Source: Candidatus Schekmanbacteria bacterium RIFCSPLOWO2_02_FULL_38_14
Lineage (GTDB): Bacteria; Schekmanbacteria; GWA2-38-11
NCBI GenBank assembly: GCA_001790855.1
Contig: MGDH01000036.1
Location: 67,604-131,603, forward strand
Length of the DNA: 64,000 nucleotides
Direction of reading: 5' to 3'
The translations under genes and the position numbers were made by a program. This document shows positions 1 through 64,000 of this stretch, piece by piece. The notes under the pieces are model-generated. The model searched no databases, was not told the DNA's origin, and saw nothing but the letters and a program-made list of their open reading frames with translations. The first letter of the stretch is position 1, and each line of letters begins with the position of its first letter.

Positions 1-84
1 ATTTGCGGAAGAGAAATAGAAATTGTCAAGGCTGGCAAAGGTCCAATCTACTGCTGTGGCCAGCCAATGGTTTTAAAGACATAG
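1..84 (+). CDS. Desulforedoxin-like iron-binding domain, 3' end only
   Basis: Only the last 27 codons and the TAG stop lie in the window. They read as the end of a desulforedoxin / desulfoferrodoxin N-terminal (FeS4) domain: one Cys right at the window edge, a Gly-Lys-Gly turn, and a CCGQPM motif eight residues before the stop. In that family two Cys pairs, the second being adjacent Cys-Cys, hold a single iron. Because the protein ends just after the second pair, no superoxide reductase domain follows, so this is either a stand-alone desulforedoxin or a C-terminal domain of a longer protein that starts outside the window. It converges on cpoB, the two stops being 3 nt apart. Confidence 0.7.
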   Translation: MCGREIEIVKAGKGPIYCCGQPMVLKT

Positions 85-87
85 TTC

Positions 88-996
88 TTACTTTATCTGA
101 GCCATTTTATCTGAGGCAATTTTTGCTTCTATTGAATCAGGAAACTCCTTAATTACCTTCTGGAAGCTGTTTTTTGCGTTTTCCTTATTCTCTTTTCCAC
201 CAAGCTCAATAAAAGCAATACCCTGTTTCAGATAAGCAGCAGCGACCTTGCTTCCTTTTGGGTATTTCTTTATAACCTCAAAGAATTCAACTATCGCCTC
301 TTCATACTTTTTCTGCGAATAATAACACTCTCCTATCCAGTACTGCGCAGTTCCTGCATTTTTTGAAGAGGAATAAAGCTCCAGATACTCCTTGAATTTC
401 TCCCTTGCCTTTTCATACTCTCCATCAAAAAATTCCTTACAAGCTTCACTATAAAGCACCTCTTCATCTGTTGGCTTCTCTTCCTCAACAGGAACTGTAG
501 TCTCTGAAGATACCTTGTTTTCAGGAGAAGCTGATTCATTTTGTTTGTTCTGCTGAGGCTGTATTGCAGTTGATGTTTCCTTTGAAGGGTTTGTACCAGA
601 AGGAATATAAATCTTTTTTTCAAGCTCTGTAAGGCGGTCTCCAAGAGACTGGATTATAACGGTTAAATTCTTTCTTATCTGCTCAATATCAGGCGAGATT
701 TTTTTGCTTTTAATCTCACTCTCTTCTATTAATCCTTTTATGCTCTGTACTTCAGTGAGCAGGTTTTTCTGGTCGGCTTCCAAATCAGCCTGCTTTCGCT
801 TTAAACCGGAATCAAGTTCTTTTAATTTTTCTTCACTCGTTTTTACTCTCCTGCCAAGTTCCATGTTTTCAGCAGCAACATTATCTCTTAAAGAAATCAG
901 TTCCTTCCTTAGCAGGACTACATCTTCATGGTAAGCACATCCGCTGTATACCATAAGACAAAAAAGCAATAAATTTATTGATAAAAATCCTCTCAC
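88..996 (-). CDS. cpoB: Cell division coordinator CpoB / YbgF, Tol-Pal associated TPR protein
   Basis: 302-residue envelope protein, last gene of the tol-pal cluster. A GTG start follows a GAGGAG ribosome site. The N-terminus has a short hydrophobic stretch ending in Y-S-G-C, so it may be a lipoprotein although the -3 Tyr is atypical. Residues about 25-130 are strongly charged and heptad-like, as expected for the trimerising coiled coil of YbgF. A Glu/Thr/Pro-rich linker (about 135-180) leads to TPR-type repeats from about 185 to the end (YSEACKEFFDGEYEKA, then AQYWIGECYYSQKKYEEA and a third). In E. coli CpoB binds TolA and links outer-membrane constriction to septal wall synthesis. Function here is by family and position. 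Confidence 0.9.
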   Translation of the reverse strand: MRGFLSINLLLFCLMVYSGCAYHEDVVLLRKELISLRDNVAAENMELGRRVKTSEEKLKELDSGLKRKQADLEADQKNLLTEVQSIKGLIEESEIKSKKISPDIEQIRKNLTVIIQSLGDRLTELEKKIYIPSGTNPSKETSTAIQPQQNKQNESASPENKVSSETTVPVEEEKPTDEEVLYSEACKEFFDGEYEKAREKFKEYLELYSSSKNAGTAQYWIGECYYSQKKYEEAIVEFFEVIKKYPKGSKVAAAYLKQGIAFIELGGKENKENAKNSFQKVIKEFPDSIEAKIASDKMAQIK

Positions 997-1063
997 CTTA
1001 TACTCCTCAAAAGTAATAACTTTTTTAAACCAGATTCCCTGTGATATACTTTTACAGAAAAAT

Positions 1064-1660
1064 TCATTTTGTAACTATTTCAAAATGAACCCTGCGGTTT
1101 TTTGCCCAGGCAACATCGCTGTGCTCAGGGTCTAAAGGTTTCTCTTCACCATAGCTTATGGTAGAAAGTCTTGACTCGTTTATGCCCAAAGTTACCATAT
1201 ATTCTTTGGCTGCATTTGCTCTTCTTTCGCCAAGGGCTAAATTGTATTCTTCAGTTCCCCTTTCATCGCAGTGACCTTCAATTAAAACCTTGACATCAGA
1301 ATATTTTGAAAGGATTGAAACATTTTTAGATAATTTCTGCCTTGCAGTATCTGTTAGCATAAACTGATCAAACTCAAAGTTAATATCAAGCATCTCTTCC
1401 TGAACCCTTGATGATAGAGCCTCTCCTTTCAATGCTTCCTCATCTAACTTTTCTTCTCCTATTTTTCCTTCTTCAGGCAACCTTCCTTCTCCCTCTTTCG
1501 CACCTTGAGCGGAACCTTCTGCAGCGCCTTCACCCTGAGTCTCTTCAGTTGTTTCTGGTTTAATAAGCTGTTTTTTTGCGCATCCGTAAAAAATCAGAAG
1601 CGGTGTGATCAGTGCAATAACCCCTGCAATAAAAACCATCCCTTTTAAACCTCTCTTCAT
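1064..1660 (-). CDS. pal: Peptidoglycan-associated lipoprotein Pal
   Basis: 198-residue OmpA-like lipoprotein. The ATG at 1660 is chosen over a GTG four codons earlier because the AGGAGGTG ribosome site would overlap the GTG. A signal peptide ends in a lipobox (FYGC, Cys acylation expected), then comes a Glu/Gly/Ala-rich spacer, then the OmpA C-terminal peptidoglycan-binding domain from about residue 90: NINFEFDQ-like strand, VLIEGHCDERGTEEYN and LGERRANAAKEYM. In the family the Asp and Arg of that motif grip diaminopimelate. Pal anchors the outer membrane to the wall and is pulled to the septum by TolQRA and TolB. It lies between tolB and cpoB in the usual order. Confidence 0.93.
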   Translation of the reverse strand: MKRGLKGMVFIAGVIALITPLLIFYGCAKKQLIKPETTEETQGEGAAEGSAQGAKEGEGRLPEEGKIGEEKLDEEALKGEALSSRVQEEMLDINFEFDQFMLTDTARQKLSKNVSILSKYSDVKVLIEGHCDERGTEEYNLALGERRANAAKEYMVTLGINESRLSTISYGEEKPLDPEHSDVAWAKNRRVHFEIVTK

Positions 1661-1697
1661 TTTCCCTTTCACCTCCTTTTAAAACTATGTCAGAATA

Positions 1698-3038
1698 CTA
1701 GTTGTTAACAGCAATAACCGGAGACCATGATGGATTGGATTCATTTCCCTTAGTAATACCTACTAACCTCTGGTTACTCCCGTTTGAATTCATCATATAA
1801 ATTTTTGCCGTTCCTGTTCTGGTAGAGCTGAATGCTATAAAACGCCCGTCAGGAGACCAACTCGGTGATTCATTGTTTCCTGAATTATTAGTATGCTTTT
1901 TCATATCACTTCCGTCAACATTTATTACACAGATATCAAACAAACCGTTCTGCTGGGAAACAAAAGCAATCCTATCTCCCTTTGGAGACCAGCAGGGTGA
2001 AGCATTATAATTGCCTTCAAATGTCAATCTTCTCAAACTGCCTCCCTCTGAATCCATAATATAAATCTGAGGCGTTCCTGAACGGCTTGAAGTAAATGCC
2101 AGCCACTTTCCGTTAGGTGCCCATGAAGGCGAAACATCAATGGAAAAATTTTCGGTCAGCCTTTTCAGTCCGTCTCCCTCGGGACTCATAGTATAGATAT
2201 CAGAATTGCCATTAACAGACAATGTAGTGGCTATTCTGTTATTAGCCCTGCACCATGAACCTCCCAGATTTAACCCCTTTCTGACTGAAAGGTTTGTTTC
2301 CTTAAATACCGTTAAATCCAGAAGATAAAGCTTTGGGCTGCTTGCTTTGAATGAAGTATAAATCAGCTTTCTCCCATCCGGAGACCAGTTAGGTGTTAAG
2401 TTTATAGATTTATTTGACGTCAGCCTGTACAAATTAAAGCCATCATAGTCCATCAGATATATCTCTTTATTACCTGTCTGGTTTGAAACAAATGCTATTT
2501 TTGTATCAAACACACCTTCTGTTCCTGAGAGTTTCAGCAGAATCTCATTTGCAAACTTGTGCGCCATTTTTCTTAAATCACCTGTTTTCCCTTTATATCT
2601 TTTTCCTGTTACAAACTGTCCCTGAGTTATATCAAAAAGCCGCATCTCGACTGATAAAGAATCTTCTTTTTGAATGATTGCACCCTTTATCAAAAGTTCA
2701 GCCCCTGTAAATGCCCATTTTTTAAAATCAATCTCCTGTCCTGTGATTCCCTCCTCATCATACTGAGGCGGAATTTTTTTTGCATCAACTATTGAAAAAA
2801 ACCCTGAAAAATCAAGGTCTGCTGAGAGTGTGTCTCTTACTACATTTCCTGATTTTTTTTCATCCTGCAGGTTGCTCAGGCTTTTCAACTCGCAGATTGC
2901 TATTGGAAATTTTTTCATAGACGGAGCATTTATATCTATATAAACTTTAGACCATATTCTGGTATCTGTAAGTAAAAAGGAAAAAATAATGACCAAAACC
3001 AAAATCTGTGTAATCTTTTTTCTAATCTGTGTAATCAT
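1698..3038 (-). CDS. tolB: Tol-Pal system beta-propeller protein TolB
   Basis: Periplasmic TolB of 446 residues. The reading frame is open for 32 more codons upstream, but the ATG at 3038, 4 nt after the tolA stop, gives a normal signal peptide (basic start, then VLVIIFSFLLT). An N-terminal TolB domain (about 35-165) precedes a six-bladed propeller of PD40/WD40-like repeats, seen as repeated blocks such as NWSPDGRKLIYTS, SWAPNGKWLAFTS, CWSPKGDRIAFVS and SWSPDGRFIAFSS. TolB shuttles between Pal and the TolA/TolR side of the inner membrane. Translation is probably coupled to tolA. Confidence 0.93.
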   Translation of the reverse strand: MITQIRKKITQILVLVIIFSFLLTDTRIWSKVYIDINAPSMKKFPIAICELKSLSNLQDEKKSGNVVRDTLSADLDFSGFFSIVDAKKIPPQYDEEGITGQEIDFKKWAFTGAELLIKGAIIQKEDSLSVEMRLFDITQGQFVTGKRYKGKTGDLRKMAHKFANEILLKLSGTEGVFDTKIAFVSNQTGNKEIYLMDYDGFNLYRLTSNKSINLTPNWSPDGRKLIYTSFKASSPKLYLLDLTVFKETNLSVRKGLNLGGSWCRANNRIATTLSVNGNSDIYTMSPEGDGLKRLTENFSIDVSPSWAPNGKWLAFTSSRSGTPQIYIMDSEGGSLRRLTFEGNYNASPCWSPKGDRIAFVSQQNGLFDICVINVDGSDMKKHTNNSGNNESPSWSPDGRFIAFSSTRTGTAKIYMMNSNGSNQRLVGITKGNESNPSWSPVIAVNN

Positions 3039-3042
3039 AAAG

Positions 3043-3891
3043 TTACTGCTCAGATGGCAAAAACCTGATTCCAAGCTCAAAATATTCCTCGCCATATCCC
3101 TCAGGAACAGGAGGCAGGGGATTGGATTTTGCAATTGCTCTCAAAGCTGACTGGTCAAAATAAGTATTTCCTGAAGACTTCTCAGTCCACACCTTAACAA
3201 TCTCGCCATCTCTTTTTATTCTTATGGCAATTATGGCTTCAGGTTTTTTATCTGCTGAAGCCGTATTCTCAGGCACAACCCATGAATCTTTTATTTTTGA
3301 CCATATTATGCTATAATATATCTGAAACCTCAAATCTGTTGTTTTGCCTGAGGATACTCCCTGTCCCGGCAATGAATAACCTACTCCTGCCCCTTCTGCT
3401 CCGGGCACTGAACCCGTCTTCACATCTCCCTTTTTTGCCAGAAGCCCCTGTTTTATTTTCTCCACAGCCTTCTCCATTGCCTTATCAGCTTTTTCATCAT
3501 AACCAGAGACAGCAGTTATTTCTTTTTTTATTTCATGTTTTTCTTCTGCCTTCTTTTTCTCCTTCTTTTTATCTTTTTTATTTTCATTCTTGTAAGCCAT
3601 TTTCCTTGCGGAACGGCTTTCTTCAGTCTTTACCTCTTTTTTCAGAACAGGGTTTGGAGATTTAATTTCCTGTACAAGGCTTCCTGGTAAACCAGAAGCA
3701 GGTTCTGTTCTGGGAAGGCTCACAATATCCACTGAAATGACCTGAGAACTGCTTATTTCGATTTTTCTGAAATCAGGTATGTACATCAAAACGCTTATAA
3801 AAACCAAGTGAATTAACAGGGATATGAGCAATCCCTTGAATTCATATTGGATTGCATAACCCCCAAAGCTATTTTCCGCTAAATGTGTCAA
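3043..3891 (-). CDS. tolA: TolA / TonB-family periplasm-spanning protein
   Basis: 282 residues, TTG start inside the last 23 nt of tolR. One membrane segment (about 19-40, LLISLLIHLVFISVLMYI) is followed by a Lys/Glu-rich stretch (about 85-125) that would span the periplasm and a C-terminal TolA/TonB-type domain (about 185-282: Ser-Lys-Ile-Lys-Asp-Ser-Trp start, then AIIAIRIKRDGEIVKVW and FDQSALRAIAKSNPLPPVPEGY). Its place between tolR and tolB argues for TolA rather than TonB; a separate tonB lies at 55518-56312. It couples the TolQR motor to TolB-Pal in the outer membrane. Confidence 0.85.
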   Translation of the reverse strand: MTHLAENSFGGYAIQYEFKGLLISLLIHLVFISVLMYIPDFRKIEISSSQVISVDIVSLPRTEPASGLPGSLVQEIKSPNPVLKKEVKTEESRSARKMAYKNENKKDKKKEKKKAEEKHEIKKEITAVSGYDEKADKAMEKAVEKIKQGLLAKKGDVKTGSVPGAEGAGVGYSLPGQGVSSGKTTDLRFQIYYSIIWSKIKDSWVVPENTASADKKPEAIIAIRIKRDGEIVKVWTEKSSGNTYFDQSALRAIAKSNPLPPVPEGYGEEYFELGIRFLPSEQ

Positions 3892-4306
3892 CCACTTTTT
3901 CCTCTTCTTCTGTAATCATACCGAGTCTTTCAACACCTGCTTTTTTGGCTTCAGCCATAACCTTAATCACAAAACCGTAGGGAATCTTCTGGTCTGCCCT
4001 CAGATAAAGATCCTTGCTTCCCCTTTTCTGAATCAATTCCCTCAGCTTGCCGCCAAGACTATCAATGCCTATCAATTGTTTGTTCAGGAATATCTTGTTA
4101 CCCTCTCCAATCGTCAAGACGAGCTCTTCTTCTTTGACTTCAACCTGTTTTGCTTCAGCCTTTGGAAGGTTGACATCTATCCCCTGAAGCATCATTGGAG
4201 CAGTTACCATGAATATAATCAGAAGCACAAGCATTACATCAACAAGAGGAGTTACATTTATATCAGAAAGTGCGGTCAGTTCTTTCCTTCCTGTATCTAT
4301 CTGCAA
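3869..4306 (-). CDS. tolR: TolR / ExbD-family proton-channel subunit
   Basis: 145 residues. TTG start with an AGGAGA ribosome site 6 nt upstream. One membrane helix at about 20-42 contains NVTPLVDVMLVLLIIFMV, with the Asp that in ExbD/TolR carries protons, followed by a periplasmic dimer domain ending in an amphipathic tail. It works with TolQ as the proton-driven motor of the Tol system. The gene overlaps tolA by 23 nt and lies 30 nt after tolQ. Confidence 0.92.
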   Translation of the reverse strand: MQIDTGRKELTALSDINVTPLVDVMLVLLIIFMVTAPMMLQGIDVNLPKAEAKQVEVKEEELVLTIGEGNKIFLNKQLIGIDSLGGKLRELIQKRGSKDLYLRADQKIPYGFVIKVMAEAKKAGVERLGMITEEEEKVVDTFSGK

Positions 4307-4336
4307 ATTCTTCTCCTTTCCCCTAAGTATTAAGAT

Positions 4337-5077
4337 TTATTTCTGCAAGTGGAAATATTGTCTCTTTACGATATTTAAAAATTCTGAAGAAAAATTATCC
4401 ATCTCGTTTGCCAGAGACTTAACCCTGCTTACAAAATAATTATACGCAACGACAGCAGGTATTGCAGCTGCAAGTCCTGCTGCTGTTGCTATCAGCGCTT
4501 CTGATATTCCAGGAGCAACTACAGCAAGAGAGGCTGAGCCTTTCAATCCTATTCCCCTGAAAGAATCCATTATTCCCCATACAGTCCCGAAAAGCCCTAT
4601 GAAGGGAGCTGTGCTTCCTGTTGTTGCTAAAAACGAAATTGTTCTCTCCAGTTTTGCAATCTGAGACATCACTGCATTCCTCAAGGCTCTGTGCACATTA
4701 TCAATGCTGTCTATTTCAGTTCCAATAGTATCAACGTCAAATGGAACTCTTTCAGGATTTTTTCCTGCCTTTGCTTTTTTAATTTTTATAATTTCCTGAT
4801 ACCCTGCATGAAAAACCTGCGCAAGGGGGCTGTTCTTGTACTGCAATATATTTTCATCTATTGAGGACATATCTTTATTCTTCCAGAAATATTCGAGAAA
4901 ATCATCAGACTCACTTTTGGCTTTGCGCACAAGTTTGAATTTTGAAAAAATAATTCCCCACGAAAGAACAGAAAAACTCAAGAGCAGTAAAAGCACACCC
5001 TTAACCACTAACCCTGCGTGCAGCACTAACCCCAATATTGTACTCTGAGAACTGCTGGCTAAATCAATTATATCCAT
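4337..5077 (-). CDS. tolQ: TolQ / ExbB-family proton-channel subunit
   Basis: 246-residue MotA/TolQ/ExbB protein, first gene of the tol-pal operon. Three membrane helices are visible: about 20-42 (LVVKGVLLLLLSFSVLSWGIIF), about 150-170 (GSTAPFIGLFGTVWGIMDSF) and about 185-210 (ISEALIATAAGLAAAIPAVVAYNYF). The last two carry the small-residue packing and Thr typical of the ion path. It forms a pentamer around TolR in the inner membrane. Clustering with tolR-tolA-tolB-pal makes TolQ more likely than ExbB. Confidence 0.92.
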   Translation of the reverse strand: MDIIDLASSSQSTILGLVLHAGLVVKGVLLLLLSFSVLSWGIIFSKFKLVRKAKSESDDFLEYFWKNKDMSSIDENILQYKNSPLAQVFHAGYQEIIKIKKAKAGKNPERVPFDVDTIGTEIDSIDNVHRALRNAVMSQIAKLERTISFLATTGSTAPFIGLFGTVWGIMDSFRGIGLKGSASLAVVAPGISEALIATAAGLAAAIPAVVAYNYFVSRVKSLANEMDNFSSEFLNIVKRQYFHLQK

Positions 5078-5149
5078 TGTTTAAACAACCTTTCAGGTAA
5101 AATTAATTTCTCGTATCTATCGCTCTGAACACTGCGACAATTTCCAATA

Positions 5150-5178
5150 TTATTATGAAAAAAAAACATCAAAGTCAA
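5150..5178 (-). promoter_or_regulatory. Probable sigma70 promoter of the tol-pal operon
   Basis: On the minus strand TTGACT (5173-5178) and TAATAA (5150-5155) are separated by 17 nt, with a T-rich spacer, about 70 nt upstream of the tolQ start. No other good match was found between tolQ and the divergent transporter gene. Confidence 0.5.
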
Positions 5179-5242
5179 TATATTAATTTTTTTTGTTTGC
5201 AAACTATATCTGCTTTTGTTACATAAATTTATTTAATATACC

Positions 5243-6802
5243 ATGAGTAACAATCATCGCGAACAATGGGCATCCCGTTTTGGACTCGTTCTTGCAATGG
5301 CAGGCAATGCCATAGGGCTTGGAAACTTCCTTCGCTTTCCTGTTCAGGCAGCGTCAAATGGCGGCGGGGCTTTTATGATACCATATTTCATTGCCCTCAT
5401 CCTGCTGGGTATTCCTTTAATGTGGATAGAATGGTCAATGGGTCGCTATGGAGGCATCAGAGGTCACGGAACAACGCCAGGAATCTTCAACGCCATGTGG
5501 AAACACCCGATTGCAAAATATATTGGCATTCTCGGCATATTCCTTCCTCTGATAGTAACAATCTACTATGTCTATATAGAATCATGGACTCTCGCGTATA
5601 GCTTTTTCTCTGTTACAGGTAAATATTTTGGCATAACATCAAGAGAAGGAATGGGAGAATTCTTTGGAGGATTTCTTGGTTCAGGTAAAAGCCAGTATTT
5701 CACTGGAATAGCAACAGCTTATATATTCTTTCTTATAACTATAGCTATAAATGTTTTTATTATGTACAGGGGGATTGCTAAGGGAATTGAAACTCTTGCA
5801 AAGATTGCAATGCCTGCTCTGTTCCTGTTCGGTATAGTACTGGTAATAAGGGTTTTCACTCTTGGAGTTCCTCACCCTGCCTATCCTGACAGGAATGTAT
5901 TAAACGGACTCGGATTTATCTGGAATCCTGATTTTAGCCAGTTAAAAAATGGCAGCGTATGGCTTGCCGCTACTGGGCAGATTTTTTTCACCCTGAGCAT
6001 CGGGTTTGGTGCTATCCAGACCTATGCAAGCTATTTACGGGAAAAGGACGATGTTGCCCTGTCAGGTTTAACCACTTCAGTATTCAATGAGTTTGCAGAA
6101 GTAATCCTCGGCGGCTCAATAGCCATACCTGTTGCCTGCGCTTTTTTTGGTATTGCAGCCACACAGGAAATTGCCAAAACAGGAGCTTTCAGCCTCGGCT
6201 TTCAGTCAATGCCAATAATCTTTCAGATGTTTCCATTTGGGCAGCTTTTTGGAACACTATGGTTCCTGCTTCTTTTTTTTGCAGGAATAACCTCATCTGT
6301 AGCAATATCAATGCCTGCAGTTGCTTTCTTGGAAGATGAATTTAAGTTAACAAAACCCAAAGCAGTACTGCTGGTATGGACAATCGTATTCATTTGTGTC
6401 CAGCCGGTTATCTTTGGCAAAGGTTTTCTTGATGAATTGGATTTCTGGGCAGGAACCTTTGGCCTTGCCTTTTTTGCTCTTCTTGAAGTCGTCATTTTTG
6501 CATGGATATTTAAGATGGATAAAGGATGGGAAGAAATCCATATAGGTGCAGACATAAAAATACCAAAGGTTTTTTACTACATCATCAAATACATTACCCC
6601 GGTTTATTTACTCATATTGCTTGGTGCGTGGACATGGCAACAGGGAATCTCAGTTATTATGATGGAAGGAGTAAAGCCTGAGGAAATAATATGGAAATGG
6701 GGCGCAAGGTTGTTAATGGTCGGAATTATATTAGCGCTGATAATCTGTGTCAGAATAGCTTGGAAAAACAAAACTGTTTCAGATGAGGTCAGTCCCGAAT
6801 GA
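5243..6802 (+). CDS. metP: Sodium-dependent transporter, NSS/SNF family (MetP type)
   Basis: 519-residue inner-membrane transporter with about 12 helices. The first helix holds the family signature NAIGLGNFLRFPVQAASNGGGAF, whose unwound Gly region binds sodium and substrate in NSS proteins. The start ATG lacks a clear ribosome site. The stop overlaps the start of a 32-residue single-helix gene that matches the MetS small subunit, so the pair is like MetPS of Corynebacterium, which imports methionine and alanine with sodium. The substrate here is inferred from that pairing only; other amino acids are possible. Confidence 0.8.
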   Translation: MSNNHREQWASRFGLVLAMAGNAIGLGNFLRFPVQAASNGGGAFMIPYFIALILLGIPLMWIEWSMGRYGGIRGHGTTPGIFNAMWKHPIAKYIGILGIFLPLIVTIYYVYIESWTLAYSFFSVTGKYFGITSREGMGEFFGGFLGSGKSQYFTGIATAYIFFLITIAINVFIMYRGIAKGIETLAKIAMPALFLFGIVLVIRVFTLGVPHPAYPDRNVLNGLGFIWNPDFSQLKNGSVWLAATGQIFFTLSIGFGAIQTYASYLREKDDVALSGLTTSVFNEFAEVILGGSIAIPVACAFFGIAATQEIAKTGAFSLGFQSMPIIFQMFPFGQLFGTLWFLLLFFAGITSSVAISMPAVAFLEDEFKLTKPKAVLLVWTIVFICVQPVIFGKGFLDELDFWAGTFGLAFFALLEVVIFAWIFKMDKGWEEIHIGADIKIPKVFYYIIKYITPVYLLILLGAWTWQQGISVIMMEGVKPEEIIWKWGARLLMVGIILALIICVRIAWKNKTVSDEVSPE

Positions 6803-6897
6803 CTTTAAGCGGTTGGATTTTTATGATTATCTCGTGGGGAGTATTAATATTCCTGTTTGTTTTCTGCTTTACAAAACTTTTTACTATTAAAAAATAG
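6799..6897 (+). CDS. metS: MetS-type small subunit of the sodium-dependent transporter
   Basis: 32-residue protein whose ATG overlaps the transporter stop (ATGA), a strong sign of translational coupling. The peptide is one hydrophobic helix (WIFMIISWGVLIFLFVFCF) followed by a basic tail ending in Lys-Lys. Length, helix and position fit the MetS family of NSS small subunits, required for activity of MetP in Corynebacterium glutamicum. No longer frame or alternative gene fits this interval. Confidence 0.75.
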   Translation: MTLSGWIFMIISWGVLIFLFVFCFTKLFTIKK

Positions 6898-6928
6898 AAG
6901 ATATCAAAACCTGACAGTCTGCTAAAAC

Positions 6929-7102
6929 CTATTCCTTATCTTCTATATAACCGCTCCCTCCGCAAGCTTCACACTCCTCTGTCTCAATAGGAACTCTTTC
7001 ATTCTCTCCCTTTACCCATTCTTCAGCAGCAAAATCTTCAATTCTTGAGACATAACCTGTCCCATTACATTTCTTGCATTTTTTCTTTTTATCCTTGGAC
7101 AT
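6929..7102 (-). CDS. DnaJ-type zinc-finger mini-protein
   Basis: 57-residue protein with two CxxCxGxG-like knuckles: CKKCNGTGYV near the N-terminus and CEACGGSGYI near the C-terminus, joined by an acidic 25-residue stretch. Each knuckle is half of a zinc site as in the DnaJ cysteine-rich domain, so the protein likely holds one zinc by itself or as a dimer. There is no J domain. It sits just upstream of tRNA-Cys on the other side of the transporter and shares no obvious operon. Function unknown; small proteins of this type are common and usually unannotated. Confidence 0.65.
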   Translation of the reverse strand: MSKDKKKKCKKCNGTGYVSRIEDFAAEEWVKGENERVPIETEECEACGGSGYIEDKE

Positions 7103-7118
7103 ATTTTAACCCTCTCAA

Positions 7119-7189
7119 GGCGGCGCCCGGATTTGAACCGGGGAATAACGGTTTTGCAGACCGTCGCCTTACCACTTGGCTACGCCGCC
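7119..7189 (-). tRNA. tRNA-Cys (GCA)
   Basis: 71 nt, minus strand. Acceptor stem GGCGGCG/CGCCGCC, anticodon loop CTGCAAA with GCA, T-arm GGTTCAAATCC. CCA is not encoded. It lies downstream of tRNA-Gly on the same strand and is probably co-transcribed with it. Confidence 0.95.
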
Positions 7190-7198
7190 GGAAAGAAA

Positions 7199-7309
7199 GT
7201 GAATAGTCGATAGTGAATAGGAGTTCGTGAATATCAAAGAATGAAAATAGAATTGGCCACTATCTACTGACTACTATTCACTGTTCACCATTCACTATTC
7301 ACTATTCAC
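7199..7309. repeat. Inverted/direct repeat block of the ATAGTGAATAG family
   Basis: Between the two tRNAs, copies of GTGAATAGT on one side face copies of ACTATTCAC on the other (for example 7201-7220 against 7268-7307), so the block can fold back on itself. The same motif bounds 32847-33016. No gene is seen inside. Confidence 0.7.
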
Positions 7310-7320
7310 AAAAATAAAGA

Positions 7321-7392
7321 GCGGGAAACGGGACTCGAACCCGCGACCCCAACCTTGGCAAGGTTGTGCTCTACCAGCTGAGCTATTCCCGC
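7321..7392 (-). tRNA. tRNA-Gly (GCC)
   Basis: 72 nt, minus strand. Acceptor stem GCGGGAA/TTCCCGC, anticodon loop TTGCCAA with GCC, T-arm GGTTCGAGTCC, D-arm AGCTCAGCTGGTAGAGC. CCA is not encoded. Confidence 0.95.
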
Positions 7393-7404
7393 AAAGTAGT
7401 TCTT

Positions 7405-7432
7405 ATTTTATAAATCTTTTCTTCTTTGTCAA
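7405..7432 (-). promoter_or_regulatory. Promoter of the tRNA-Gly / tRNA-Cys unit
   Basis: TTGACA (7427-7432) and TAAAAT (7405-7410) with a 16-nt spacer on the minus strand, ending 12 nt before the tRNA-Gly 5' end at 7392. Spacing and position fit a strong sigma70 promoter for a tRNA operon. Confidence 0.65.
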
Positions 7433-7529
7433 ACAGAAAATAGCAAATGCCTGTTTAGCAGAAGAGAAAAGGAGAGAAATATCAAGTTAAGATATAGAAG
7501 AGATAAGAAACCTTTTGCAACCAAAATGG

Positions 7530-8945
7530 TTAATTGAATTTTTTTGTATTTTTATAATCTGAGGGAATTAACCATGTATCAAGGTTGTAATTATAGAAAT
7601 CAGTTTTTTTATGGGTTAAGAAGTATAGGAAAAATGAAGCGTAGTGAGTACTTCTACGGTACAATAATAAAATAAGACGGACAAAGTAATAAAAGTAAAC
7701 ACGTTTGGAAGATTCTGGTATTGAATAACGAGATGCCAACTTATTAAAGGGGATAAATATTTCATGGAAAATGTAAGATATTTTTTTCGAGAGACTGATA
7801 TCAGAATGAAACTTTTTATATATCCTCGGAGCAATAGATTTCTTTTTCTCATGACAGAGAATACGATTTTGTGCATCTAATAATATTTTTCCGCTGAATG
7901 GTTTGGGTTTAAGGTTATCAAATAATTTGTTTGGTATTTTCAATCCAAGAATCTCCTTGCAGAGATAAAGCATAAGATAAAGATATTTTCCAACGCCCCA
8001 CTCACAGGCACGAGATTGAAGCTGATTCCAATCAATCCCTGAAGAGTAATGATTAATAATTGTTGCAATGTCGCAGCAAGGTCTTAGACCATGATTTTTG
8101 AATTTTTCATTATGAGAAATATGTAAAGATAGATGTAGCAGCAAATCTTCAGGAGAAAGTACCAGCATGTCTGTTCCATTGGTTTTTACTCTTTTTGCTC
8201 TTTTCCATATTTCTTCTATGGCTATATCAAATGGACTATTCTGATCTGCAATTGTCCAGTGTATCTCTAAATGTTTTATACCTTTTGAATTACTGAAAGG
8301 GTGCGAATGGTGGTGAATTTTTTTATACTGTCTGATAAGGTCAGTTTGTTTTAAAACATCCTGGTCTATTCCGAAGTAAGAATAAACTTTTTGATTCAAC
8401 TGCGAGTATTTAAACCCATTTTGAAGCAGTAACTTTTCAGCTTTGTCTAAATCTTCTTTTTTTATCAAGATATCTATATCACCCATAGGTCTAAGACCAA
8501 TACCTTTATACACAAATTGGGCAAGATGGCTTCCCTTGAGAAGGATAACCTTTATCTCCGCTGCGTGGAGAATTTCTATTACTTTGAATAAATTTTTAAA
8601 ATTTGTTTCATTGACAATGCATGCTTTTAGATAGGCTAATTTAATTTGCTGTAGAAAATTGTCTGGAATGCCTGAATGTTGCAGAAGTGAAGGTTTTTCT
8701 TTAATGATTTTGTACAATAAAGAGGCTGTTTTCCAGCATATTGATTTTTCATAAACCACATTCCAGTCAATATTTGAAAAGTTAAAATTCACAAAATCGT
8801 CGTCATTTTCGCCACTGAATTCTGAGCGAAGGCAGTTAATGATAAATTGTTCTTCAGGCAGTAGTTTCAGATTATTGGTTGGTTCTACGCTAAAGAATTT
8901 TTGCATTTGTCTAATCTGTGAAAGGCTTTGGGAGGCTTGTTTCAT
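7530..8945 (-). CDS. Nucleotidyltransferase-fold protein of the radical-SAM peptide operon
   Basis: Up to 471 residues. The core (about 128-175) reads VILLKGSHLAQFVYKGIGLRPMGDIDIL: the GS and the Asp-x-Asp pair (D156, D158) match the minimal nucleotidyltransferase fold of the NTP_transf_5 group of uncharacterised transferases. The rest is helical with no recognised motif. The ATG at 8945 overlaps the upstream gene by 35 nt; an in-frame ATG at 8906 would avoid this, and neither has a clear ribosome site. It is the last gene of the operon starting at 13384. Proteins of this group often accompany PqqD-like and HPr-kinase-like proteins in peptide cassettes; its substrate is unknown. Confidence 0.75.
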   Translation of the reverse strand: MKQASQSLSQIRQMQKFFSVEPTNNLKLLPEEQFIINCLRSEFSGENDDDFVNFNFSNIDWNVVYEKSICWKTASLLYKIIKEKPSLLQHSGIPDNFLQQIKLAYLKACIVNETNFKNLFKVIEILHAAEIKVILLKGSHLAQFVYKGIGLRPMGDIDILIKKEDLDKAEKLLLQNGFKYSQLNQKVYSYFGIDQDVLKQTDLIRQYKKIHHHSHPFSNSKGIKHLEIHWTIADQNSPFDIAIEEIWKRAKRVKTNGTDMLVLSPEDLLLHLSLHISHNEKFKNHGLRPCCDIATIINHYSSGIDWNQLQSRACEWGVGKYLYLMLYLCKEILGLKIPNKLFDNLKPKPFSGKILLDAQNRILCHEKKKSIAPRIYKKFHSDISLSKKISYIFHEIFIPFNKLASRYSIPESSKRVYFYYFVRLILLLYRRSTHYASFFLYFLTHKKTDFYNYNLDTWLIPSDYKNTKKFN

Positions 8946-9567
8946 CTAAGAACAGCCGGAAAGGTCGCTTTATCTGCCATCGATTCTTTCCTGGCTTAAG
9001 CCTGCCAATTATATGCTTTCCCATTAGTAATTGCAGTTCTTTTCCAGTAGGGCGGCCAAAACAAAGAACCCGTGCTTTCATCCGGGTGGGTATAAAGCAC
9101 CTTAAAAGGCCTGATCGGGCTAACCAGCGATAGATAGGGCGTAGAAATGTTAGGATTTTTAAGTTTACCATATGAGTTGCTTTAATTGTGAGAAGAAATA
9201 ATCGTCCTGTCATTCCCCCGTATATGCGCAACTGCGTGCTTCCCCTTTTAGCATATACTACTTTTCCGACTATACTGTCAGAGGTAAGGATGTATGAATC
9301 AATATTACTGTTGTTATCCCCCTGCGTTGTAATTCCTTGTGAGTTTACAGAGATTACTCTGTGAGCAGATTTTCTATCACTTCCTGGAGGAAGGAAAACA
9401 ATTATATCTCCCCGCCGGATTCTTTTACCATTGTAGGACATGACTTGAAGTATATCCAGAGTCTTAAGAGTAGGATTCATGGACGTACCTGTGTAGATTA
9501 TAGTTTTCAGAGAATCATTAGGAAACTTTGAAATCATTGGGATGATATATTTTGATTTCTTTTCCAT
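8911..9567 (-). CDS. Signal-peptidase-like protein, S26 Ser/His type
   Basis: 218 residues. Box B is GTSMNPTLKTLD with the nucleophile Ser at residue 29; box D is RRGDIIVFLPPGSDRKSAHRVI with His69 where ordinary bacterial signal peptidases have Lys; box E is TQGDNN. This Ser/His dyad is the archaeal/ER (SipW-like, S26B) form. There is no clear N-terminal membrane anchor; hydrophobic stretches lie at about 120-145. The gene sits between the HPr-kinase-like and nucleotidyltransferase genes. The obvious inference is leader removal from the operon's precursor peptide, but that is not proved by sequence. Confidence 0.75.
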   Translation of the reverse strand: MEKKSKYIIPMISKFPNDSLKTIIYTGTSMNPTLKTLDILQVMSYNGKRIRRGDIIVFLPPGSDRKSAHRVISVNSQGITTQGDNNSNIDSYILTSDSIVGKVVYAKRGSTQLRIYGGMTGRLFLLTIKATHMVNLKILTFLRPIYRWLARSGLLRCFIPTRMKARVLCFGRPTGKELQLLMGKHIIGRLKPGKNRWQIKRPFRLFLDETSLPKPFTD

Positions 9568-9606
9568 ATTATTTATTTGTCCATGTTAGCTGTCTCTGCC
9601 AATTCT

Positions 9607-10521
9607 TCATAAAACTTTTTCCATCTCATCCCAGAATTGACCTGCGAGGCTAAATCGGAGGACGAATGATGGGATTGCTTTAGAAAGTTCACACGCATTG
9701 TCAAAAATCTTTTTTTTAAGTACCATTTTTTCTTCAGGAACAAGATTTTCCAGACTTTTGCGATATATTGCTATAGCTGATTGATTAATCAATATAGCAG
9801 CTTGTCCATGTCCTATCGGTATAGCTTCGTCCTTCTCTGCCTGTTCTAAGAAAAAAAATGCTTTTAGCGGGACATGATGTTGGACATTCCACGTCCGCTT
9901 GCTAACATCCACGATGTATTCACTCCATGAGGGGATAGGATGTGCCATGTATTGTTTTTGTTTATCGCTCACAATGAGTGTTTCATCATCGCACAAGGCA
10001 CGCCAATGAAGTGGAAGACGCCTACAACAGGTTGATTTCCCGGTTTTTGATGGAGCCGATAACACTATACCATTTCCCTTCCATTCAAGAAGTGCTCCGT
10101 GTAGGGGAAGTCCTCCAGAATCTTGTGCGCGGTGATATATAGGATGGAGTGTATACCACATTCCCATTATATTTCCATTAAATGTTGCCTTATTTTGTAA
10201 TTTGCAGACCACATCCTTCACTGCGTCATTATACCAGATTCTAATATATTTTACCTGTCGGCTCTTCCACCCTTTCCTTGGAAGTTTTAACATTAAATCC
10301 TTATCAACACTGCACATTTCCTGTATGTTCTTACTTTTGTCGCAATCATCTAATACAACTATCAGGTTAGTACCTTCTTTTAGTTCATAAGGTTGAAGTC
10401 CCATTGCCTTTGCCCAGCTACTTGCCAATTCCCTTGAATTTTCATTGCTTTTGATGTTCCATTGCTGGCCATCGGCTAAGACAAGGCTATACACATAGCC
10501 AGAATTATCTGACTTTTTCAA
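9607..10521 (-). CDS. HPr-kinase-like P-loop protein (ScmC-like) of the peptide operon
   Basis: 304 residues. A P-loop SAPSKTGKST (155-164) follows LPLHGALLEWKGNGIVL, and CDDE (177-180) follows, the same order as in HPr kinase/phosphorylase, where the Asp pair is catalytic. The N-terminal 110 residues are not HPr-kinase-like. The product matches, from memory, the ScmC type of protein of the SynChlorMet cassette. No HPr or PTS gene is in the window, so a peptide or partner protein is the more likely target. It starts 33 nt after the precursor peptide stop. Confidence 0.7.
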   Translation of the reverse strand: MKKSDNSGYVYSLVLADGQQWNIKSNENSRELASSWAKAMGLQPYELKEGTNLIVVLDDCDKSKNIQEMCSVDKDLMLKLPRKGWKSRQVKYIRIWYNDAVKDVVCKLQNKATFNGNIMGMWYTLHPIYHRAQDSGGLPLHGALLEWKGNGIVLSAPSKTGKSTCCRRLPLHWRALCDDETLIVSDKQKQYMAHPIPSWSEYIVDVSKRTWNVQHHVPLKAFFFLEQAEKDEAIPIGHGQAAILINQSAIAIYRKSLENLVPEEKMVLKKKIFDNACELSKAIPSFVLRFSLAGQFWDEMEKVL

Positions 10522-10554
10522 ATTTCTTCTCCTTATATCAATCTACATTATGCC

Positions 10555-10722
10555 TTATCCACCAGTCAAATGTCCGTCATCATAACCAATATTACAAGTT
10601 CCGGCATTTCCTCCCTCAGTACACACATCGCCACCTGCAGTTTCTATTTTTTCATCATTTGGTGATTTTGGCTCGGGGTTTTTTAGATTTAGTGATTTTA
10701 ATTCAGGTTTTTCGTACTTCAT
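10555..10722 (-). CDS. Radical-SAM-modified (RiPP) precursor peptide, ScmA-like
   Basis: 55-residue peptide with an excellent ribosome site (AAAGGAGG, 6 nt before ATG). The first half is a charged leader (MKYEKPELKSLNLKNPEPKS), the kind PqqD-like domains bind. The second half is a Gly/Cys core with Ala-Gly-Gly at 29-31, Cys34, Cys43, four Gly pairs in all and a Gly-Gly C-terminus. It lies between the second radical SAM gene and the HPr-kinase-like gene, on the same strand as the whole operon. Cys residues 34 and 43 could receive thioether or other radical-SAM crosslinks; Gly30-Gly31 is a possible leader cleavage point. The modification is not predictable from sequence alone. Confidence 0.8.
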   Translation of the reverse strand: MKYEKPELKSLNLKNPEPKSPNDEKIETAGGDVCTEGGNAGTCNIGYDDGHLTGG

Positions 10723-10833
10723 ATTTCCTCCTTTCTTAATGAGATTGTTTGCAAATATTTTTTCTGATTTTTAAATTAACCATAAAATTAGCCTTCCTAA
10801 AAATACTATCCTATGTCATTTTGCTTTACCTCC

Positions 10834-11964
10834 TTATAAAGTTGTTGGACGAGTACGTGTCTCAGGGAAAAGTTCCTTTTTTTGAGCCTCGTCGCAGTAC
10901 CAGAAAGGTGCCCAGAAATTCTTACTCAGGTAATAATTCTGGGCAACACAGTTTCCAAAGCATTGACCCTTCATAAGACATTCACCACAAATACCTTCAA
11001 AACGGTTTGGTAGCCCCTCCCTGAGTTCCAGAAGTACAGGTGCACTATTCCAAATATCTTTCAGGGATTCCGAGCTTGCATGTCCAAAAACGAGCTCAGG
11101 GACAGTCTGTCCAATGCCACACAGGGCATATGAGCCATTTGCCAGAACACCAAGAATTCCCAGTATCCCGCATACTCCACAACCATCCCCATTATTGCCA
11201 AACATTTTGCTAAGCGGTCTAAAAGCCAGCGGGTGGCTATAGTGAAGACGCAAATCTGTTGAAGATGAAAGGGTATTTCCCACCCACTGCCCAAGATATA
11301 CAAGCTCCTCAATAGTCAGAGTTTCTCCTGCCTTGCGCATCTTCTCTCCCCTTGCAGTAGGCTGTACAATATTGAACTTGACTGAACCAGCACCCAATGA
11401 TTCAGCTAAACGTACAATAGCCTTCATCTGGTCTTTGTTAAGGTGCATGATTGTCATGATTATCTGAGGTTTGAAGCCAGCTTTTACAAGATTCCTTATG
11501 CCATCCAATGCAGACTTAAAACAACCAGTTACACCTCGTATCCTTTCATGGGTTTCAGCATCAGCGCCATCAAGACTTACTGAAACAAAGGGTTTTTTAC
11601 AGGATGCCATCTCTTGAGCTAATTCAGGTGTGCATAGAACACCATTGGTTTCTACGGTAAGGCGAATATCTTGAGTTCGAATCAGTTCCAGGATTTCATG
11701 GATATTTGGATGCAGAAGGGGTTCACCGCCAGTTAACTTGACACTGGAAAGCCCCATGGGTTTTGACTGTTCAAGTATTGATCTAAAGAGGTCTAAATCA
11801 AGTGCAGGATAAGAGTAGTTGCCATTTTGGTATTTAGGTTCAATCCAGCAATGATGGCAGTAAAGGTTGCATCCTTCTGTCAGATAAAAATAGATCTGAT
11901 TCAATCTATATCTTGGTTTTTTAATTTTTTCTGTTTCTTCTTTAGTCATAGTAGGTTTTAGCAT
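10834..11964 (-). CDS. Radical SAM/SPASM peptide-modifying enzyme 1 (ScmF/ScmE-like)
   Basis: 376 residues. The radical SAM site CNLYCHHC (C32, C36, C39) binds the [4Fe-4S] cluster that cleaves S-adenosylmethionine; GGEP follows (KLTGGEPLLHP). The C-terminal 120 residues form a SPASM domain rich in Cys: DGCGVCGIL, YALCGIG, ICGECLMKGQCFGNC and a last WYCDEAQ, enough for two more clusters. Such enzymes install crosslinks on ribosomal peptides. The gene overlaps the other radical SAM gene by 7 nt and precedes the precursor by 111 nt. The two enzymes are divergent in sequence, so they probably do different steps. Confidence 0.88.
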   Translation of the reverse strand: MLKPTMTKEETEKIKKPRYRLNQIYFYLTEGCNLYCHHCWIEPKYQNGNYSYPALDLDLFRSILEQSKPMGLSSVKLTGGEPLLHPNIHEILELIRTQDIRLTVETNGVLCTPELAQEMASCKKPFVSVSLDGADAETHERIRGVTGCFKSALDGIRNLVKAGFKPQIIMTIMHLNKDQMKAIVRLAESLGAGSVKFNIVQPTARGEKMRKAGETLTIEELVYLGQWVGNTLSSSTDLRLHYSHPLAFRPLSKMFGNNGDGCGVCGILGILGVLANGSYALCGIGQTVPELVFGHASSESLKDIWNSAPVLLELREGLPNRFEGICGECLMKGQCFGNCVAQNYYLSKNFWAPFWYCDEAQKKELFPETRTRPTTL

Positions 11965-13088
11965 ATATTATTTGATGTAATTAATAATTTCACATCCGGA
12001 AGTTTTCCTCCCTCTTTGAGAAATCGCCTGAGGCAGGCATCAGGGCTTGGATGATTCTCATTACCAGAGAGTGTAAAAGCCAGAGCAGGGCAGTTACCAG
12101 TGCAATAGTTAATATAATCACACCCCTTGCAGAATTCAAAATCACTCAATGGAATATTGCATCGTTCTCTTATTCTTTTAAGTTCGGGATGATTGTGCCA
12201 GACTTCTCTGAGTTTATAGTTGTTGATTTTACCTAACTCAATATGACTCATATGAATACATGGAACCATCATCCCGTCAGCGCGTACTGCTATCTTGTTC
12301 ATTGGCTGTCCGCCACAAGCTGTCAGATATCCTCGTCCGGGTATTCGTTCTTTCCCATCTTTACGGGAATTTTCCATCATAATCCAATGTTTCCCATCAG
12401 CCAGAGGCCCTGCAGATGCATTAATGCGTCCATTGTATTTCTTATTGAGTTTCAAAAGTGTTTCCATTGCCAAGGAACGTTTTTCAGCAGTAAGCTGAAC
12501 CTGCTCAGCATTCTGACGGCATAGCCCCATATAAGAAGCAGAACTGGTTGAAAAACAAGGAAGCCCAATTTCTTCCAGCAACAGCCTTGCAACTCCTTCA
12601 AGGTCTCCGACATTATATCTATGAATTGTAACCCGGACAGAGACAGTGACATGATGTTTCTGGAGGTATCTTATTCCCTCCATTGCTTTGTAAAAACTTC
12701 CATTACCCCTGCAGGCGTCATGTGTCATTGGAATTGAACCGTCAATTGAAATCTGCACTCCATTGCAACGTCCGGTTGAAGCCAAGAATGCTGCCGTTTC
12801 ATCAGTAATCAATGTTCCATTGCTGAGGATGCTAAAGCGCATTCGGTTTTGTACAATTCCATTGATAAGTTCCTTCAAATCTTCCCGACAAAATGGTTCT
12901 CCTCCCTGAAGTGTAACATTCATGACAGTGCAATGATTCAATTCCTCAAAGAATTTAAGCCATTTTTCTTTGGGCAAATCTTGACCTACATCACCGGCAC
13001 TTGTGAAATGGCTACAGTATTTACACCTCAGATTACATCTGTTAGTTATGGCTAAATCAACAGATTGTGGTGTTTTCATTATTTTCAT
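11958..13088 (-). CDS. Radical SAM/SPASM peptide-modifying enzyme 2 (ScmE/ScmF-like)
   Basis: 376 residues. CNLRCKYC (C18, C22, C25) is the radical SAM cluster site, with TLQGGEPF after it. The C-terminal SPASM domain shows TACGGQ, MVPCIHM, then CNIPLSDFEFCKGCDYINYC, TGNC and a last DACLRRF, the usual ligands of two auxiliary clusters. It starts 8 nt after the PqqD-like gene and overlaps the next radical SAM gene by 7 nt, so the three are translationally linked. Assignment to ScmE or ScmF of the SynChlorMet cassette needs a profile search. Confidence 0.88.
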   Translation of the reverse strand: MKIMKTPQSVDLAITNRCNLRCKYCSHFTSAGDVGQDLPKEKWLKFFEELNHCTVMNVTLQGGEPFCREDLKELINGIVQNRMRFSILSNGTLITDETAAFLASTGRCNGVQISIDGSIPMTHDACRGNGSFYKAMEGIRYLQKHHVTVSVRVTIHRYNVGDLEGVARLLLEEIGLPCFSTSSASYMGLCRQNAEQVQLTAEKRSLAMETLLKLNKKYNGRINASAGPLADGKHWIMMENSRKDGKERIPGRGYLTACGGQPMNKIAVRADGMMVPCIHMSHIELGKINNYKLREVWHNHPELKRIRERCNIPLSDFEFCKGCDYINYCTGNCPALAFTLSGNENHPSPDACLRRFLKEGGKLPDVKLLITSNNIC

Positions 13089-13096
13089 AATTTATA

Positions 13097-13384
13097 TTAA
13101 CTCTTCTCAGCCTCGTATCCTATTAGCCCATGTTTGACCATATCCTGAATGAACTCTTTGATGTGCTCAGAGGCATCCTCCGGTACGGTTTCACAGCTTT
13201 TACGTAGCTCTTTTAGTATGTCTTCAACAGTATGCTTGCCATCAAGACGTTTCCATACAAATACACTTACCGGATTAATGCCGAAGGCATTGCCTGAATC
13301 AGGATCAAAAAGAATAGCCCAATCGTCAAACTCTTCTCTAAGGACTACCATAGGATTAGCTATGGGCTTATTGTTGTCTGGCAT
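13097..13384 (-). CDS. PqqD-like peptide-binding protein (ScmD-like)
   Basis: 95 residues, first gene of the peptide operon. The PqqD/RRE winged-helix fold is recognisable by DWAILFDPDSGNAFGINPVSVFVWKRLDGKHTVEDILKEL and the closing DMVKHGLI. In PqqD this domain grips the leader of the precursor and hands it to the radical SAM enzyme. Standing alone, it could serve both radical SAM enzymes downstream. Confidence 0.85.
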   Translation of the reverse strand: MPDNNKPIANPMVVLREEFDDWAILFDPDSGNAFGINPVSVFVWKRLDGKHTVEDILKELRKSCETVPEDASEHIKEFIQDMVKHGLIGYEAEKS

Positions 13385-13432
13385 AGCACTACTTCCTCCT
13401 TGCTTTTAAAAAAAAGGATTGTTTGCTATAAT

Positions 13433-13446
13433 ACCAAATATTTGGT
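13433..13446. promoter_or_regulatory. 14-bp palindrome, possible operator of the peptide operon
   Basis: ACCAAATATTTGGT is a perfect palindrome about 50 nt before the PqqD-like gene. It lies downstream of the -10 of the promoter at 13479-13506 and between a possible second -35 (TTTACT) and -10 (TATTAT). Its position would let a dimeric regulator block transcription. Confidence 0.4.
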
Positions 13447-13478
13447 CTTTAAGTAAATTTAAGTAGTTAATAAAAATT

Positions 13479-13506
13479 AATATAGACAGAAAAGAAATCT
13501 TGTCAA
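13479..13506 (-). promoter_or_regulatory. Probable sigma70 promoter of the radical-SAM peptide operon
   Basis: Minus-strand TTGACA (13501-13506), 16-nt spacer, TATATT (13479-13484), about 95 nt upstream of the first gene start at 13384. Confidence 0.6.
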
Positions 13507-13530
13507 GTTCTCTTTTTGAGGCAAATTGAT

Positions 13531-13559
13531 TTGACATTGAATTTCTGGATTGGTAGAAA
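13531..13559 (+). promoter_or_regulatory. Probable sigma70 promoter of the PHP-larA pair
   Basis: Plus-strand TTGACA (13531-13536), 17-nt spacer, TAGAAA (13554-13559), about 57 nt before the PHP gene start at 13616; divergent from the peptide-operon promoter. Confidence 0.5.
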
Positions 13560-13615
13560 TATTGGGCGAATTAAAAATAAGTTTAAGATTTTCAGAGTCA
13601 TGGAGCAAGGAGTTT

Positions 13616-14263
13616 ATGATTGACTTACACACACATTCATTATTCAGTGACGGAGAGCTCATCCCGTCTGAGCTTGCAAGAAGAGCTATGGTTATGGGTT
13701 ATGAGGCAATTGCCATAACCGACCACGGAGATTTTTCAAATATTGAGTTTATTATCCCGAGAATTGTTGATGTTTCAAAAGAGCTTGCAAGGTTCTGGAA
13801 GATAAAAATCATTCCCGGAATAGAACTAACACACATCCCTCCTGAGTCAGTCAAGGACTTAGCCAGAAAATCCAGAAAACTTGGTGCAAAGATAGTTGTT
13901 GTTCACGGAGAGACGCTTGTTGAACCGGTGCAGGAAGGAACAAACCTTGCTGCCATCAATTCAGACATAGATATCCTCGCTCATCCGGGATTAATTACAG
14001 AAGAAGAGGTTCTTTTAGCAAAAGAAAGAGGTATATTTCTTGAAATAACAACCAGGCGCGGACATTCATTGGGTAATGGTAATGTGGCAAAGCTGGCAAC
14101 AAAAACAGGAGCCCCTGTAGTTTTAAACACAGACTCCCATTCACCTTCAGACCTGATAAAAAAAGATTTTGCCGGAAGGGTTCTGCTTGCTTCAGGAGTC
14201 CCTGAAAATCAGATAGAAAAGGTTTTTGAAAATTCAAGAAAGCTGATAAAAAAGGTTTCATGA
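13616..14263 (+). CDS. PHP-domain phosphoesterase
   Basis: 215 residues. The frame is open upstream to 13550, but the ATG at 13616 has an AAGGAG site 5 nt ahead and gives the family N-terminus MIDLHTHS. PHP motifs are in order: HTHSLFSDG (H5, H7), ITDHGDFSN, GIELTHIPP, VVHGETLVEP, ILAHPGLI and NTDSHSP, providing the usual trinuclear metal ligands. The closest functional types are histidinol-phosphatase and nucleoside monophosphate phosphoesterases; substrate cannot be set. Its stop overlaps the start of the larA-like gene by 4 nt. Confidence 0.85.
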   Translation: MIDLHTHSLFSDGELIPSELARRAMVMGYEAIAITDHGDFSNIEFIIPRIVDVSKELARFWKIKIIPGIELTHIPPESVKDLARKSRKLGAKIVVVHGETLVEPVQEGTNLAAINSDIDILAHPGLITEEEVLLAKERGIFLEITTRRGHSLGNGNVAKLATKTGAPVVLNTDSHSPSDLIKKDFAGRVLLASGVPENQIEKVFENSRKLIKKVS

Positions 14264-15561
14264 GTGTGCAGAAAGGTTTAGGGAGCAGCAATATATATCT
14301 TTCTTATGGAAGAGAAAAATTAAAACTTCCAACTTCAAATCTAAATCTAAAGGAAATCCTTCTCGCTTCTGAACCGGCTCCGCCTGAAGATATCAAAAAA
14401 AAAATCAGAGCCTCTTTATCATTTCCAATATATTCAGAACCATTTAAAGACCTCTTTTCTTCAAATGAAAAAATCCTTCTGATTGTATCAGATATCACAA
14501 GGGCAACAGGCTCAGATATTTTTCTTCCACTGTTGATTGGAAAGCTTAATGATTGCGGTATTCCTGACAAAAACATCAAGATACTTTTTTCCTTAGGCAT
14601 TCACAGACCCCTTACTGATGATGAAAGGCTTGCTCTTTTGGGGAAAGATATATGCTCAAGGATAAAGACATACAATCACGATGCGTGGTCAGACGAAACG
14701 GAAACAGCCGGAAAAACCTCAAAGGGCAATAGAATATCCCTGAACAAAAAAATCTTTGAAGCAGATAAAGTCATCCTGACCGGTGCAATAAATTTTCACT
14801 ATTTGGCAGGTTTTGGAGGGGGAAGAAAAAGTCTGCTGCCCGGGGTTGCATCATACGATAGCATTATTTTATTTCATCTATTAAGCCTCTGCCACGGGCA
14901 AGGGAAAGGGCGGCATCCAAAGGCTTCAACAGCAATTCTGACAGGTAATCCTATGGAAGAAGAAATGAACGAAGTTATTGATATGGTAAAGCCCTGCTTT
15001 CTTTTGAATACAGTTATGAACTCAAAAAAGAAAATAGTAGAAATCTTTGCAGGTGATGCAAGAGAAGCTTTTTTTAAAGGATGCATATATTTTCTTGACC
15101 ATTATGGGGTTAAAATCAGAGAAAAGGCAGATTTGGTAATCGCAAGCTGCGGAGGCTTCCCTCTTGATATAAACTTTATACAGGCGCATAAAACCCTTGA
15201 ATATTCCAGAAATGCCTTAAACAAAAATGGAGTATTAATACTCCTTGCTGAGTGCGGGGATGGGATTGGAAATAAAACCTTCCTGAACTGGTTTGAGCAT
15301 AAAGATTTATATGAGTTTGAAACTGCTCTGAGAAAAAATTTCGAGGTCAATGGACAGACTGCATATTCAACGCTTATAAAAGCCAAGGATTATAAAATCA
15401 TCCTTGTCTCTTCTCTTCCAGAAAAAACTGTGGAAAAAATGTCGATGATTCCTGCCTCAGGCATTAAGGAAGCTCTGGATATTGCTTTTTCCATTACAGG
15501 GGAAAAACCATCAACATATATTATTCCTCACGGAACAAAAGCCCTTCCTTATCAGATATAA
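14260..15561 (+). CDS. larA: LarA-family nickel-dependent racemase/epimerase
   Basis: 433 residues, the length of LarA. The residues that hold the nickel pincer cofactor in Lactobacillus LarA are all matched at constant offset: His115 in GIHRPLTD, His180 in NFHYLAGFGGG, Lys190 in GGRKSLLPG (the Lys that binds the cofactor) and His206. The N-terminal half is the DUF2088 domain with VSDITRATG. LarA-like enzymes racemise lactate or other 2-hydroxyacids or sugars. No larB, larC or larE cofactor genes are in the window, so they would have to lie elsewhere. Coupled by overlap to the PHP gene. Confidence 0.85.
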   Translation: MSVQKGLGSSNIYLSYGREKLKLPTSNLNLKEILLASEPAPPEDIKKKIRASLSFPIYSEPFKDLFSSNEKILLIVSDITRATGSDIFLPLLIGKLNDCGIPDKNIKILFSLGIHRPLTDDERLALLGKDICSRIKTYNHDAWSDETETAGKTSKGNRISLNKKIFEADKVILTGAINFHYLAGFGGGRKSLLPGVASYDSIILFHLLSLCHGQGKGRHPKASTAILTGNPMEEEMNEVIDMVKPCFLLNTVMNSKKKIVEIFAGDAREAFFKGCIYFLDHYGVKIREKADLVIASCGGFPLDINFIQAHKTLEYSRNALNKNGVLILLAECGDGIGNKTFLNWFEHKDLYEFETALRKNFEVNGQTAYSTLIKAKDYKIILVSSLPEKTVEKMSMIPASGIKEALDIAFSITGEKPSTYIIPHGTKALPYQI

Positions 15562-15597
15562 ACAACTTTTCATTGATATAGAATCAATCAGACACTC

Positions 15598-16077
15598 TTA
15601 TTTAGATTTCTTATCAACCAATGTTGCAAGATAATGCTTGCCGAGGCTGTCAATCAAATCCCTGACATCTTCAAATTTATCAGCGTGCTCTTCCTCATCC
15701 TTCAGGATTTCTTCAAGAAGAGCCCTTGAGCCGTTGTCTCCTTCAGCAACACATATCTTTATTCCATCGTTAAGACGTTTAATTGCATCGTATTCCAGCT
15801 CGATATCTGCCACCACCATTGCCCTTGCCTCCCCTCCCGGAACAGGCTTTCCTTTTAACTTTGTCTCAGGAGTCCCTTCAAGAAAAAGAACCCTCTCAGC
15901 CAGATCCTCCATATGGTCCATTTCATTCAGAGATTCTTCGTGAAACATCTCTCCCAGACCCTTTAGAGCAAGCGCTTCTTCAGCATAAGCATGGTGGGTT
16001 TCATACTGAACAATTGCCAGAATCTCCGCAGCCAAAACATCATTCAACACATCAATAACTTTATCTGAACCCTTCAT
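15598..16077 (-). CDS. bfr: Bacterioferritin
   Basis: 159-residue four-helix ferritin-like protein. The ferroxidase ligands of Bfr line up one residue off E. coli: E18, E52, H55 and a C-terminal EEHAD (KDEEEHADKF). The Met that binds heme between subunits is kept (Met53 in NEMDHMED). It stores iron as a 24-mer. Convergent with larA, 36 nt between stops; no terminator is obvious between them. Confidence 0.88.
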   Translation of the reverse strand: MKGSDKVIDVLNDVLAAEILAIVQYETHHAYAEEALALKGLGEMFHEESLNEMDHMEDLAERVLFLEGTPETKLKGKPVPGGEARAMVVADIELEYDAIKRLNDGIKICVAEGDNGSRALLEEILKDEEEHADKFEDVRDLIDSLGKHYLATLVDKKSK

Positions 16078-16215
16078 TTAATCCTCCTTTTCTGATTAAT
16101 ATTCACCAAAACAACGATATTCATAAAATCTAAAAATAGATTTATGTCAAGGAGAATTTTTATATATAGATTCTCCCATTCAATTTTATTTTTAAATGAA
16201 CTACCCTTCAGAAAG

Positions 16216-16347
16216 CAGGCTGTCCGATAATTCCTTTTTTGTCATTGCGAGCGACCAAAGGGAGCGTGGCAATCTCTTTTATAACAATGACATTTTTGAG
16301 ATTGCTTCGTCGCTTCGCTCCTCGCAATGACATTGTCGGACAGCCTG
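16216..16347. repeat. Large palindromic repeat, GTCATTGCGAGCG family, copy 1
   Basis: Outer arms CAGGCTGTCCGA and TCGGACAGCCTG enclose TTTTGTCATTGCGAGCGAC and its near-reverse complement. A near-identical copy is at 42606-42735. The wider gap 16078-16813 holds this repeat, a degenerate fold-back at 16633-16768 and a hairpin at 16772-16790, and no gene that can be supported. Confidence 0.85.
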
Positions 16348-16632
16348 CAAAGCATCGAGGAATTCTTTTTAATTAACATAACTTTATACATTAAATAATT
16401 TCTTATAACATATTGATAATAAATATTTTATCTCAAATCAGATTTCTGTTTTTTTAGCTTTTTTTCATCAAAATTTCTAACTTTTCTCTCCCTTTTTCTC
16501 TTGACTTTTTTTCAACTCCACATATAGATTCCCAAAAAGTAAAAATGTAGAAGACAGTGACCTGACTGACGGCGATCATTCCATTTTATCTACATTGTGG
16601 AATTTGAGTTTAAACAGGCATAGGGAGGAATA

Positions 16633-16790
16633 AATTAATTTCAAATGTCAAAATTCAAAGTTCAAATGAAATCCAAAGCCTAAATGGCAGAAAAGAAAGA
16701 AATTTTTTAACATTTAATCCTTTGAACTTGATTTAAAATTTGAGTTTTGAAATTTGAACTTAAAATCTATTGTCAGGCGGGACGCCTGAC
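16633..16790. repeat. Degenerate AAATTC-type fold-back plus GTCAGGCG hairpin
   Basis: TCAAATGTCAAAATTCAAAG and related words on the left face TTTGAGTTTTGAAATTTGAA on the right (16640-16763), a diverged member of the class seen at 25258, 29882 and 53449. GTCAGGCG-GGA-CGCCTGAC (16772-16790) is a separate perfect hairpin just before lolD. Confidence 0.6.
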
Positions 16791-16813
16791 CTACTTTTTG
16801 GTGTGTAAATCTA

Positions 16814-17509
16814 TTGAATAATTCTTTAATTCTAAGGGCTGAGAATCTATCAAAATCATTTGCAAGCGGCAATACTATTTTAGCCATACTTAAAGGGCTT
16901 CAGATTGATATCAGAAAAGGTGAAATGGTGGCTATAGTCGGAGCGTCAGGGATAGGCAAAAGTACTCTTCTTCATATTCTTGGGCTTCTTGAGAATCCAA
17001 CATCAGGCAAGGTTTTTTATGAAGGAATTGACGCTTCCGGATTGAAAGAAAACGAACTGGCAAAATTCAGAAATGAAAAAATCGGTTTTGTTTTTCAATT
17101 TCACCATCTCCTCAACGAATTTACCGCTCTTGAAAATGTAATGATTCCTGCTCTTATTGGAGGTTGCAAAAAAACGCAGGCAAAAGAAATCTCAGATGAT
17201 ATTCTGAAAAGTGTAGGCCTTGCTGAGAGGGCTCACCATAAACCCGGAGAATTATCAGGCGGTGAACAGCAGAGGGTAGCTATTGCAAGGGCTCTGGTAA
17301 TGAAACCAAAGATTGTGCTTGCTGATGAACCAACCGGAAATCTTGACCAGAAAACAGGAGAAGAGGTCTTTGAGCTTCTGAAAAAACTTAAAAAAGAAAG
17401 GGAAGAAACATTCGTTATTGTCACCCATAATCTTTCACTTGCTAAACAGGCTGACAGAATTCTTGAGTTAAAGGACGGGAAGCTGGAGAAAGTAGGGGCG
17501 AGTCGGTGA
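16814..17509 (+). CDS. lolD: Lipoprotein-releasing ABC transporter ATPase LolD
   Basis: 231 residues from a TTG start. Walker A GASGIGKSTLLH, Q-loop FQFHHLLNEFTALENV, signature LSGGEQQRVAIARAL, Walker B IVLADEPTGNLD and switch His in VTHN are all present; FQFHHLLNEFTALENV is the LolD/MacB-type pattern. With the permeases at 31576 and 33020 it would extract lipoproteins from the inner membrane and pass them to LolA. The last codons and the stop lie inside the hairpin GGGCGAGTC-GGT-GACTCGCCC (17496-17516), so a repeat insertion may have reset the C-terminus. Confidence 0.9.
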   Translation: MNNSLILRAENLSKSFASGNTILAILKGLQIDIRKGEMVAIVGASGIGKSTLLHILGLLENPTSGKVFYEGIDASGLKENELAKFRNEKIGFVFQFHHLLNEFTALENVMIPALIGGCKKTQAKEISDDILKSVGLAERAHHKPGELSGGEQQRVAIARALVMKPKIVLADEPTGNLDQKTGEEVFELLKKLKKEREETFVIVTHNLSLAKQADRILELKDGKLEKVGASR

Positions 17510-17612
17510 CTCGCCCAGTTCGGAGTTCGGCGTAGGGGCAAACCTTGTGTTCGCCCTCGATAGGCGGGGTTTTCTAACCCCGCTTTGGCGGGACAAGAAT
17601 GTCCCGCCTATC
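17496..17612. repeat. Two palindromic repeats after lolD
   Basis: First hairpin GGGCGAGTC/GACTCGCCC at 17496-17516, overlapping the lolD stop, then GTAGGGGCAAACCTTGTG with TTCGCCC, then GATAGGCGGG (17560-17569) paired with CCCGCCTATC (17603-17612) and an inner TTTTCTAACCCC. None is followed by a T-tract, so these look like dispersed repeats rather than terminators. Confidence 0.65.
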
Positions 17613-17660
17613 GGATGAAATCGGATTTATGCCATTCCCATTGTTCGGAGTTAGAGAAAA

Positions 17661-18545
17661 ATGACTTTTCAGGAACTGATATTTGCATTGCAGAATTTCT
17701 GGGCTAAACAGGGGTGTCTGATTGTCCAACCCTATGATACTGAAAAAGGTGCGGGAACATTTAACCCTGCCACTTTTTTAAGAGTATTAGGGCCTGAACC
17801 CTGGAGGGCTGCATATGTTGAGCCTTCAAGAAGGCCAGCAGACGGAAGATACGGCGAAAACCCAAACAGGCTTCAGCACTACTACCAGTTTCAGGTAATA
17901 ATGAAGCCCTCGCCTGAAAATATACAGAATATGTACATAGACAGTCTTAAAAGCTTTGGAATTGACCCGTTAAAACACGACATCCGTTTTGTAGAAGATG
18001 ACTGGGAATCGCCAACCCTTGGCGCGTGGGGACTTGGGTGGGAAGTGTGGCTTGATGGAATGGAGATAACCCAGTTTACCTATTTTCAGCAGGCTGGAGG
18101 TATTGACCTGAAACCTGTTTCAGCTGAAATCACATACGGAATAGAACGCATATCAATGTACCTTCAGGGGATAGAAAACGTCTATGATATAACGTGGACG
18201 CCTGGAATCAAATATGGAGATGTCCACCACAGAAGTGAAGTTGAATTCTCAAAATATAACTTTGAAGAAGCAAATATTGAGATGCTTTTAAAATTATTTG
18301 AAATGTACGAAAAAGAAGCCCTGAGGCTTCTTGATATCAATCTCGTGCTTCCCGCTTATGACTACTGCCTGAAAACATCACACACCTTTAATCTTCTTGA
18401 TGCAAGGGGTGCAATATCAGTTTCAGAAAGAGTTGGTTATATAGGGCGAGTAAGGCAGATAGCAAGAAAATGCGCAGAAGCATATTTGAAACAACGGGAG
18501 GAGATGGGGTTCCCGCTGTTAAAGGGGTGTGTGAGTAATGAGTGA
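17661..18545 (+). CDS. glyQ: Glycyl-tRNA synthetase alpha subunit
   Basis: 294 residues, class II synthetase subunit of the bacterial alpha2beta2 enzyme. The start and core are highly typical: [58 protein letters not shown] (motif 2 region) and [15 protein letters not shown]-like [17 protein letters not shown] near the end. It forms glycyl-adenylate and charges tRNA-Gly together with GlyS, 91 nt downstream. Confidence 0.97.
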
Positions 18546-18632
18546 CTCGTGACTCGGGCTCCGTGACCCGTGAATTACAAGCGACAAGGCACGAACAACA
18601 AGTGACGGGTTACCAGACACGGACAACGAAAA
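18537..18632. repeat. GTGACTCGTGA-type repeat between glyQ and glyS
   Basis: Imperfect tandem GTGACTCGTGACTCGGG, CCGTGACCCGTG and then the facing ACGGGTTACC-type words. The same words occur at 43845-43887 and, inverted, at 44311-44340. Confidence 0.65.
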
Positions 18633-18636
18633 AACT

Positions 18637-20724
18637 ATGACCAAAGAATTACTAATAGAAATTGGCACAGAGGACATCCCGGCTAAGTTTTTTCCGGAAG
18701 CCCTGGAAAACTTAAAATCAGTTGCTGAAAAAAATCTCAGGGCAGAGAGGCTTAAGTTTAAAGAAACTATTGCTTTCGGAACCATGAGGAGAATTGTTCT
18801 TCTCGTAAAAGGGCTTGAGGAAAAGCAGGAGGACCTTGTTGAAGAAGTAATAGGACCAAAAGCTGAAGCTTCTTTTGACTCCGGCGGCAATCCAACTCAG
18901 GCAGCTGCAGGATTTGCAAAAGCCCACAGCGTTGATATCTCTTCATTATTTATAAAGGAAACGAAAAAAGGGAAATCTGTCTGCGCCAGGAAAAAACTGT
19001 CAGGGAAAAACACAAAAGAAATTCTTCCGGAAATTATTTTAAAAATAATATCCGAGCTTTCCTTTCCTAAATCTATGCGATGGGGAAACCTTGATTTCAG
19101 GTTTGCAAGACCGGTTCACTGGCTCCTCGTTTTGTATAATGGAGAGGTAATAAAACTAAAGGTTGGAGATGTGGAAAGCTCTAATATCTCATTCGGGCAC
19201 AGGTTTTTGAGCCCGGATACATTTGAGGTCAGGGATTTTAAAGACTATAGGAAAAAATGTAAAGCCAATTTTGTAATTGTTGACCCATTGGAAAGAAAAA
19301 CAGTTATTGAAAGCGGTATAAAAAATGCGGCATCATCAAAAAACGGGTCTGTATCAGACTGTAGCGCCCTTCTTGAAACCGTAAATTTCATGGCTGAATA
19401 TCCTACAGCATTTGTTGGAAGCTTTTCTGAAAGATTCTTGAGCATTCCAAAGGAAGTACTTATAAACACCATGAAGAAACAACAGATGTACTTCCCTCTT
19501 TTTAACTCCCAAAATAACCTTATGAACTACTTCATAGGTGTTGCGGATACTGAAAATAAGGATTTGAGCATTATAATAAAAGGTAATGAGAGAGTGCTGA
19601 GAGCAAGATTCTCAGATGCTGAATTTTTCTTTAAGGAAGACCAGAAAATCAAACTGGAATCCAGAGTCGATGCTCTTAAAGGCATAATATTTCTGGAAAA
19701 ACTAGGAACCGTTTATGACAAGGTTGTAAGGATTGGAAAGCTTGCTGCCTTCTTAAACCGTAAAGTATTAAGAAGCGGGAAAAATGAGGCATTAAACCTT
19801 GATGAAGGTATAGTGCAAAGGTCTGCAATGCTCTGCAAAACTGATTTGCTTACTGAAATGGTCAAGGAATTTCCTGAACTCCAGGGAATAATGGGCAGGG
19901 AATATGCGCTTTTGCAGAAAGAAAATGAAAATATTGCCGCTTCAATATACGAGCATTATCTGCCAAGATTTGCCGAGGATGAAACTCCGCTAACTGACTA
20001 CGGAACCCTGCTAAGCCTTGCAGATAAATTTGATACTATTTCAGGATGTTTCTCGATTTCTCTTGTCCCAACAGGTTCTGAAGACCCCCTTGGCCTGCGC
20101 CGTTCAACAATCGGGATAATAAACATTCTGATTAACAGGGAATACAAGCTGTCGCTGAAAGAAACCATTTCCGAATCTCTTAAACTTTACGGTGTTGAAA
20201 AAAACAGGGAAGGTCTACAGTCAAACGTTTTAAGTTTCTTTACAGCAAGGTTTAAAAACATTTTAATCTCTCAGGGCTATGAATCAGATGTGATTGATGC
20301 TGTGTTTTCGCAGAATTTTGATGACCTGCTTGATTCAAAAAACAGAATTGATGCAATATCACGGATGAAAAAGGAGGAAGGCTTCAATTCCCTTACCACA
20401 ACATTTAAGAGAGCAATCAGGATTCTTCCCGGCAATGAAAAAAACGATGTCAGAGAATCGCTTCTCAGAGAAAACGCTGAAAGGGATTTATACACTGTTT
20501 TTAAATCAATACAGGCAGAAAGCAGAACTCTCCTCGATAACGGAGATTACTATGCGGCGCTTAAAAAAATCTCTAAGATAAAGGACCAGGTTGATAAGTT
20601 TTTTGATGATGTTATGGTAATGGTTGATGATGCTGAATTGAAAAAAAACAGGCTCAGTTTGTTAAATAATGTGATTGGACTTTTTTCCAGAATTGCTGAT
20701 TTCAGCAGAATATCTGAGGGTTAA
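18637..20724 (+). CDS. glyS: Glycyl-tRNA synthetase beta subunit
   Basis: 695 residues, the usual length. The N-terminus LLIEIGTEDIPAKF and the blocks VIGPKAEASFD, GNPTQAAAGFAKAHSVD, MRWG...FARPVHWLL and ADKFDTISGCFS...GSEDPLGLRRSTIGI are typical; the last is the HD-like region. The C-terminal anticodon-binding-like domain ends with VDKFFDDVMVMVDD. It binds tRNA-Gly and completes the tetramer with GlyQ. Confidence 0.96.
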   Translation: MTKELLIEIGTEDIPAKFFPEALENLKSVAEKNLRAERLKFKETIAFGTMRRIVLLVKGLEEKQEDLVEEVIGPKAEASFDSGGNPTQAAAGFAKAHSVDISSLFIKETKKGKSVCARKKLSGKNTKEILPEIILKIISELSFPKSMRWGNLDFRFARPVHWLLVLYNGEVIKLKVGDVESSNISFGHRFLSPDTFEVRDFKDYRKKCKANFVIVDPLERKTVIESGIKNAASSKNGSVSDCSALLETVNFMAEYPTAFVGSFSERFLSIPKEVLINTMKKQQMYFPLFNSQNNLMNYFIGVADTENKDLSIIIKGNERVLRARFSDAEFFFKEDQKIKLESRVDALKGIIFLEKLGTVYDKVVRIGKLAAFLNRKVLRSGKNEALNLDEGIVQRSAMLCKTDLLTEMVKEFPELQGIMGREYALLQKENENIAASIYEHYLPRFAEDETPLTDYGTLLSLADKFDTISGCFSISLVPTGSEDPLGLRRSTIGIINILINREYKLSLKETISESLKLYGVEKNREGLQSNVLSFFTARFKNILISQGYESDVIDAVFSQNFDDLLDSKNRIDAISRMKKEEGFNSLTTTFKRAIRILPGNEKNDVRESLLRENAERDLYTVFKSIQAESRTLLDNGDYYAALKKISKIKDQVDKFFDDVMVMVDDAELKKNRLSLLNNVIGLFSRIADFSRISEG

Positions 20725-20770
20725 ATACTAAATTATGAAAAGGATGTAAATATTAATTCAGGAGGAATGT

Positions 20771-23623
20771 ATGGCTAAATTTGTTTATTTTTTCGGGAAG
20801 GGATCTGCTGACGGTAAAGGCGATATGAAAGAACTGCTCGGAGGAAAAGGTGCAGGGCTTGCTGAAATGACCAACGCAGGTATTCCTGTACCGCCCGGAT
20901 TCACAATTACCACAGAGGCATGCAAGGTCTATTATGAAAACGGTGAAAAGCTTCCGCAAAAAATAAAATGGGAAATAGATGAGGCGTTGAAGCGGCTTGA
21001 AGATATACTGGGTTTAAGACTCGGAAACCCCAAAAACCCTCTGCTTCTTTCTGTTCGTTCAGGATCAAAGTTTTCAATGCCCGGAATGATGGATACTATT
21101 CTTAATCTCGGGCTTAATGATGAAACAGTAGAAGGGCTTGCAAAGAAAACAGGCAATAAAAGATTTGCCTACGACAGCTACAGAAGATTCATTCAGATGT
21201 TCGGGAATGTTGTCCTCGGCATTGGCAAGGATGTCTTTGAACATATTCTTATTGAAAAGAAAAAGAAATGCCGCGCCAAGTTCGACACAGACCTCTCGTG
21301 GGAAGCCTTAAGTGACCTCACATCTGAATATAAAAAAGAAATGAAAAGGGTAGTAGGCATAATTTTTCCTCAGGATGCCCATATACAGCTTTCTATGGCA
21401 AGAGATGCAGTTTTTAAATCATGGCACAATCCAAGGGCAATAACCTACAGGAAATTAAATGATATCCCTGAAAACCTTGGAACTGCGGTAAATGTGCAGG
21501 CAATGGTTTTTGGAAACCTCGGCAAAACATCAGCCACAGGCGTAGGATTCACAAGAAACCCTGCAACAGGAAAAAATGAATTCTACGGAGAATTTCTGAT
21601 TAATGCCCAGGGAGAGGATGTGGTTGCAGGAATCCGCACTCCTCAGCCAATATCCAATTTAAGAAAAGTAATGCCTGAAGTTTTCAGGCAATTAAAGGAA
21701 ATCACAGACCGTCTTGAAAAGCATTATCGTGATGTTCAGGATTTTGAATTTACCATTCAGGACAAACAGCTTTTCATGCTTCAGACAAGGAACGGAAAAA
21801 GAACAGCTATTGCAGCAATAAAAATAGCTGTTGATATGGTTGAAGAAGGGCTGATTACAAAAGAAGAAGCTATTTTAAGAGTGGAACCTGCCTCACTGGA
21901 CCAGCTTCTCCATCCTGTCTTTGAACCAAAACACAGGGCAAAAGCAAAACTATCGGCAAAAGGGCTTCCTGCCTCCCCGGGCGCAGCAACAGGAAAAATA
22001 GTCTTTACTGCAGACGATGCAGTTGAATGGGCTAGAAAGAAAGAAAATGTTATCCTTGTAAGGAATGAGACCGTTCCTGATGATATTCACGGAATGAATG
22101 TTGCCAAGGGTATCCTTACAGCAACCGGAGGAATGACATCTCATGCTGCTGTTGTGGGAAGGCAGATGGGAAAGCCAAGCATTGTGGGATGCAACAATCT
22201 CATCATAAACGAAAAAGGAAAAACCCTGATTGTTGACGGAAAAAAGCTGAAAGAAGGAGATTATATTTCAATAGATGGTTCAACCGGAGATGTAATACTT
22301 TTACAGCTTCCAACCACTGACTCTGAAATCATTCAGGTGGTTACAGAAAAGATTAAACCCAATAAATCCCAAACCTATCAGAATTTCCATAAACTCTTAT
22401 CATGGGCTGAAGAAGCAAAAAGACTCAAAGTCAGAGCAAATGCAGATATCCCAAGAGATGCCAAGACAGCATTTGCCTTTGGCGCTCAGGGTATAGGGCT
22501 TTGCAGGACTGAGCATATGTTCTTTGCAAAGGAAAGACTTCCTATAGTTGTAAAAATGATACTATCCGCAGCAAAAGGACAGGAAGGAGTCAATATAATT
22601 GAGTCCCTGAAAAAGAGGACATCAGAAACAGGATCAAACCAAAATAACAAGGAACTCAAGGATGAATTGAAAAAGGCAGAAGCAACATACAGTGAAGCAA
22701 TTAAGGATTATATGGATTCATTAAAAAAACTCCTGCCAATGCAGAAGAGTGACTTCTATGGACTCTTCAAGGAGATGAGAGGATATCCCGTTACAATAAG
22801 GACACTTGACCCGCCTTTACACGAATTCCTTCCAAAGAGAGAAGAACTGATGGTAGAAATTGCTACGCTGAAAGCCTCAAATGCAAAAAAGAATAAAGCA
22901 AAAATAGAAAAACTTGAGGAACTGCTGGCAAAAGTTACTGAACTCCACGAGTTCAACCCGATGCTTGGTCACAGGGGATGCCGTCTCGGAATAACCTATC
23001 CTGAAATTACAAAAATGCAGACGGAAGCAATTTTTACTGCAGCCTGTGAACTTGCAAAAAAGAAGATAAAAGTAATACCTGAGATAATGATTCCCCTTGT
23101 AGGCCATGTAAGGGAGCTGAAAGCCCAGAAAAAAATAGTTGTCTCTGTCGCAGAAGAGGTAATGAAAAAGAACAAAGTCAGGATAGATTACCTTGTCGGC
23201 ACCATGATAGAGCTTCCGCGGGGAGCAATCACTGCAGATGAGATTGCGCAAGAAGCAGATTTCTTTTCCTTTGGAACCAATGACCTCACGCAGACAACTT
23301 TCGGCTTTTCAAGAGATGATGTGGTAAAGTTTTTGAGAGTTTACCAGCAGATGGGAATTCTGGAAAAGGATCCATTTGCAACCATCGATGTTGAAGGTGT
23401 TGGACATCTTATAAAGATTGGAGTTCAGAAAGGAAGAGGAATAAAGCAAAATCTGAAAGTAGGTATCTGCGGAGAACACGGAGGAGACCCTGCATCAATA
23501 GAATTTTTTAATAAGATAGGGCTTGATTATGTAAGCTGTTCCCCGTACAGAGTGCCTATTGCAAGGCTTGCTGCTGCCCGAATTGCTTTATCCGAGAAGG
23601 TTTCAAAAAGAGAAGGTGATTGA
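20771..23623 (+). CDS. ppdK: Pyruvate, phosphate dikinase
   Basis: 950 residues, AGGAGG site before the ATG. Domains in order: nucleotide-binding domain (YFFGKG...LLGGKGAGLAEM, SVRSGSKFSMPGMMDTILNLG), swivelling phosphohistidine domain (TATGGMTSHAAVVGRQMGKPSIVGC with the catalytic His) and the PEP/pyruvate barrel (GLCRTEHMFF, RTLDPPLHEFLP, NPMLGHRGCRLGI, ICGEHGGDPAS). It interconverts pyruvate, ATP and phosphate with PEP, AMP and pyrophosphate, often for gluconeogenesis or glycolysis in anaerobes. About 70 residues longer than common enzymes, mainly from a charged helical insert around residues 612-655 between the TEHMFF and LLPMQKSDF blocks. Confidence 0.95.
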   Translation: MAKFVYFFGKGSADGKGDMKELLGGKGAGLAEMTNAGIPVPPGFTITTEACKVYYENGEKLPQKIKWEIDEALKRLEDILGLRLGNPKNPLLLSVRSGSKFSMPGMMDTILNLGLNDETVEGLAKKTGNKRFAYDSYRRFIQMFGNVVLGIGKDVFEHILIEKKKKCRAKFDTDLSWEALSDLTSEYKKEMKRVVGIIFPQDAHIQLSMARDAVFKSWHNPRAITYRKLNDIPENLGTAVNVQAMVFGNLGKTSATGVGFTRNPATGKNEFYGEFLINAQGEDVVAGIRTPQPISNLRKVMPEVFRQLKEITDRLEKHYRDVQDFEFTIQDKQLFMLQTRNGKRTAIAAIKIAVDMVEEGLITKEEAILRVEPASLDQLLHPVFEPKHRAKAKLSAKGLPASPGAATGKIVFTADDAVEWARKKENVILVRNETVPDDIHGMNVAKGILTATGGMTSHAAVVGRQMGKPSIVGCNNLIINEKGKTLIVDGKKLKEGDYISIDGSTGDVILLQLPTTDSEIIQVVTEKIKPNKSQTYQNFHKLLSWAEEAKRLKVRANADIPRDAKTAFAFGAQGIGLCRTEHMFFAKERLPIVVKMILSAAKGQEGVNIIESLKKRTSETGSNQNNKELKDELKKAEATYSEAIKDYMDSLKKLLPMQKSDFYGLFKEMRGYPVTIRTLDPPLHEFLPKREELMVEIATLKASNAKKNKAKIEKLEELLAKVTELHEFNPMLGHRGCRLGITYPEITKMQTEAIFTAACELAKKKIKVIPEIMIPLVGHVRELKAQKKIVVSVAEEVMKKNKVRIDYLVGTMIELPRGAITADEIAQEADFFSFGTNDLTQTTFGFSRDDVVKFLRVYQQMGILEKDPFATIDVEGVGHLIKIGVQKGRGIKQNLKVGICGEHGGDPASIEFFNKIGLDYVSCSPYRVPIARLAAARIALSEKVSKREGD

Positions 23624-23735
23624 ACTGTGGAATTAACCTGAAATCCGAAAGAAATGACAATACAAATTTTCCCTTGCAAAAATATATCTTACATGTTAGG
23701 GAGTGAAAGTTTTTAAAATACACACACTTTTTGAT

Positions 23736-23768
23736 CCTCTTAAAGAGGTGTCCTGATAAGAATCAGGA
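23736..23768 (+). promoter_or_regulatory. Two hairpins in the rpsB leader
   Basis: CCTCT-taa-AGAGG (23736-23748) and TCCTGAT-aaga-ATCAGGA (23751-23768), about 55-90 nt before the rpsB start. Ribosomal protein leaders often carry regulatory folds, but no known motif is recognised here. Confidence 0.35.
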
Positions 23769-23823
23769 TTTTAGGAGGAGATGAGAAAAGTGGAGGTTTA
23801 ACCAAACTTAAAAGGAGAAAATA

Positions 23824-24624
23824 TTGAGCATCATTTCAATGAAAAGTCTGCTCGAAACAGGGGTTCATTTCGGGCATCAGACAAAACGATGGAACCCCAA
23901 AATGAAAAAATATATCTATGGTGCTAAGCACGGAATTTATATCATAGACCTGCAAAAAACTGTACGGCTTTTCAGGGAAGCTTACAGTTTTGTGCGAGAT
24001 CTTGTTGCCTCTGGTGAAAAAATTCTGTTTGTTGGAACAAAAAAGCAAGCATCAGAATCAATAGTAGAAGCAGCAACCCGCTGCGGTATGGGTTATGTAA
24101 GTGAAAGGTGGCTTGGAGGAAGCCTGACAAATTTTAAGACAATTTCCAAAAGCATAAAAAAATTAAAAGAACTGGAAGAAATGAAGAACACAGGTATTTA
24201 TCAGGCTGTTTCCAAAAAAGAAATGATAGAACTCGAAAAGGAAAGAATCAGACTTGAGCGTTATTTTGGCGGATTGAAGAATATGGATAAGCATCCCGCA
24301 GCTATTTATGTAGTTGACCCGAGAAAGGAAAGAATTGCAGTAAATGAAGCCAAAATAATGGGAATACCTCTTGTGGGACTGGTAGACACCAACTGCGACC
24401 CTGACCTGATTGATTATATCATCCCTGGAAATGACGACGCTATAAGGGCAATCAAACTTATTACATCAAAAATAGCTGATGCTGTCATTGAAGGAAAACA
24501 GTTTGCCATAGATCGGGAGTCTGGAAAAACTGAACCAATAGTACCTATGGCTCAAGACCCTGAAACAGATGAAAGCGAAGAAATCGATATAATGAGCGAT
24601 CATAAAGATAAGACGAAAACCTGA
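23824..24624 (+). CDS. rpsB: 30S ribosomal protein S2
   Basis: 266 residues from a TTG start with AAAGGAGA 5 nt upstream; an ATG six codons later is possible but would lose conserved [18 protein letters not shown]. Diagnostic blocks: [50 protein letters not shown] and [27 protein letters not shown]. The acidic C-terminal tail of about 30 residues is variable in the family. It heads the rpsB-tsf-pyrH-frr group. Confidence 0.97.
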
Positions 24625-24641
24625 GGATTCTAGGAGGAATT

Positions 24642-25247
24642 ATGCAGGTATCAGCTACACTGGTTAAAGATTTGAGAGAAAAAACAGGTGCAGGCATAGT
24701 CGAATGCAAACAGGCACTTGAGGAAAGCAAAGGAAATTTAGATGAAGCAATCAATTTATTAAGAAAAAAGGGGCTTGCTTCTGCGGCAAAGAAAGCAACA
24801 AGGGTCGCGAAGGAAGGGATAATCGGTTCCTATATCCACGCAGGAGGTAAAATCGGGGTTCTTGTTGAGGTTAATTGCGAAACAGATTTTGTCGCAAAAA
24901 CCGAGGACTTCAAATTCCTTGTTAAGGATATCGCAATGCAGATTGCTGCTGCAAACCCAAGATATGTAAGCAGAGAAGAAGTTTCTGGGCAGGAGACTGA
25001 AAACGAGAAAAAAATCTACGAAGCGCAGATAAAGGACCAGAAAAAACCTCAGAATGTAATAGAAAAAATTGTGCTTGGAAAACTTGATAAATATTATGAA
25101 ACTGTGTGCCTTAAGGAACAGATATTTATAAAAAACCCTGAACTCACTATTGAGCAGTTGATTAAATCAAAAATAGCCCAGCTGGGTGAAAATATCAGCA
25201 TAAAGAGGTTTGTGAGATTCCACCTGGGAGAAGACCATCAGGGATAA
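24642..25247 (+). CDS. tsf: Elongation factor Ts
   Basis: 201 residues, the short form without the second core repeat and coiled coil of E. coli EF-Ts, as in Thermus and many deep lineages. N-terminal UBA-type domain (VKDLREKTGAGIVECKQALEES) and the TDFVA motif (CETDFVAKTEDF) that opens the EF-Tu nucleotide site are present. It recycles EF-Tu-GDP. A GGAGG site precedes the ATG; 17 nt after rpsB. Confidence 0.96.
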   Translation: MQVSATLVKDLREKTGAGIVECKQALEESKGNLDEAINLLRKKGLASAAKKATRVAKEGIIGSYIHAGGKIGVLVEVNCETDFVAKTEDFKFLVKDIAMQIAAANPRYVSREEVSGQETENEKKIYEAQIKDQKKPQNVIEKIVLGKLDKYYETVCLKEQIFIKNPELTIEQLIKSKIAQLGENISIKRFVRFHLGEDHQG

Positions 25248-25257
25248 AAAAGGGAAA

Positions 25258-25394
25258 CTATAAATCCTAAATTCAAGACTCTAAACAAATTCAAATAGCC
25301 AAAATTAAAAACAGTTTAGAACATTGTGATTTATAATTTTCATATTGTTTGGGATTTAAATATTAGGATTTAGAATTTAATTTAGGTTTTCAAT
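25258..25394. repeat. AAATTC/TTTAGAATTT fold-back repeat, copy 1
   Basis: Left arm words CTAAATTCAAGACTCTAAAC and CAAAATTAAAAACAG face GTTTGGGATTTAAATATTAG and GATTTAGAATTTAATTTAGG on the right. It fills the gap between tsf and pyrH. Related copies: 29882-30067 and 53449-53592. Confidence 0.75.
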
Positions 25395-25395
25395 T

Positions 25396-26121
25396 ATGAA
25401 AAATAACAAGATGAAATATAAGCGCATTCTTCTGAAAATCTCAGGAGAAATCTTGGCAGGAAAAAAAGGGTATGGCATCGATATAGAAATAGTGAAAAAG
25501 ATTGCCAATGAAATAAAAGAAGTCCATAAACTTGGAACGCAGATTGCAATAGTAGTCGGCGGAGGCAATATATTCAGAGGCGTAGAACTTACTGTACAGG
25601 AAATAGACAGGGCATCAGGAGACTATATGGGAATGCTTGCGACAGTGATGAACGCTCTTGCCATTCAGAATGCACTGGAAAAACTCGGAGTATATACAAG
25701 AGTCCTTTCAGCAATTGAAATGAAGGAAGTGGCAGAACCTTATATCAGGAGAAGAGCAATAAGACATCTGGAAAAAAACAGAGTTGTAATCTTTGCCGGA
25801 GGAACTGGAAACCCATACTTCACTACAGACACAGCAGCTTCTTTGCGGGCTATGGAGATAAATGCTGATGTGATTCTTAAAGCAACAAAAGTTGACGGAG
25901 TTTACAGCGCTGACCCGATGAAAGATAGTCTTGCAAAAAAATTTCCTCGGCTTACTTATATTCAGGTTCTTGAAAAAGGCTTAAAAGTAATGGATGCTAC
26001 TGCAATATCTCTCTGCATGGATAACAACCTTCCTATAATTGTATTCAATCTGAACCAGGATGGCAATATTAAAAAAGCAGTTATGGGAAAAAAAATCGGA
26101 ACAGTTGTAACAGGGAGCTAA
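25396..26121 (+). CDS. pyrH: UMP kinase
   Basis: 241-residue amino-acid-kinase-fold enzyme that makes UDP from UMP. Blocks: [64 protein letters not shown] and [19 protein letters not shown] second ATG five codons in is an alternative start. One nt separates it from frr. Confidence 0.96.
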
Positions 26122-26122
26122 T

Positions 26123-26680
26123 ATGATTCAGGAAATCTATAAAGAAATTGAAGAACTTATGAAAAAAGCCTTAACTGCCCTTCACCGCGATTTTGCTTCA
26201 ATAAGGACAGGAAGGGCAAATGCCGCCTTGCTCGATGGAATAAAGGCAAGTTACTACGGCAACCTGACACCGATAAATCAGCTTGCAACAGTTTCCGTTC
26301 CTGAAAACAGATTAATAGTTGTCCAGCCATGGGATCCAAGTGCTCTTGGAGAAATTGAAAAAGCAATTCTAAAATCTGACCTCGGAATATCGCCTGCAAA
26401 CGACGGGAAAACAATAAAGCTCCCGATTCCGGAGCTGACCGAAGAAAGAAGACGCGAGCTTGTTAAAGTAGTGCACAAGAATGCTGAGAGAGAGAGAGTT
26501 TCTATCAGAAACGCCAGAAGGGATGGAAATGAAAAGATAAAGTCATTGCAGAAAGAAAAAAAAATAACTGAGGATGACGCACACAAAGCCCAGACTGAAA
26601 TTCAGAAAATTACTGATAAATACATGGAACGCCTTGAATCAGCAGTAAAGAGCAAGGAAGAAGAAATTTTAAAGTTTTAA
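26123..26680 (+). CDS. frr: Ribosome recycling factor
   Basis: 185 residues, full length. Typical blocks: DFASIRTGRANAALLDGI, YYGNLTPINQLATVSVPE, PWDPSALGEIEKAI and the second helical domain LTEERRRELVKVVHKNAE...RNARRDGNEKIK. It splits post-termination ribosomes with EF-G. GGGAG precedes the ATG. Confidence 0.97.
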   Translation: MIQEIYKEIEELMKKALTALHRDFASIRTGRANAALLDGIKASYYGNLTPINQLATVSVPENRLIVVQPWDPSALGEIEKAILKSDLGISPANDGKTIKLPIPELTEERRRELVKVVHKNAERERVSIRNARRDGNEKIKSLQKEKKITEDDAHKAQTEIQKITDKYMERLESAVKSKEEEILKF

Positions 26681-26778
26681 GTTTAAAGGCTACTCTGTGT
26701 AACCGCATTAAATTTAAAAAAGCCCTTGAAAATAACAGTAACTCTAAACTTAGCTATTTCTAAAGGTGGTGAAACTGG

Positions 26779-26949
26779 ATGCATACAATAAATGATGAGT
26801 GCATTGCTTGCGGAACCTGTGCTGAGGTGTGCCCATCAGAGGCAATAAAAGCAGGAGAGAACAAATACATTATTGACGACAACTGCACTGATTGCGGAAC
26901 CTGTGTTGAAGCATGCCCTGTTGATGCAATAAAAGCTCCGGCGGCTTAA
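26779..26949 (+). CDS. 2[4Fe-4S] ferredoxin
   Basis: 56-residue clostridial-type ferredoxin. Two CxxCxxCxxxCP motifs, CIACGTCAEVCP and CTDCGTCVEACP, each hold one [4Fe-4S] cluster; the internal repeat is clear. It is a low-potential electron carrier, which fits the radical SAM and anaerobic enzymes in the genome. An AAAGGTGGTG ribosome site precedes the ATG. It is placed between frr and uppS and is followed by a terminator, so it ends the ribosomal transcription unit. Confidence 0.93.
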   Translation: MHTINDECIACGTCAEVCPSEAIKAGENKYIIDDNCTDCGTCVEACPVDAIKAPAA

Positions 26950-26971
26950 TGTCAATTTTCTTAAAACAAGA

Positions 26972-27017
26972 ATTAGGTCGAGAATCAAAAACATGATTTT
27001 TCGGCCTAATTTTTTTA
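26972..27017 (+). terminator. Rho-independent terminator after the ferredoxin gene
   Basis: ATTAGG(T)CGA...AATCA pairs with TGATT...TCGGCCTAAT, followed by seven T (27011-27017). Strong stem with few mismatches, 23 nt after the ferredoxin stop. Confidence 0.85.
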
Positions 27018-27162
27018 TTTCTACTGAATAGAGTTGAAATAAACAAGCTATTATTATAGCATATAAAACTTAAACATTCTGTTGGAAAAACACAATATGA
27101 TGTCATTCAGTCTGTGTCGCAATGTCATTGCGATGGAGCAAAGCGACTGAAGCAATGTAGTT

Positions 27163-27936
27163 ATGCGCGAAGAAGAACTTTTAAAAAAAATAGATCCCAA
27201 AAAGCTTCCAAGACATATTGCTATCATAATGGATGGCAACGGAAGATGGGCAAGGATGAGAAAGCTTAACAGGATTGAAGGCCACAGAAGAGCAACAGAA
27301 ACTGTAAGAAATGTTGTTATGACTTGCAGGGAGTTAAACATAGAGATTCTGACTCTTTACACCTTCTCGCAGGAAAACTGGAACAGGCCAAAGACTGAAA
27401 TAAGCGCGCTTATGATACTTCTGAAAAAATTCCTGAGAGATGAACTGGAAGAAATGATGGGCAACAATATAAGGCTTATCTCCATTGGCAGAACAGAAAG
27501 ATTGCCTGTTGATGTAAAAAGAACTCTGGATTTTGTCACCGGACAGACTAAAAACAATGACGGAATGATACTCAACCTTGCATTGAGCTATGGAAGCAGA
27601 ACAGAGATAATTGATACAGTAAAAAAAATAGCAAACAAAGTAAAAGAGAAAACTCTTGGCATAGATGAGATAAACGATGAAATCTTTTCTAAAAATCTCT
27701 ATACATCAGACCTTCCCGACCCGGACCTTATGATAAGAACAAGCGGAGAAATGAGGATAAGCAATTTCCTGCTTTGGCAGCTTGCTTATGCAGAACTCTG
27801 GATTACTCCTGTCCTCTGGCCTGACTTTAACAAGGTACACCTCTTTGAAGCCATACTTGATTACCAGAGCAGAGAACGCAGATTTGGACTCACTGCCGAG
27901 CAATTAAAGGAAAAAAAGAGGGTAATGCTCTTTTGA
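27163..27936 (+). CDS. uppS: Isoprenyl transferase (undecaprenyl diphosphate synthase)
   Basis: 257-residue cis-prenyltransferase. HIAIIMDGNGRWARMR holds the catalytic Asp and phosphate-binding Arg; EGHRRATETVR, LTLYTFSQENWNRP, PDLMIRTSGEMRISNFLLWQLAYAELWIT and the closing YQSRERRFG are the conserved regions. It makes the lipid carrier for wall and O-antigen sugars. Its stop overlaps the TTG start of cdsA. Confidence 0.95.
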   Translation: MREEELLKKIDPKKLPRHIAIIMDGNGRWARMRKLNRIEGHRRATETVRNVVMTCRELNIEILTLYTFSQENWNRPKTEISALMILLKKFLRDELEEMMGNNIRLISIGRTERLPVDVKRTLDFVTGQTKNNDGMILNLALSYGSRTEIIDTVKKIANKVKEKTLGIDEINDEIFSKNLYTSDLPDPDLMIRTSGEMRISNFLLWQLAYAELWITPVLWPDFNKVHLFEAILDYQSRERRFGLTAEQLKEKKRVMLF

Positions 27937-28739
27937 AAATAATTCCTTCAAAGAGAATATTAACAGCACTGATTCTTATACCAGCCATACTCCTTATATT
28001 GGAAAAAGGAGAAAGGATTGCTTTTTTCCTGCTTGTTACAGCAGCCCAGGTTCTGGCGCTCATAGAATTTTACAATATTTTTTCAAAGACAGGCATTAAG
28101 GTCCAAAAATATCTGGGAATCTTGTTTGGTATTTTTATTTCGTATCTGTTTTACAAAAACAGACTCCCTGAAATACTGCTGACCATAACTTTAAGCGTTA
28201 TATTCACTTCAATTGCAAGGGTTTTTGACAGAGATGGTTTAAAAGACAGCCTTTTTGGTATTGCTGCTACTGTCTCTGGATTGATTTATGCATCAGTTCT
28301 TGGAGGATATTTAATCCTTGTAAGAAATCTTGATAACGGGCTAAATTATATTTATATATTGCTTATAATCATATGGGGGTCTGATTCCGGAGCTTATTTT
28401 ATTGGAAGGAAATGGGGGAAAAACAAACTTTCTCCTGCTATAAGCCCTAATAAATCAATTGAAGGCGCAATAGGAGGGGTTCTAGCAGGAATTTTAGGCG
28501 CATCCTTCTGGTGGTTCCGCGGAGAATTCTCTATTTTACACTGCCTGATTTTCGGCACATTAATATCATTGGCAGGAATAACTGGAGATTTGTTTGAATC
28601 CCTTATAAAAAGAACTGCCGGGATAAAAGATTCTGGAAACCTGTTCCCGGGTCACGGAGGAATTCTTGACCGCATAGATTCACTTTTATTTGCTGCACCT
28701 GTGTGGTACTATTACATCAAATATTTCTTGATTAGATAA
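27933..28739 (+). CDS. cdsA: Phosphatidate cytidylyltransferase
   Basis: 268-residue membrane enzyme making CDP-diacylglycerol for phospholipid synthesis. TTG start overlapping the uppS stop. Several hydrophobic helices lead to the family signature at the C-terminus: SLIKRTAGIKDSGNLFPGHG followed by GILDRIDS, with the metal-binding Asp residues. Confidence 0.94.
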   Translation: MKIIPSKRILTALILIPAILLILEKGERIAFFLLVTAAQVLALIEFYNIFSKTGIKVQKYLGILFGIFISYLFYKNRLPEILLTITLSVIFTSIARVFDRDGLKDSLFGIAATVSGLIYASVLGGYLILVRNLDNGLNYIYILLIIIWGSDSGAYFIGRKWGKNKLSPAISPNKSIEGAIGGVLAGILGASFWWFRGEFSILHCLIFGTLISLAGITGDLFESLIKRTAGIKDSGNLFPGHGGILDRIDSLLFAAPVWYYYIKYFLIR

Positions 28740-28782
28740 TACCCCTTGAAACTTTTACCTTTACAGATTATGGAGGAAACCA

Positions 28783-29881
28783 ATGGAATGGGAAATAGAA
28801 CAAAGAATCAAAACGCTTGAAGACAAGATCGAAAAGCTATGGGGGCATCTTTGACCTCGAGGAAAAGAAAAAAAAATTAGAAGAGATTGAAAAAGAAACA
28901 TCAAATCCTGAATTCTGGGCTGATAAAAATAAGGCAAAGGAAGTGCTTGCAAGCCGCAAAATCCTTTCCAAGGCAATACAGTCATGGGAAGATATGTGGA
29001 AAAATTTCTCAGACCTGAAGGAATTCTACACACTTGCAAAAGAAGAAAATGATGAGAACACTGTTCTGGGCATTGCAACAGAGATTGATAAAATGGAAGC
29101 CATTGTCTTAAAGTTTGAAGTCCAGACAATTCTTTCCGGAGAAAATGATTACAATAATGCAATAGTCTCAATTCATCCGGGAGCCGGAGGAACTGAATCG
29201 CAGGACTGGGCACAGATGCTTCTGAGAATGTATCTTCGATGGGCTGAAAGGCATGGCTTTAAACCTGAAATCAATGAAACTCAGCAGGGAGAAGAAGCAG
29301 GAATCAAAAGCGCAACATTTACTGTAACAGGTGAGTATGCCTATGGGAATTTAAAGGCTGAAGCAGGTGTTCACAGGCTTGTCAGGATTTCACCTTTTGA
29401 TGCCAACAAAAGGAGACACACATCCTTTGCTTCAGTATTTGTAATTCCTGAAATAGATGATGAAATTGTTGTGGACATAAAGGATGAGGACTTGAAAATT
29501 GATACCTTCCGCTCCGGAGGGGCAGGAGGACAGCACGTAAATGTTACTGACTCGGCAGTAAGAATCACTCATATTCCATCGGGCATTATTGTTTCGTGCC
29601 AGAATGAACGCTCGCAACACAAAAACAAGTCAACTGCCTTAAAGATTCTCAGGTCAAAGCTCTATAAAAAAAAGCTTGAAGAAGAAAAAAACAAGTTTGA
29701 AAAATTACACGGAGAGAAAAAAGATATTGCGTGGGGAAGCCAGATACGCTCATATGTTCTTCATCCTTACCGTATGGTAAAAGACCACAGGACTGAAATT
29801 GAGACAGGCAATGCTGATGCGGTGCTTGATGGAGATATTGACAAATTCATAGAGGCATATTTGATGAGAGGCGGGAAGTAA
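28783..29881 (+). CDS. prfB: Peptide chain release factor 2, with programmed +1 frameshift
   Basis: 365 residues, exactly the length of E. coli RF2, if the reading frame shifts +1 after codon 23. The ATG at 28783 has a GGAGG site. Frame 1 reads to ...KLWGHL and meets UGA at 28852-28854; the site is GGGGG-cat-CTT-TGA-C, an internal Shine-Dalgarno three nt before the slippery CTT, as in the classic RF2 signal. After slipping (join 28783-28851 with 28853-29881) the protein continues LDLEEKKKK. GGQ (GGAGGQHVNVTDSAVR) and the SPF stop-codon motif (RISPFDANKRR) are present. RF2 scarcity at the UGA favours the shift, giving autoregulation. Confidence 0.95.
28841..28855 (+). promoter_or_regulatory. 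RF2 programmed frameshift site
   Basis: GGGGGCATCTTTGAC: internal Shine-Dalgarno (GGGGG), slippery CTT and in-frame UGA followed by C, the weak termination context found at natural prfB frameshift sites. Confidence 0.92.
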
Positions 29882-30067
29882 AATTTAAAATTCTAAATTC
29901 TAAGCACTAAACAATATCAAATGACCAAAATCCAAAACAGAGTTATGAGAAGTCCAAGAATTTTTTGAATTTTGAAAATTTGAATTTTGAATTTGTTTAC
30001 CCCGCTTAGAAATTTTAATTTCTAACGGGGTTTAGGATTTAGATATTAGAATTTAGTATTTAATTTT
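29882..30067. repeat. AAATTC/TTTAGAATTT fold-back repeat, copy 2
   Basis: Left words AAATTCTAAATTCTAAGCAC and TGACCAAAATCCAAAACAG; right words TTTAGGATTTAGATATTAG and AATTTAGTATTTAATTTT; centre holds CCCCGCTTAGAAATTTTAAT facing TTTCTAACGGGG. It lies between prfB and lysS. Confidence 0.75.
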
Positions 30068-30080
30068 ATAAGGTGTAACA

Positions 30081-31568
30081 ATGAAAAATGAAGAAAATGA
30101 ATTAATTGTTCAGAGAAAAAATAAGATTGAAGAACTAAAGGCTCTCGGTATTAATTCATATCCAAACGATTTCAAGCCTGCTCATACTATAAATAATATT
30201 ATGATTAAATACCGTGAAAAAAACAGCGAAGAAATTGAAAAGCTGAGTGAAGAAGCTCAGATTTCAGGAAGGATTATTACAATGAGAGTGATGGGAAAGA
30301 CAACCTTTGCCCACATTCAGGACTCCTCAGGGAAAATGCAGATTATGGTTAGGGAAAATGACCTTGGTGAAAGGGATTATACCATTTTCAAAAAGCTTCT
30401 GGATATCGGGGATTTCATAGGCATAAAAGGAAGGGTGTTCCGTACCAAAACCGGTGAACTTACAATACTGGGATTTTTCTTCAAGCTTCTGTCAAAATCG
30501 ATCAGGCCTCTGCCGGAAAAATGGCATGGGTTAAAGGACATTGAGATAAGATACAGGCAGAGATATGTGGATTTAATTGTCAACTCAGATGTAAAAACTG
30601 TTTTTGAGAAAAGAAGCCGTATAATAAGTTCTTTGCGTGAGTTTATGAACCGTGAAGGATTTCTGGAGGTTGAAACACCAATGATGCAGTCAATTCCCGG
30701 AGGTGCTGCTGCAAAACCATTCAAGACCTATCACAATGCCCTTGGAATGGAGCTTTTTCTCAGAATTGCCCCGGAATTATACCTGAAGCGTCTGGTAGTA
30801 GGCGGAATAGAACGGGTTTATGAAATAAACAGAAACTTCAGAAATGAAGGAATCTCAACACAGCATAATCCGGAATTCACAATGATGGAATTTTATATGG
30901 CTTATGCCACTTATCTTGATTTGATGGAATTTACAGAAAAACTGATTTCCCTCACTGCTGAAAAGGTTCTTGGAACACCTAAAATCAAATATGGCGAATA
31001 TGACATAGATTTAACTCCTCCATGGGAAAGAATAGGATTGGTCAGTTCGATTGAAAAATTCACAGGCATTGCAGGAGAAGAATTTAAAACCATTGAATCT
31101 GCCTCCAGAGCTGCAAAAAGGCTTGGAATAAAATTTAATGAAAAAGCCCCAAAGGGAAAGATTATCCTTACAGTTTTTGAGGAGCTTGTTCAGCCCAAGC
31201 TGATTAATCCGGTTTTCATCTATGACTTTCCCCTTGATATATCTCCCCTTTCAAGGAAAAAAGATGATAACCCTGAACTTGTGGAAAGGTTTGAGCTTTA
31301 TGTTGCTGGAATAGAGGTTGCAAACGCATTCAGCGAGCTGAATGACCCGCAGGACCAGAGGGAGCGTTTCATAAGACAGATGGATGAAAGAGCTTCAGGG
31401 AACCAGGAGGCGCATATGATGGATGAAGACTATCTGAAAGCGCTTGAACAGGGAATGCCTCCCACCGCAGGAGAAGGAATCGGGATTGACCGCCTGATAA
31501 TGCTTCTCACAAATTCAAACTCGATAAAAGATGTAATACTCTTCCCTCAAATGAGAAAAGAAAGTTAG
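30081..31568 (+). CDS. lysS: Lysyl-tRNA synthetase, class II
   Basis: 495 residues. An OB-fold anticodon domain (about 60-150, [21 protein letters not shown]) is followed by the class II catalytic core: motif 1 ([25 protein letters not shown]), motif 2 ([23 protein letters not shown]) and motif 3 ([13 protein letters not shown]). The [26 protein letters not shown] stretch is LysRS-specific. ATG preceded by AAGGTGT. It charges tRNA-Lys. Confidence 0.96.
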
Positions 31569-31575
31569 AGCTTTT

Positions 31576-32844
31576 ATGGCTTTTGAACTGTTCATTGGGC
31601 TCAGATATTTAAAGGCAAAGCGAAAAAATAATTTCATCTCCCTGATAACTTTTCTTTCCATAGGTGGCGTTACCCTGGGAGTCATGACTCTTATAATTGT
31701 GATTTCTGTCATCAATGGTTTTGAAGAAAAGATGAAGGAAAAGATTCTTGGAGTCAACTCCCATATAGTCATTTTAAAACAGAACCGTGAAGGTACAATA
31801 AAAGAGTATAGAAGCATCATTGACTTATTGAAAAATTATAAAAGAATCGAAAAGGTAAATCCCTTTGTCTATTCTCAGGCAATGCTCTCTTCAAGAGGGA
31901 AAACATCAGGAGTTTTTTTAAGAGGGGTCACAGCCTCCTATATAAGCCAGATAAAAGACTTTGCAAAAATAGAAAGAGTCTCCTTCTCACTGCCCTTTAA
32001 TAAAGATATAATTCCCCTTAGTCCCCCTTTATCAAAGGGGGATTCAGGGGAATTTGATGGCATAATCATTGGCAAGGAACTGGCTTCAAAACTTAATGTG
32101 AAGTTAAACGATTTTCTTACAATGATAACCCCGCATCGAAGAGGAAGCCTTCAGAACTCCCTTGCAGGGTTTAAAAGATTTAAAATCGTTGGAATATTTG
32201 ATTCAGGAATGTATGAATATGATTTGAACCTTGCCTACATCTCTCTTGAAAATGCACAGAGCATTCTCGGGATTAATGATTCAGTTTCAGGGATTGAAAT
32301 AAAAACTGATGACCCTTACTCTTGCGATGAAATTGTCCGCAATGTCCGCTCAAGGCTGAAATTCCCGTATCTGGTCAGGGACTGGAAAGAAATGAACAGG
32401 AATCTTTTTACAGCTCTCTGGATACAGAAAATAATTCTCTTCATAATCATAATGCTCATCATCGTAGTGGCTGCATTTAACATAATAAGCACTCTGATAA
32501 TGATGGTTATTGAAAAGACAAAAGAGATTTCTATTTTAAGGTCAATTGGGGCTACAAGGAACAATATACGAAAATTATTCATCATTCAGGGCGCAGTGAT
32601 TGGAATTGCGGGAACCCTTCTCGGTGATATTGGCGGTTATATTGCGTGCATGGTTTTAAAAAAATACCAGTTTATCAAAATAGACTATACAATCTATTAC
32701 ATAAAAACCCTTCCGGTGATAATGGACCCGGCAACATTTTTAATTATTTCAGCATATTCGCTGGCAATATGCTTCCTGTTTACCTTTTTCCCTGCATGGC
32801 AGGCATCAAGGCTTAACATAGTTGAAGGACTGAGGTATGAATGA
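31576..32844 (+). CDS. lolC: Lipoprotein-releasing ABC transporter permease LolC/E, first copy
   Basis: 422 residues, FtsX/MacB-fold permease: N-terminal helix (about 22-47, FLSIGGVTLGVMTLIIVISVI), large periplasmic domain, then three helices (about 275-300, 320-345, 380-405). Start MAFELFIGLRYLKAKRKNNF and end PAWQASRLNIVEGLRYE are the LolC/E family ends. It pairs with the next permease and LolD (16814). Odd: residues about 146-161 (PLSPPLSKGDSGEF) are encoded by a palindrome of a family that is otherwise intergenic (32010-32054). lolC and lolE are assigned by order only. Confidence 0.88.
   Translation: MAFELFIGLRYLKAKRKNNFISLITFLSIGGVTLGVMTLIIVISVINGFEEKMKEKILGVNSHIVILKQNREGTIKEYRSIIDLLKNYKRIEKVNPFVYSQAMLSSRGKTSGVFLRGVTASYISQIKDFAKIERVSFSLPFNKDIIPLSPPLSKGDSGEFDGIIIGKELASKLNVKLNDFLTMITPHRRGSLQNSLAGFKRFKIVGIFDSGMYEYDLNLAYISLENAQSILGINDSVSGIEIKTDDPYSCDEIVRNVRSRLKFPYLVRDWKEMNRNLFTALWIQKIILFIIIMLIIVVAAFNIISTLIMMVIEKTKEISILRSIGATRNNIRKLFIIQGAVIGIAGTLLGDIGGYIACMVLKKYQFIKIDYTIYYIKTLPVIMDPATFLIISAYSLAICFLFTFFPAWQASRLNIVEGLRYE
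32010..32054. repeat. CCCCCTTT palindrome inside lolC
   Basis: Outer arms AATTCCCC/GGGGAATT and inner arms CCCCCTTT-atc-AAAGGGGG form a nested palindrome in frame within lolC. The same layout is intergenic at 51317-51365 and 56361-56423. Confidence 0.85.
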
Positions 32845-32846
32845 AT

Positions 32847-33016
32847 AAGTTAACAGTCGTCGGTGAATAGTGAATAGTAAAAATGGATACTATTCATTGT
32901 TCACTATTAACTATAAGTGAACGACATAAGTAACATCCCATACGATAGGGATTGAGATATGTCTACTTATTTATGACGTTAACTATAAATACTATATACT
33001 ATTCACTATTCACTAA
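32847..33016. repeat. ATAGTGAATAG fold-back repeat between the two lol permease genes
   Basis: GTCGGTGAATAGTGAATAGT on the left faces ACTATATACTATTCACTATT on the right; inside, TATAAGTGAACGACATAAG faces CTTATTTATGACGTTAACTA. A piece of the inner arm recurs at 35211-35238. No gene inside. Confidence 0.7.
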
Positions 33017-33019
33017 CTT

Positions 33020-34273
33020 ATGTACGAATTTTTCATAGCAACAAGATATCTTAAAGGCAAAAGAAGAAAAAAATTTGTCTCAACTATAACGATTATCTCA
33101 GTAGCAGGAATTGCTGTCGGGGTTATGGCTCTGATAATTGTTATTTCAGTTATGAACGGATTTGAAAACGATTTGAGAGAAAAAATTCTTGCAGCAAAAC
33201 CCCACATAATAATTATGAAAAAAGATGAAAGCCCAATTTATGGCTATCAGAAAATAACAGACAATTTGCAGGAAGCTGCAGGGGTCATTTCATCATCAGC
33301 AGTCATAAAGGGACAGGTTATGCTCGCCTCAGGCTCCAGTTCCCTTGGAGCAGAAGTGACTGGGATAGATATAGACAACAAACTCCATCATAAAAAACTC
33401 ATAGAAACAATTAAAACGGGAAGCTATGATTATTTGAAAAAGTCTGCTCCCACAACAGACAATCAGATTACAAAAAAAGAAAAACATTATATTATTCTTG
33501 GTAAAGAACTTGCTTCTGCGCTTAATATTTTCCAGGGAGATAGCATAAAAATGATTTCACCGATTGGCAGAGCTACCCCTGTTGGAATGATTCCAATAAT
33601 TAAAGAGTTTTATCTTGGAGCAGTATTTGAATCCGGAATGTATGAACACGATTCAGCATCTGCATATATAAATTTTGATGACGGAGATAATTTTTTCCAG
33701 ATGAAAGGCAGGGCATCAGCAATTGAAGTAAAAGTTGCAGATATCTTCAAAGCCAATGAAATGGCTTCAGATATTAGAAAAAAACTCGGCGATTCTTATG
33801 ATGTAAGGGACTGGATGGAAATGAACAAACATCTTTTTTCAGCTCTCAAACTTGAGAAAACAGCAATGTTTGCCATTCTTCTTCTGATAATACTGGTCGC
33901 GGTTTTCAACATAGCAAGCACGCTCATCATGATTGTAATGGAAAAGGCAAGAGAAATTGCAATATTAAGGTCAGTTGGCGCAACAAGAAATGAAATAATG
34001 AAAATATTCATGATAGAGGGAGTAATTACAGGACTTGTAGGAACATCTCTTGGAGTAATTGCAGGAGTAACTCTTTCGTTGCTGCTTGCAAAATATCAGT
34101 TTGTCAAACTGGACGAAACAATTTTTTATATCACCAGAATCCCTGTTTTAATGGATACTCTTACTGTTATTCTGATTGCTGTTTCATCAATAGTTTTAAG
34201 TTTTCTTTCCACAATTTATCCCTCCTGGTTTGCATCAAGACTCAATCCTGTTGAATCACTAAGGTATGAGTAG
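33020..34273 (+). CDS. lolE: Lipoprotein-releasing ABC transporter permease LolC/E, second copy
   Basis: 417 residues, clear paralogue of the preceding permease: MYEFFIATRYLKGKRRKKFVS start, first helix VAGIAVGVMALIIVISVMNGFE, periplasmic domain, three C-terminal helices and the end PSWFASRLNPVESLRYE. AREIAILRSVGATRNEI is the coupling-helix region that meets LolD. Without the repeat-derived insert of its neighbour at the matching place. The pair would form the LolC-LolE heterodimer in the inner membrane. Confidence 0.88.
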   Translation: MYEFFIATRYLKGKRRKKFVSTITIISVAGIAVGVMALIIVISVMNGFENDLREKILAAKPHIIIMKKDESPIYGYQKITDNLQEAAGVISSSAVIKGQVMLASGSSSLGAEVTGIDIDNKLHHKKLIETIKTGSYDYLKKSAPTTDNQITKKEKHYIILGKELASALNIFQGDSIKMISPIGRATPVGMIPIIKEFYLGAVFESGMYEHDSASAYINFDDGDNFFQMKGRASAIEVKVADIFKANEMASDIRKKLGDSYDVRDWMEMNKHLFSALKLEKTAMFAILLLIILVAVFNIASTLIMIVMEKAREIAILRSVGATRNEIMKIFMIEGVITGLVGTSLGVIAGVTLSLLLAKYQFVKLDETIFYITRIPVLMDTLTVILIAVSSIVLSFLSTIYPSWFASRLNPVESLRYE

Positions 34274-34504
34274 TAAGGTTTTAAACCTTTAACTGCCTGC
34301 TGAAAACTGATAGTGGACATCTTATTTGGAATACATTGATAAATAGCATCTCACTTTTTTCGTTGACAAAAGTAATTCTATTGATAACTCTCAATCCGCT
34401 TCTTTGTTTATCAACACTTTGGCTTTAATTTAGGCAATCCATTTTTAAAAATTGCGTAGGGCTATAATATCCTTTTAGTCTTATTCTGAGAAGGGTATAT
34501 TTTA

Positions 34505-34945
34505 ATGCATGCAAGAGCATTTGGTTTTATTCTTGTTTTTTTAATTTTTCTTCCAGCTATTTCTTCATCTGAGCTTGCACTGACTTCTAATAATGCTAAT
34601 CACTATGCTCCCAAGTGGTCTCCTTCAGGAGATTTCATATTTTATCAAAGACCTGATGCTTACAATAATCTCCATTTATACAAAATTCTAAGTTCAGGTG
34701 GTTCAGAAATTCCTTTAGGTACAGAACCATGGATTAGCTACTATGACCCACAAATTTCTCCAGATGGAACAAAGATAGTCTATTCTCGACAGGGTAATGA
34801 CGAAATCTATAGGAGAAAGGGGGGCGTTGTTTTTAAAGAACACGTTCAATTTCTTCGGGGTTGTGAAAAGAGATACTCGCTTGCTCATGCCAGAACAAGC
34901 GGGATTAGATGCTTCCGGAACTCTTTGCTTGTTTTAATTGCTTGA
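34505..34945 (+). pseudogene. Truncated PD40 / TolB-like repeat protein, cut by a transposase remnant
   Basis: A signal peptide (ALFGFILVFLIFLPAISS-like, residues 1-22) is followed by two PD40 beta-propeller strands, HYAPKWSPSGDFIFYQR and YYDPQISPDGTKIVYSRQGNDEI. Similarity stops at about residue 101, exactly where the element at 34819-35040 begins; the remaining 45 residues are read from the element. TolB-like proteins need several such repeats, so this is the stump of a longer secreted protein. No continuation of the propeller was found after the element. Confidence 0.65.
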
Positions 34946-35040
34946 GATTTAGGGCAGGGATATTATAAATATTGTTAAGGCTATCCAAAATGTGGGAACT
35001 AAAAATGAAAAGTGATAGTATTCAACAACGTCCCCTATTT
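34819..35040. mobile_element. Decayed REP-associated Y1 transposase element, N-terminal remnant
   Basis: Ends GGGGCGTTGTT (34821) and AACAACGTCCCC (35024-35035) are inverted. Inside, on plus, a 16-residue frame 34887-34937 (MPEQAGLDASGTLCLF) resembles the conserved start of REP-associated tyrosine transposases (MPRQARLDAPGTL-type). The rest of the transposase is missing. It interrupts the PD40 gene. The rest of the gap to 35257 holds a hairpin repeat (35154-35205) and no gene. Confidence 0.6.
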
Positions 35041-35153
35041 ACCTTACTCGGCAGTTAGCACTGACATTTTCATTAGGCTATCACAGGCTCTCATAAAACT
35101 ATTGAAATCCTAATAGCAATTTGATATTATGGTAAACGCTAAAAGCAAATAGG

Positions 35154-35238
35154 CGTAGGGCAAGGTTTTAGCCCTGCTATAAGCAACCCTGAAGGGTTGC
35201 CCTACGGAAACATGTCAACTTATTTATGCCGTTCACTA
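35154..35238. repeat. CGTAGGGCAA palindrome and permease-gap repeat fragment
   Basis: CGTAGGGCAAGG (35154) faces GGTTGCCCTACG (35194-35205) with an inner ACCCTGAAGGGT hairpin. Right after it, ACATGTCAACTTATTTATGC and GTTCACTATA repeat the inner arm of the element at 32847-33016. Confidence 0.6.
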
Positions 35239-35257
35239 TAGTAACTTGGGGTGAATA

Positions 35258-37708
35258 ATGCCAGATGAAGAAAAACTAAGGCTGGGTGAGATACTTATAA
35301 AAGAGGGTATCCTCACAGAAGAACAGCTTGCAGAAGTCATAAAATTCCAGAAGGGAAAAGATTCCTATACTCCTCTTGGTGAAATCTGTGTGGCATCTGG
35401 ATATCTTTCAAGGCACGAGTTAAAAGCTCTCCTTAAGAAATATCGTAAGAATATGAGGATAGGCGAGACCTTTTTGGCCCTAGGCATTATAAATGAAAAT
35501 CAGTTAAAGGAGGTTTTAGCTCACCAGAAAGAAAAGAAGATAAGGTTAGGGGAGCTCATGGTTAAGAGGGGCATGATTACTGAGGAGCACCTGATAGAAG
35601 CTTTGAGCAACCATCTGGATATCCCAAGAATTATCCCTGACCCGAGCCTTATAGACAGAAGTTTGCTTACCGGATTAAACAAGAAATTTTTAATGGCAAA
35701 CCATATGATTCCTATTTATAAAGATGATAATAACGAGGTAACAGTTATCTTCGCTGATCCATTAGCAGGGGATATCATAAAAAATTTAGAGGCTCATTTT
35801 AAATGTAAGGTTTTACCTGCAATTGCCTTGAAGGAGGATATAGAATATGCTTTTAAGCCCTTATTTATGGAAGTTGAGCTAGGGAAAATAGATCTTTCTG
35901 AAAAACTCTTTTCAGAACAGGCAAAAGAACTGGCCCTTATCATAAAGGATATGAATCTCTACTCTGATGCTGACAGGACCGTCCAGGTAATCAATTACAT
36001 AATAACTGAAGCAGTAAAACACGGGGCATCTGATATTCATATTGAACCTCAATCATCAAAAGTGCGGGTGCGATTTAGGATTGATGGAATCCTTCATAAT
36101 AAAACAGATCTCCCTGTAGGCTTGGGTCCTTACATTTCCTCAAGGATTAAAGCATTATGTGGGCTTGATATTGCAGAGCACAGACGCCATCAAGATGGGA
36201 GGGTTGAGGCAAAAGTACTTGGGAAACCTGTGGATCTGCGAATCTCAACCTATGCCTCACTCTTTGGAGAAAATGTAGTAATAAGAATCCTTCAGAGACA
36301 GACTCATCTAATGGATCTTGAAAAATTAGGTTTTTCTCCTTTGAACATGACAAAATATGAGAAAATTTTAAATTACCCAACAGGCATAATTTTGGTAACT
36401 GGTCCAACAGGCTCTGGTAAGACTACAACTCTTTATGCATCCCTTAATTATTTAAACAGCAAGGAAAAGATGATAATAACTGTTGAAGACCCAGTAGAAT
36501 ATACCATAGATGGAGTGGTTCAAGGAAAGATGGATTTGAAGCTCGGCCTTACTTACAGCGATTTTTTAAAGTCCATAATGCGACAGGATCCAGATGTAAT
36601 AATGGTAGGAGAGATAAGGGATGCAGATGCTGCTGCGGCAACGATACAAGCTGCTCTTACCGGGCATAAAATATTCTCCTCTTTTCATACTGATGACTCT
36701 ACAGGAGCCCTCTTGCGACTCATGGATATGGGAATAGATACTTTCTTGATCTCATCAACAATAGTATCAGTTGTTGCCCAGAGACTTGTGAGGGTAATCT
36801 GTAATGAATGCAAGAAAGAGTATGTGCCAGAGAGGAATTTACTTACTACATTTCAGATAGACCCTGATGAGGCAGCAAATTTTAAATTTTACAAGGGCAA
36901 GGGATGTAAGGCTTGCAATAATACTGGCTATAGTGGAAGGACAGCAATCCATGAGCTACTCCTAGTAAACGATGCTGTAAGGAATGCCATATTGGCAAAA
37001 AAGACCTCATCAGAGATCAGGCTAATCGCAAATAAGGAATCAGAGCTTGTTTCTATGCGAGATGATGGTATCTATAAATCAGTAAAAGGGATAACGAATT
37101 TTGAGGAAATCTTAAGAGTGGTCTTTACTAATGAAAGCGATCAGTACAGGGGAAGATCAATTGCTGAAATCTGTGATATTTGTAAGATGGTAAAGGGAAT
37201 AGAAAAAAGTGATCAAGTTAAGATTGTCACAGAGATTTCATTTAAAGAAGAAAAGGTAGAACCTCCAAAACAGATTTCTATACCAACTCCTTTTACGGAA
37301 CCGATTGATGTTAAAATCCTCGAAACTGATCCGTCAACCCTTCCAGTGGTGGAAATTTTGAGAGTGAGACTAAAGGCTTCTGAGGCTCAGAATGAGATAG
37401 ACAAGATTGCATCGATATTTAATGAGTATGTTTCCGCTAGTAAGATCTTCGGCAACACCACAGAGGAGATGGTAATAGAGGATTTTATAGAATATATTAT
37501 CTTTACAATTGCAAGGTCAAGGATCCGTCTAAATGTAGAATTTGTTGAGATTGTGGTGAGGACTAGGAAAGACGGGATAAAGCTCTATCTTGAGACTATA
37601 TCCCAGAAACCTGCAAAAAATGCACTGATGATGCAGTCAATGCCAGTAAACTATGAAAGGCTTGTTGAGGAACTGGATTTTAAGAAGTATCTGAGGAGTA
37701 AAAAGTAA
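35258..37708 (+). CDS. GspE/PilB-like secretion or pilus ATPase with unusual extensions
   Basis: 816 residues; usual GspE/PilB are 500-600. Residues 1-120 carry three short repeats of the type LGEILIKEGILTEEQLAEV (near 7, 46-66 and 84-110), then a T2SSE_N domain. The ATPase has Walker A GPTGSGKTTTLYASL (about 382), Asp box, Walker B DPDVIMVGEIRDADAA, His box GHKIFSSFHTDD and two CxxC pairs (CNECKKEY, CKACNNTGYSGR) for zinc. The final ~190 residues (from about 625) match nothing I recognise. No other gsp/pil gene is in the window; partners must be elsewhere. Transposase remnants lie on both sides. Confidence 0.88.
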   Translation: MPDEEKLRLGEILIKEGILTEEQLAEVIKFQKGKDSYTPLGEICVASGYLSRHELKALLKKYRKNMRIGETFLALGIINENQLKEVLAHQKEKKIRLGELMVKRGMITEEHLIEALSNHLDIPRIIPDPSLIDRSLLTGLNKKFLMANHMIPIYKDDNNEVTVIFADPLAGDIIKNLEAHFKCKVLPAIALKEDIEYAFKPLFMEVELGKIDLSEKLFSEQAKELALIIKDMNLYSDADRTVQVINYIITEAVKHGASDIHIEPQSSKVRVRFRIDGILHNKTDLPVGLGPYISSRIKALCGLDIAEHRRHQDGRVEAKVLGKPVDLRISTYASLFGENVVIRILQRQTHLMDLEKLGFSPLNMTKYEKILNYPTGIILVTGPTGSGKTTTLYASLNYLNSKEKMIITVEDPVEYTIDGVVQGKMDLKLGLTYSDFLKSIMRQDPDVIMVGEIRDADAAAATIQAALTGHKIFSSFHTDDSTGALLRLMDMGIDTFLISSTIVSVVAQRLVRVICNECKKEYVPERNLLTTFQIDPDEAANFKFYKGKGCKACNNTGYSGRTAIHELLLVNDAVRNAILAKKTSSEIRLIANKESELVSMRDDGIYKSVKGITNFEEILRVVFTNESDQYRGRSIAEICDICKMVKGIEKSDQVKIVTEISFKEEKVEPPKQISIPTPFTEPIDVKILETDPSTLPVVEILRVRLKASEAQNEIDKIASIFNEYVSASKIFGNTTEEMVIEDFIEYIIFTIARSRIRLNVEFVEIVVRTRKDGIKLYLETISQKPAKNALMMQSMPVNYERLVEELDFKKYLRSKK

Positions 37709-37715
37709 AATAAAA

Positions 37716-37865
37716 GGGAATGTTGGTGCAGAGAGTGCCTGACATTATTCGGTGTGACAACTTCCTGCGTTAACAGAATAGCCTCTTCAGGAGGAGTGGA
37801 TAAATCCTGCGATGAAATATTAAAGGAACTTATAAAATGAATGCACTCTCTGCGCCAATGTCCCC
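37716..37865. mobile_element. Decayed REP-associated Y1 transposase element, C-terminal remnant
   Basis: Near-perfect inverted ends: 37716-37737 (GGGAATGTTGGTGCAGAGAG...) and 37844-37865. Inside, frame 37739-37840 gives 33 residues with LFGVTTSCVNRIASSGG, the helix-turn-helix-like tail common at the C-terminus of REP-associated transposases, and a genuine TGA stop. The outer end GTCCCCTATTT is shared with the element at 34819-35040. Confidence 0.6.
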
Positions 37866-37907
37866 TATTTGCACAAACAACCAGGGACCATTAAAAAATA
37901 ACAAAAA

Positions 37908-38288
37908 ATGAAACCGAATTTTTTAATATATTTCTCAGGAACAGCAATAACCCTTGCCCTGATTTCCTATTCCTATGCAGTGTGGGGAGAGCAGATAACA
38001 AAAAAGCTAAAAGGCATCTTTATTGCAGCCTTTCTTATAGGATTCACATTAGACCTCATTGGAACAGGCGGCATGTTTTTAAACACTACAGGCAGAGTAT
38101 CGCCCATACACGGAATCCTCGGAATATCAGCCTTGATAGTAATGGGTATTCACGCCATCTGGGCTACATCAGTCTGGCTTAGGGAAAACAAAGAAGCAGC
38201 AAAGTATTTTCACCGCTACAGCAAGTTTGCTTATATCCTCTGGCTCCTCGCCTTTTTTTCAGGACCATTGCTGAATAGAATAATATAG
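37908..38288 (+). CDS. Small four-helix membrane protein (HsmA / TIGR03987-like)
   Basis: 126 residues with four hydrophobic helices (about 5-24, 33-55, 66-88, 103-124) and short polar loops. The pattern GTGGMFLNTTGRVSPIHGILGI and the conserved His in the third helix (MGIHAIWATSVWL) and near RYSKFAYILWLLAFFSG fit, from memory, the uncharacterised HsmA family. Histidines facing the membrane would suit heme or metal binding, which is inference. Single gene between a transposase remnant and the giant surface protein. Confidence 0.6.
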   Translation: MKPNFLIYFSGTAITLALISYSYAVWGEQITKKLKGIFIAAFLIGFTLDLIGTGGMFLNTTGRVSPIHGILGISALIVMGIHAIWATSVWLRENKEAAKYFHRYSKFAYILWLLAFFSGPLLNRII

Positions 38289-38446
38289 TTTATCTCTTAA
38301 AATTCTATTAACACCAATTGTTAAAAAAACTATTCCTACTTCTTTTAAATAATATTGACAAGATATCTAACCATTGCTAAAAATAATTCCTATAAGTCTC
38401 ATTTAAATAAAAATTATTTAAAACATCTTCCTTTAGTAACAATGAT

Positions 38447-41400
38447 ATGTTAGCAGAAAAAAAAATAAGCAAATTAACAATTTCCTTGATTCTACTTTTC
38501 TTAATCTCACTTCTTACTATTTTCATAAAAGATGCCCGTACTGATTTTAAGAAATCCATTAACCCCGTCAAAGTAAATACAGATTTCAAAATATCCCCGG
38601 ACAATGTCATTGTTAAGATAGGAAAGAAGAAAAAGTTCCGTATTAAAGGAACAGGAAGCCGTAAGCTTATTCAAAGCGGTGAAACTCTGGTATGGTGTGT
38701 GAATGGCATTGAGCGTGGAAATGATATTTATGGAGTTATTGACGGAAAAGGTCTGTACAAAGCCCCTTCCAAAATCCCTAGTCCGAATTCAGTAACAATT
38801 TCTGTTAATGGGATTAATGGAAATTACAACATTGAGCCAGCCCATGCAAGAATCTTTCCTAAAAAAGTAAGGTGGGGCAGATTTTATCTTAAGGCAAAGT
38901 GGGTACACAAAAACAGCAAGGTTACAGCCCTGCAGGATGAAATCCCCCAAGATGTAAAATGGGTGCAGGGAAAGGCTTCTGATACCTCTGGTAATAATTT
39001 TGGAGATTTCACGGCTGATCCTGTTGATGTTGCAAAAAGGGAGATTACTTTTTCTGATGTCCTCCTTGACGGAATCTATACCATCACCCTTGAGGGTCTT
39101 GACGCATCACAGAAAAATGTTCTCTACAGGGGGACAATAAAGGATGTCGAGGCTGTGCCTCTTGATCAAAAGCCCCAACCAGTAACAATATATATGAAAG
39201 CTGTTGACAGCGAAGTTGGAGTAATAATTTCACCTGAAACAGCGAGTTTAGAAAGCGGGCTGTCCCAGCAGTTTTCAGCAACTGTCACAGGAGCCTTTAT
39301 TACTTTAGTTGCATGGTCAATTGTTGATGATAATGATTCCAAAGGGACAATCAGCAGTAATGGCAAGTATAAAGCACCTGATGTTTCTGAACCCATTTTA
39401 GTGACAATTAAGGCTGTAAGTGAAGCTGACCCGACAAAGTCAGCAACAGCTACTATCACAGTCAGTCCAATCATTACAACAACGACAACTACTACCTCAA
39501 CTACAACTACGACCACAACAACGACTACTACAACAACAGAGGCTCCACCTACTACGACAACAACTACGACTACGTCAACGACAACAACTACGACTACGTC
39601 AACGACAACAACTACGACTACGTCAACGACAACAACTACAACCACTACAACAACAACTACCACTACATCAACCACCACCACAACTACGACCACTACTTCA
39701 ACTACAACGACAACAACAACTATACTTAGCGGTGCGCCTCTTTCTGTCTATGTGATGAGTGGGGGAAACACCACAGCAGACCAGGCAGTTACAAATGCCA
39801 TGACTGCACGTGGTCATAACCCAACACTTGGTGTTCAACCCGGGCAGTGGGATAGTACACAGGTTAACCTCAACAATTTTAATGTGGTTGTTCTCCTTAA
39901 CAACTATAATTGGAGCTCAAGCGGCAGCATGCCAACTTCTGGCCAGACTGCCATTATTAATTATGTTTCCGGAGGCGGGGGCTTGGTTACTGGAGAGTGG
40001 ACTATCTGGAACATAGATGCAGGAGGAAAGCATACAGGTCTTGACCCAATTATCCCAGCAGATGGTGGACCGTTTAACAGTGCAACCTCTTCTACTTATA
40101 CACAGGCTACAGCAGATTCTGTTCTTGATAATGGACTCCCTTTATCTTTTAGTTTTCCAATGAACACTATTCAGGGTTCTGAATCAAAGCTTACTGCTAA
40201 AAGTGGAGCAACGGTCTTTTACAATAGCAGCAACTCAGGAGGGCAAAGCGGTAATGGAGTTGTGGGCTGGACCTATGGCAGTGGCCGAGTAATCAGTTTT
40301 TCCACATTGATTTCTAATATCGAGCTCTCTGATTCAAATTACTCAAGGCTGTTTGTTAATGCCGTTGAGCGGGCAGGAAATTCTACGCCATTGCCAACAA
40401 CAACCACAACAACATCAACAACAACGACAACTACCACCACTACTACAACCACAACGACCACGACCACAACAACTACAACTACCACCACATCAACCACTAC
40501 AACAACTATCCTGATGGGCGGCTCTATACAAGGCAATCCTCTTAGCCTTATAAATACTGTCACAACCTTTGCAGGTTCTGCTGGTCTTAGTGGTTCAACA
40601 GATGGCACAGGTTCAGCAGCGAGGTTTTCGTCTCCAATTGACATAACCACAGATGGGACAAACCTGTTCGTAGCTGATGGCAATAATCACACTATCCGCA
40701 AGATTGTTATATCAACAGGAAATGTTACCACTATTGCAGGTTCTGCGGGTATTTCTGGTTCGACAGATGGCACAGGCTCATCTGCAAGATTTTATAATCC
40801 TCGTGGTATAACCACAGATGGGACAAACCTGTTCGTAGCTGATGAGTGGAATCACACAATCCGCAAGATTGTTATATCTACAGGTGTTGTTACAACTTTT
40901 GCAGGTTCTGCAGGGCTTAGTGGTTCAACAGATGGCACAGGCTCAGCAGCAAGATTTAAGTATCCATGGGACATAACCACAGATGGGACAAACCTGTTCG
41001 TAGCTGATACCGGTAATCACACTATCCGCAAGATTGTTATATCAACAGGAAATGTTACCACTATTGCAGGTTCTGCTGGTCTTGCTGATTCAACAGATGG
41101 CACAGGCTCAGCAGCAAGATTTAATAATCCAATTGGTATAACCACAGATGGGACAAACCTGTTCGTAGCTGATTACGGTAATCACACTATCCGCAAGATT
41201 GTCATATCTACAGGTGCTGTTACTACAATTGCAGGTTCTGCGGGTAGCTTTGGTTCAACAGATGGGACAGGCTCAGCAGCAAGGTTTAAGTATCCCTATG
41301 GTATAACCACAGATGGGACAAACCTGTTCGTGGCTGATACCGGTAATGACACTATTCGCAAGATTGTTATATCAACAGGAAATGTTACCACTATTGCAGG

Positions 41401-42565
41401 TTCTGCGGGTATTATTGGTTCAACAGATGGGACAGGCTCAGCAGCAAGGTTTAATGATCCAATGGGCATAACCACAGATGGGACAAACCTGTTCGTAGCT
41501 GATGGCAATAATCACACTATCCGCAAGATTCAGAAAAACCTCATGGGTGGCTCTATACAGGGCAATCCACTTAACCTTGCAAATGCTGTTACAACCTTTG
41601 CAGGTTCTGCTGGTCTTTTTGGTTCAACAGATGCCACAGGTTCAGCAGCAAGGTTTTATGGTCCTATTAGTATAACCACAGACGGGACAAATCTATTTAT
41701 ACCTGATAGCAATAATCATACAATCCGCAAGATTGTTATATCTACAGGTGCTGTTACTACAATTGCAGGTTCAGCAGGGTCTCTTGGTTCAGCAGATGGG
41801 ACAGGCTCAGCAGCAAGATTTAATTATCCTCAGGGTATAACCACAGACGGGACAAATTTATTTGTAGCTGATAGTTATAATCATACAATCCGCAAGATTG
41901 TCATATCTACAGGTGCTGTTACAACAATTGCTGGCTCTGCTGGTGTTAGTGGTTCAACAGATGGGACAGGCTCAGCAGCAAGATTTTATCGTCCTTGGGG
42001 TGTAACCACAGATGGGACAAATCTATTTATAACTGATGGCAAAAATTATACAATCCGCAAGATTGTTATAGCTACAGGTGCTGTTACCACAATTGCAGGT
42101 TCTGCTGGTCTTAGTGGTTCAACAGATGCCACAGGTTCAGCAGCAAGATTTAATTATCCCAGGGGTATAACCACAGATGGGACAAATCTATTTGTAAATG
42201 ATCTTACCAATTGTACTATCCGCAAAATTGTTATATCTACAGGTGCTGTTACAACAATTGCCGGCTCAGCAGGTAATATTGGTTCAGCAGATGGGACAGG
42301 CTCAGCAGCAAGATTTTATTATCCTCCTGATATAACCACAGACGGGACAAATCTATTTGTATCTGATTCTCCCAATAGTACTATCCGCAAGATTGTTATA
42401 TCTACAGGTGCTGTTACAACAATTGCCGGCTCAGCAGGTAATATGGGTTCAGCAGATGGGACAGGCTCAGCAGCAAGATTTTATTATCCTTGGGGTATAA
42501 CCACAGACGGGATAAATCTATTCGTATCTGATTATTCTGATAATACTATCCGCAAGATTCAGTAG
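38447..42565 (+). CDS. Giant surface/secreted protein: Ig-like domains, poly-Thr linkers, two NHL propellers
   Basis: 1372 residues. Layout: membrane segment or uncleaved signal (about 11-29); two bacterial Ig-like domains (about 45-130 and 260-340, each ending in a GKYKAPD-type strand); first poly-Thr linker (about 343-425) broken by Ser and one EAPP; a domain of about 220 residues (LSVYVMSGGNTTADQAVTNAM... VVVLLNNYNWSS... GRVISFSTLI) resembling class-I amidotransferase/ThuA-like folds; second poly-Thr linker (about 648-686); then 12 NHL repeats of 55 residues in two blocks of six, each block introduced by GGSIQGNPL. Thr runs are likely O-glycosylated or extended spacers. Ligand and role unknown; the gene stands alone. 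Confidence 0.8.
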   Translation: MLAEKKISKLTISLILLFLISLLTIFIKDARTDFKKSINPVKVNTDFKISPDNVIVKIGKKKKFRIKGTGSRKLIQSGETLVWCVNGIERGNDIYGVIDGKGLYKAPSKIPSPNSVTISVNGINGNYNIEPAHARIFPKKVRWGRFYLKAKWVHKNSKVTALQDEIPQDVKWVQGKASDTSGNNFGDFTADPVDVAKREITFSDVLLDGIYTITLEGLDASQKNVLYRGTIKDVEAVPLDQKPQPVTIYMKAVDSEVGVIISPETASLESGLSQQFSATVTGAFITLVAWSIVDDNDSKGTISSNGKYKAPDVSEPILVTIKAVSEADPTKSATATITVSPIITTTTTTTSTTTTTTTTTTTTTEAPPTTTTTTTTSTTTTTTTSTTTTTTTSTTTTTTTTTTTTTTSTTTTTTTTTSTTTTTTTILSGAPLSVYVMSGGNTTADQAVTNAMTARGHNPTLGVQPGQWDSTQVNLNNFNVVVLLNNYNWSSSGSMPTSGQTAIINYVSGGGGLVTGEWTIWNIDAGGKHTGLDPIIPADGGPFNSATSSTYTQATADSVLDNGLPLSFSFPMNTIQGSESKLTAKSGATVFYNSSNSGGQSGNGVVGWTYGSGRVISFSTLISNIELSDSNYSRLFVNAVERAGNSTPLPTTTTTTSTTTTTTTTTTTTTTTTTTTTTTTTSTTTTTILMGGSIQGNPLSLINTVTTFAGSAGLSGSTDGTGSAARFSSPIDITTDGTNLFVADGNNHTIRKIVISTGNVTTIAGSAGISGSTDGTGSSARFYNPRGITTDGTNLFVADEWNHTIRKIVISTGVVTTFAGSAGLSGSTDGTGSAARFKYPWDITTDGTNLFVADTGNHTIRKIVISTGNVTTIAGSAGLADSTDGTGSAARFNNPIGITTDGTNLFVADYGNHTIRKIVISTGAVTTIAGSAGSFGSTDGTGSAARFKYPYGITTDGTNLFVADTGNDTIRKIVISTGNVTTIAGSAGIIGSTDGTGSAARFNDPMGITTDGTNLFVADGNNHTIRKIQKNLMGGSIQGNPLNLANAVTTFAGSAGLFGSTDATGSAARFYGPISITTDGTNLFIPDSNNHTIRKIVISTGAVTTIAGSAGSLGSADGTGSAARFNYPQGITTDGTNLFVADSYNHTIRKIVISTGAVTTIAGSAGVSGSTDGTGSAARFYRPWGVTTDGTNLFITDGKNYTIRKIVIATGAVTTIAGSAGLSGSTDATGSAARFNYPRGITTDGTNLFVNDLTNCTIRKIVISTGAVTTIAGSAGNIGSADGTGSAARFYYPPDITTDGTNLFVSDSPNSTIRKIVISTGAVTTIAGSAGNMGSADGTGSAARFYYPWGITTDGINLFVSDYSDNTIRKIQ
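39475..39722 (+). repeat. Low-complexity poly-Thr coding tract 1 with a 24-bp tandem repeat
   Basis: ACN codons only, broken by TCA/AGC-type Ser. Inside it a 24-bp unit beginning ACGACAACAACTACGACTAC is repeated exactly three times (39554-39577, 39578-39601, 39602-39625) and partly a fourth. Such tracts change length by slippage. A second tract is at 40388-40507. Confidence 0.9.
40388..40507 (+). repeat. Low-complexity poly-Thr coding tract 2
   Basis: About 39 codons of mixed ACA/ACC/ACT/ACG with two Ser codons, between the amidotransferase-like domain and the first NHL propeller. Confidence 0.85.
40559..41530 (+). repeat. NHL propeller block 1: six 165-bp tandem repeats
   Basis: Unit starts at 40559, 40724, 40889, 41054, 41219 and 41384, constant 165-bp period. 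Each codes VTTIAGSAG..GSTDGTGSAARF..P.GITTDGTNLFVAD..NHTIRKI-type repeats; DNA identity between units is high, so the array is young or homogenised by gene conversion. Confidence 0.9.
41588..42562 (+). repeat. NHL propeller block 2: six 165-bp tandem repeats
   Basis: Unit starts at 41588, 41753, 41918, 42083, 42248 and 42413. The 57-bp joint (41531-41587) codes a second copy of the header MGGSIQGNPL, so the whole six-repeat propeller was duplicated, and blocks then diverged slightly (ACGAC/ATCTATTT variants are block-2 specific). Confidence 0.9.
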
Positions 42566-42605
42566 AACCTTCCAATAATTTCAGTGAATTACCCTGCAGC
42601 AAGCT

Positions 42606-42735
42606 GCCTGTCCGACAATTCCTTTTTTGTCATTGCGAGCGACCAAAGGGAGCGTGGCAATCTCTTTAATAACAATGACATTTTTGAGATTGCTTCGTCG
42701 CTTCGCTCCTCGCAATGACATTGTCGGACAACCTG
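42606..42735. repeat. Large palindromic repeat, GTCATTGCGAGCG family, copy 2
   Basis: Almost base-for-base the same as 16216-16347, including the internal GGAGCGTGGCAATCTC and its asymmetry. The gap 42566-42991 also holds GTCATTCC..CCCCGTA-cttga-TACGGG..GGAATGAC (42773-42811), a different palindrome, and no supportable gene. Confidence 0.88.
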
Positions 42736-42991
42736 CAAGCTGCCTGGCATCTAAAAACTTAGATTCTTGTCCGTCATTCCTGCCCCGTACTTGATACGGG
42801 ATGGGAATGACACAAGATAACCCTGTGATAAACGGAAAAAGCTGCTTTCATCTGCCCAGCAAGCTCTGGAGTATTCAGCAGTATTTTTTTATAAATTAAT
42901 TTTATAAATTAATGGTTGTTTTATTTTTTCACTGTGCTTATATTAACCCGTGAATTTTTAAAAATTATATTAAATTTGTGGAGGGTATATA

Positions 42992-43843
42992 ATGATACTA
43001 TTAGCCGGTGCAGCAGGCACACTCGGAGGCGCTGTTGCAAGAGCACTTAAAAGAGAGGATTTGAAGTTTATTGCTATTGATGTAAATGCTGACAAACTGA
43101 AAACAATAGAGGGTCTTGCTGAGAAAACCGCAGTATGCGACATGTCAAAAAAGGAATCCCTGTCAGGCATTTTAAAAGGAGTCAAAACTGTTATCAGCAC
43201 AGTGGGGCTGCAGAGGGAATCAGAAAATGTAACCTATATGGATGTTGATTATCAGGGGAATAAAAACCTTCTTGATGAGGCAAAGGCACAGGGCGCAGAG
43301 CAGTTCATCTATGTCTCTGCGCTTGCCACAAAAGAAGATGCCCCAAGAAAAGTCCATCAGGCAAAGTGGCTCATGGAGTGCGCTTTAAGAGATAGCGGAA
43401 TGAATTACACAATTTTCAGACCTTCAGGGTTTATGACTGATTATATCTGGTATTTCGGGAAAGAGATGAAAAGCAAGGATACCTTTGAAATACTCGGAAC
43501 CGGCGAGATGAAGGTGCAGCCAATTCATATTGATGACCTTGGAACCTGCATTGCAAAAGCAGTTGAAAACAAAAAGGCATACAATAAAGCCTTCCCTGTT
43601 GGAGGTCCTGAACAGATGACACTTAACCAGATTCTTGAATTTTATCAGGAATTTTTTAACAGAAATGTCCATATTGTAAGAACCCCTCTTGAAGAAGCAG
43701 AAAAAAGAGGAATGCCAAAGGATTTTCTTCTGAGAATGAAAACTGATTCAGTCTGCGACATTACAGATGTAAAGAACACCTTTGGCCTGAAATTCAGGTC
43801 ATTAAAGGATTGCGTTAAAGAGGTGGACTGGAGCAAGGTATGA
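42992..43843 (+). CDS. NAD(P)-binding protein, NmrA-like atypical short-chain dehydrogenase
   Basis: 283 residues, GGAGGG ribosome site. N-terminal Rossmann motif GAAGTLGGAVARAL, then AIDVNADKL, DMSKKESL, VISTVG and the NmrA/complex-I-39-kDa-like YVSALATKEDAPRKVHQAKW with no Tyr-x-x-x-Lys dehydrogenase pair. FRPSGFMTDYIWYFGKEM and VQPIHIDDLGTCIAKAV complete the fold. Related proteins act as epimerase-like or redox-sensing factors; no substrate can be named. No operon partner. Confidence 0.75.
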   Translation: MILLAGAAGTLGGAVARALKREDLKFIAIDVNADKLKTIEGLAEKTAVCDMSKKESLSGILKGVKTVISTVGLQRESENVTYMDVDYQGNKNLLDEAKAQGAEQFIYVSALATKEDAPRKVHQAKWLMECALRDSGMNYTIFRPSGFMTDYIWYFGKEMKSKDTFEILGTGEMKVQPIHIDDLGTCIAKAVENKKAYNKAFPVGGPEQMTLNQILEFYQEFFNRNVHIVRTPLEEAEKRGMPKDFLLRMKTDSVCDITDVKNTFGLKFRSLKDCVKEVDWSKV

Positions 43844-43844
43844 T

Positions 43845-43887
43845 TCGTGGATAGTGACTCGTGGCTCGTGAACCGTGACTCGTAAGA
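43845..43887. repeat. GTGACTCGTGG repeat upstream of the S23-like gene
   Basis: GTGGATAGTGACTCGTGGCT and CGTGAACCGTGACTCGTAAG; its reverse complement lies downstream at 44311-44340, so the S23-like gene is bracketed by inverted repeats. Confidence 0.65.
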
Positions 43888-43894
43888 AGAAGGG

Positions 43895-44269
43895 TTGTCA
43901 AGATTGAAAGTAAAAGATTATAAGGAATTAAATGTATGGAAAAAAGGAATAGAAATTACTGATAAAATATACTCAATAACAGATACTTTCCCAAGTCATG
44001 AATTATATAGTTTGTCTAATCAAATGAGAAAAGCAGCTGTATCTGTTCCTTCAAACATAGCAGAAGGATTTGTAAGAAACCATACTAAAGAATATATACA
44101 ATTTCTTTATATATCATTAGGTTCCTGTGCAGAGTTAGACACACAGCTTATAATTGCTAATAAAAGGAATTATATAACAAAACAAAAATTAGAGGAATTA
44201 TCAGAGGATATAAACCATGAAAGCCGTATGCTCGTAGCACTTATTAATACATTGTCTCATATTAAGTGA
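43895..44269 (+). CDS. Four-helix bundle protein, S23 / IVP family
   Basis: 124 residues. Start is a TTG after AGAAGAAGGG; a second TTG three codons on is possible. Family features: KDYKELNVWKKGIEITDKIY, the SLSNQMRKAAVSVPSNIAEGF core and YISLGSCAELDTQLIIA. These proteins form pentameric four-helix bundles, were first found in 23S rRNA intervening sequences, and are widespread with unknown role. AT-rich codon use compared with neighbours and flanking inverted repeats suggest it moves as a cassette. Confidence 0.88.
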   Translation: MSRLKVKDYKELNVWKKGIEITDKIYSITDTFPSHELYSLSNQMRKAAVSVPSNIAEGFVRNHTKEYIQFLYISLGSCAELDTQLIIANKRNYITKQKLEELSEDINHESRMLVALINTLSHIK

Positions 44270-44310
44270 ATAACTATCATTTCATTTCCTCAAAAACAAA
44301 CTAATATTAA

Positions 44311-44340
44311 ACGAGCCACGAGTCACGAGCAACGAATTAC
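44311..44340. repeat. Inverted copy of the GTGACTCGTGG repeat
   Basis: CGAGCCACGAGTCACGAGCA, the reverse complement of the words at 43845-43887, just before glgB. Confidence 0.65.
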
Positions 44341-44352
44341 TAAAAACGAACA

Positions 44353-46554
44353 ATGAACCTAAAACACCAAATCGACCTAATACTCCACTCATCCCACTCA
44401 GACCCTTTTCATGTCCTTGGCGCTCATCCTGTCGAGGTTGACGAAAATGATGTTGTTGCAGTAAGGGCATTTCTTCCTGAAGCAAAAGAAGTTTCAGTCA
44501 TTGACCCTGCCAAAGATAACAAAGAATATTTAATGAACAAACTTCATAAAGAAGGGTTTTTTGAAGTTATCATTTATGAGGCAAAAGAGGTCTTCCCTTA
44601 TAAATTAAAAAAAATAAACCATGATGGCTCAGTCAGTATCTTTCATGACCCCTACTCTTTTCTCCCTGTTCTGACAGACTTTGACCTTCATCTTATGGGC
44701 GAAGGCACACACTACAAAAAATACGAAAAACTCGGCGCCCACCTAATGACCATTAATAATATAAAAGGTGTTTTTTTTGCTGTGTGGGCGCCAAACGCAC
44801 TGAGAGTAAGTGTCATAGGTGATTTCAACAACTGGGACGGAAGAAGGCATCCAATGCGTTCAAGAGGATTAAGCGGAATATGGGAACTCTTCATTCCTGA
44901 GCTTGATGAAGGAACCCTTTACAAGTTTGAAGTTAAATCAAAATACAAAGGGTATTTGCAGGAAAAAGCAGACCCCTATGCTTTTTATTCAGAGCTCAGG
45001 CCAAAGAGCTCTTCAGTTGTTCATAGCATCAATAGATACAAATGGAATGATGAGAAATGGATGAATGAAAGAAAGCAAAAAGACTGGCTTAGCTCTCCAA
45101 TCTCGGTTTATGAAATCCATCTAGGCTCATGGGGAAGAGTGCCCGAAGAAAACAACCGCTGGCTTACTTACAGGGAATTAGCCGATGAATTAATCCCCTA
45201 TGTTCTTGATATGGGTTATACACACATCGAACTTCTTCCGGTAAGCGAGCATCCCCTTGATGAATCGTGGGGATATCAGACAATAGGTTATTATTCCTGT
45301 ACAAGCCGTTTTGGGAAGCCAGAAGATTTTATGTATTTTATTGACCAGTGCCATCAAAACGGAATCGGCATAATCATTGACTGGGTTCCCGCGCATTTTC
45401 CAAAGGATGCACACGGGCTTGGCTATTTTGATGGTACTGCCCTCTATGAGCACGAAGACCCCCGCAGGGGTGAACAGAAAGAATGGGGAACGCTGATATT
45501 TAATTACGGAAGAAATGAAGTAGCCAATTTTCTCATAGCAAACGCTGTGTTCTGGCTTGATAAATACCACATTGACGGACTGAGAGTTGATGCAGTCGCC
45601 TCAATGCTTTACCTTGACTACTCAAGGGAAAAAGGTGAATGGATAACAAACCAGTATGGAGGAAATGAAAATCTTGAGGCTGTTGCATTAATTAAAAGAT
45701 TTAATGAAGTTGTTCATCGCTACCACCCCGGAGTTCTTACCATTGCAGAAGAGTCAACAGCCTGGCCCATGGTATCCCGCCCCACTTATCTTGGAGGGCT
45801 TGGTTTCAGCCTTAAATGGAATATGGGATGGATGCACGACATACTTGAATATTTTTCCAAAGACCCTATTCACAGAAAACACCATCAAAATAACCTCACC
45901 TTTGCGCTTCTCTATGCCTTCACCGAAAACTTTATTCTCGTTCTTTCTCACGATGAAGTGGTTTATGGAAAGTGCTCACTCCTCAACAAAATGCCCGGAG
46001 ATATGTGGCAGAAGTTTGCAAACCTGAGGCTCCTCCATGCATATATGTATGCCCAACCCGGTAAAAAACTAATATTTATGGGTGGAGAAATCGGACAGTG
46101 GTCTGAATGGGTTTTTTCACAGAGTCTTGACTGGCATCTGCTGCAGTATGAACCCCACAAAAAATTTAAGAACTGGATAAAAGATTTAAATGACCTCTAC
46201 AAAAAAGAACCTTCCATGTATGAGATTGATTTCAATTCCCATGGTTTTGAATGGATAGACTTTGGAGATTACGAAGGAAGTATTGTTTCCTTTATCAGGA
46301 AAGGAAAAGATATAGAGGATTTTACTGTCTTTGTTTTCAACTTTACTCCGGTACCAAGATATAACTACAGAATCGGTGTTCCAAAATCAGGTCATTACAA
46401 AGAGGTGCTTAACAGCGACTCGGAAAGATACTGGGGAAGCAATGTTGGCAATTTAGGAGGTGTCAATGCAAAACCAATAAGGTGGCATGGAAGGAATTAT
46501 TCAATCAGAATAAACCTCCCGCCTCTTGGAGCTTTGATATTTAAACTGCTTTAG
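44353..46554 (+). CDS. glgB: 1,4-alpha-glucan branching enzyme GlgB
   Basis: 733 residues, full-length GH13 enzyme with both N-terminal modules: a first CBM48-like domain (HPVEVDENDVVAVRAFLPEA) and a second (VWAPNALRVSVIGDFNNWDGR). The catalytic barrel shows DWVPAHFPKD, the nucleophile Asp in GLRVDAVASMLYLDY, the acid Glu in TIAEESTAWP and LSHDEVVYGK. It introduces alpha-1,6 branches in glycogen. No glgA/glgC is in the window. ATG with weak ribosome site. Confidence 0.96.
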   Translation: MNLKHQIDLILHSSHSDPFHVLGAHPVEVDENDVVAVRAFLPEAKEVSVIDPAKDNKEYLMNKLHKEGFFEVIIYEAKEVFPYKLKKINHDGSVSIFHDPYSFLPVLTDFDLHLMGEGTHYKKYEKLGAHLMTINNIKGVFFAVWAPNALRVSVIGDFNNWDGRRHPMRSRGLSGIWELFIPELDEGTLYKFEVKSKYKGYLQEKADPYAFYSELRPKSSSVVHSINRYKWNDEKWMNERKQKDWLSSPISVYEIHLGSWGRVPEENNRWLTYRELADELIPYVLDMGYTHIELLPVSEHPLDESWGYQTIGYYSCTSRFGKPEDFMYFIDQCHQNGIGIIIDWVPAHFPKDAHGLGYFDGTALYEHEDPRRGEQKEWGTLIFNYGRNEVANFLIANAVFWLDKYHIDGLRVDAVASMLYLDYSREKGEWITNQYGGNENLEAVALIKRFNEVVHRYHPGVLTIAEESTAWPMVSRPTYLGGLGFSLKWNMGWMHDILEYFSKDPIHRKHHQNNLTFALLYAFTENFILVLSHDEVVYGKCSLLNKMPGDMWQKFANLRLLHAYMYAQPGKKLIFMGGEIGQWSEWVFSQSLDWHLLQYEPHKKFKNWIKDLNDLYKKEPSMYEIDFNSHGFEWIDFGDYEGSIVSFIRKGKDIEDFTVFVFNFTPVPRYNYRIGVPKSGHYKEVLNSDSERYWGSNVGNLGGVNAKPIRWHGRNYSIRINLPPLGALIFKLL

Positions 46555-46601
46555 AGTTTCAAGTCTAAGGAAACTTTGAAACTTGTAAAGGAGTCATCAC
46601 A

Positions 46602-46703
46602 ATGCTTGAAAATCCAAAAATTACCTATGATATCGGAGCAATCCATACCTCAAATCTCTATTCACTTGACAAAACCGATTTTCTGGCTTTAAGATGTTAT
46701 TGA
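46602..46703 (+). CDS. Small ORF or gene stump after glgB
   Basis: 33 residues (MLENPKITYDIGAIHTSNLY...) with a good AAAGGAG site 9 nt before the ATG. It has no recognised motif and ends abruptly. It may be the intact start of a lost gene or a real small protein. Confidence 0.25.
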   Translation: MLENPKITYDIGAIHTSNLYSLDKTDFLALRCY

Positions 46704-46816
46704 ATTAGTCAGGAATATATAGTTGAAAACAAGTAATTTTCTTGCGGGCTAAAAATGGCTTGCCAGAAGTTTTTTTAAAGTAAGTTTTTTTTATTTAAAC
46801 CTTTAATAAAAATTCT

Positions 46817-47845
46817 ATGACTTTTGGCTCAGTATTTCAATTCTTCTCAAAAGACCTCGCTATTGACCTTGGCACTGCCAACACCCTTGTCTATATGAAA
46901 GGCAAGGGAATAATCATCAACGAGCCTTCAGTGATTGCTGAGAATTCCATAACAGGGGAAACCCTTGCTATAGGCAAAAAGGCAAAAGAGATGCTTGGCA
47001 AATCTCCGCCCTACATTGATGTCATCAGACCAATTAAAGATGGGGTTATTTCAAATATTGAAGCAACAATGGAAATGCTGAAATATTTTATTCATGAAAC
47101 TCACAACCGCAGAACTCTTGTCTATCCAAGAGTTGTAATATCAACACCACTCAGCATAACTTCCGTGGAGAGAAGGGCTGTAAAAGAATCAGCAGAAGAA
47201 GCAGGAGCAAGAGAAGTATATCTTATTGAAGAGCCAATGGCTGCTGCCATAGGCGCAGGGCTTGCAGTACAGGATCCCTCAGGATGCATGATTATAAATA
47301 TAGGAGGAGGAATGACTGAAGTCGCCGTTATCGCCCTTTCAGGAATTGTATGCAGCAAGTCAATAAGAATTGCCGGAGATGCACTGAATGAGGCAATAAT
47401 TCAGTTTATGAAAAGCAAGCATAACCTCCTGATTGGAGAACTTACAGCAGAAAGAATAAAAATACAGCTTGGGTGCGCTTGCGGAGGAAGCCTTGAGAAA
47501 ACCATGACTGTTAAGGGGAGAGATTTAATCAGGGGGCTTCCTGTAACCCTGTTTGTTAGTGAGAAAGAAATCGAAGAAGCCTTGTCAGAAACTTTAAACA
47601 ACATAGTCATGACAGTAAAACTTACGCTTGAAAATACGCCACCTGAGCTTGCTGCTGACATTATCACAAAAGGAATAGTAATTGCCGGTGGCGGGGCTCT
47701 TTTAAAAGGGATAGGCGCATTGATTCAAAAAGAAACGGGCCTCCCTGTTAACCCCGCAAAGGATCCAATCTCTTCTGTTGTCATTGGTGCCGGAAAAATG
47801 CTTGATGAGTTATCTCTTCTGAAAGAAATTTCGGTTAAAGATTAA
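46817..47845 (+). CDS. mreB: Rod shape-determining protein MreB
   Basis: 342 residues, actin fold. Nucleotide-binding blocks: DLGTANTLVYMKGKG, the second phosphate loop IINIGGGMTEVAVIALSG, and GIVIAGGGALLKGI; RRAVKESAEEAGAREVYLIEEPMAAAIGAGL is the typical connect region. It organises elongation wall synthesis under the inner membrane. mreC/mreD are not adjacent, which is unusual for a main mreB but common for second copies; it is followed 24 nt later by a GAF gene. Confidence 0.94.
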   Translation: MTFGSVFQFFSKDLAIDLGTANTLVYMKGKGIIINEPSVIAENSITGETLAIGKKAKEMLGKSPPYIDVIRPIKDGVISNIEATMEMLKYFIHETHNRRTLVYPRVVISTPLSITSVERRAVKESAEEAGAREVYLIEEPMAAAIGAGLAVQDPSGCMIINIGGGMTEVAVIALSGIVCSKSIRIAGDALNEAIIQFMKSKHNLLIGELTAERIKIQLGCACGGSLEKTMTVKGRDLIRGLPVTLFVSEKEIEEALSETLNNIVMTVKLTLENTPPELAADIITKGIVIAGGGALLKGIGALIQKETGLPVNPAKDPISSVVIGAGKMLDELSLLKEISVKD

Positions 47846-47869
47846 AAGATTGGATATAGGAGAAAGCAG

Positions 47870-48619
47870 ATGGAAAAATTTACCCGTTGCAGAAAATGTG
47901 GAAGAGTAATGAAAAAAGAATATGTTGGTGAGTGGAAGGCAAAACTTATTTGCCCATGTGGATTTTCAGATTTTGAACTCATATCAGGAAAAACCAGAAC
48001 TCTTGCTCCTCCGCAATTAAAAAAGAATATCCAATCTTCAATGACTTACAAGTCAGACTTGGGATATGTTCTAACCATGGACAAAGCAAACAGAGAAAAA
48101 GTAGAAATATTATCACTTGAAGAAATAAGTATGCTGGTAAGCTCTGATTGCGATTTCAATACAGTATTAAATAATCTCCTTGAAAAGATCTGCGCAAGCC
48201 TTGCCGCAGATGTATCCTCAATATATATTCTTGAAGGAAATAAACTTGTTTTAAGAGCAACAAGGGGGCTGAAAAAAGAACTGGTTGGAACACTGAAGCT
48301 TGAAATAGGCGAAGGAATAACCGGAACTGCTGCGAAAGAGAAAAAAACAATTATTGTTGAGGATATCTCCCTTGACAAAAGGAGTAAAAAAATCAAAGGA
48401 GTTAATGAGGATTCAATCAAGGCAATGCTGGCATACCCCATATTGCATGAAGATTTTGTCTTAGGGGTAATAAATATGAAAACATCTACACGCAGAATAT
48501 TTGAGGAAGATGAAATCACGTTTATTTCAATCGTTTCAAATATATTGTCAATAGCCCTGAGAATAAGAGGGTTGAAAGCAGAAAACCACCTGCTTTTTGA
48601 AATGCTCGGAGAAAGGTAG
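47870..48619 (+). CDS. GAF-domain protein with N-terminal zinc-ribbon
   Basis: 249 residues. Residues 7-32 show CRKCGRVMKKEY...ICPCGF, two Cys pairs for a zinc ribbon. After a linker, residues about 85-245 form a GAF domain (LLEKICASLAADVSSIYILEG, LRATRGLKKELVG, GEGITGTAAKEKKTIIVEDI, MLAYPILHEDFVLGVINMKTSTRRIF), close in style to the GAF of PtsP. No kinase, cyclase or DNA-binding output is attached, so it may act by protein contact. Stop is immediately followed by the mgtC-like start. Confidence 0.8.
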   Translation: MEKFTRCRKCGRVMKKEYVGEWKAKLICPCGFSDFELISGKTRTLAPPQLKKNIQSSMTYKSDLGYVLTMDKANREKVEILSLEEISMLVSSDCDFNTVLNNLLEKICASLAADVSSIYILEGNKLVLRATRGLKKELVGTLKLEIGEGITGTAAKEKKTIIVEDISLDKRSKKIKGVNEDSIKAMLAYPILHEDFVLGVINMKTSTRRIFEEDEITFISIVSNILSIALRIRGLKAENHLLFEMLGER

Positions 48620-49285
48620 ATGCTTTCGTCCAATGATATTGCCTTAAGGCTTATTGCCTCGGCAATTTTGGGAGGCATAGTAGGTCTTGAAAGAGAAAGG
48701 CATAACCAGCCTGCTGGCTTCAGAACCCATACAATTCTATGCCTCGGAGCATCTCTGATAACCCTTGTTTCAATCTTCATGGCAGAAGAATTTGGAAATT
48801 TAAAAAACTCTGACCCCACCCGTATTGCAGCGCAGGTTGTTACAGGAGTCGGTTTTCTCGGAGCCGGAGCAATCTTAAGATTCGGGGCATCAATTAAAGG
48901 GTTGACCACTGCAGCAAGCCTCTGGACAACAGCAGGCATAGGAATGGGAATTGGAGCTGGTTTTTATTATGGCTCGGTTCTCGCAACACTTATAATTATT
49001 GTCACTCTTGGAATTCTGGGCAAAGTTGAAAAGCTTTTAATAGGAAGCAAGGCGGATAAAACTCTTCTGATATCAGCCAAAGAAGCGCCGGGCATTTTGG
49101 GAAAAATTGAACATATATTGGTAAAATACCAGATAGGAATAAGCAATATTCGCATAATAAAAAATCTGCAAGAGCACAGTGTAGAAATAAATGCTATTAT
49201 TCAGGCACCAAAAGATTTAAACATATCCCTCCTTTCAAAAGATATTTCTCTTCTCGAGGAAATTTCTGAGGTAGAAATCAGGTAA
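48620..49285 (+). CDS. MgtC/SapB-family membrane protein
   Basis: 221 residues. The N-terminal MgtC block is complete: RLIASAILGGIVGLERERHNQPAGFRTHTILCLGASLITLVS and VVTGVGFLGAGAILRFGASIKGLTTAASLWTTAGIGMGIGAGFY, with four to five helices. The C-terminal ~80 residues form a soluble ACT-like domain. Members affect survival at low magnesium and membrane energetics. Abuts the GAF gene, so the two are probably coupled. Confidence 0.9.
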   Translation: MLSSNDIALRLIASAILGGIVGLERERHNQPAGFRTHTILCLGASLITLVSIFMAEEFGNLKNSDPTRIAAQVVTGVGFLGAGAILRFGASIKGLTTAASLWTTAGIGMGIGAGFYYGSVLATLIIIVTLGILGKVEKLLIGSKADKTLLISAKEAPGILGKIEHILVKYQIGISNIRIIKNLQEHSVEINAIIQAPKDLNISLLSKDISLLEEISEVEIR

Positions 49286-49346
49286 ATTTCCACCTTGACA
49301 TTTGGAAAGAATATATACGAAAATAAAATTCACAGGAGATTTTATT

Positions 49347-49739
49347 TTGACAATAACTGAAATCTGTTTGGTAATTCTTACAATAGCAATTGCATCTCTT
49401 TCTGTATTCTTGATATCAATGGTAGCTCAGATCAGAAAGAGTGCAAAAGAAGTGGAAACTGTTTTAAAAAATGTTGATGAAGAGCTCACACCACTTCTCT
49501 CAAAGCTTAGAGAGACAATTGAGAATATCCAGCATATTTCATCTCAGGTAGACAGCGGAATAACAACAACAGCAAATGCTCTCAAAACCATAGAAAATAC
49601 TGTAAGAAACCTGTCTCAGGCTTCTTCCTTCCTGTCAGCTAAAAGTTTAGCACGAAAAGTTATTGCATCAGGCATCTGGATTGGAATTAAAGCAGGATTT
49701 GGCATAGTTAAAAAACGATTCTCTTCAAAAAAGAAGTAA
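49347..49739 (+). CDS. DUF948 membrane-anchored protein
   Basis: 130 residues. The frame extends upstream to 49302, but the TTG at 49347 has AGGAGA 7 nt ahead and starts just before the helix (ICLVILTIAIASLSVFLISM). The rest is a coiled coil (KSAKEVETVLKNVDEELTPLLSKLRETI), the DUF948 pattern. It is one of a pair with the YtxH protein downstream; the two are frequent neighbours. Role in the envelope is unknown. Confidence 0.75.
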   Translation: MTITEICLVILTIAIASLSVFLISMVAQIRKSAKEVETVLKNVDEELTPLLSKLRETIENIQHISSQVDSGITTTANALKTIENTVRNLSQASSFLSAKSLARKVIASGIWIGIKAGFGIVKKRFSSKKK

Positions 49740-49796
49740 CAAAATCATCAGGACAAAAAATGTTTTTTCAGATATTTTAAAATGGAGGGAACTAAA

Positions 49797-50132
49797 ATGG
49801 GAAACGAACGTAATGAATCCAATTCACTCGGAATGTTTTTTGCCTTTTTGGCAGGCGGCCTTATAGGGGCAGCCGTGGGACTACTCCTTGCCCCGGCACT
49901 AGGAGAGGAGACACGGAAAAAAGTTATGGATTCAACAGAAGATATCAAAGGCAAACTCCGTGGCATGACCGAAACAGCAAAAACAAAGATTGGTAAGGTA
50001 AAAGAACTCGGCAAAGAAAGACTTCAGGAACAAAAATCAATATGGGCTGAAGCCATAGAAGCAGGTAAAGAGGCAATCAAAAAGGAAAAAGAGTTTTTTA
50101 CGAAAAAAGGGGAGAAAGAGGAAGCAGTCTGA
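49797..50132 (+). CDS. YtxH-domain protein
   Basis: 111 residues from the ATG at 49797, which has GGAGGGA 6 nt upstream; an ATG five codons earlier overlaps that site. Helix GMFFAFLAGGLIGAAVGLLLAP with glycine-zipper spacing, then ALGEETRKKVMDSTEDI and a long charged helix. General-stress or envelope proteins of this type are common and of unknown function. Its last 35 nt overlap the 3' end of the convergent cofH-like gene. Confidence 0.8.
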   Translation: MGNERNESNSLGMFFAFLAGGLIGAAVGLLLAPALGEETRKKVMDSTEDIKGKLRGMTETAKTKIGKVKELGKERLQEQKSIWAEAIEAGKEAIKKEKEFFTKKGEKEEAV

Positions 50133-51243
50133 GCTCATTCTCCTTTTCTTTTTCAACAGACTGGTATAGCGTATTTCTCTGGAGAGGTACTCTGCTTGCC
50201 TCAAGAATTATCTTTCTCAAAACCTCTTCTTTAACGCATTGGCCAAATTTTGAACCTGCAGATTTTGATATTTTTTCTTCGCCAAGTGTACCACCAAGGT
50301 CGTTTACTCCAAGAGAAAGTGATTTTTTTGCTGCATCAAATCCGATTTTCACCCAGCTTGCCTGAATATTGGGAATCATCTTCCCAAAGTATATCCTTGA
50401 TATGGAATACATTTTGTAAATTTCTTCTTCAGGAACCATGCCAAGACTGTATCGGGCTGCCAGCTTCGTATTGAACGGTATAAACGGCAGCGGTATAAAC
50501 TCTGTAATACATCCGGTTTCTTCCTGAATATCCATTAAAACCGCAAGGTGTCTTGCCTTGTGAAATGCAGTCTCAATATGACCAAACATAATTGTGGCAG
50601 TAGTTGGGATTCCAAGGTTATGGGCTGTTTTTACAATCCTTACCCATTCATCTTTTTTCAGCTTGTCAGGACATATCTTTTCTCTTATCTCATCTACTAA
50701 AATTTCCGCAGCAGTCCCCGGCATTGAACCAAGCCCTGAATATTTTAAAAACCTTAGTACGTCCTCTATTGCAAGTCCTGAAATTTCTGACATGAATTTT
50801 ACTTCCATTGGTGAAAAACCGTGGATATGTATATCAGGGTGTCTCAGCTTAATCGTTGCAAGCAGGTTACCATAAAATTCTAAATTCAAATCAGGATTCA
50901 ATCCGCCCTGAATGCATACTTCAGTAATTCCATCCTCGCTGAGTTTTTCTAAAATCTCCTCCATTCCCATAAAGTAACTGTCAACATCATCTTTGTTTCT
51001 TCTGTAAGCGCAGAACTCACAACTGTTTTTGCAGATGTTTGTAAAATTTATATTCCTGTTTTTAACATAGGTCACGACATCGCCAGCTAACTCCTTTCTC
51101 ATTTTGTCAGCAGCAGAAAAAAGCCTGTTCATTAGTTCAGGGTTGCTGATGGAAAAAAGATACTCCAGTTCCCTCAGAGAAAGTTTTTCATACTTAGCAG
51201 CTTTTTCCAGAATATCATTAATATTTGATTCTTTCTTTTCCAT
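50098..51243 (-). CDS. cofH: CofH-like radical SAM enzyme (FO synthase subunit 2 family)
   Basis: 381 residues from the ATG at 51243. Radical SAM site CKNSCEFC (C71, C75, C78), then VCIQGGLNPDL, IHIHGFSPMEVKFM, YSGLGSMPGTAAEILVDEIREKICPDKL and the C-terminal TEFIPLPFIPF, QASWVKIG and GVNDLGGTLGEEKISKSAGS, which follow CofH more than MqnE (PGTAAEIL instead of PGGGAEIF). CofH joins tyrosine to a ribityl-uracil in F420 synthesis. No cofG or other F420 gene is near, so a different role in a related menaquinone-futalosine-like step is possible. Overlaps ytxH tail to tail. Confidence 0.75.
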   Translation of the reverse strand: MEKKESNINDILEKAAKYEKLSLRELEYLFSISNPELMNRLFSAADKMRKELAGDVVTYVKNRNINFTNICKNSCEFCAYRRNKDDVDSYFMGMEEILEKLSEDGITEVCIQGGLNPDLNLEFYGNLLATIKLRHPDIHIHGFSPMEVKFMSEISGLAIEDVLRFLKYSGLGSMPGTAAEILVDEIREKICPDKLKKDEWVRIVKTAHNLGIPTTATIMFGHIETAFHKARHLAVLMDIQEETGCITEFIPLPFIPFNTKLAARYSLGMVPEEEIYKMYSISRIYFGKMIPNIQASWVKIGFDAAKKSLSLGVNDLGGTLGEEKISKSAGSKFGQCVKEEVLRKIILEASRVPLQRNTLYQSVEKEKENELRLLPLSPLFS

Positions 51244-51316
51244 GGTTCTTTTTATATTTAAATTTTTTCCGTTTGTCAATAACACTTAAAAACTATTGAA
51301 ACCATCTGTGGTCAGG

Positions 51317-51365
51317 TAAATCCCCCCTAACCCTCCTTTGCCAAAGAGGGGACTGGGGGGATTTT
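51317..51365. repeat. CCCCCC palindrome, same family as in lolC
   Basis: Outer AAATCCCCCC/GGGGGGATTTT and inner CCTTTG-c-CAAAG arms. It lies upstream of the cofH-like gene. Confidence 0.8.
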
Positions 51366-51442
51366 ATCACTTGGATTACATTTTTGGTCAACTTTCTTGT
51401 TGTGATGGGGGAGCTTTAATTGTCTAAGAAGTTATAGATTTT

Positions 51443-51925
51443 TTACTTCGTGAATTCAATTGGCTGGGCACAGGCATTTCCTCCTGCATTGTAATCATAC
51501 ACCATTCTTGCGCCGTAATCAGCGCCAATCCCCATTACTGCAAGCATCGCCAAAAACAAGAGCATAAAAATGGTTTTTCCCTTCTTTGGAAACGGGCGGG
51601 AAATCAGACTCCATACTGCTAAAATTATGCTGATGCCAAGTGTGGTCAGCATCAAGTTCTTGTGCGGTTCAAGAAGGCGTGCACGGACTGAGCGGGAAAT
51701 CATAACTCCGGGTTCTGCATAAAGACCTGTAGAAACTGCAATAATTGCTGACAGCGCTCCAACAATGAGCATTAAAAACCCGGTATAAGCAAGGCTCTCT
51801 TTTTTTAAAACCCACGCAAGAAAATAGAAAAGCGCGGCACCCATCAAAAACGCAATAGGGAAATGGACTGTTACTGGATGGATATTTTGAAGGTGCTGTA
51901 TCCCAGCAGGAATAATCTCAGCCAT
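51443..51925 (-). CDS. DUF2231-family membrane protein
   Basis: 160 residues with four helices. The start IHPVTVHFPIAFLMGAALFYFLAWVL is the DUF2231 mark: paired His in the first helix that could bind heme. Middle GFLMLIVGALSAIIAVSTGLYAEP and EPHKNLMLTTLGISIILAVW carry further conserved positions. The start is 4 nt after the stop of the secreted protein gene, so they form an operon. Possibly a membrane redox or heme protein; unproved. Confidence 0.75.
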   Translation of the reverse strand: MAEIIPAGIQHLQNIHPVTVHFPIAFLMGAALFYFLAWVLKKESLAYTGFLMLIVGALSAIIAVSTGLYAEPGVMISRSVRARLLEPHKNLMLTTLGISIILAVWSLISRPFPKKGKTIFMLLFLAMLAVMGIGADYGARMVYDYNAGGNACAQPIEFTK

Positions 51926-51929
51926 TGTC

Positions 51930-52292
51930 TTATTTTACTGAATCAACTGTTAGAAAAAAAACTCCGCCGCTCTTATGCTCTGTACCCTTAACTGTTACCT
52001 TTTTCCCGGCTTTTTCAATTACAGCATTCGGAAGAGGCGACCTGTCTTTATTTGGGAGAAGTATATATATCTTGTCTTTTCCGTCTTCAAGCAAACCTGG
52101 AGCGATTCCTTTTTTAATACAGTCAACCGCACACTGCTTGTGGCTTTCCCCTTTTACTCCCATCAGTGCATAGCAATATGTGTCAATAATCTCTCCGGTC
52201 ACTGTTACAGCTTCTTCTGAATACGATTTAAAAGGGATAATTAAAGTTAATGATATACCAAGAAGTGCCGGTAAAAATATATTTTTTTTCAT
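51930..52292 (-). CDS. Secreted small protein with conserved Cys/His
   Basis: 120 residues, GGAGGG site before the ATG, signal peptide of about 25 residues ending in SYS-EEA. The mature part reads VTGEIIDTYCYALMG, SHKQCAVDCIKKGIAPGLLEDGKDKIYILL and VTVKGTEHKSGGVFFLTV, a beta-rich OB-like outline with Cys, His, Cys and Cys that could bind a metal or heme. Similar orphan proteins are common next to DUF2231 genes. No function can be named. Confidence 0.6.
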   Translation of the reverse strand: MKKNIFLPALLGISLTLIIPFKSYSEEAVTVTGEIIDTYCYALMGVKGESHKQCAVDCIKKGIAPGLLEDGKDKIYILLPNKDRSPLPNAVIEKAGKKVTVKGTEHKSGGVFFLTVDSVK

Positions 52293-52439
52293 TGATTTCC
52301 CTCCTTTTTATTAAAAGACCTGTTTCTTTAATTCTAAAAAACCATCGAGAAGTCAAGACTTTTTATTGATATAATTAAAAAATTAAATAATATATTTAAC
52401 AGAAAATATTATTACAAAAAAACAGGAGATATTTTTCAA

Positions 52440-52468
52440 TTGACACCACATTAACCTCCCTTTAAAAG
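52440..52468 (+). promoter_or_regulatory. Possible promoter of btuF
   Basis: TTGACA (52440-52445), 17-nt spacer, TAAAAG (52463-52468), about 80 nt before btuF. No cobalamin riboswitch is seen on this side, unlike btuB. Confidence 0.35.
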
Positions 52469-52549
52469 ATTACTGAAATTCTAAGATAAAATATGAGGCT
52501 GTCACGACGAAGTCTAACCCGGCATTTTTATAGAAGTTGATTTTAAAAA

Positions 52550-53485
52550 ATGAAAAATTTTTACTTAATTCCTATATTCTTTCTCCTCTTTTCTGTTACA
52601 GTATCAATAACAGGCAAAGCCAGCCAGGTTTTCACAGATGAGCTTGGAAGGAAAGTTACCCTTGAAAAAAATCCTGAAAGAATCGTTTCATTAGCCCCAA
52701 ATGTCACTGAGATTCTTTTTGCTCTCGGTTTGGGAGATAAAATTGTTGGAGTTACAAATTTCTGTAATTTCCCTGAAGAGGCAAAGTCAAAGGAAAAAGT
52801 CGGAATGTTATTGAATCCAAGCCTTGAAAAAATCATATCGCTAAAGCCTGATTTGATTATATGGAACACAGAGGGAGAAAACAAACAAACATTCCTTAAA
52901 CTTTCAGAGCTCGGGTTAAAGATTTTCATAATCAGTCCACAGAGAATTGAAACAATATTTGATTCAATAATCAACATAGGCAATATATGTGGTAAAAATA
53001 AAAATGCTGAAGAACTGGTCGCTGGCATGAAGAAAAAACTTAACTTCCTTAAAAAACAGCTCAATGGAGTAAAAAAAACAAAAGTTCTGTTTCTGTTAGA
53101 CTTAAAACCCCTGATTTCTGTGAGCAAAAATTCTTTTCACGGAGAGCTAATTGAGTTTGCAAAAGGAGAAAATATAGAAAACTCATCTCCAGACAGATAC
53201 CCGAAAATAAGCATGGAAGAAATAGTTAATAAAGAACCTGAAGTCATAATAGTTTCAAACCATCGTGAAGATTTCAAAAAGCTGTTTAATGAATTTAAAA
53301 ACAATCCTGCTGTCAAAGCAACTCCTGCCTACAGGAATAACAGAATATTTGAAATAGAATCTGACTTGGCTGACCGCCTCTCGCCAAGAATTGTTGATGG
53401 CTTGGACAAACTTGCAAGGATTATCCATCCTGAAGCGTGGAAAACATTAAATCCTAAATTCAAAATACTAAATCCTAAACAATGA
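52550..53485 (+). CDS. btuF: Periplasmic cobalamin/siderophore-binding protein, BtuF-like
   Basis: 311 residues. Signal peptide (about 1-22), then the class III substrate-binding fold: DELGRKVTLEKNPERIVSLAPNVTEILFALGLGDKIVGVTNFCNFPEEAKSKEKVG, KPDLIIWNTEG and the long linker helix near 155-175, ending in RLSPRIVDGLDKLARIIHPE. It would deliver B12 (or an iron chelate) to BtuCD downstream. Cobalamin is favoured by the nearby riboswitch-controlled btuB. Confidence 0.82.
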   Translation: MKNFYLIPIFFLLFSVTVSITGKASQVFTDELGRKVTLEKNPERIVSLAPNVTEILFALGLGDKIVGVTNFCNFPEEAKSKEKVGMLLNPSLEKIISLKPDLIIWNTEGENKQTFLKLSELGLKIFIISPQRIETIFDSIINIGNICGKNKNAEELVAGMKKKLNFLKKQLNGVKKTKVLFLLDLKPLISVSKNSFHGELIEFAKGENIENSSPDRYPKISMEEIVNKEPEVIIVSNHREDFKKLFNEFKNNPAVKATPAYRNNRIFEIESDLADRLSPRIVDGLDKLARIIHPEAWKTLNPKFKILNPKQ

Positions 53486-53592
53486 CCAAAATCAAAAATC
53501 CAAATGTTTGAAATTGTTTTGAATTTAGGTGATTTTAATTTTGGATTTGTTTAGAATTTAGATATTAGGATTTAGTATTTATATAGGTTTTC
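53449..53592. repeat. AAATTC/TTTAGAATTT fold-back repeat, copy 3
   Basis: TCCTAAATTCAAAATACTAA, CCTAAACAATGACCAAAATC face GATTTTAATTTTGGATTTG and TTTAGATATTAGGATTTAG. It overlaps the last 35 nt of btuF: the C-terminal residues LNPKFKILNPKQ come from it. Confidence 0.75.
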
Positions 53593-53619
53593 AACTTAAA
53601 TGAAAAAAGTGGAAACTAC

Positions 53620-54648
53620 TTGAAAGTCTTAACTTTAAGAAAAGTATTGCTGGTAATCTCAATTTTAATGATAATTTCTTTATTAACCATCATTTTTTCT
53701 TCTGTTTCAGGTATTGCAGATATAAGATTCAAAGAAGCTTTTGATATAATTTTAAAAAGATTAACTGGCAATGCAGTAAACGGTCAAATGAGTGACAAGG
53801 AAATAATACTTCTTGAAATCAGAATACCCAGAATAATCTTCTCCTTCCTTGTTGGCGCAAGCCTTTCAATCGCAGGAATACTTTTTCAGGTAATCCTTAA
53901 AAATCCATTGGCAGAACCCTACATTCTCGGAGTTTCAGGAGGCTCTGCTGTAGGCGCGATAATAGCAATTATTTTTGGTCTATCCTATGGAATCTATCTG
54001 ACTGTTTTTTCTTTTACCGGAGCACTTATCTCAGTAGTGGTTCTCATTTTTATTTCAACCCTCGGGGGAGAAATGTCAGCTTCTGTTCTGCTTCTTGGAG
54101 GAGTAATAATCAACGCTTTTTTCTCAGCCATTGTAATGTTTCTTCTTTCCATTGCTTCAAGAGGAGAAATTCAGAGCGTTGTTTTCTGGTTAATGGGAGA
54201 TTTGAGCCAGGCTTCATATAAAAACCTGGAAGTAGTTTTTCCGGTTGTTCTGACAGGAACAATAATTTCATTCTTCCTGTCAAGAAAACTTAATCTTTTA
54301 TCACTCGGAGATGAAGTCGCACTGCAGCTTGGGGTCAATGCAAAGGTATATGGGAGGTTAATCCTGATACTTGCTTCTCTTCTTACAGCAACAGTAGTTT
54401 CAATGAGCGGGTTGATTGGTTTTGTAGGTCTTATCATCCCTCACATTGTAAGACTAATACTTGGATCTGACCACAGGATTTTGATTCCGGCATCTTTTTT
54501 TACAGGCGGCATTTATCTCTTATTCTCAGACACGCTCGCAAGAACTTTGAGGGCACCATCAGAAATTCCTGTTGGAGTAATAACTGCAATTATCGGAGCA
54601 CCCTTTTTCCTTTATTTGCTGAGAAAAGGAAGAACAGAGATATTGTAG
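53620..54648 (+). CDS. btuC: B12/iron ABC transporter permease BtuC (FecCD family)
   Basis: 342 residues, TTG start. About ten helices; the FecCD pattern is clear: RIPRIIFSFLVGASLSIAGILFQVILKNPLAEPYILGVSGGSAVGA, the LGDEVALQLGVNAK coupling region that meets BtuD, and MSGLIGFVGLIIPHIVRLILGSDHR. It forms the dimeric channel of the B12 importer in the inner membrane. The gap from btuF is filled by a repeat. Confidence 0.9.
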   Translation: MKVLTLRKVLLVISILMIISLLTIIFSSVSGIADIRFKEAFDIILKRLTGNAVNGQMSDKEIILLEIRIPRIIFSFLVGASLSIAGILFQVILKNPLAEPYILGVSGGSAVGAIIAIIFGLSYGIYLTVFSFTGALISVVVLIFISTLGGEMSASVLLLGGVIINAFFSAIVMFLLSIASRGEIQSVVFWLMGDLSQASYKNLEVVFPVVLTGTIISFFLSRKLNLLSLGDEVALQLGVNAKVYGRLILILASLLTATVVSMSGLIGFVGLIIPHIVRLILGSDHRILIPASFFTGGIYLLFSDTLARTLRAPSEIPVGVITAIIGAPFFLYLLRKGRTEIL

Positions 54649-54670
54649 TGGAAAAATTACAAAATCTAAA

Positions 54671-55468
54671 ATGAAACAAATAGAACTAAACAATGTTTCT
54701 TTCAGCTATGGAAACGGATGGGTTCTTGAGAACATTTCGTTTAATGTGTGTAAAGGAGACATGGCTGGAATCTTAGGTCCCAATGGCTGCGGCAAAACAA
54801 CCCTTCTGAGATTAATCTATAAGGCAATCAAGCCTCTGGAAGGAAATATCAGGCTTTTTGGAAAAGAGTCAATTAAACGCAGTGAAATATCAAAAAAAAT
54901 AGGAGTGGTGCCACAGAGAGATATCTCCAATATTCCTTTTACTGTTTTTGAAATAGTTATGATGGGAAGGTATCCTCAGACAAGAGGAATTAGTTTTGAG
55001 AAAAAAGAAGATGTAGAAATTGTTAACAAAATAATGGTACTGCTTGATATTAGCCACTTTAAAGAAAAATATTTTAACAAATTAAGTGGCGGTGAAAGGC
55101 AAAGAGTTCTGATTGCAAGAGCAATTGCCCAGGAACCGGAAATACTGCTTCTTGACGAACCAACTTCTCACCTTGATTTAAAACACCAATTAGAATGTTA
55201 CAGATTACTGAGAAAACTTAATTCAGAAAGGAATCTAACAGTTCTGATTGTTTCTCATGACCTTAACATTGCCTCTGAATACTGTAATCAGCTTATTCTG
55301 TTCAGGAATGGGGCAATCCATGACAAAGGAACGCCTGATAAAGTTATTACAAACGATAATCTGAAAAAGGTTTACGAAATTGATGCCTTCATCGATTCAA
55401 ATCCCTTTTCCTCAAAGCCAAGAATAACTATCATTGGAAACAATAAAACCCTCAATAAAAATACTTGA
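54671..55468 (+). CDS. btuD: B12/iron ABC transporter ATPase BtuD
   Basis: 265 residues. Walker A GPNGCGKTTLLR, Q-loop VPQRDISNIPFTVFEIVMMGRYP, signature LSGGERQRVLIARAIAQEP, Walker B ILLLDEPTSHLDL and switch VSHDLNIA. The order btuF-btuC-btuD is the standard importer operon. Convergent with tonB. Confidence 0.92.
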   Translation: MKQIELNNVSFSYGNGWVLENISFNVCKGDMAGILGPNGCGKTTLLRLIYKAIKPLEGNIRLFGKESIKRSEISKKIGVVPQRDISNIPFTVFEIVMMGRYPQTRGISFEKKEDVEIVNKIMVLLDISHFKEKYFNKLSGGERQRVLIARAIAQEPEILLLDEPTSHLDLKHQLECYRLLRKLNSERNLTVLIVSHDLNIASEYCNQLILFRNGAIHDKGTPDKVITNDNLKKVYEIDAFIDSNPFSSKPRITIIGNNKTLNKNT

Positions 55469-55517
55469 CCTGTTTTATAAATTTATCCATAAAATAGCCT
55501 TGGCATCTTGCATTAGA

Positions 55518-56312
55518 TTAACCTCGCTGCAGTTCGAACACAATTTTTATACTTAAAAAAAGAGGTTCTTTAATAACAAAAGGCATCTTTGGGAAAGGAG
55601 AAGCTCTTCTGATACATTCAATAGCCTCATTATTAAGAATTTCCCATTCGCAAGGGGATTTCAGTTGAATGTTCTCAACTTCACCAGAAGGGGTAACGCT
55701 AAAAAGCACTACAACTTCACCTTCAGCCCTCATCTTCTTAGCAAGACTTGGATATGATTTTTTTTCATATATAAGTTTTGTTACCAGCTCTTTATAATGT
55801 TTTTTAGCATCTTCAAAACCGCTATTACCAAGCTCGCTTCCAATTCCTCCATAGCCGTTACCTATTAAGGCAACGTTACCGTTTCCAAAACCTCCTGAAC
55901 CTGTTCCTGTACCTCCGGTTCCATAGCCAGAAATATTTCCTGCAAAGTTTATTGGAGTGGTTGAGAAAATCTGATTTTCTAAAATTATATTTTTCTCATC
56001 ATTATTTTTAGTTTCCAATTCAGCAGGTTCTGGTTCTGTTCTTTCAGTGACTTTAAGAATGTTCTGTGTTCCAGTACTTATCTTCTTAGCATTGCTTTTT
56101 CTCCCCTCATAGCTATTCAGGTTTTTCCTCCCTTCAAAACCTGATAATAAAGTTTCTTCAGGAATTCTAAGAATAACTTTGATATTTTCATATTTTTCAT
56201 CTGGAATAATTCTCTGAACCAGAGAGGAAATGTAAAATACGATGAGAAAAAACAAGGCATGAAATAACAGAGAACTAAGCAATGCTCCAACAAAATTGAA
56301 CTTTATTTTCAT
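55518..56312 (-). CDS. tonB: TonB-family protein
   Basis: 264 residues. N-terminal helix (about 8-32, VGALLSSLLFHALFFLIVFYIS), a periplasmic region with a Gly-rich stretch (GGTGTGSGGFGNGNVALIGNG) instead of the usual Pro-rich one, and a TonB C-terminal domain (about 175-264: SYPSLAKKMRAEGEVVVLFSVTPSGEVENIQL... ASPFPKMP). It would energise BtuB, two genes upstream in the same direction. exbB/exbD are not adjacent; TolQR may stand in. Confidence 0.85.
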   Translation of the reverse strand: MKIKFNFVGALLSSLLFHALFFLIVFYISSLVQRIIPDEKYENIKVILRIPEETLLSGFEGRKNLNSYEGRKSNAKKISTGTQNILKVTERTEPEPAELETKNNDEKNIILENQIFSTTPINFAGNISGYGTGGTGTGSGGFGNGNVALIGNGYGGIGSELGNSGFEDAKKHYKELVTKLIYEKKSYPSLAKKMRAEGEVVVLFSVTPSGEVENIQLKSPCEWEILNNEAIECIRRASPFPKMPFVIKEPLFLSIKIVFELQRG

Positions 56313-56360
56313 TTTAAAATACTTTTTGCAGGGTTAAGAAATCATTATTGTTCTGTTTTT

Positions 56361-56423
56361 AATCCCCACCATCCCCCCTTTACCTGTCTGCCGTCAGGCA
56401 GGGAAAAGAGGGCAAGGGGGATT
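56361..56423. repeat. CCCCCC palindrome with a second palindrome nested in it
   Basis: AATCCCC... CCCCCCTTT and AAGAGGGCAAGGGGG form the outer family seen at 32010 and 51317; the loop holds CCTGTCTGCCGTCAGGCAGG, a different palindrome also seen in variant form near 57660. Confidence 0.7.
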
Positions 56424-56428
56424 TGACC

Positions 56429-57532
56429 TTAATTCTTCACAAAAATTATACTGAATGGCGGTAACCCGACATCAATTGGTCCTTCTATAATCTGGTTTTT
56501 TCTTGTATTGAAAATCCTTATTCCGGGATTTTCAGTTGTACGGTCAGCGACATACAAGAATCCCTTGCTGTCAATTGCTAAAGCTGGTATATATCCTAAA
56601 CCAGTGTCATCAAGTTTTTTAAACACTTTTCCTGTTGATGGATTAAAAGGAATAACAGAATATACAACAAAATTTGAATCAGAAACCGCAATATATCCCC
56701 GCTTGGAAGATTTTATTGCGAGCGCTCCGGTAAACCCACCCAGGTCTTCATCCTTTATCAGAATTCCCTCTGAGGCATTAGTTTCTGGGTTTATTACCTC
56801 GATCCCACCAAAATCATCTCCGGTGTTATATGTTCCTGAAAGTGAGAGGTAGATCTTTCCGCTTTTCTCGTTATAAACCATGTTTCCAGGATTCCTTCCT
56901 TCAAGCTCTATAGCCTGGTTCCCCGGAGTGGATTTGTCAAGGTCAACTATCTTATCCTTCTTTGTATCAATAACGACAACAAAACTTGTATTGTCCGCAG
57001 AAAAATTTGTAAGCCTTTGAAGCGAGACATAGAGGTAATTTTTCACAATCACCATCTCTCCCATTTCAACAAGTCCGTCTTCATCTGCAAACTCAGAAAG
57101 GTCTATCTTCTTTTTAATTTTGCCTGTCTTTGGATTAACAACCAGCAAATTATTCTCTCCCAACAACGATATATAAGCCTTTTTACTGCTTTTGAATTCA
57201 ATATCCTGAGGATTTGAGCCATTGCCTGTAGAATATTCTTTAACTACATTGCCTGGATTTTTAGGGTCAACAACTATAATACTATCACCACCAAATCTTT
57301 GAACCACGTATAAATATTTACCGTAACTTTTAACTACAGAATCCGGATTTATAAGCAGCAGTTCTTTTGATACGTTTTTTGTTTTAGTATCTATTGAAGC
57401 TAAAGTGCCAGATTGAAAGTCTGTAGCTATAATAAAAGCAGTCTCTCCGGCTTCACTTGATTCCATTGACTGATAACAGAGTCCAATAGTGAGAGTAAAT
57501 AAAAAAACATAAATTAATAATTTTTTAAGCAT
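56429..57532 (-). CDS. Secreted beta-propeller protein of the btuB locus (YncE-like)
   Basis: 367 residues. AAGGAG site, signal peptide (about 1-27), then seven-bladed YVTN/YncE-like repeats: TLASIDTKTKNVSKELLL, YLYVVQRFGGDSIIVVDP, AYISLLGENNLLVVNPKTGKIKKKIDL, YVSLQRLTNFSADNTSFVVVID, FLYVADRTTENPGIRIFN. It lies between btuB and tonB, all three on one strand. Beta-propeller proteins of this kind next to B12 receptors may bind cobalamin at the surface, as shown for BtuG in Bacteroides; here this is inference from position and fold. Confidence 0.75.
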   Translation of the reverse strand: MLKKLLIYVFLFTLTIGLCYQSMESSEAGETAFIIATDFQSGTLASIDTKTKNVSKELLLINPDSVVKSYGKYLYVVQRFGGDSIIVVDPKNPGNVVKEYSTGNGSNPQDIEFKSSKKAYISLLGENNLLVVNPKTGKIKKKIDLSEFADEDGLVEMGEMVIVKNYLYVSLQRLTNFSADNTSFVVVIDTKKDKIVDLDKSTPGNQAIELEGRNPGNMVYNEKSGKIYLSLSGTYNTGDDFGGIEVINPETNASEGILIKDEDLGGFTGALAIKSSKRGYIAVSDSNFVVYSVIPFNPSTGKVFKKLDDTGLGYIPALAIDSKGFLYVADRTTENPGIRIFNTRKNQIIEGPIDVGLPPFSIIFVKN

Positions 57533-57596
57533 AAGCTTCTCCTTTAAAGTTTTTAAGTTAAAATAAAATCAATTTAAGGTTTTGTCATAATCCTTT

Positions 57597-57704
57597 TTGT
57601 CATTGCGAGCGTAAGCGAAACAATCTCAGCTCTCATTTGTAATGAGATTGCTTCGGTCGCCTGCCTGCGGTAGGCAGGCTCTGCTCCATCGCAATGACAT
57701 TGCG
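57597..57704. repeat. GTCATTGCGAGCG family palindrome, copy 3, with nested GCCTGCC palindrome
   Basis: TGTCATTGCGAGCGTAAGCG and CATCGCAATGACATTGCG are the outer arms; TGAGATTGCTTCGGTCGCC holds a second insertion, GCCTGCCTGCGG-TAGGCAGGC. A fourth, partial copy lies at 27117-27160 before uppS. Confidence 0.75.
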
Positions 57705-57758
57705 ATACAAACATTACTAAAACCCTTCAAATTAATAATCCTGCTCATCGCCTCCTTT

Positions 57759-59777
57759 CTAAAAATTCCACATCATCGTTAAAAAATAGGACCTTCCGGG
57801 CAATGGATAACCTGTTGTATCCTCAACTCTGTTATCACTGATGTTTTTAACTTCAAATGTGGCTGAAAATTTTTTTTCAAAAAATGCAGAAATGCCAATG
57901 TTGTGAATCTCTCTTATCCTGATTGGTAAAAGGTTTGCCGGATCAAGGTAAATCTTTTCTACCTTGTTATATGAATAAAAAATTTTCCCAAAACTGTTGA
58001 ATAACTCAACCTCACTGTTAAACTCTGACTTTGCTCTTCCTGGCAGAATTTTATTCCTTCTGCTCGGAATCTTACCCTTATCTTTTGGGTCCTGCCTTGT
58101 GTAGTTTGTGCTGAGACGCAGGTGCTCTATCAATAGAACAGAGCCGGTTAGCTCCCATCCTCTGTTTTCTGACTTGCTGATATTTTCAGGTCTTGAAGTC
58201 CTTTGTGAATTCTGTATGAAAAGTATCAGGTTCTCAGTTTTATTCTCAAAATATACTGCTTCCAGGCTTAATGATTTGATATAATTTGAAATATCTCCTG
58301 CTAATCTGAATCCTATGTCCCTGTTCCATCCCTCTTCTGCAACCAGCTTTGAATTCCCTATTATTCCTCCTCTGTCACCGAATAATTCAAAGAAGTTAGG
58401 CACCCTGTAATACCTTCCAAGATTAGCCCTGAGGCTAAACCATTCAGTAACCGGCACCTTAAACCCTGTCTGCCATGTAGAATATTCCTCAGAACTCTCA
58501 TCATCTTCAGACTTGGCAAAAATTAGCCCTCCATTCTCTCCCCTGAATCTATTCTTTATAAAATCCTTTCTGAAACTTGGGACAACAATAAAATGGTCAT
58601 TGAAAAGTGAAATTTCATCCTCAATTCCTGATGAAAAAGTCAGCCTTGAACTCTTTCCGGATTGAATTTTGCGGAATTTATCAAAAGGATGGTATGTTTC
58701 ATTTTTTAAGCTGATGAGAAGATTCAGAGTGTTAATCTCATCAAGAAAATATTTCAGATTTAAGTTTGCCCCGTAAGAACGCGTTACATTCTTATTATCC
58801 TGCCTTCCAACGCCTATCTCTCCCAACCTGTCATCAAACTCCTGCTTTTTATAACTGCCGTATAGATTTAAATAAAAATTCATCTGGTCAACCCATAGAG
58901 CCTCCTTTGTAAAATCCATCGAGCTCAGGTTCTCAAGAATCCTCAGGTCTGCATTTTCTGACTGATAATTTGAAATTCCAGGAATTCCTTTGTAATTTCT
59001 GAAAAGGTTGTTGGTAAGTTTTATTCTTGTCAGGCTGTTAAAATCGTATCCAAACTTGGCGAGAAAACTTAAAGATTTGAAATCGTTATTCTTTCTTCTC
59101 TTTGTTTCATCATCTCTCTTGTTATATTTTGTGCCGTTGTCATCTTCAAATTTAAAATCATTGTCACTGCCTGTATAGTCTATCCCTATAAAATAATCAT
59201 ATTTCCCTGGCTTGTGTGAGAGAAAAATATCTGTCCTGTATGTTTCAAAAGAACCATACTGAAACCGGGCAAAAATATTTCTTTTCTTTTCAGGGAATTT
59301 TGTCTTTATGTTGACTATCCCGCCAATTCCTGATGCCCCAAAAACCACAGGAGAACTGCCTCGATAAATCTCAATGGAATCTATATTGGAAAACGGTATA
59401 TCTCCTAAATTAACTCCGCCACCCTGAGATTCATTCAGTAAAATTCCGTCAAGATATATAAGAACCTGTTCTGATGAAGAACCGCGGATTGAAATAGTGC
59501 TGAAATCTCCAAGCCCACCTGACTTTTTAATCCTTACACCAACGCTTTTCTCAAGCACTTCTGGAAGGTCATTAAACCCTCTGTCTAATTCTTCCTTTCT
59601 GATAACAGTTACAAAGGAAGTACGCGTTTTCTCAGTTAACTCAGACTCTTCTTTTCCGGATTCAACTACTTTTATCTCCCCGAGGTCCTCTGGTTCTGAA
59701 GCAAATAAAATCTGCTTCATTAGAAGGAAGAAGATGACATAAACGCAAAAATTTTTTGAAAGCTTTAATTTTCCCAA
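57759..59777 (-). CDS. btuB: TonB-dependent cobalamin receptor BtuB
   Basis: 672 residues. TTG start at 59777, inside the T-tract of the riboswitch terminator; a GGTGGGG Shine-Dalgarno-like run is 8 nt upstream, within the terminator stem. Signal peptide (about 1-25), TonB box region (about 30-50), plug domain (KVVESGKEE... RTSFVTVIRKEELDRGFNDLPEVLEKSVGVRIKKSGGLGDFSTISIRGSSSEQVLIYLDGILLNE) and a 22-strand barrel ending in the outer-membrane signal Phe (MMWNF). The riboswitch in the leader shows that the ligand is cobalamin. Confidence 0.92.
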   Translation of the reverse strand: MGKLKLSKNFCVYVIFFLLMKQILFASEPEDLGEIKVVESGKEESELTEKTRTSFVTVIRKEELDRGFNDLPEVLEKSVGVRIKKSGGLGDFSTISIRGSSSEQVLIYLDGILLNESQGGGVNLGDIPFSNIDSIEIYRGSSPVVFGASGIGGIVNIKTKFPEKKRNIFARFQYGSFETYRTDIFLSHKPGKYDYFIGIDYTGSDNDFKFEDDNGTKYNKRDDETKRRKNNDFKSLSFLAKFGYDFNSLTRIKLTNNLFRNYKGIPGISNYQSENADLRILENLSSMDFTKEALWVDQMNFYLNLYGSYKKQEFDDRLGEIGVGRQDNKNVTRSYGANLNLKYFLDEINTLNLLISLKNETYHPFDKFRKIQSGKSSRLTFSSGIEDEISLFNDHFIVVPSFRKDFIKNRFRGENGGLIFAKSEDDESSEEYSTWQTGFKVPVTEWFSLRANLGRYYRVPNFFELFGDRGGIIGNSKLVAEEGWNRDIGFRLAGDISNYIKSLSLEAVYFENKTENLILFIQNSQRTSRPENISKSENRGWELTGSVLLIEHLRLSTNYTRQDPKDKGKIPSRRNKILPGRAKSEFNSEVELFNSFGKIFYSYNKVEKIYLDPANLLPIRIREIHNIGISAFFEKKFSATFEVKNISDNRVEDTTGYPLPGRSYFLTMMWNF

Positions 59778-59813
59778 AAAAAATCCCCACCCTCTTTCAA
59801 GAGGATGGGGATT
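59776..59813 (-). terminator. Riboswitch-controlled intrinsic terminator
   Basis: Transcript (minus) arms AATCCCCATCCTCTT and AAAGAGGGTGGGGATT close a hairpin followed by eight U (59783-59776). The one plus-strand mismatch is a G-U wobble in the minus transcript, confirming direction. Confidence 0.88.
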
Positions 59814-59840
59814 ATCTACCTTTTAAAACCCGGCATATTA

Positions 59841-59866
59841 CCCTCATCCTCTTTACCACGAAGAGG
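59841..59866 (-). promoter_or_regulatory. Antiterminator and competing hairpin of the btuB leader
   Basis: Minus AAGAGGATGAGGG (59841-59853) can pair with CCCCATCCTCTT (59799-59810), breaking the terminator; the alternative CCTCTT-cgtggta-AAGAGG (59848-59866) sequesters it. Together: three exclusive folds, the hallmark of transcription attenuation. Confidence 0.75.
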
Positions 59867-59876
59867 AATGATTAGG

Positions 59877-60107
59877 TTACAGGTTCTACAGGCAGGTTTT
59901 CTGGCTTCTCCGACCTTATCCGCCTTCCCATCAACAGCCGTTTAAACCATTTCTAAACGTTTAAACAGATTATCTGAATAGTGGCTTTTCTGGATAAAGC
60001 ATTCATTCCGAGTTTTAAAACCTCAGAATCGGAGTTACAGCGGCGGGACCGCTCTCGCTTTTAACGAGATTCCCTCAAATCCTTGTAAAAAACAAGGAAC
60101 CCTGTAA
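59877..60107 (-). ncRNA. Cobalamin riboswitch aptamer
   Basis: P1 pairs TTACAGG (60101-60107 on minus) with CCTGTAA (59877-59883). The AdoCbl B12-box region reads GAAGCCAGAAAACCTGCCTG (minus, about 59890-59909); the core GAGAGCGGTCCCGCCGCTG is at about 60035-60056 and AAGCCACTATTCAG at about 59975-59988. Arrangement is the AdoCbl riboswitch consensus. It controls btuB and probably the two genes after it. Confidence 0.93.
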
Positions 60108-60201
60108 AACATTCCTGAGATACTTTCTAAACGAGTCTTTACGAATTGTCAAACAGAAAATGAGGAAAAATAATTTGTTGATAAAAAGTTTGTCTCTGGG
60201 A

Positions 60202-61494
60202 TTATTCTGTCAGTTTTTTGTATGACACCTGAAGAAGTTTGACAGCATAAGCCGTATTATGAATTCCCCTGCTCCCGTCATTATAAATAAAAAGCCAGTT
60301 AAAAACCGCTTTTTTCTCGCCTGAAGTAGCACTGCTGGAAACTTCAAATTCAGGTTCTCCTGAGGAATCAGAAAAAACTATATTGCCACCTACTACTATG
60401 GCACCTTTGAGTTTCTCAAGAAGCCCTTCAATTTCTGTCTGCACCCCTTCTTTAGTTCCATCACCGTCATAATCCACAAATGCCTTTCTGTCAAAATTTG
60501 GAACTGATGATGCAGAATGGCATCCTGATTGCTGGCAGGCTTTTATATTGATGTTATCATTCTTATCCCGCATAGCAAAACTGTGCTGTCCAACAGTGTT
60601 ATTTCCTGCTTCTCCTTTTGCCGGAGTATCATACATGTGGCAGGTTACGCACTTCTCCCTTGCATCCTTGCCTGAGATTTTGAAACTATCAGTGGTATGA
60701 TATGAGCTTGAATAGGTTTCTCCATCATACTCAACTCCGCCTGTACCGCTAAACATCTCAGCCTGAGGTTTTTGGGGCATCTTTTCAGCTTCTGCTGATA
60801 TATCTGCATTTTTAATTTTATCGCTATGGCATTTCATGCACATTGCCGCAATATCTGCTTTTACTTCTGTCCCGTTAGCCAGCTTTATATCACCGAAGAA
60901 TTTTAGCTGAAAAGTATTCTTTGCTGAATGAGGGAAGTGACAGGAAGGACATCCAACAGAAACGTTCTTGTGCTTGCTATTTTTCCACTGGTCAAACTCT
61001 CCTTGCGAACGAGACCCCTTGACAGTCTTTGTATGGCAATAGCCACAGGCTCTGGAATAAGCAATAATACTTGATTTGTAAGACGACTTCCTGCTTTCCC
61101 CATGCCCAACAGATGCGCCTGCCTGATGGCATGCCTCGCACTGAACATTTATTAATTCCTTGCTCCGTATTTCATCGTATCCACCGTTTTTAACAGATTC
61201 ATTAAACCCTGTTGTGTGGCATCTCAGGCAGGTATCGTTTTCATCCTGTCCAATTGCCTCAAGCAGGCTAAAAGCATTAGAATGTGCTGTTGTTTTCCAT
61301 CCTTTTATTTTTCCCGGGTGGCATATTTCACATACATCAATTCCCAAATATTTTTTTCCTAAAAACGGGGCTTTTGTGTTATCCTTGTTTTCAGTTTTAT
61401 AGTTTTCTGAACTAACACTTCTATTGGAAGATATAAGAAAAATAAAAAATGAAATTGATAATAAAGTTAAAAAACGTTTTAGAACCCTGCTCAT
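60202..61494 (-). CDS. Octaheme c-type cytochrome
   Basis: 430 residues from the ATG at 61494, with GGGAGAG 7 nt upstream; the TTG at 61509 overlaps that site. Signal peptide (about 1-29). Heme sites: CEICH, CLRCH, CEACH, CGYCH, CPSCH, CMKCH, CVTCH and one CQQSGCH with a four-residue gap, total eight. The first half resembles cytochrome c554-type folds (VCEICHPGKIKGWKTTAHSNAF). The C-terminal 100 residues have no heme. It lies 94 nt after the 12-heme gene. Periplasmic or exported electron carrier. Confidence 0.85.
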   Translation of the reverse strand: MSRVLKRFLTLLSISFFIFLISSNRSVSSENYKTENKDNTKAPFLGKKYLGIDVCEICHPGKIKGWKTTAHSNAFSLLEAIGQDENDTCLRCHTTGFNESVKNGGYDEIRSKELINVQCEACHQAGASVGHGESRKSSYKSSIIAYSRACGYCHTKTVKGSRSQGEFDQWKNSKHKNVSVGCPSCHFPHSAKNTFQLKFFGDIKLANGTEVKADIAAMCMKCHSDKIKNADISAEAEKMPQKPQAEMFSGTGGVEYDGETYSSSYHTTDSFKISGKDAREKCVTCHMYDTPAKGEAGNNTVGQHSFAMRDKNDNINIKACQQSGCHSASSVPNFDRKAFVDYDGDGTKEGVQTEIEGLLEKLKGAIVVGGNIVFSDSSGEPEFEVSSSATSGEKKAVFNWLFIYNDGSRGIHNTAYAVKLLQVSYKKLTE

Positions 61495-61588
61495 TAAAAA
61501 CTCTCCCAAGCCATTAGTAATTCCCTATATTTAATTCCTAATCCTTAATTTAAAATCCTGATTCTTCTGCTCCAAACTCCGAACTTTT

Positions 61589-62518
61589 TTACCTAACCAG
61601 CTTGTCAATCTTCAGCTTCCCTCTATGACAACTCTGGCAGAAATCCCTTTCATGGCAAACAACACATGACCTCGCATTCATCCCAGCAACATTTTTATGG
61701 GTGAGAATAAAGTTTGACGAATAATGACTTGTTGGTCTTTCCTGATGACAGCGGCTACAGAAATCCGCTTCGTGACAGACTACGCATTTATACCTGTCCA
61801 TTGTTGCAAACCTGCCGTGAACTTCCTGTTTCCATGTTAATGTGTGAGATTTTGGCTTCTGGGATGTATGGCACTCATCACAATCTGACTTTTGATGGCA
61901 CATATAACATTTCTTTCCATCCTTCTCTACTTCGCTACCGTGCATTATTCTCCATGTTGCATTATGCGAAATCGGGCTCTCAGCAAGCCCGTGAGACTTA
62001 GGCATTGTCCCTTCTCTTATCCTCTTATGGCATGTTTTGCACTCAAGCGACCCTCCCTTTTCCTTGTGGCATTTCATGCAAATTGCCATGTTTGGAATAT
62101 CAGGAATAACAAACTTCAAAGTTTTTCTTATTTTCACATGGCAGGCATCGCATTCAAAACCCTGGTCTATATGTATCTGGTGAGAGAAAATCAAATCTTC
62201 AACAGTACTTATCTTTTTTCTGACTTCTACTTTTTTATCCTTCCTCGAATGACATATCAGGCATTCCTCAGAAGGTTGTTTTTCATCTATATCATGGCAC
62301 TGGCTGCACTCCTCATGAGTCGGAATACTAGATTTTATTCCGTCATCTGCAATCTTATGGCATGTATCGCAGGCGATATTTAGTTCTTCCGCCCCCGTAT
62401 GCTTTTTATGGGAAAAGTTTAACCCCATCTCATCCTCTCTGCATCCAGAAACAAACCAAAAAGCAATAATTGTAAAAGGAATAATTATCAGTAAAAATAT
62501 TTTTAAATTTTTTGACAT
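61589..62518 (-). CDS. Dodecaheme c-type cytochrome lipoprotein
   Basis: 309 residues. Signal peptide with lipobox VSGC (Cys at about 26). Twelve CxxCH: CDTCH, CSQCH, CLICH, CDACH, CMKCH, CKTCH, CYMCH, CDECH, CVVCH, CSRCH, CVVCH and CQSCH, one heme per ~24 residues, close in density to MtrA (10 in 333). Many extra His (FSHQIHID, ITWRIMHG-type) for axial ligation. It lies 71 nt after the barrel gene; a heme wire inside or beneath that barrel is the likely role. Confidence 0.87.
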   Translation of the reverse strand: MSKNLKIFLLIIIPFTIIAFWFVSGCREDEMGLNFSHKKHTGAEELNIACDTCHKIADDGIKSSIPTHEECSQCHDIDEKQPSEECLICHSRKDKKVEVRKKISTVEDLIFSHQIHIDQGFECDACHVKIRKTLKFVIPDIPNMAICMKCHKEKGGSLECKTCHKRIREGTMPKSHGLAESPISHNATWRIMHGSEVEKDGKKCYMCHQKSDCDECHTSQKPKSHTLTWKQEVHGRFATMDRYKCVVCHEADFCSRCHQERPTSHYSSNFILTHKNVAGMNARSCVVCHERDFCQSCHRGKLKIDKLVR

Positions 62519-62589
62519 CTAAGTCTCCCGGTTTAACCCTGCGTTTTAATCTAATCCCTGTAATCTAACATAAATCTTTCTAATCACTT

Positions 62590-63939
62590 TCAAAACTTAA
62601 ACCCTACCTCAAATGTAACATTCTGTATGTAATCAATCTGTGAAAATGGCAAAAGAGCAGGGTCATCCTCTTCATAAGCATATTTTATTCTGAAATCGAT
62701 ATTTTTCGTAATGTATGCCCTTATGTCGCCATTGAATCCAAATGTATCCAAATTCCTGTTATTGTAGTCATAAAACTTATAAAAGCCTCCGGCACTAATA
62801 AATAATTTATCGCTCAACCTCTGTGCCACCTGTCCTTCAAATATATTAGATTCAGTTTCAAAGTGTTTTGTGTGTCTGTCGTTTTTAAAATATTTCCAGT
62901 TTACAAGAATGTCAGTTCCATTAAAAATAAAATCAGACCAGTCAAAACCAACAGTAAATTCATCAAAGGAATTATTATACTGGTCTCCTTCGTTACTATT
63001 TATTAAATCCCGTTTTGTGTAAGTTATTCCAACTCCCAAGCCTTTGTAAATTCTCTGATGCAAGAGCAGGTAATATTCCTGATAGGGGTCCAAATCTCCA
63101 ATGTTAAAATTCTCTACAAGATACCTCCCCCCGCTTTTATTAGATGATGAGTAATTAAAATCAAAATCATCAGCCCTGCTGCCGCCAAGCTTTCTGTAAT
63201 AGGAAATCACTGCCTGAGTTCCAAAATCATAAGACCTGTAATTTAAATTAAGTTTTAAATCTCTTTGGTCATTATTTATAAGAGAATAGGTTCCTGAAAA
63301 ATAAATTTCTGGGGTTATGTCCTGATAGATTGAAAAATCAGAGCTTAAGTCTATGTATTTTACCATCCTCGCAGTAAATTTTGTCCCTTCAAGCGGGTAA
63401 ACTGAAAGATTTGCTCCCCATATTCCAAATCTTTCAGGGTGTTCATAAAATGTAACCCTTCTTCCGCCAAAAAGGCTTAAATCAACAGGACCTATTTTTT
63501 TTAAATCAATTCTACCGCCATCAAAATGTGCTATCTCAGCGCCATAGAAATATTGTCTCCCAAGGGTTAAATCAAGGGTTTTCAATAAATCATTCAGTTT
63601 CGCATAAGCATTATAAATTTTGAACTGGTCATTGGAATCATAGGTGTCTGTAATATCCTTAAAATAATTTCTCTGCTCTGTGCCATCCAGGTCTTTTTCG
63701 TAGCGCATAGAAAAATAGGTTGTCAGGTTTTCAAGACCATATCCGTCAGAGCTGAAATTTATATACTGGTAAAAATCGTGGTCATAGTCGTTACCACGTC
63801 CTGATTTATAATGAATCGAATTGAAATCATAAACTGACCTTGTATTCAAACTATATTCTTTGGCAGAAATTTCTGAACCGCTTAAAAGAAATAGAAAGAT
63901 TAAAAAAGGAGTTACTCTCAGGAAAAATATCTTCCTCAT
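62590..63939 (-). CDS. Outer-membrane beta-barrel, putative porin of a porin-cytochrome complex
   Basis: 449 residues from the ATG at 63939 (GGAGAG 8 nt upstream; a TTG at 63963 is open but worse). Signal peptide to SGSEISA-KEY, then alternating Tyr/Phe-rich strands (YINFSSDGYGLENLTTYFSMRYEKDL, YFYGAEIAHFDGGRI, IDLSLFGGRRV, ...) and the C-terminal outer-membrane mark VTFEVGFKF. Strand count by eye is about 20 or more, in the size range of MtrB/OmbB-like barrels, but the N-terminal CxxC of MtrB is absent. Followed by two multiheme genes on the same strand. Confidence 0.75.
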   Translation of the reverse strand: MRKIFFLRVTPFLIFLFLLSGSEISAKEYSLNTRSVYDFNSIHYKSGRGNDYDHDFYQYINFSSDGYGLENLTTYFSMRYEKDLDGTEQRNYFKDITDTYDSNDQFKIYNAYAKLNDLLKTLDLTLGRQYFYGAEIAHFDGGRIDLKKIGPVDLSLFGGRRVTFYEHPERFGIWGANLSVYPLEGTKFTARMVKYIDLSSDFSIYQDITPEIYFSGTYSLINNDQRDLKLNLNYRSYDFGTQAVISYYRKLGGSRADDFDFNYSSSNKSGGRYLVENFNIGDLDPYQEYYLLLHQRIYKGLGVGITYTKRDLINSNEGDQYNNSFDEFTVGFDWSDFIFNGTDILVNWKYFKNDRHTKHFETESNIFEGQVAQRLSDKLFISAGGFYKFYDYNNRNLDTFGFNGDIRAYITKNIDFRIKYAYEEDDPALLPFSQIDYIQNVTFEVGFKF

Positions 63940-64000
63940 TAAAACTCTCCAGAACGTTAGCAACCGTATAAAAATTGGGTAAAAAAAATTGAGATATTTA

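Follow-up and report, generated by a model that had tools for sequence, protein, structure and literature searches.

The locus described here raises the question whether a very short open reading frame, lodged between the genes for a radical SAM enzyme and a kinase-like protein, encodes the precursor of a modified peptide and, if so, what the neighbouring enzymes would do with it. The window, by which we mean the whole stretch of 64,000 nucleotides that was analyzed, is taken from contig MGDH01000036.1 (positions 67,604 to 131,603) of Candidatus Schekmanbacteria bacterium RIFCSPLOWO2_02_FULL_38_14. The reading frame lies at 10555-10722 on the minus strand; read from 10722 to 10555 it opens with ATG, runs for 55 codons, ends with TAA and translates to MKYEKPELKSLNLKNPEPKSPNDEKIETAGGDVCTEGGNAGTCNIGYDDGHLTGG. 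Its ribosome binding site AAAGGAGG (10727-10734, minus strand) stands 4 nt upstream of the ATG and is a full match to the anti-Shine-Dalgarno sequence, at a slightly short spacing. The predicted leader comprises residues 1-31 (10630-10722) and carries the motif YEKPEL at residues 3-8. It is followed by a first unit Cys34-Thr-Glu-Gly37 (10612-10623), the linker GNAGT, a second unit Cys43-Asn-Ile-Gly46 (10585-10596) and a tail; both units were recognised by motif count and alignment. An earlier note on this DNA had described a short gene with a perfect ribosome site, two core cysteines at positions 34 and 43 and a size that makes it easy to miss, and was right on each point. The peptide matches no model in Pfam or NCBIfam. 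When it was searched against the genome it comes from, a single copy was returned, the one at 10722-10555.

The peptide gene belongs to an operon of seven minus-strand genes, encoding in order ScmD, ScmE, ScmF, the peptide, ScmC, an S26 protease and an NTP_transf_5 protein, so that it sits between ScmF and ScmC. ScmD (13097-13384) is a PqqD-like candidate leader-binding protein matching TIGR04248 with 142.7 bits (cut-off 100) and also PF05402. ScmE (11958-13088; TIGR04250, 626 bits, cut-off 400) and ScmF (10834-11964; TIGR04251, 598 bits, cut-off 400) are both radical SAM/SPASM maturases, and the start of ScmF overlaps the end of ScmE. ScmC (9607-10521) is kinase-like, with a PEPCK/HPr-kinase fold, and matches TIGR04249 with 304 bits (cut-off 125). 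The signal-peptidase-type S26 protease (8911-9567), recognised with NCBIfam and Pfam models, is a candidate leader peptidase, and the nucleotidyltransferase of the NTP_transf_5 family (7530-8945) matches PF14907 with 183.5 bits and has a conserved KG(S)...DxD motif. A possible operon promoter, TTGACA-16-TATATT, lies at 13479-13506 (minus strand), ~95 nt before ScmD, and is a consensus match only. The adjacency of ScmC, ScmD, ScmE and ScmF, all scoring far above the NCBIfam equivalog cut-offs, places the cassette in SynChlorMet. Its layout is that of radical SAM RiPP systems, in which a short leadered precursor is encoded next to radical SAM enzymes and a protein that binds the leader, all in a conserved unit. 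So far SynChlorMet has been known through models of its enzymes, and no description of its substrate was found among the models or in open papers: neither NCBIfam nor Pfam yielded a matching precursor model, to our knowledge the NCBI text on these models does not identify a precursor, and a search of the open literature for the cassette name, the model numbers and ScmE/ScmF found no paper naming them.

A YxxPxL leader beside a PqqD protein would also be expected of a small lasso-type precursor in a tailored cluster of the paeninodin type, and lasso reviews mention HPr-kinase-like and nucleotidyltransferase genes (PMC8498205). However, none of the seven cassette proteins gave a Pfam or NCBIfam match to a lasso cyclase (asparagine-synthetase-like) or a lasso protease (transglutaminase-like). 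A lasso peptide was rejected for want of a cyclase gene in the cassette, and we hold this explanation to be very improbable.

At the operon end two tRNA genes were found (7118-7189 and 7320-7392, minus strand); a search for regulatory RNA beside the peptide gene returned only these two tRNAs, within 7118-7392. The GC content of the cassette equals that of its surroundings except around the nucleotidyltransferase gene (7501-9000), where it falls to 0.33; together with the tRNA neighbours this is possibly the mark of an insertion beside a tRNA. Outside the cassette, at 6929-7102 (minus strand), there is a 57-residue reading frame with CxxCxGxG pairs like those of the DnaJ zinc finger.

Among genome contigs, ScmF as query led to a single related cassette, L003, and further relatives were therefore sought in whole genomes with the models for ScmC and ScmF. 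L003 belongs to a Calditrichaeota MAG and is the nearest cassette found (ScmF 70% identical). Its gene order matches that of the window and it encodes the peptide MEYEKPELKELDTGHGQQCMNGSSAPGETCLSGGSAAQCTIGSAVGGPQ between ScmF and ScmC, with the leader YEKPELK and C-x2-G units as in the window peptide. The occurrence of such a peptide at the matching ScmF-ScmC site indicates that the window peptide is more than a chance reading frame. In L003 a PqqB-like gene of the metallo-beta-lactamase fold (6012-6800, minus strand) converges on the cassette; it was not found in the window cassette. Such peptides were also seen at about twenty more ScmE/ScmF loci from several phyla, L073 and L112 among them; some of these loci end at contig ends, where the enzyme pair is partly visible. 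A CxxG peptide was present in or beside every ScmE/ScmF cassette examined, with a broken core in L072. It is usually encoded directly after ScmF and in some loci after ScmC or the protease, with one exception before ScmD and one on the opposite strand, and several loci encode two CxxG peptides. In viral contigs nothing closer than remote radical SAM proteins (22-34% identical) was found and in plasmids only one Rhizobium protein (27% identical), and a weak Calditrichota match in G011 falls in a repetitive stretch.

These relatives bear on the simplest objection, namely that the reading frame is spurious and untranslated. It has only 55 codons and no family model matches it, but against this stand the strong ribosome site, the reciprocal profile search and the fact that 27 precursors agree in their position, leader and core. 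The objection was rejected, and we give it practically no weight. The earlier note had taken the gene to be the precursor of the adjacent PqqD/double radical SAM system and had proposed to look for homologues in related cassettes. These were found and share both the leader and the CxxG units, and neither of the refuting outcomes that the note had named, a lack of homologues in related cassettes or substitution of both Cys, was observed. The gene is real and its peptide class had been guessed well. We regard it as very nearly certain that the peptide serves the SynChlorMet cassette as its ribosomal precursor.

What the precursors have in common was determined on a set of 27, consisting of the window peptide and its relatives in or beside other ScmE/ScmF cassettes. 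For the motif count L072, with its broken core, entered with its first 60 residues only, L036 was shortened at its start, and a single Cys in the leader of L038 was exchanged to make parsing easier. In each of the 27 a leader with the motif [YW]xxP is followed by repeats of C-x-x-G. Gly is found at position +3 of 128 of the 133 core cysteines and at +4 of the remaining 5, while shuffling of the non-Cys core residues (2000 shuffles) gave a mean of 31 cysteines with Gly at +3 (sd 4.6, maximum 48). The residues at +1 and +2 vary freely, Ala occupies Cys+6 in 63 of the 133 cases and the spacing from Cys to Cys is mostly 9-14. We define the CxxG-repeat precursor family here by two features, a leader with [YW]xxP and two or more C-x-x-G units. 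The window peptide, with Y3..P6, C34-G37 and C43-G46, is its smallest complete member and has two units. P6, C34, G37, C43 and G46 are unchanged in all 20 rows of an alignment.

Of the residues that the earlier note had singled out, both cysteines are thus invariant in the 20 aligned rows; the Gly pairs and the Gly-Gly end, which it had taken to be meaningful, are not conserved. They were rejected as a motif, the constant feature being the single Gly at Cys+3. Its suggestion of two Cys for two radical SAM enzymes did not survive the comparison either. The relatives have 2-7 core cysteines, often an odd number (3, 5, 7) and once ~20, and in every case a single ScmE and a single ScmF accompany them, so that one Cys per enzyme was rejected. 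Since the cysteines differ in number from precursor to precursor and the enzyme pair does not, repeated action of the enzymes follows. The largest precursor seen is the giant one of L112 (2990-3733, genome G120), which has ~20 CxxG units and is encoded directly after a divergent ScmE/ScmF pair. A nine-unit CxxG precursor with a YEPP leader was observed near a contig start in L113 (467-910, genome G229), where its neighbours are cut off.

The tie between these peptides and ScmE/ScmF was examined with a peptide profile, which matches almost exclusively genomes with ScmE/ScmF. In 82 genomes of one phylum it matched 7/7 genomes with ScmF, and the single extra match is to a peptide truncated where its contig ends. 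In 385 genomes of many phyla it matched 9/10 genomes with ScmF and in addition G120, G229 and G092. G120 has the divergent ScmE/ScmF pair beside its CxxG peptide; G229, with the nine-unit peptide, gave no strong ScmF match, its neighbours being cut off by the contig end. The matches in G092 were rejected as precursors, since they are a DNA tandem repeat and not peptides. Fisher tests gave 1e-15 for the 82 genomes and 2e-9 for the 385, values that ignore phylogeny and include profile rows taken in part from the searched genomes. Matches independent of the profile rows are those in G219, G072, G189, G120 and G229, the first four of which have ScmE/ScmF.

ScmD/ScmC cassettes lacking ScmE/ScmF provide a contrast. 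Ten such loci were found, all in Calditrichota, and none has a CxxG peptide. In six of them there are seven Cys-free YxxP peptides, and in the other four none was seen. Genome G010 holds both cassette kinds (L023, L025). In the ScmC tree the difference corresponds to one or two changes, and the contrast is therefore not made up of many independent events. The Cys-free peptides are acidic and were observed in L024 (7514-7696), L026 (6150-6329), L027, L032, L033 and L023; an example is ...DETAKGYSPEPDPPDSGGDDDKESKSFDWL, with Gly exactly 17 residues past the Tyr. Some of these cassettes also have an ABC transporter. The Cys-free YxxP peptides appear to be a second type of peptide from the same core, so far undescribed.

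Exceptions in the other direction are two. In L115 of genome G329 (7140-7703, minus strand) two tandem CxxG precursors are encoded beside a PqqD fusion, a GT4 glycosyltransferase and an ScmC-like protein, with no ScmE/ScmF within ~7 kb, and in L116 of genome G328 there is one orphan CxxG peptide. They keep alive the explanation that the cysteines are targets of a non-radical modification such as Cys glycosylation, of metal binding or of disulfides, with ScmE/ScmF acting elsewhere. However, ScmE/ScmF are encoded elsewhere in both G328 and G329, on separate contigs, and might act in trans. Odd numbers of cysteines (3, 5, 7) speak against disulfides, the peptides of the sister cassettes lacking ScmE/ScmF are Cys-free, and no glycosyltransferase was recognised with Pfam in the window cassette. 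We consider this explanation improbable. That the CxxG peptide is the substrate of ScmE/ScmF is well supported, and action of these enzymes on the CxxG units themselves is very likely.

The three radical SAM and seven SPASM cysteines are invariant in 15 ScmE and 21 ScmF sequences. Among solved structures the best sequence match of ScmE is SkfB (E 4e-18, ~24% identical), and its AlphaFold2 model (pLDDT 90.8) has fold matches in the PDB to SkfB, SuiB, anSME, CteB, PqqE and EpeE. A model of ScmC (pLDDT 87.1) has the PEPCK kinase fold, with Z 14 over ~250 residues; the best 50 matches listed in the fold search included PEPCK and no HPr kinase, and NCBIfam gave a weak HPr-kinase-like signal. The P-loop of ScmC is invariant and its DD motif conserved. 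Ser29 and His69 of the S26 protease are conserved in its relatives; such a Ser/His pair is also present in archaeal and ER signal peptidases. The KG...DxD motif of the nucleotidyltransferase is likewise conserved.

By analogy with PqqD and lasso leaders, ScmD would bind the YxxP leader, after which ScmE and ScmF would modify each C-x-x-G unit, Cys34-Gly37 and Cys43-Gly46. In this step the Gly alpha carbon would most likely lose a hydrogen and be joined to the Cys sulfur, giving one four-residue S-C-alpha ring per unit. Since Gly is the sole constant partner of the Cys, such a bond from Cys to Gly+3 is the simplest product, and we give it about an even chance. A Cys-derived thioether, as the earlier note had suggested, is the leading hypothesis; what speaks for a sactipeptide is the precedent of streptosactin and the similarity of ScmE to SkfB. 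The constant Gly could instead serve enzyme recognition, a turn or another modification. ScmE/ScmF may act on the CxxG units without forming the alpha-thioether: the product could be a ranthipeptide-like thioether to a beta or gamma carbon of the variable residues, a C-C bond or an epimerised residue, and the Gly would then serve recognition or a turn. The SPASM fold neighbours span thioether, C-C and epimerase enzymes (SkfB, SuiB, CteB, PqqE, EpeE), and the constant presence of two different enzymes suggests two different reactions. Against a ranthipeptide-like bond in particular, the positions inside the unit vary freely, which makes a fixed side-chain acceptor unlikely, and the constant partner of Cys is a Gly, which has no beta carbon. 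This alternative is unlikely, though it deserves more weight than the others.

The S26 protease would probably remove the leader at a Gly just before the first Cys. In most relatives a Gly is found 16-17 residues past the motif Tyr/Trp of the leader, and the Cys-free peptides have it at 17 without exception, position -3 being Ala or Val; this shared position fits one protease site in both cassette kinds. The leader of the window peptide is ~13 residues longer than usual, and from its sequence the cut is predicted after Ala29-Gly30-Gly31. ScmC and the nucleotidyltransferase would probably add further groups, for example phosphate or a nucleotide, and their fold and motifs suggest that they may phosphorylate or nucleotidylate the product. 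Taken as a whole, the sequence of ScmD binding to an Scm precursor, ring closure on CxxG by ScmE/ScmF and S26 cleavage appears likely.

No described substrate was found for the Scm cassette, and the C-x-x-G unit now marks out a family of precursors for it. These peptides are a substrate family with a clear unit, which makes the reaction directly testable, and the sister cassettes lacking the radical SAM enzymes, with their Cys-free peptides, provide a natural control. If each unit becomes a Cys-Gly thioether, this would be a two-enzyme system closing rings on 2 to ~20 units, of use in the production of chained thioether peptides. It is conceivable, as a tentative proposal, that the cassettes represent an undescribed RiPP class of many phyla, in which 2 to ~20 chained Cys-Gly rings are made by a fixed radical SAM pair and then phosphorylated or nucleotidylated.

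Several known systems share parts of this arrangement. Lasso clusters with tailoring resemble the Scm cassette in their YxxP leader and their PqqD-like, HPr-kinase-like and nucleotidyltransferase genes, but Scm has two radical SAM enzymes in place of a lasso cyclase and protease. SkfB, the sporulation killing factor sactisynthase, is the nearest solved match of ScmE in both sequence and fold; its substrate receives a single Cys-Met thioether and has no repeats. Precursors of the freyrasin type do have repeated Cys motifs. In these ranthipeptides (PapA/PapB) thioethers are formed from Cys to a nearby residue (PMC9413430). The acceptor there is Asp or Glu, whereas the constant residue of the Scm peptides is Gly, without a side-chain carbon. 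A near chemical precedent is streptosactin (GggA/GggB) of the streptococcal GGG subfamily, for which S-C-alpha bonds Cys31-Gly34 and Cys25-Ser28 were reported in unnested four-residue rings (PMC8172795), the two rings lying side by side (PMC8172795; PMC13361665). It shares Cys-x-x-Gly with the Scm peptides, a likeness of motif and not a claim of peptide homology. The streptosactin system has one radical SAM enzyme and a 14-residue product and occurs in streptococci, while Scm has two radical SAM enzymes; none of the PqqD, HPr-kinase-like or nucleotidyltransferase partners of Scm is described for streptosactin (PMC8172795). The window cassette itself is SynChlorMet, with all four models matched (TIGR04248, TIGR04249, TIGR04250, TIGR04251).
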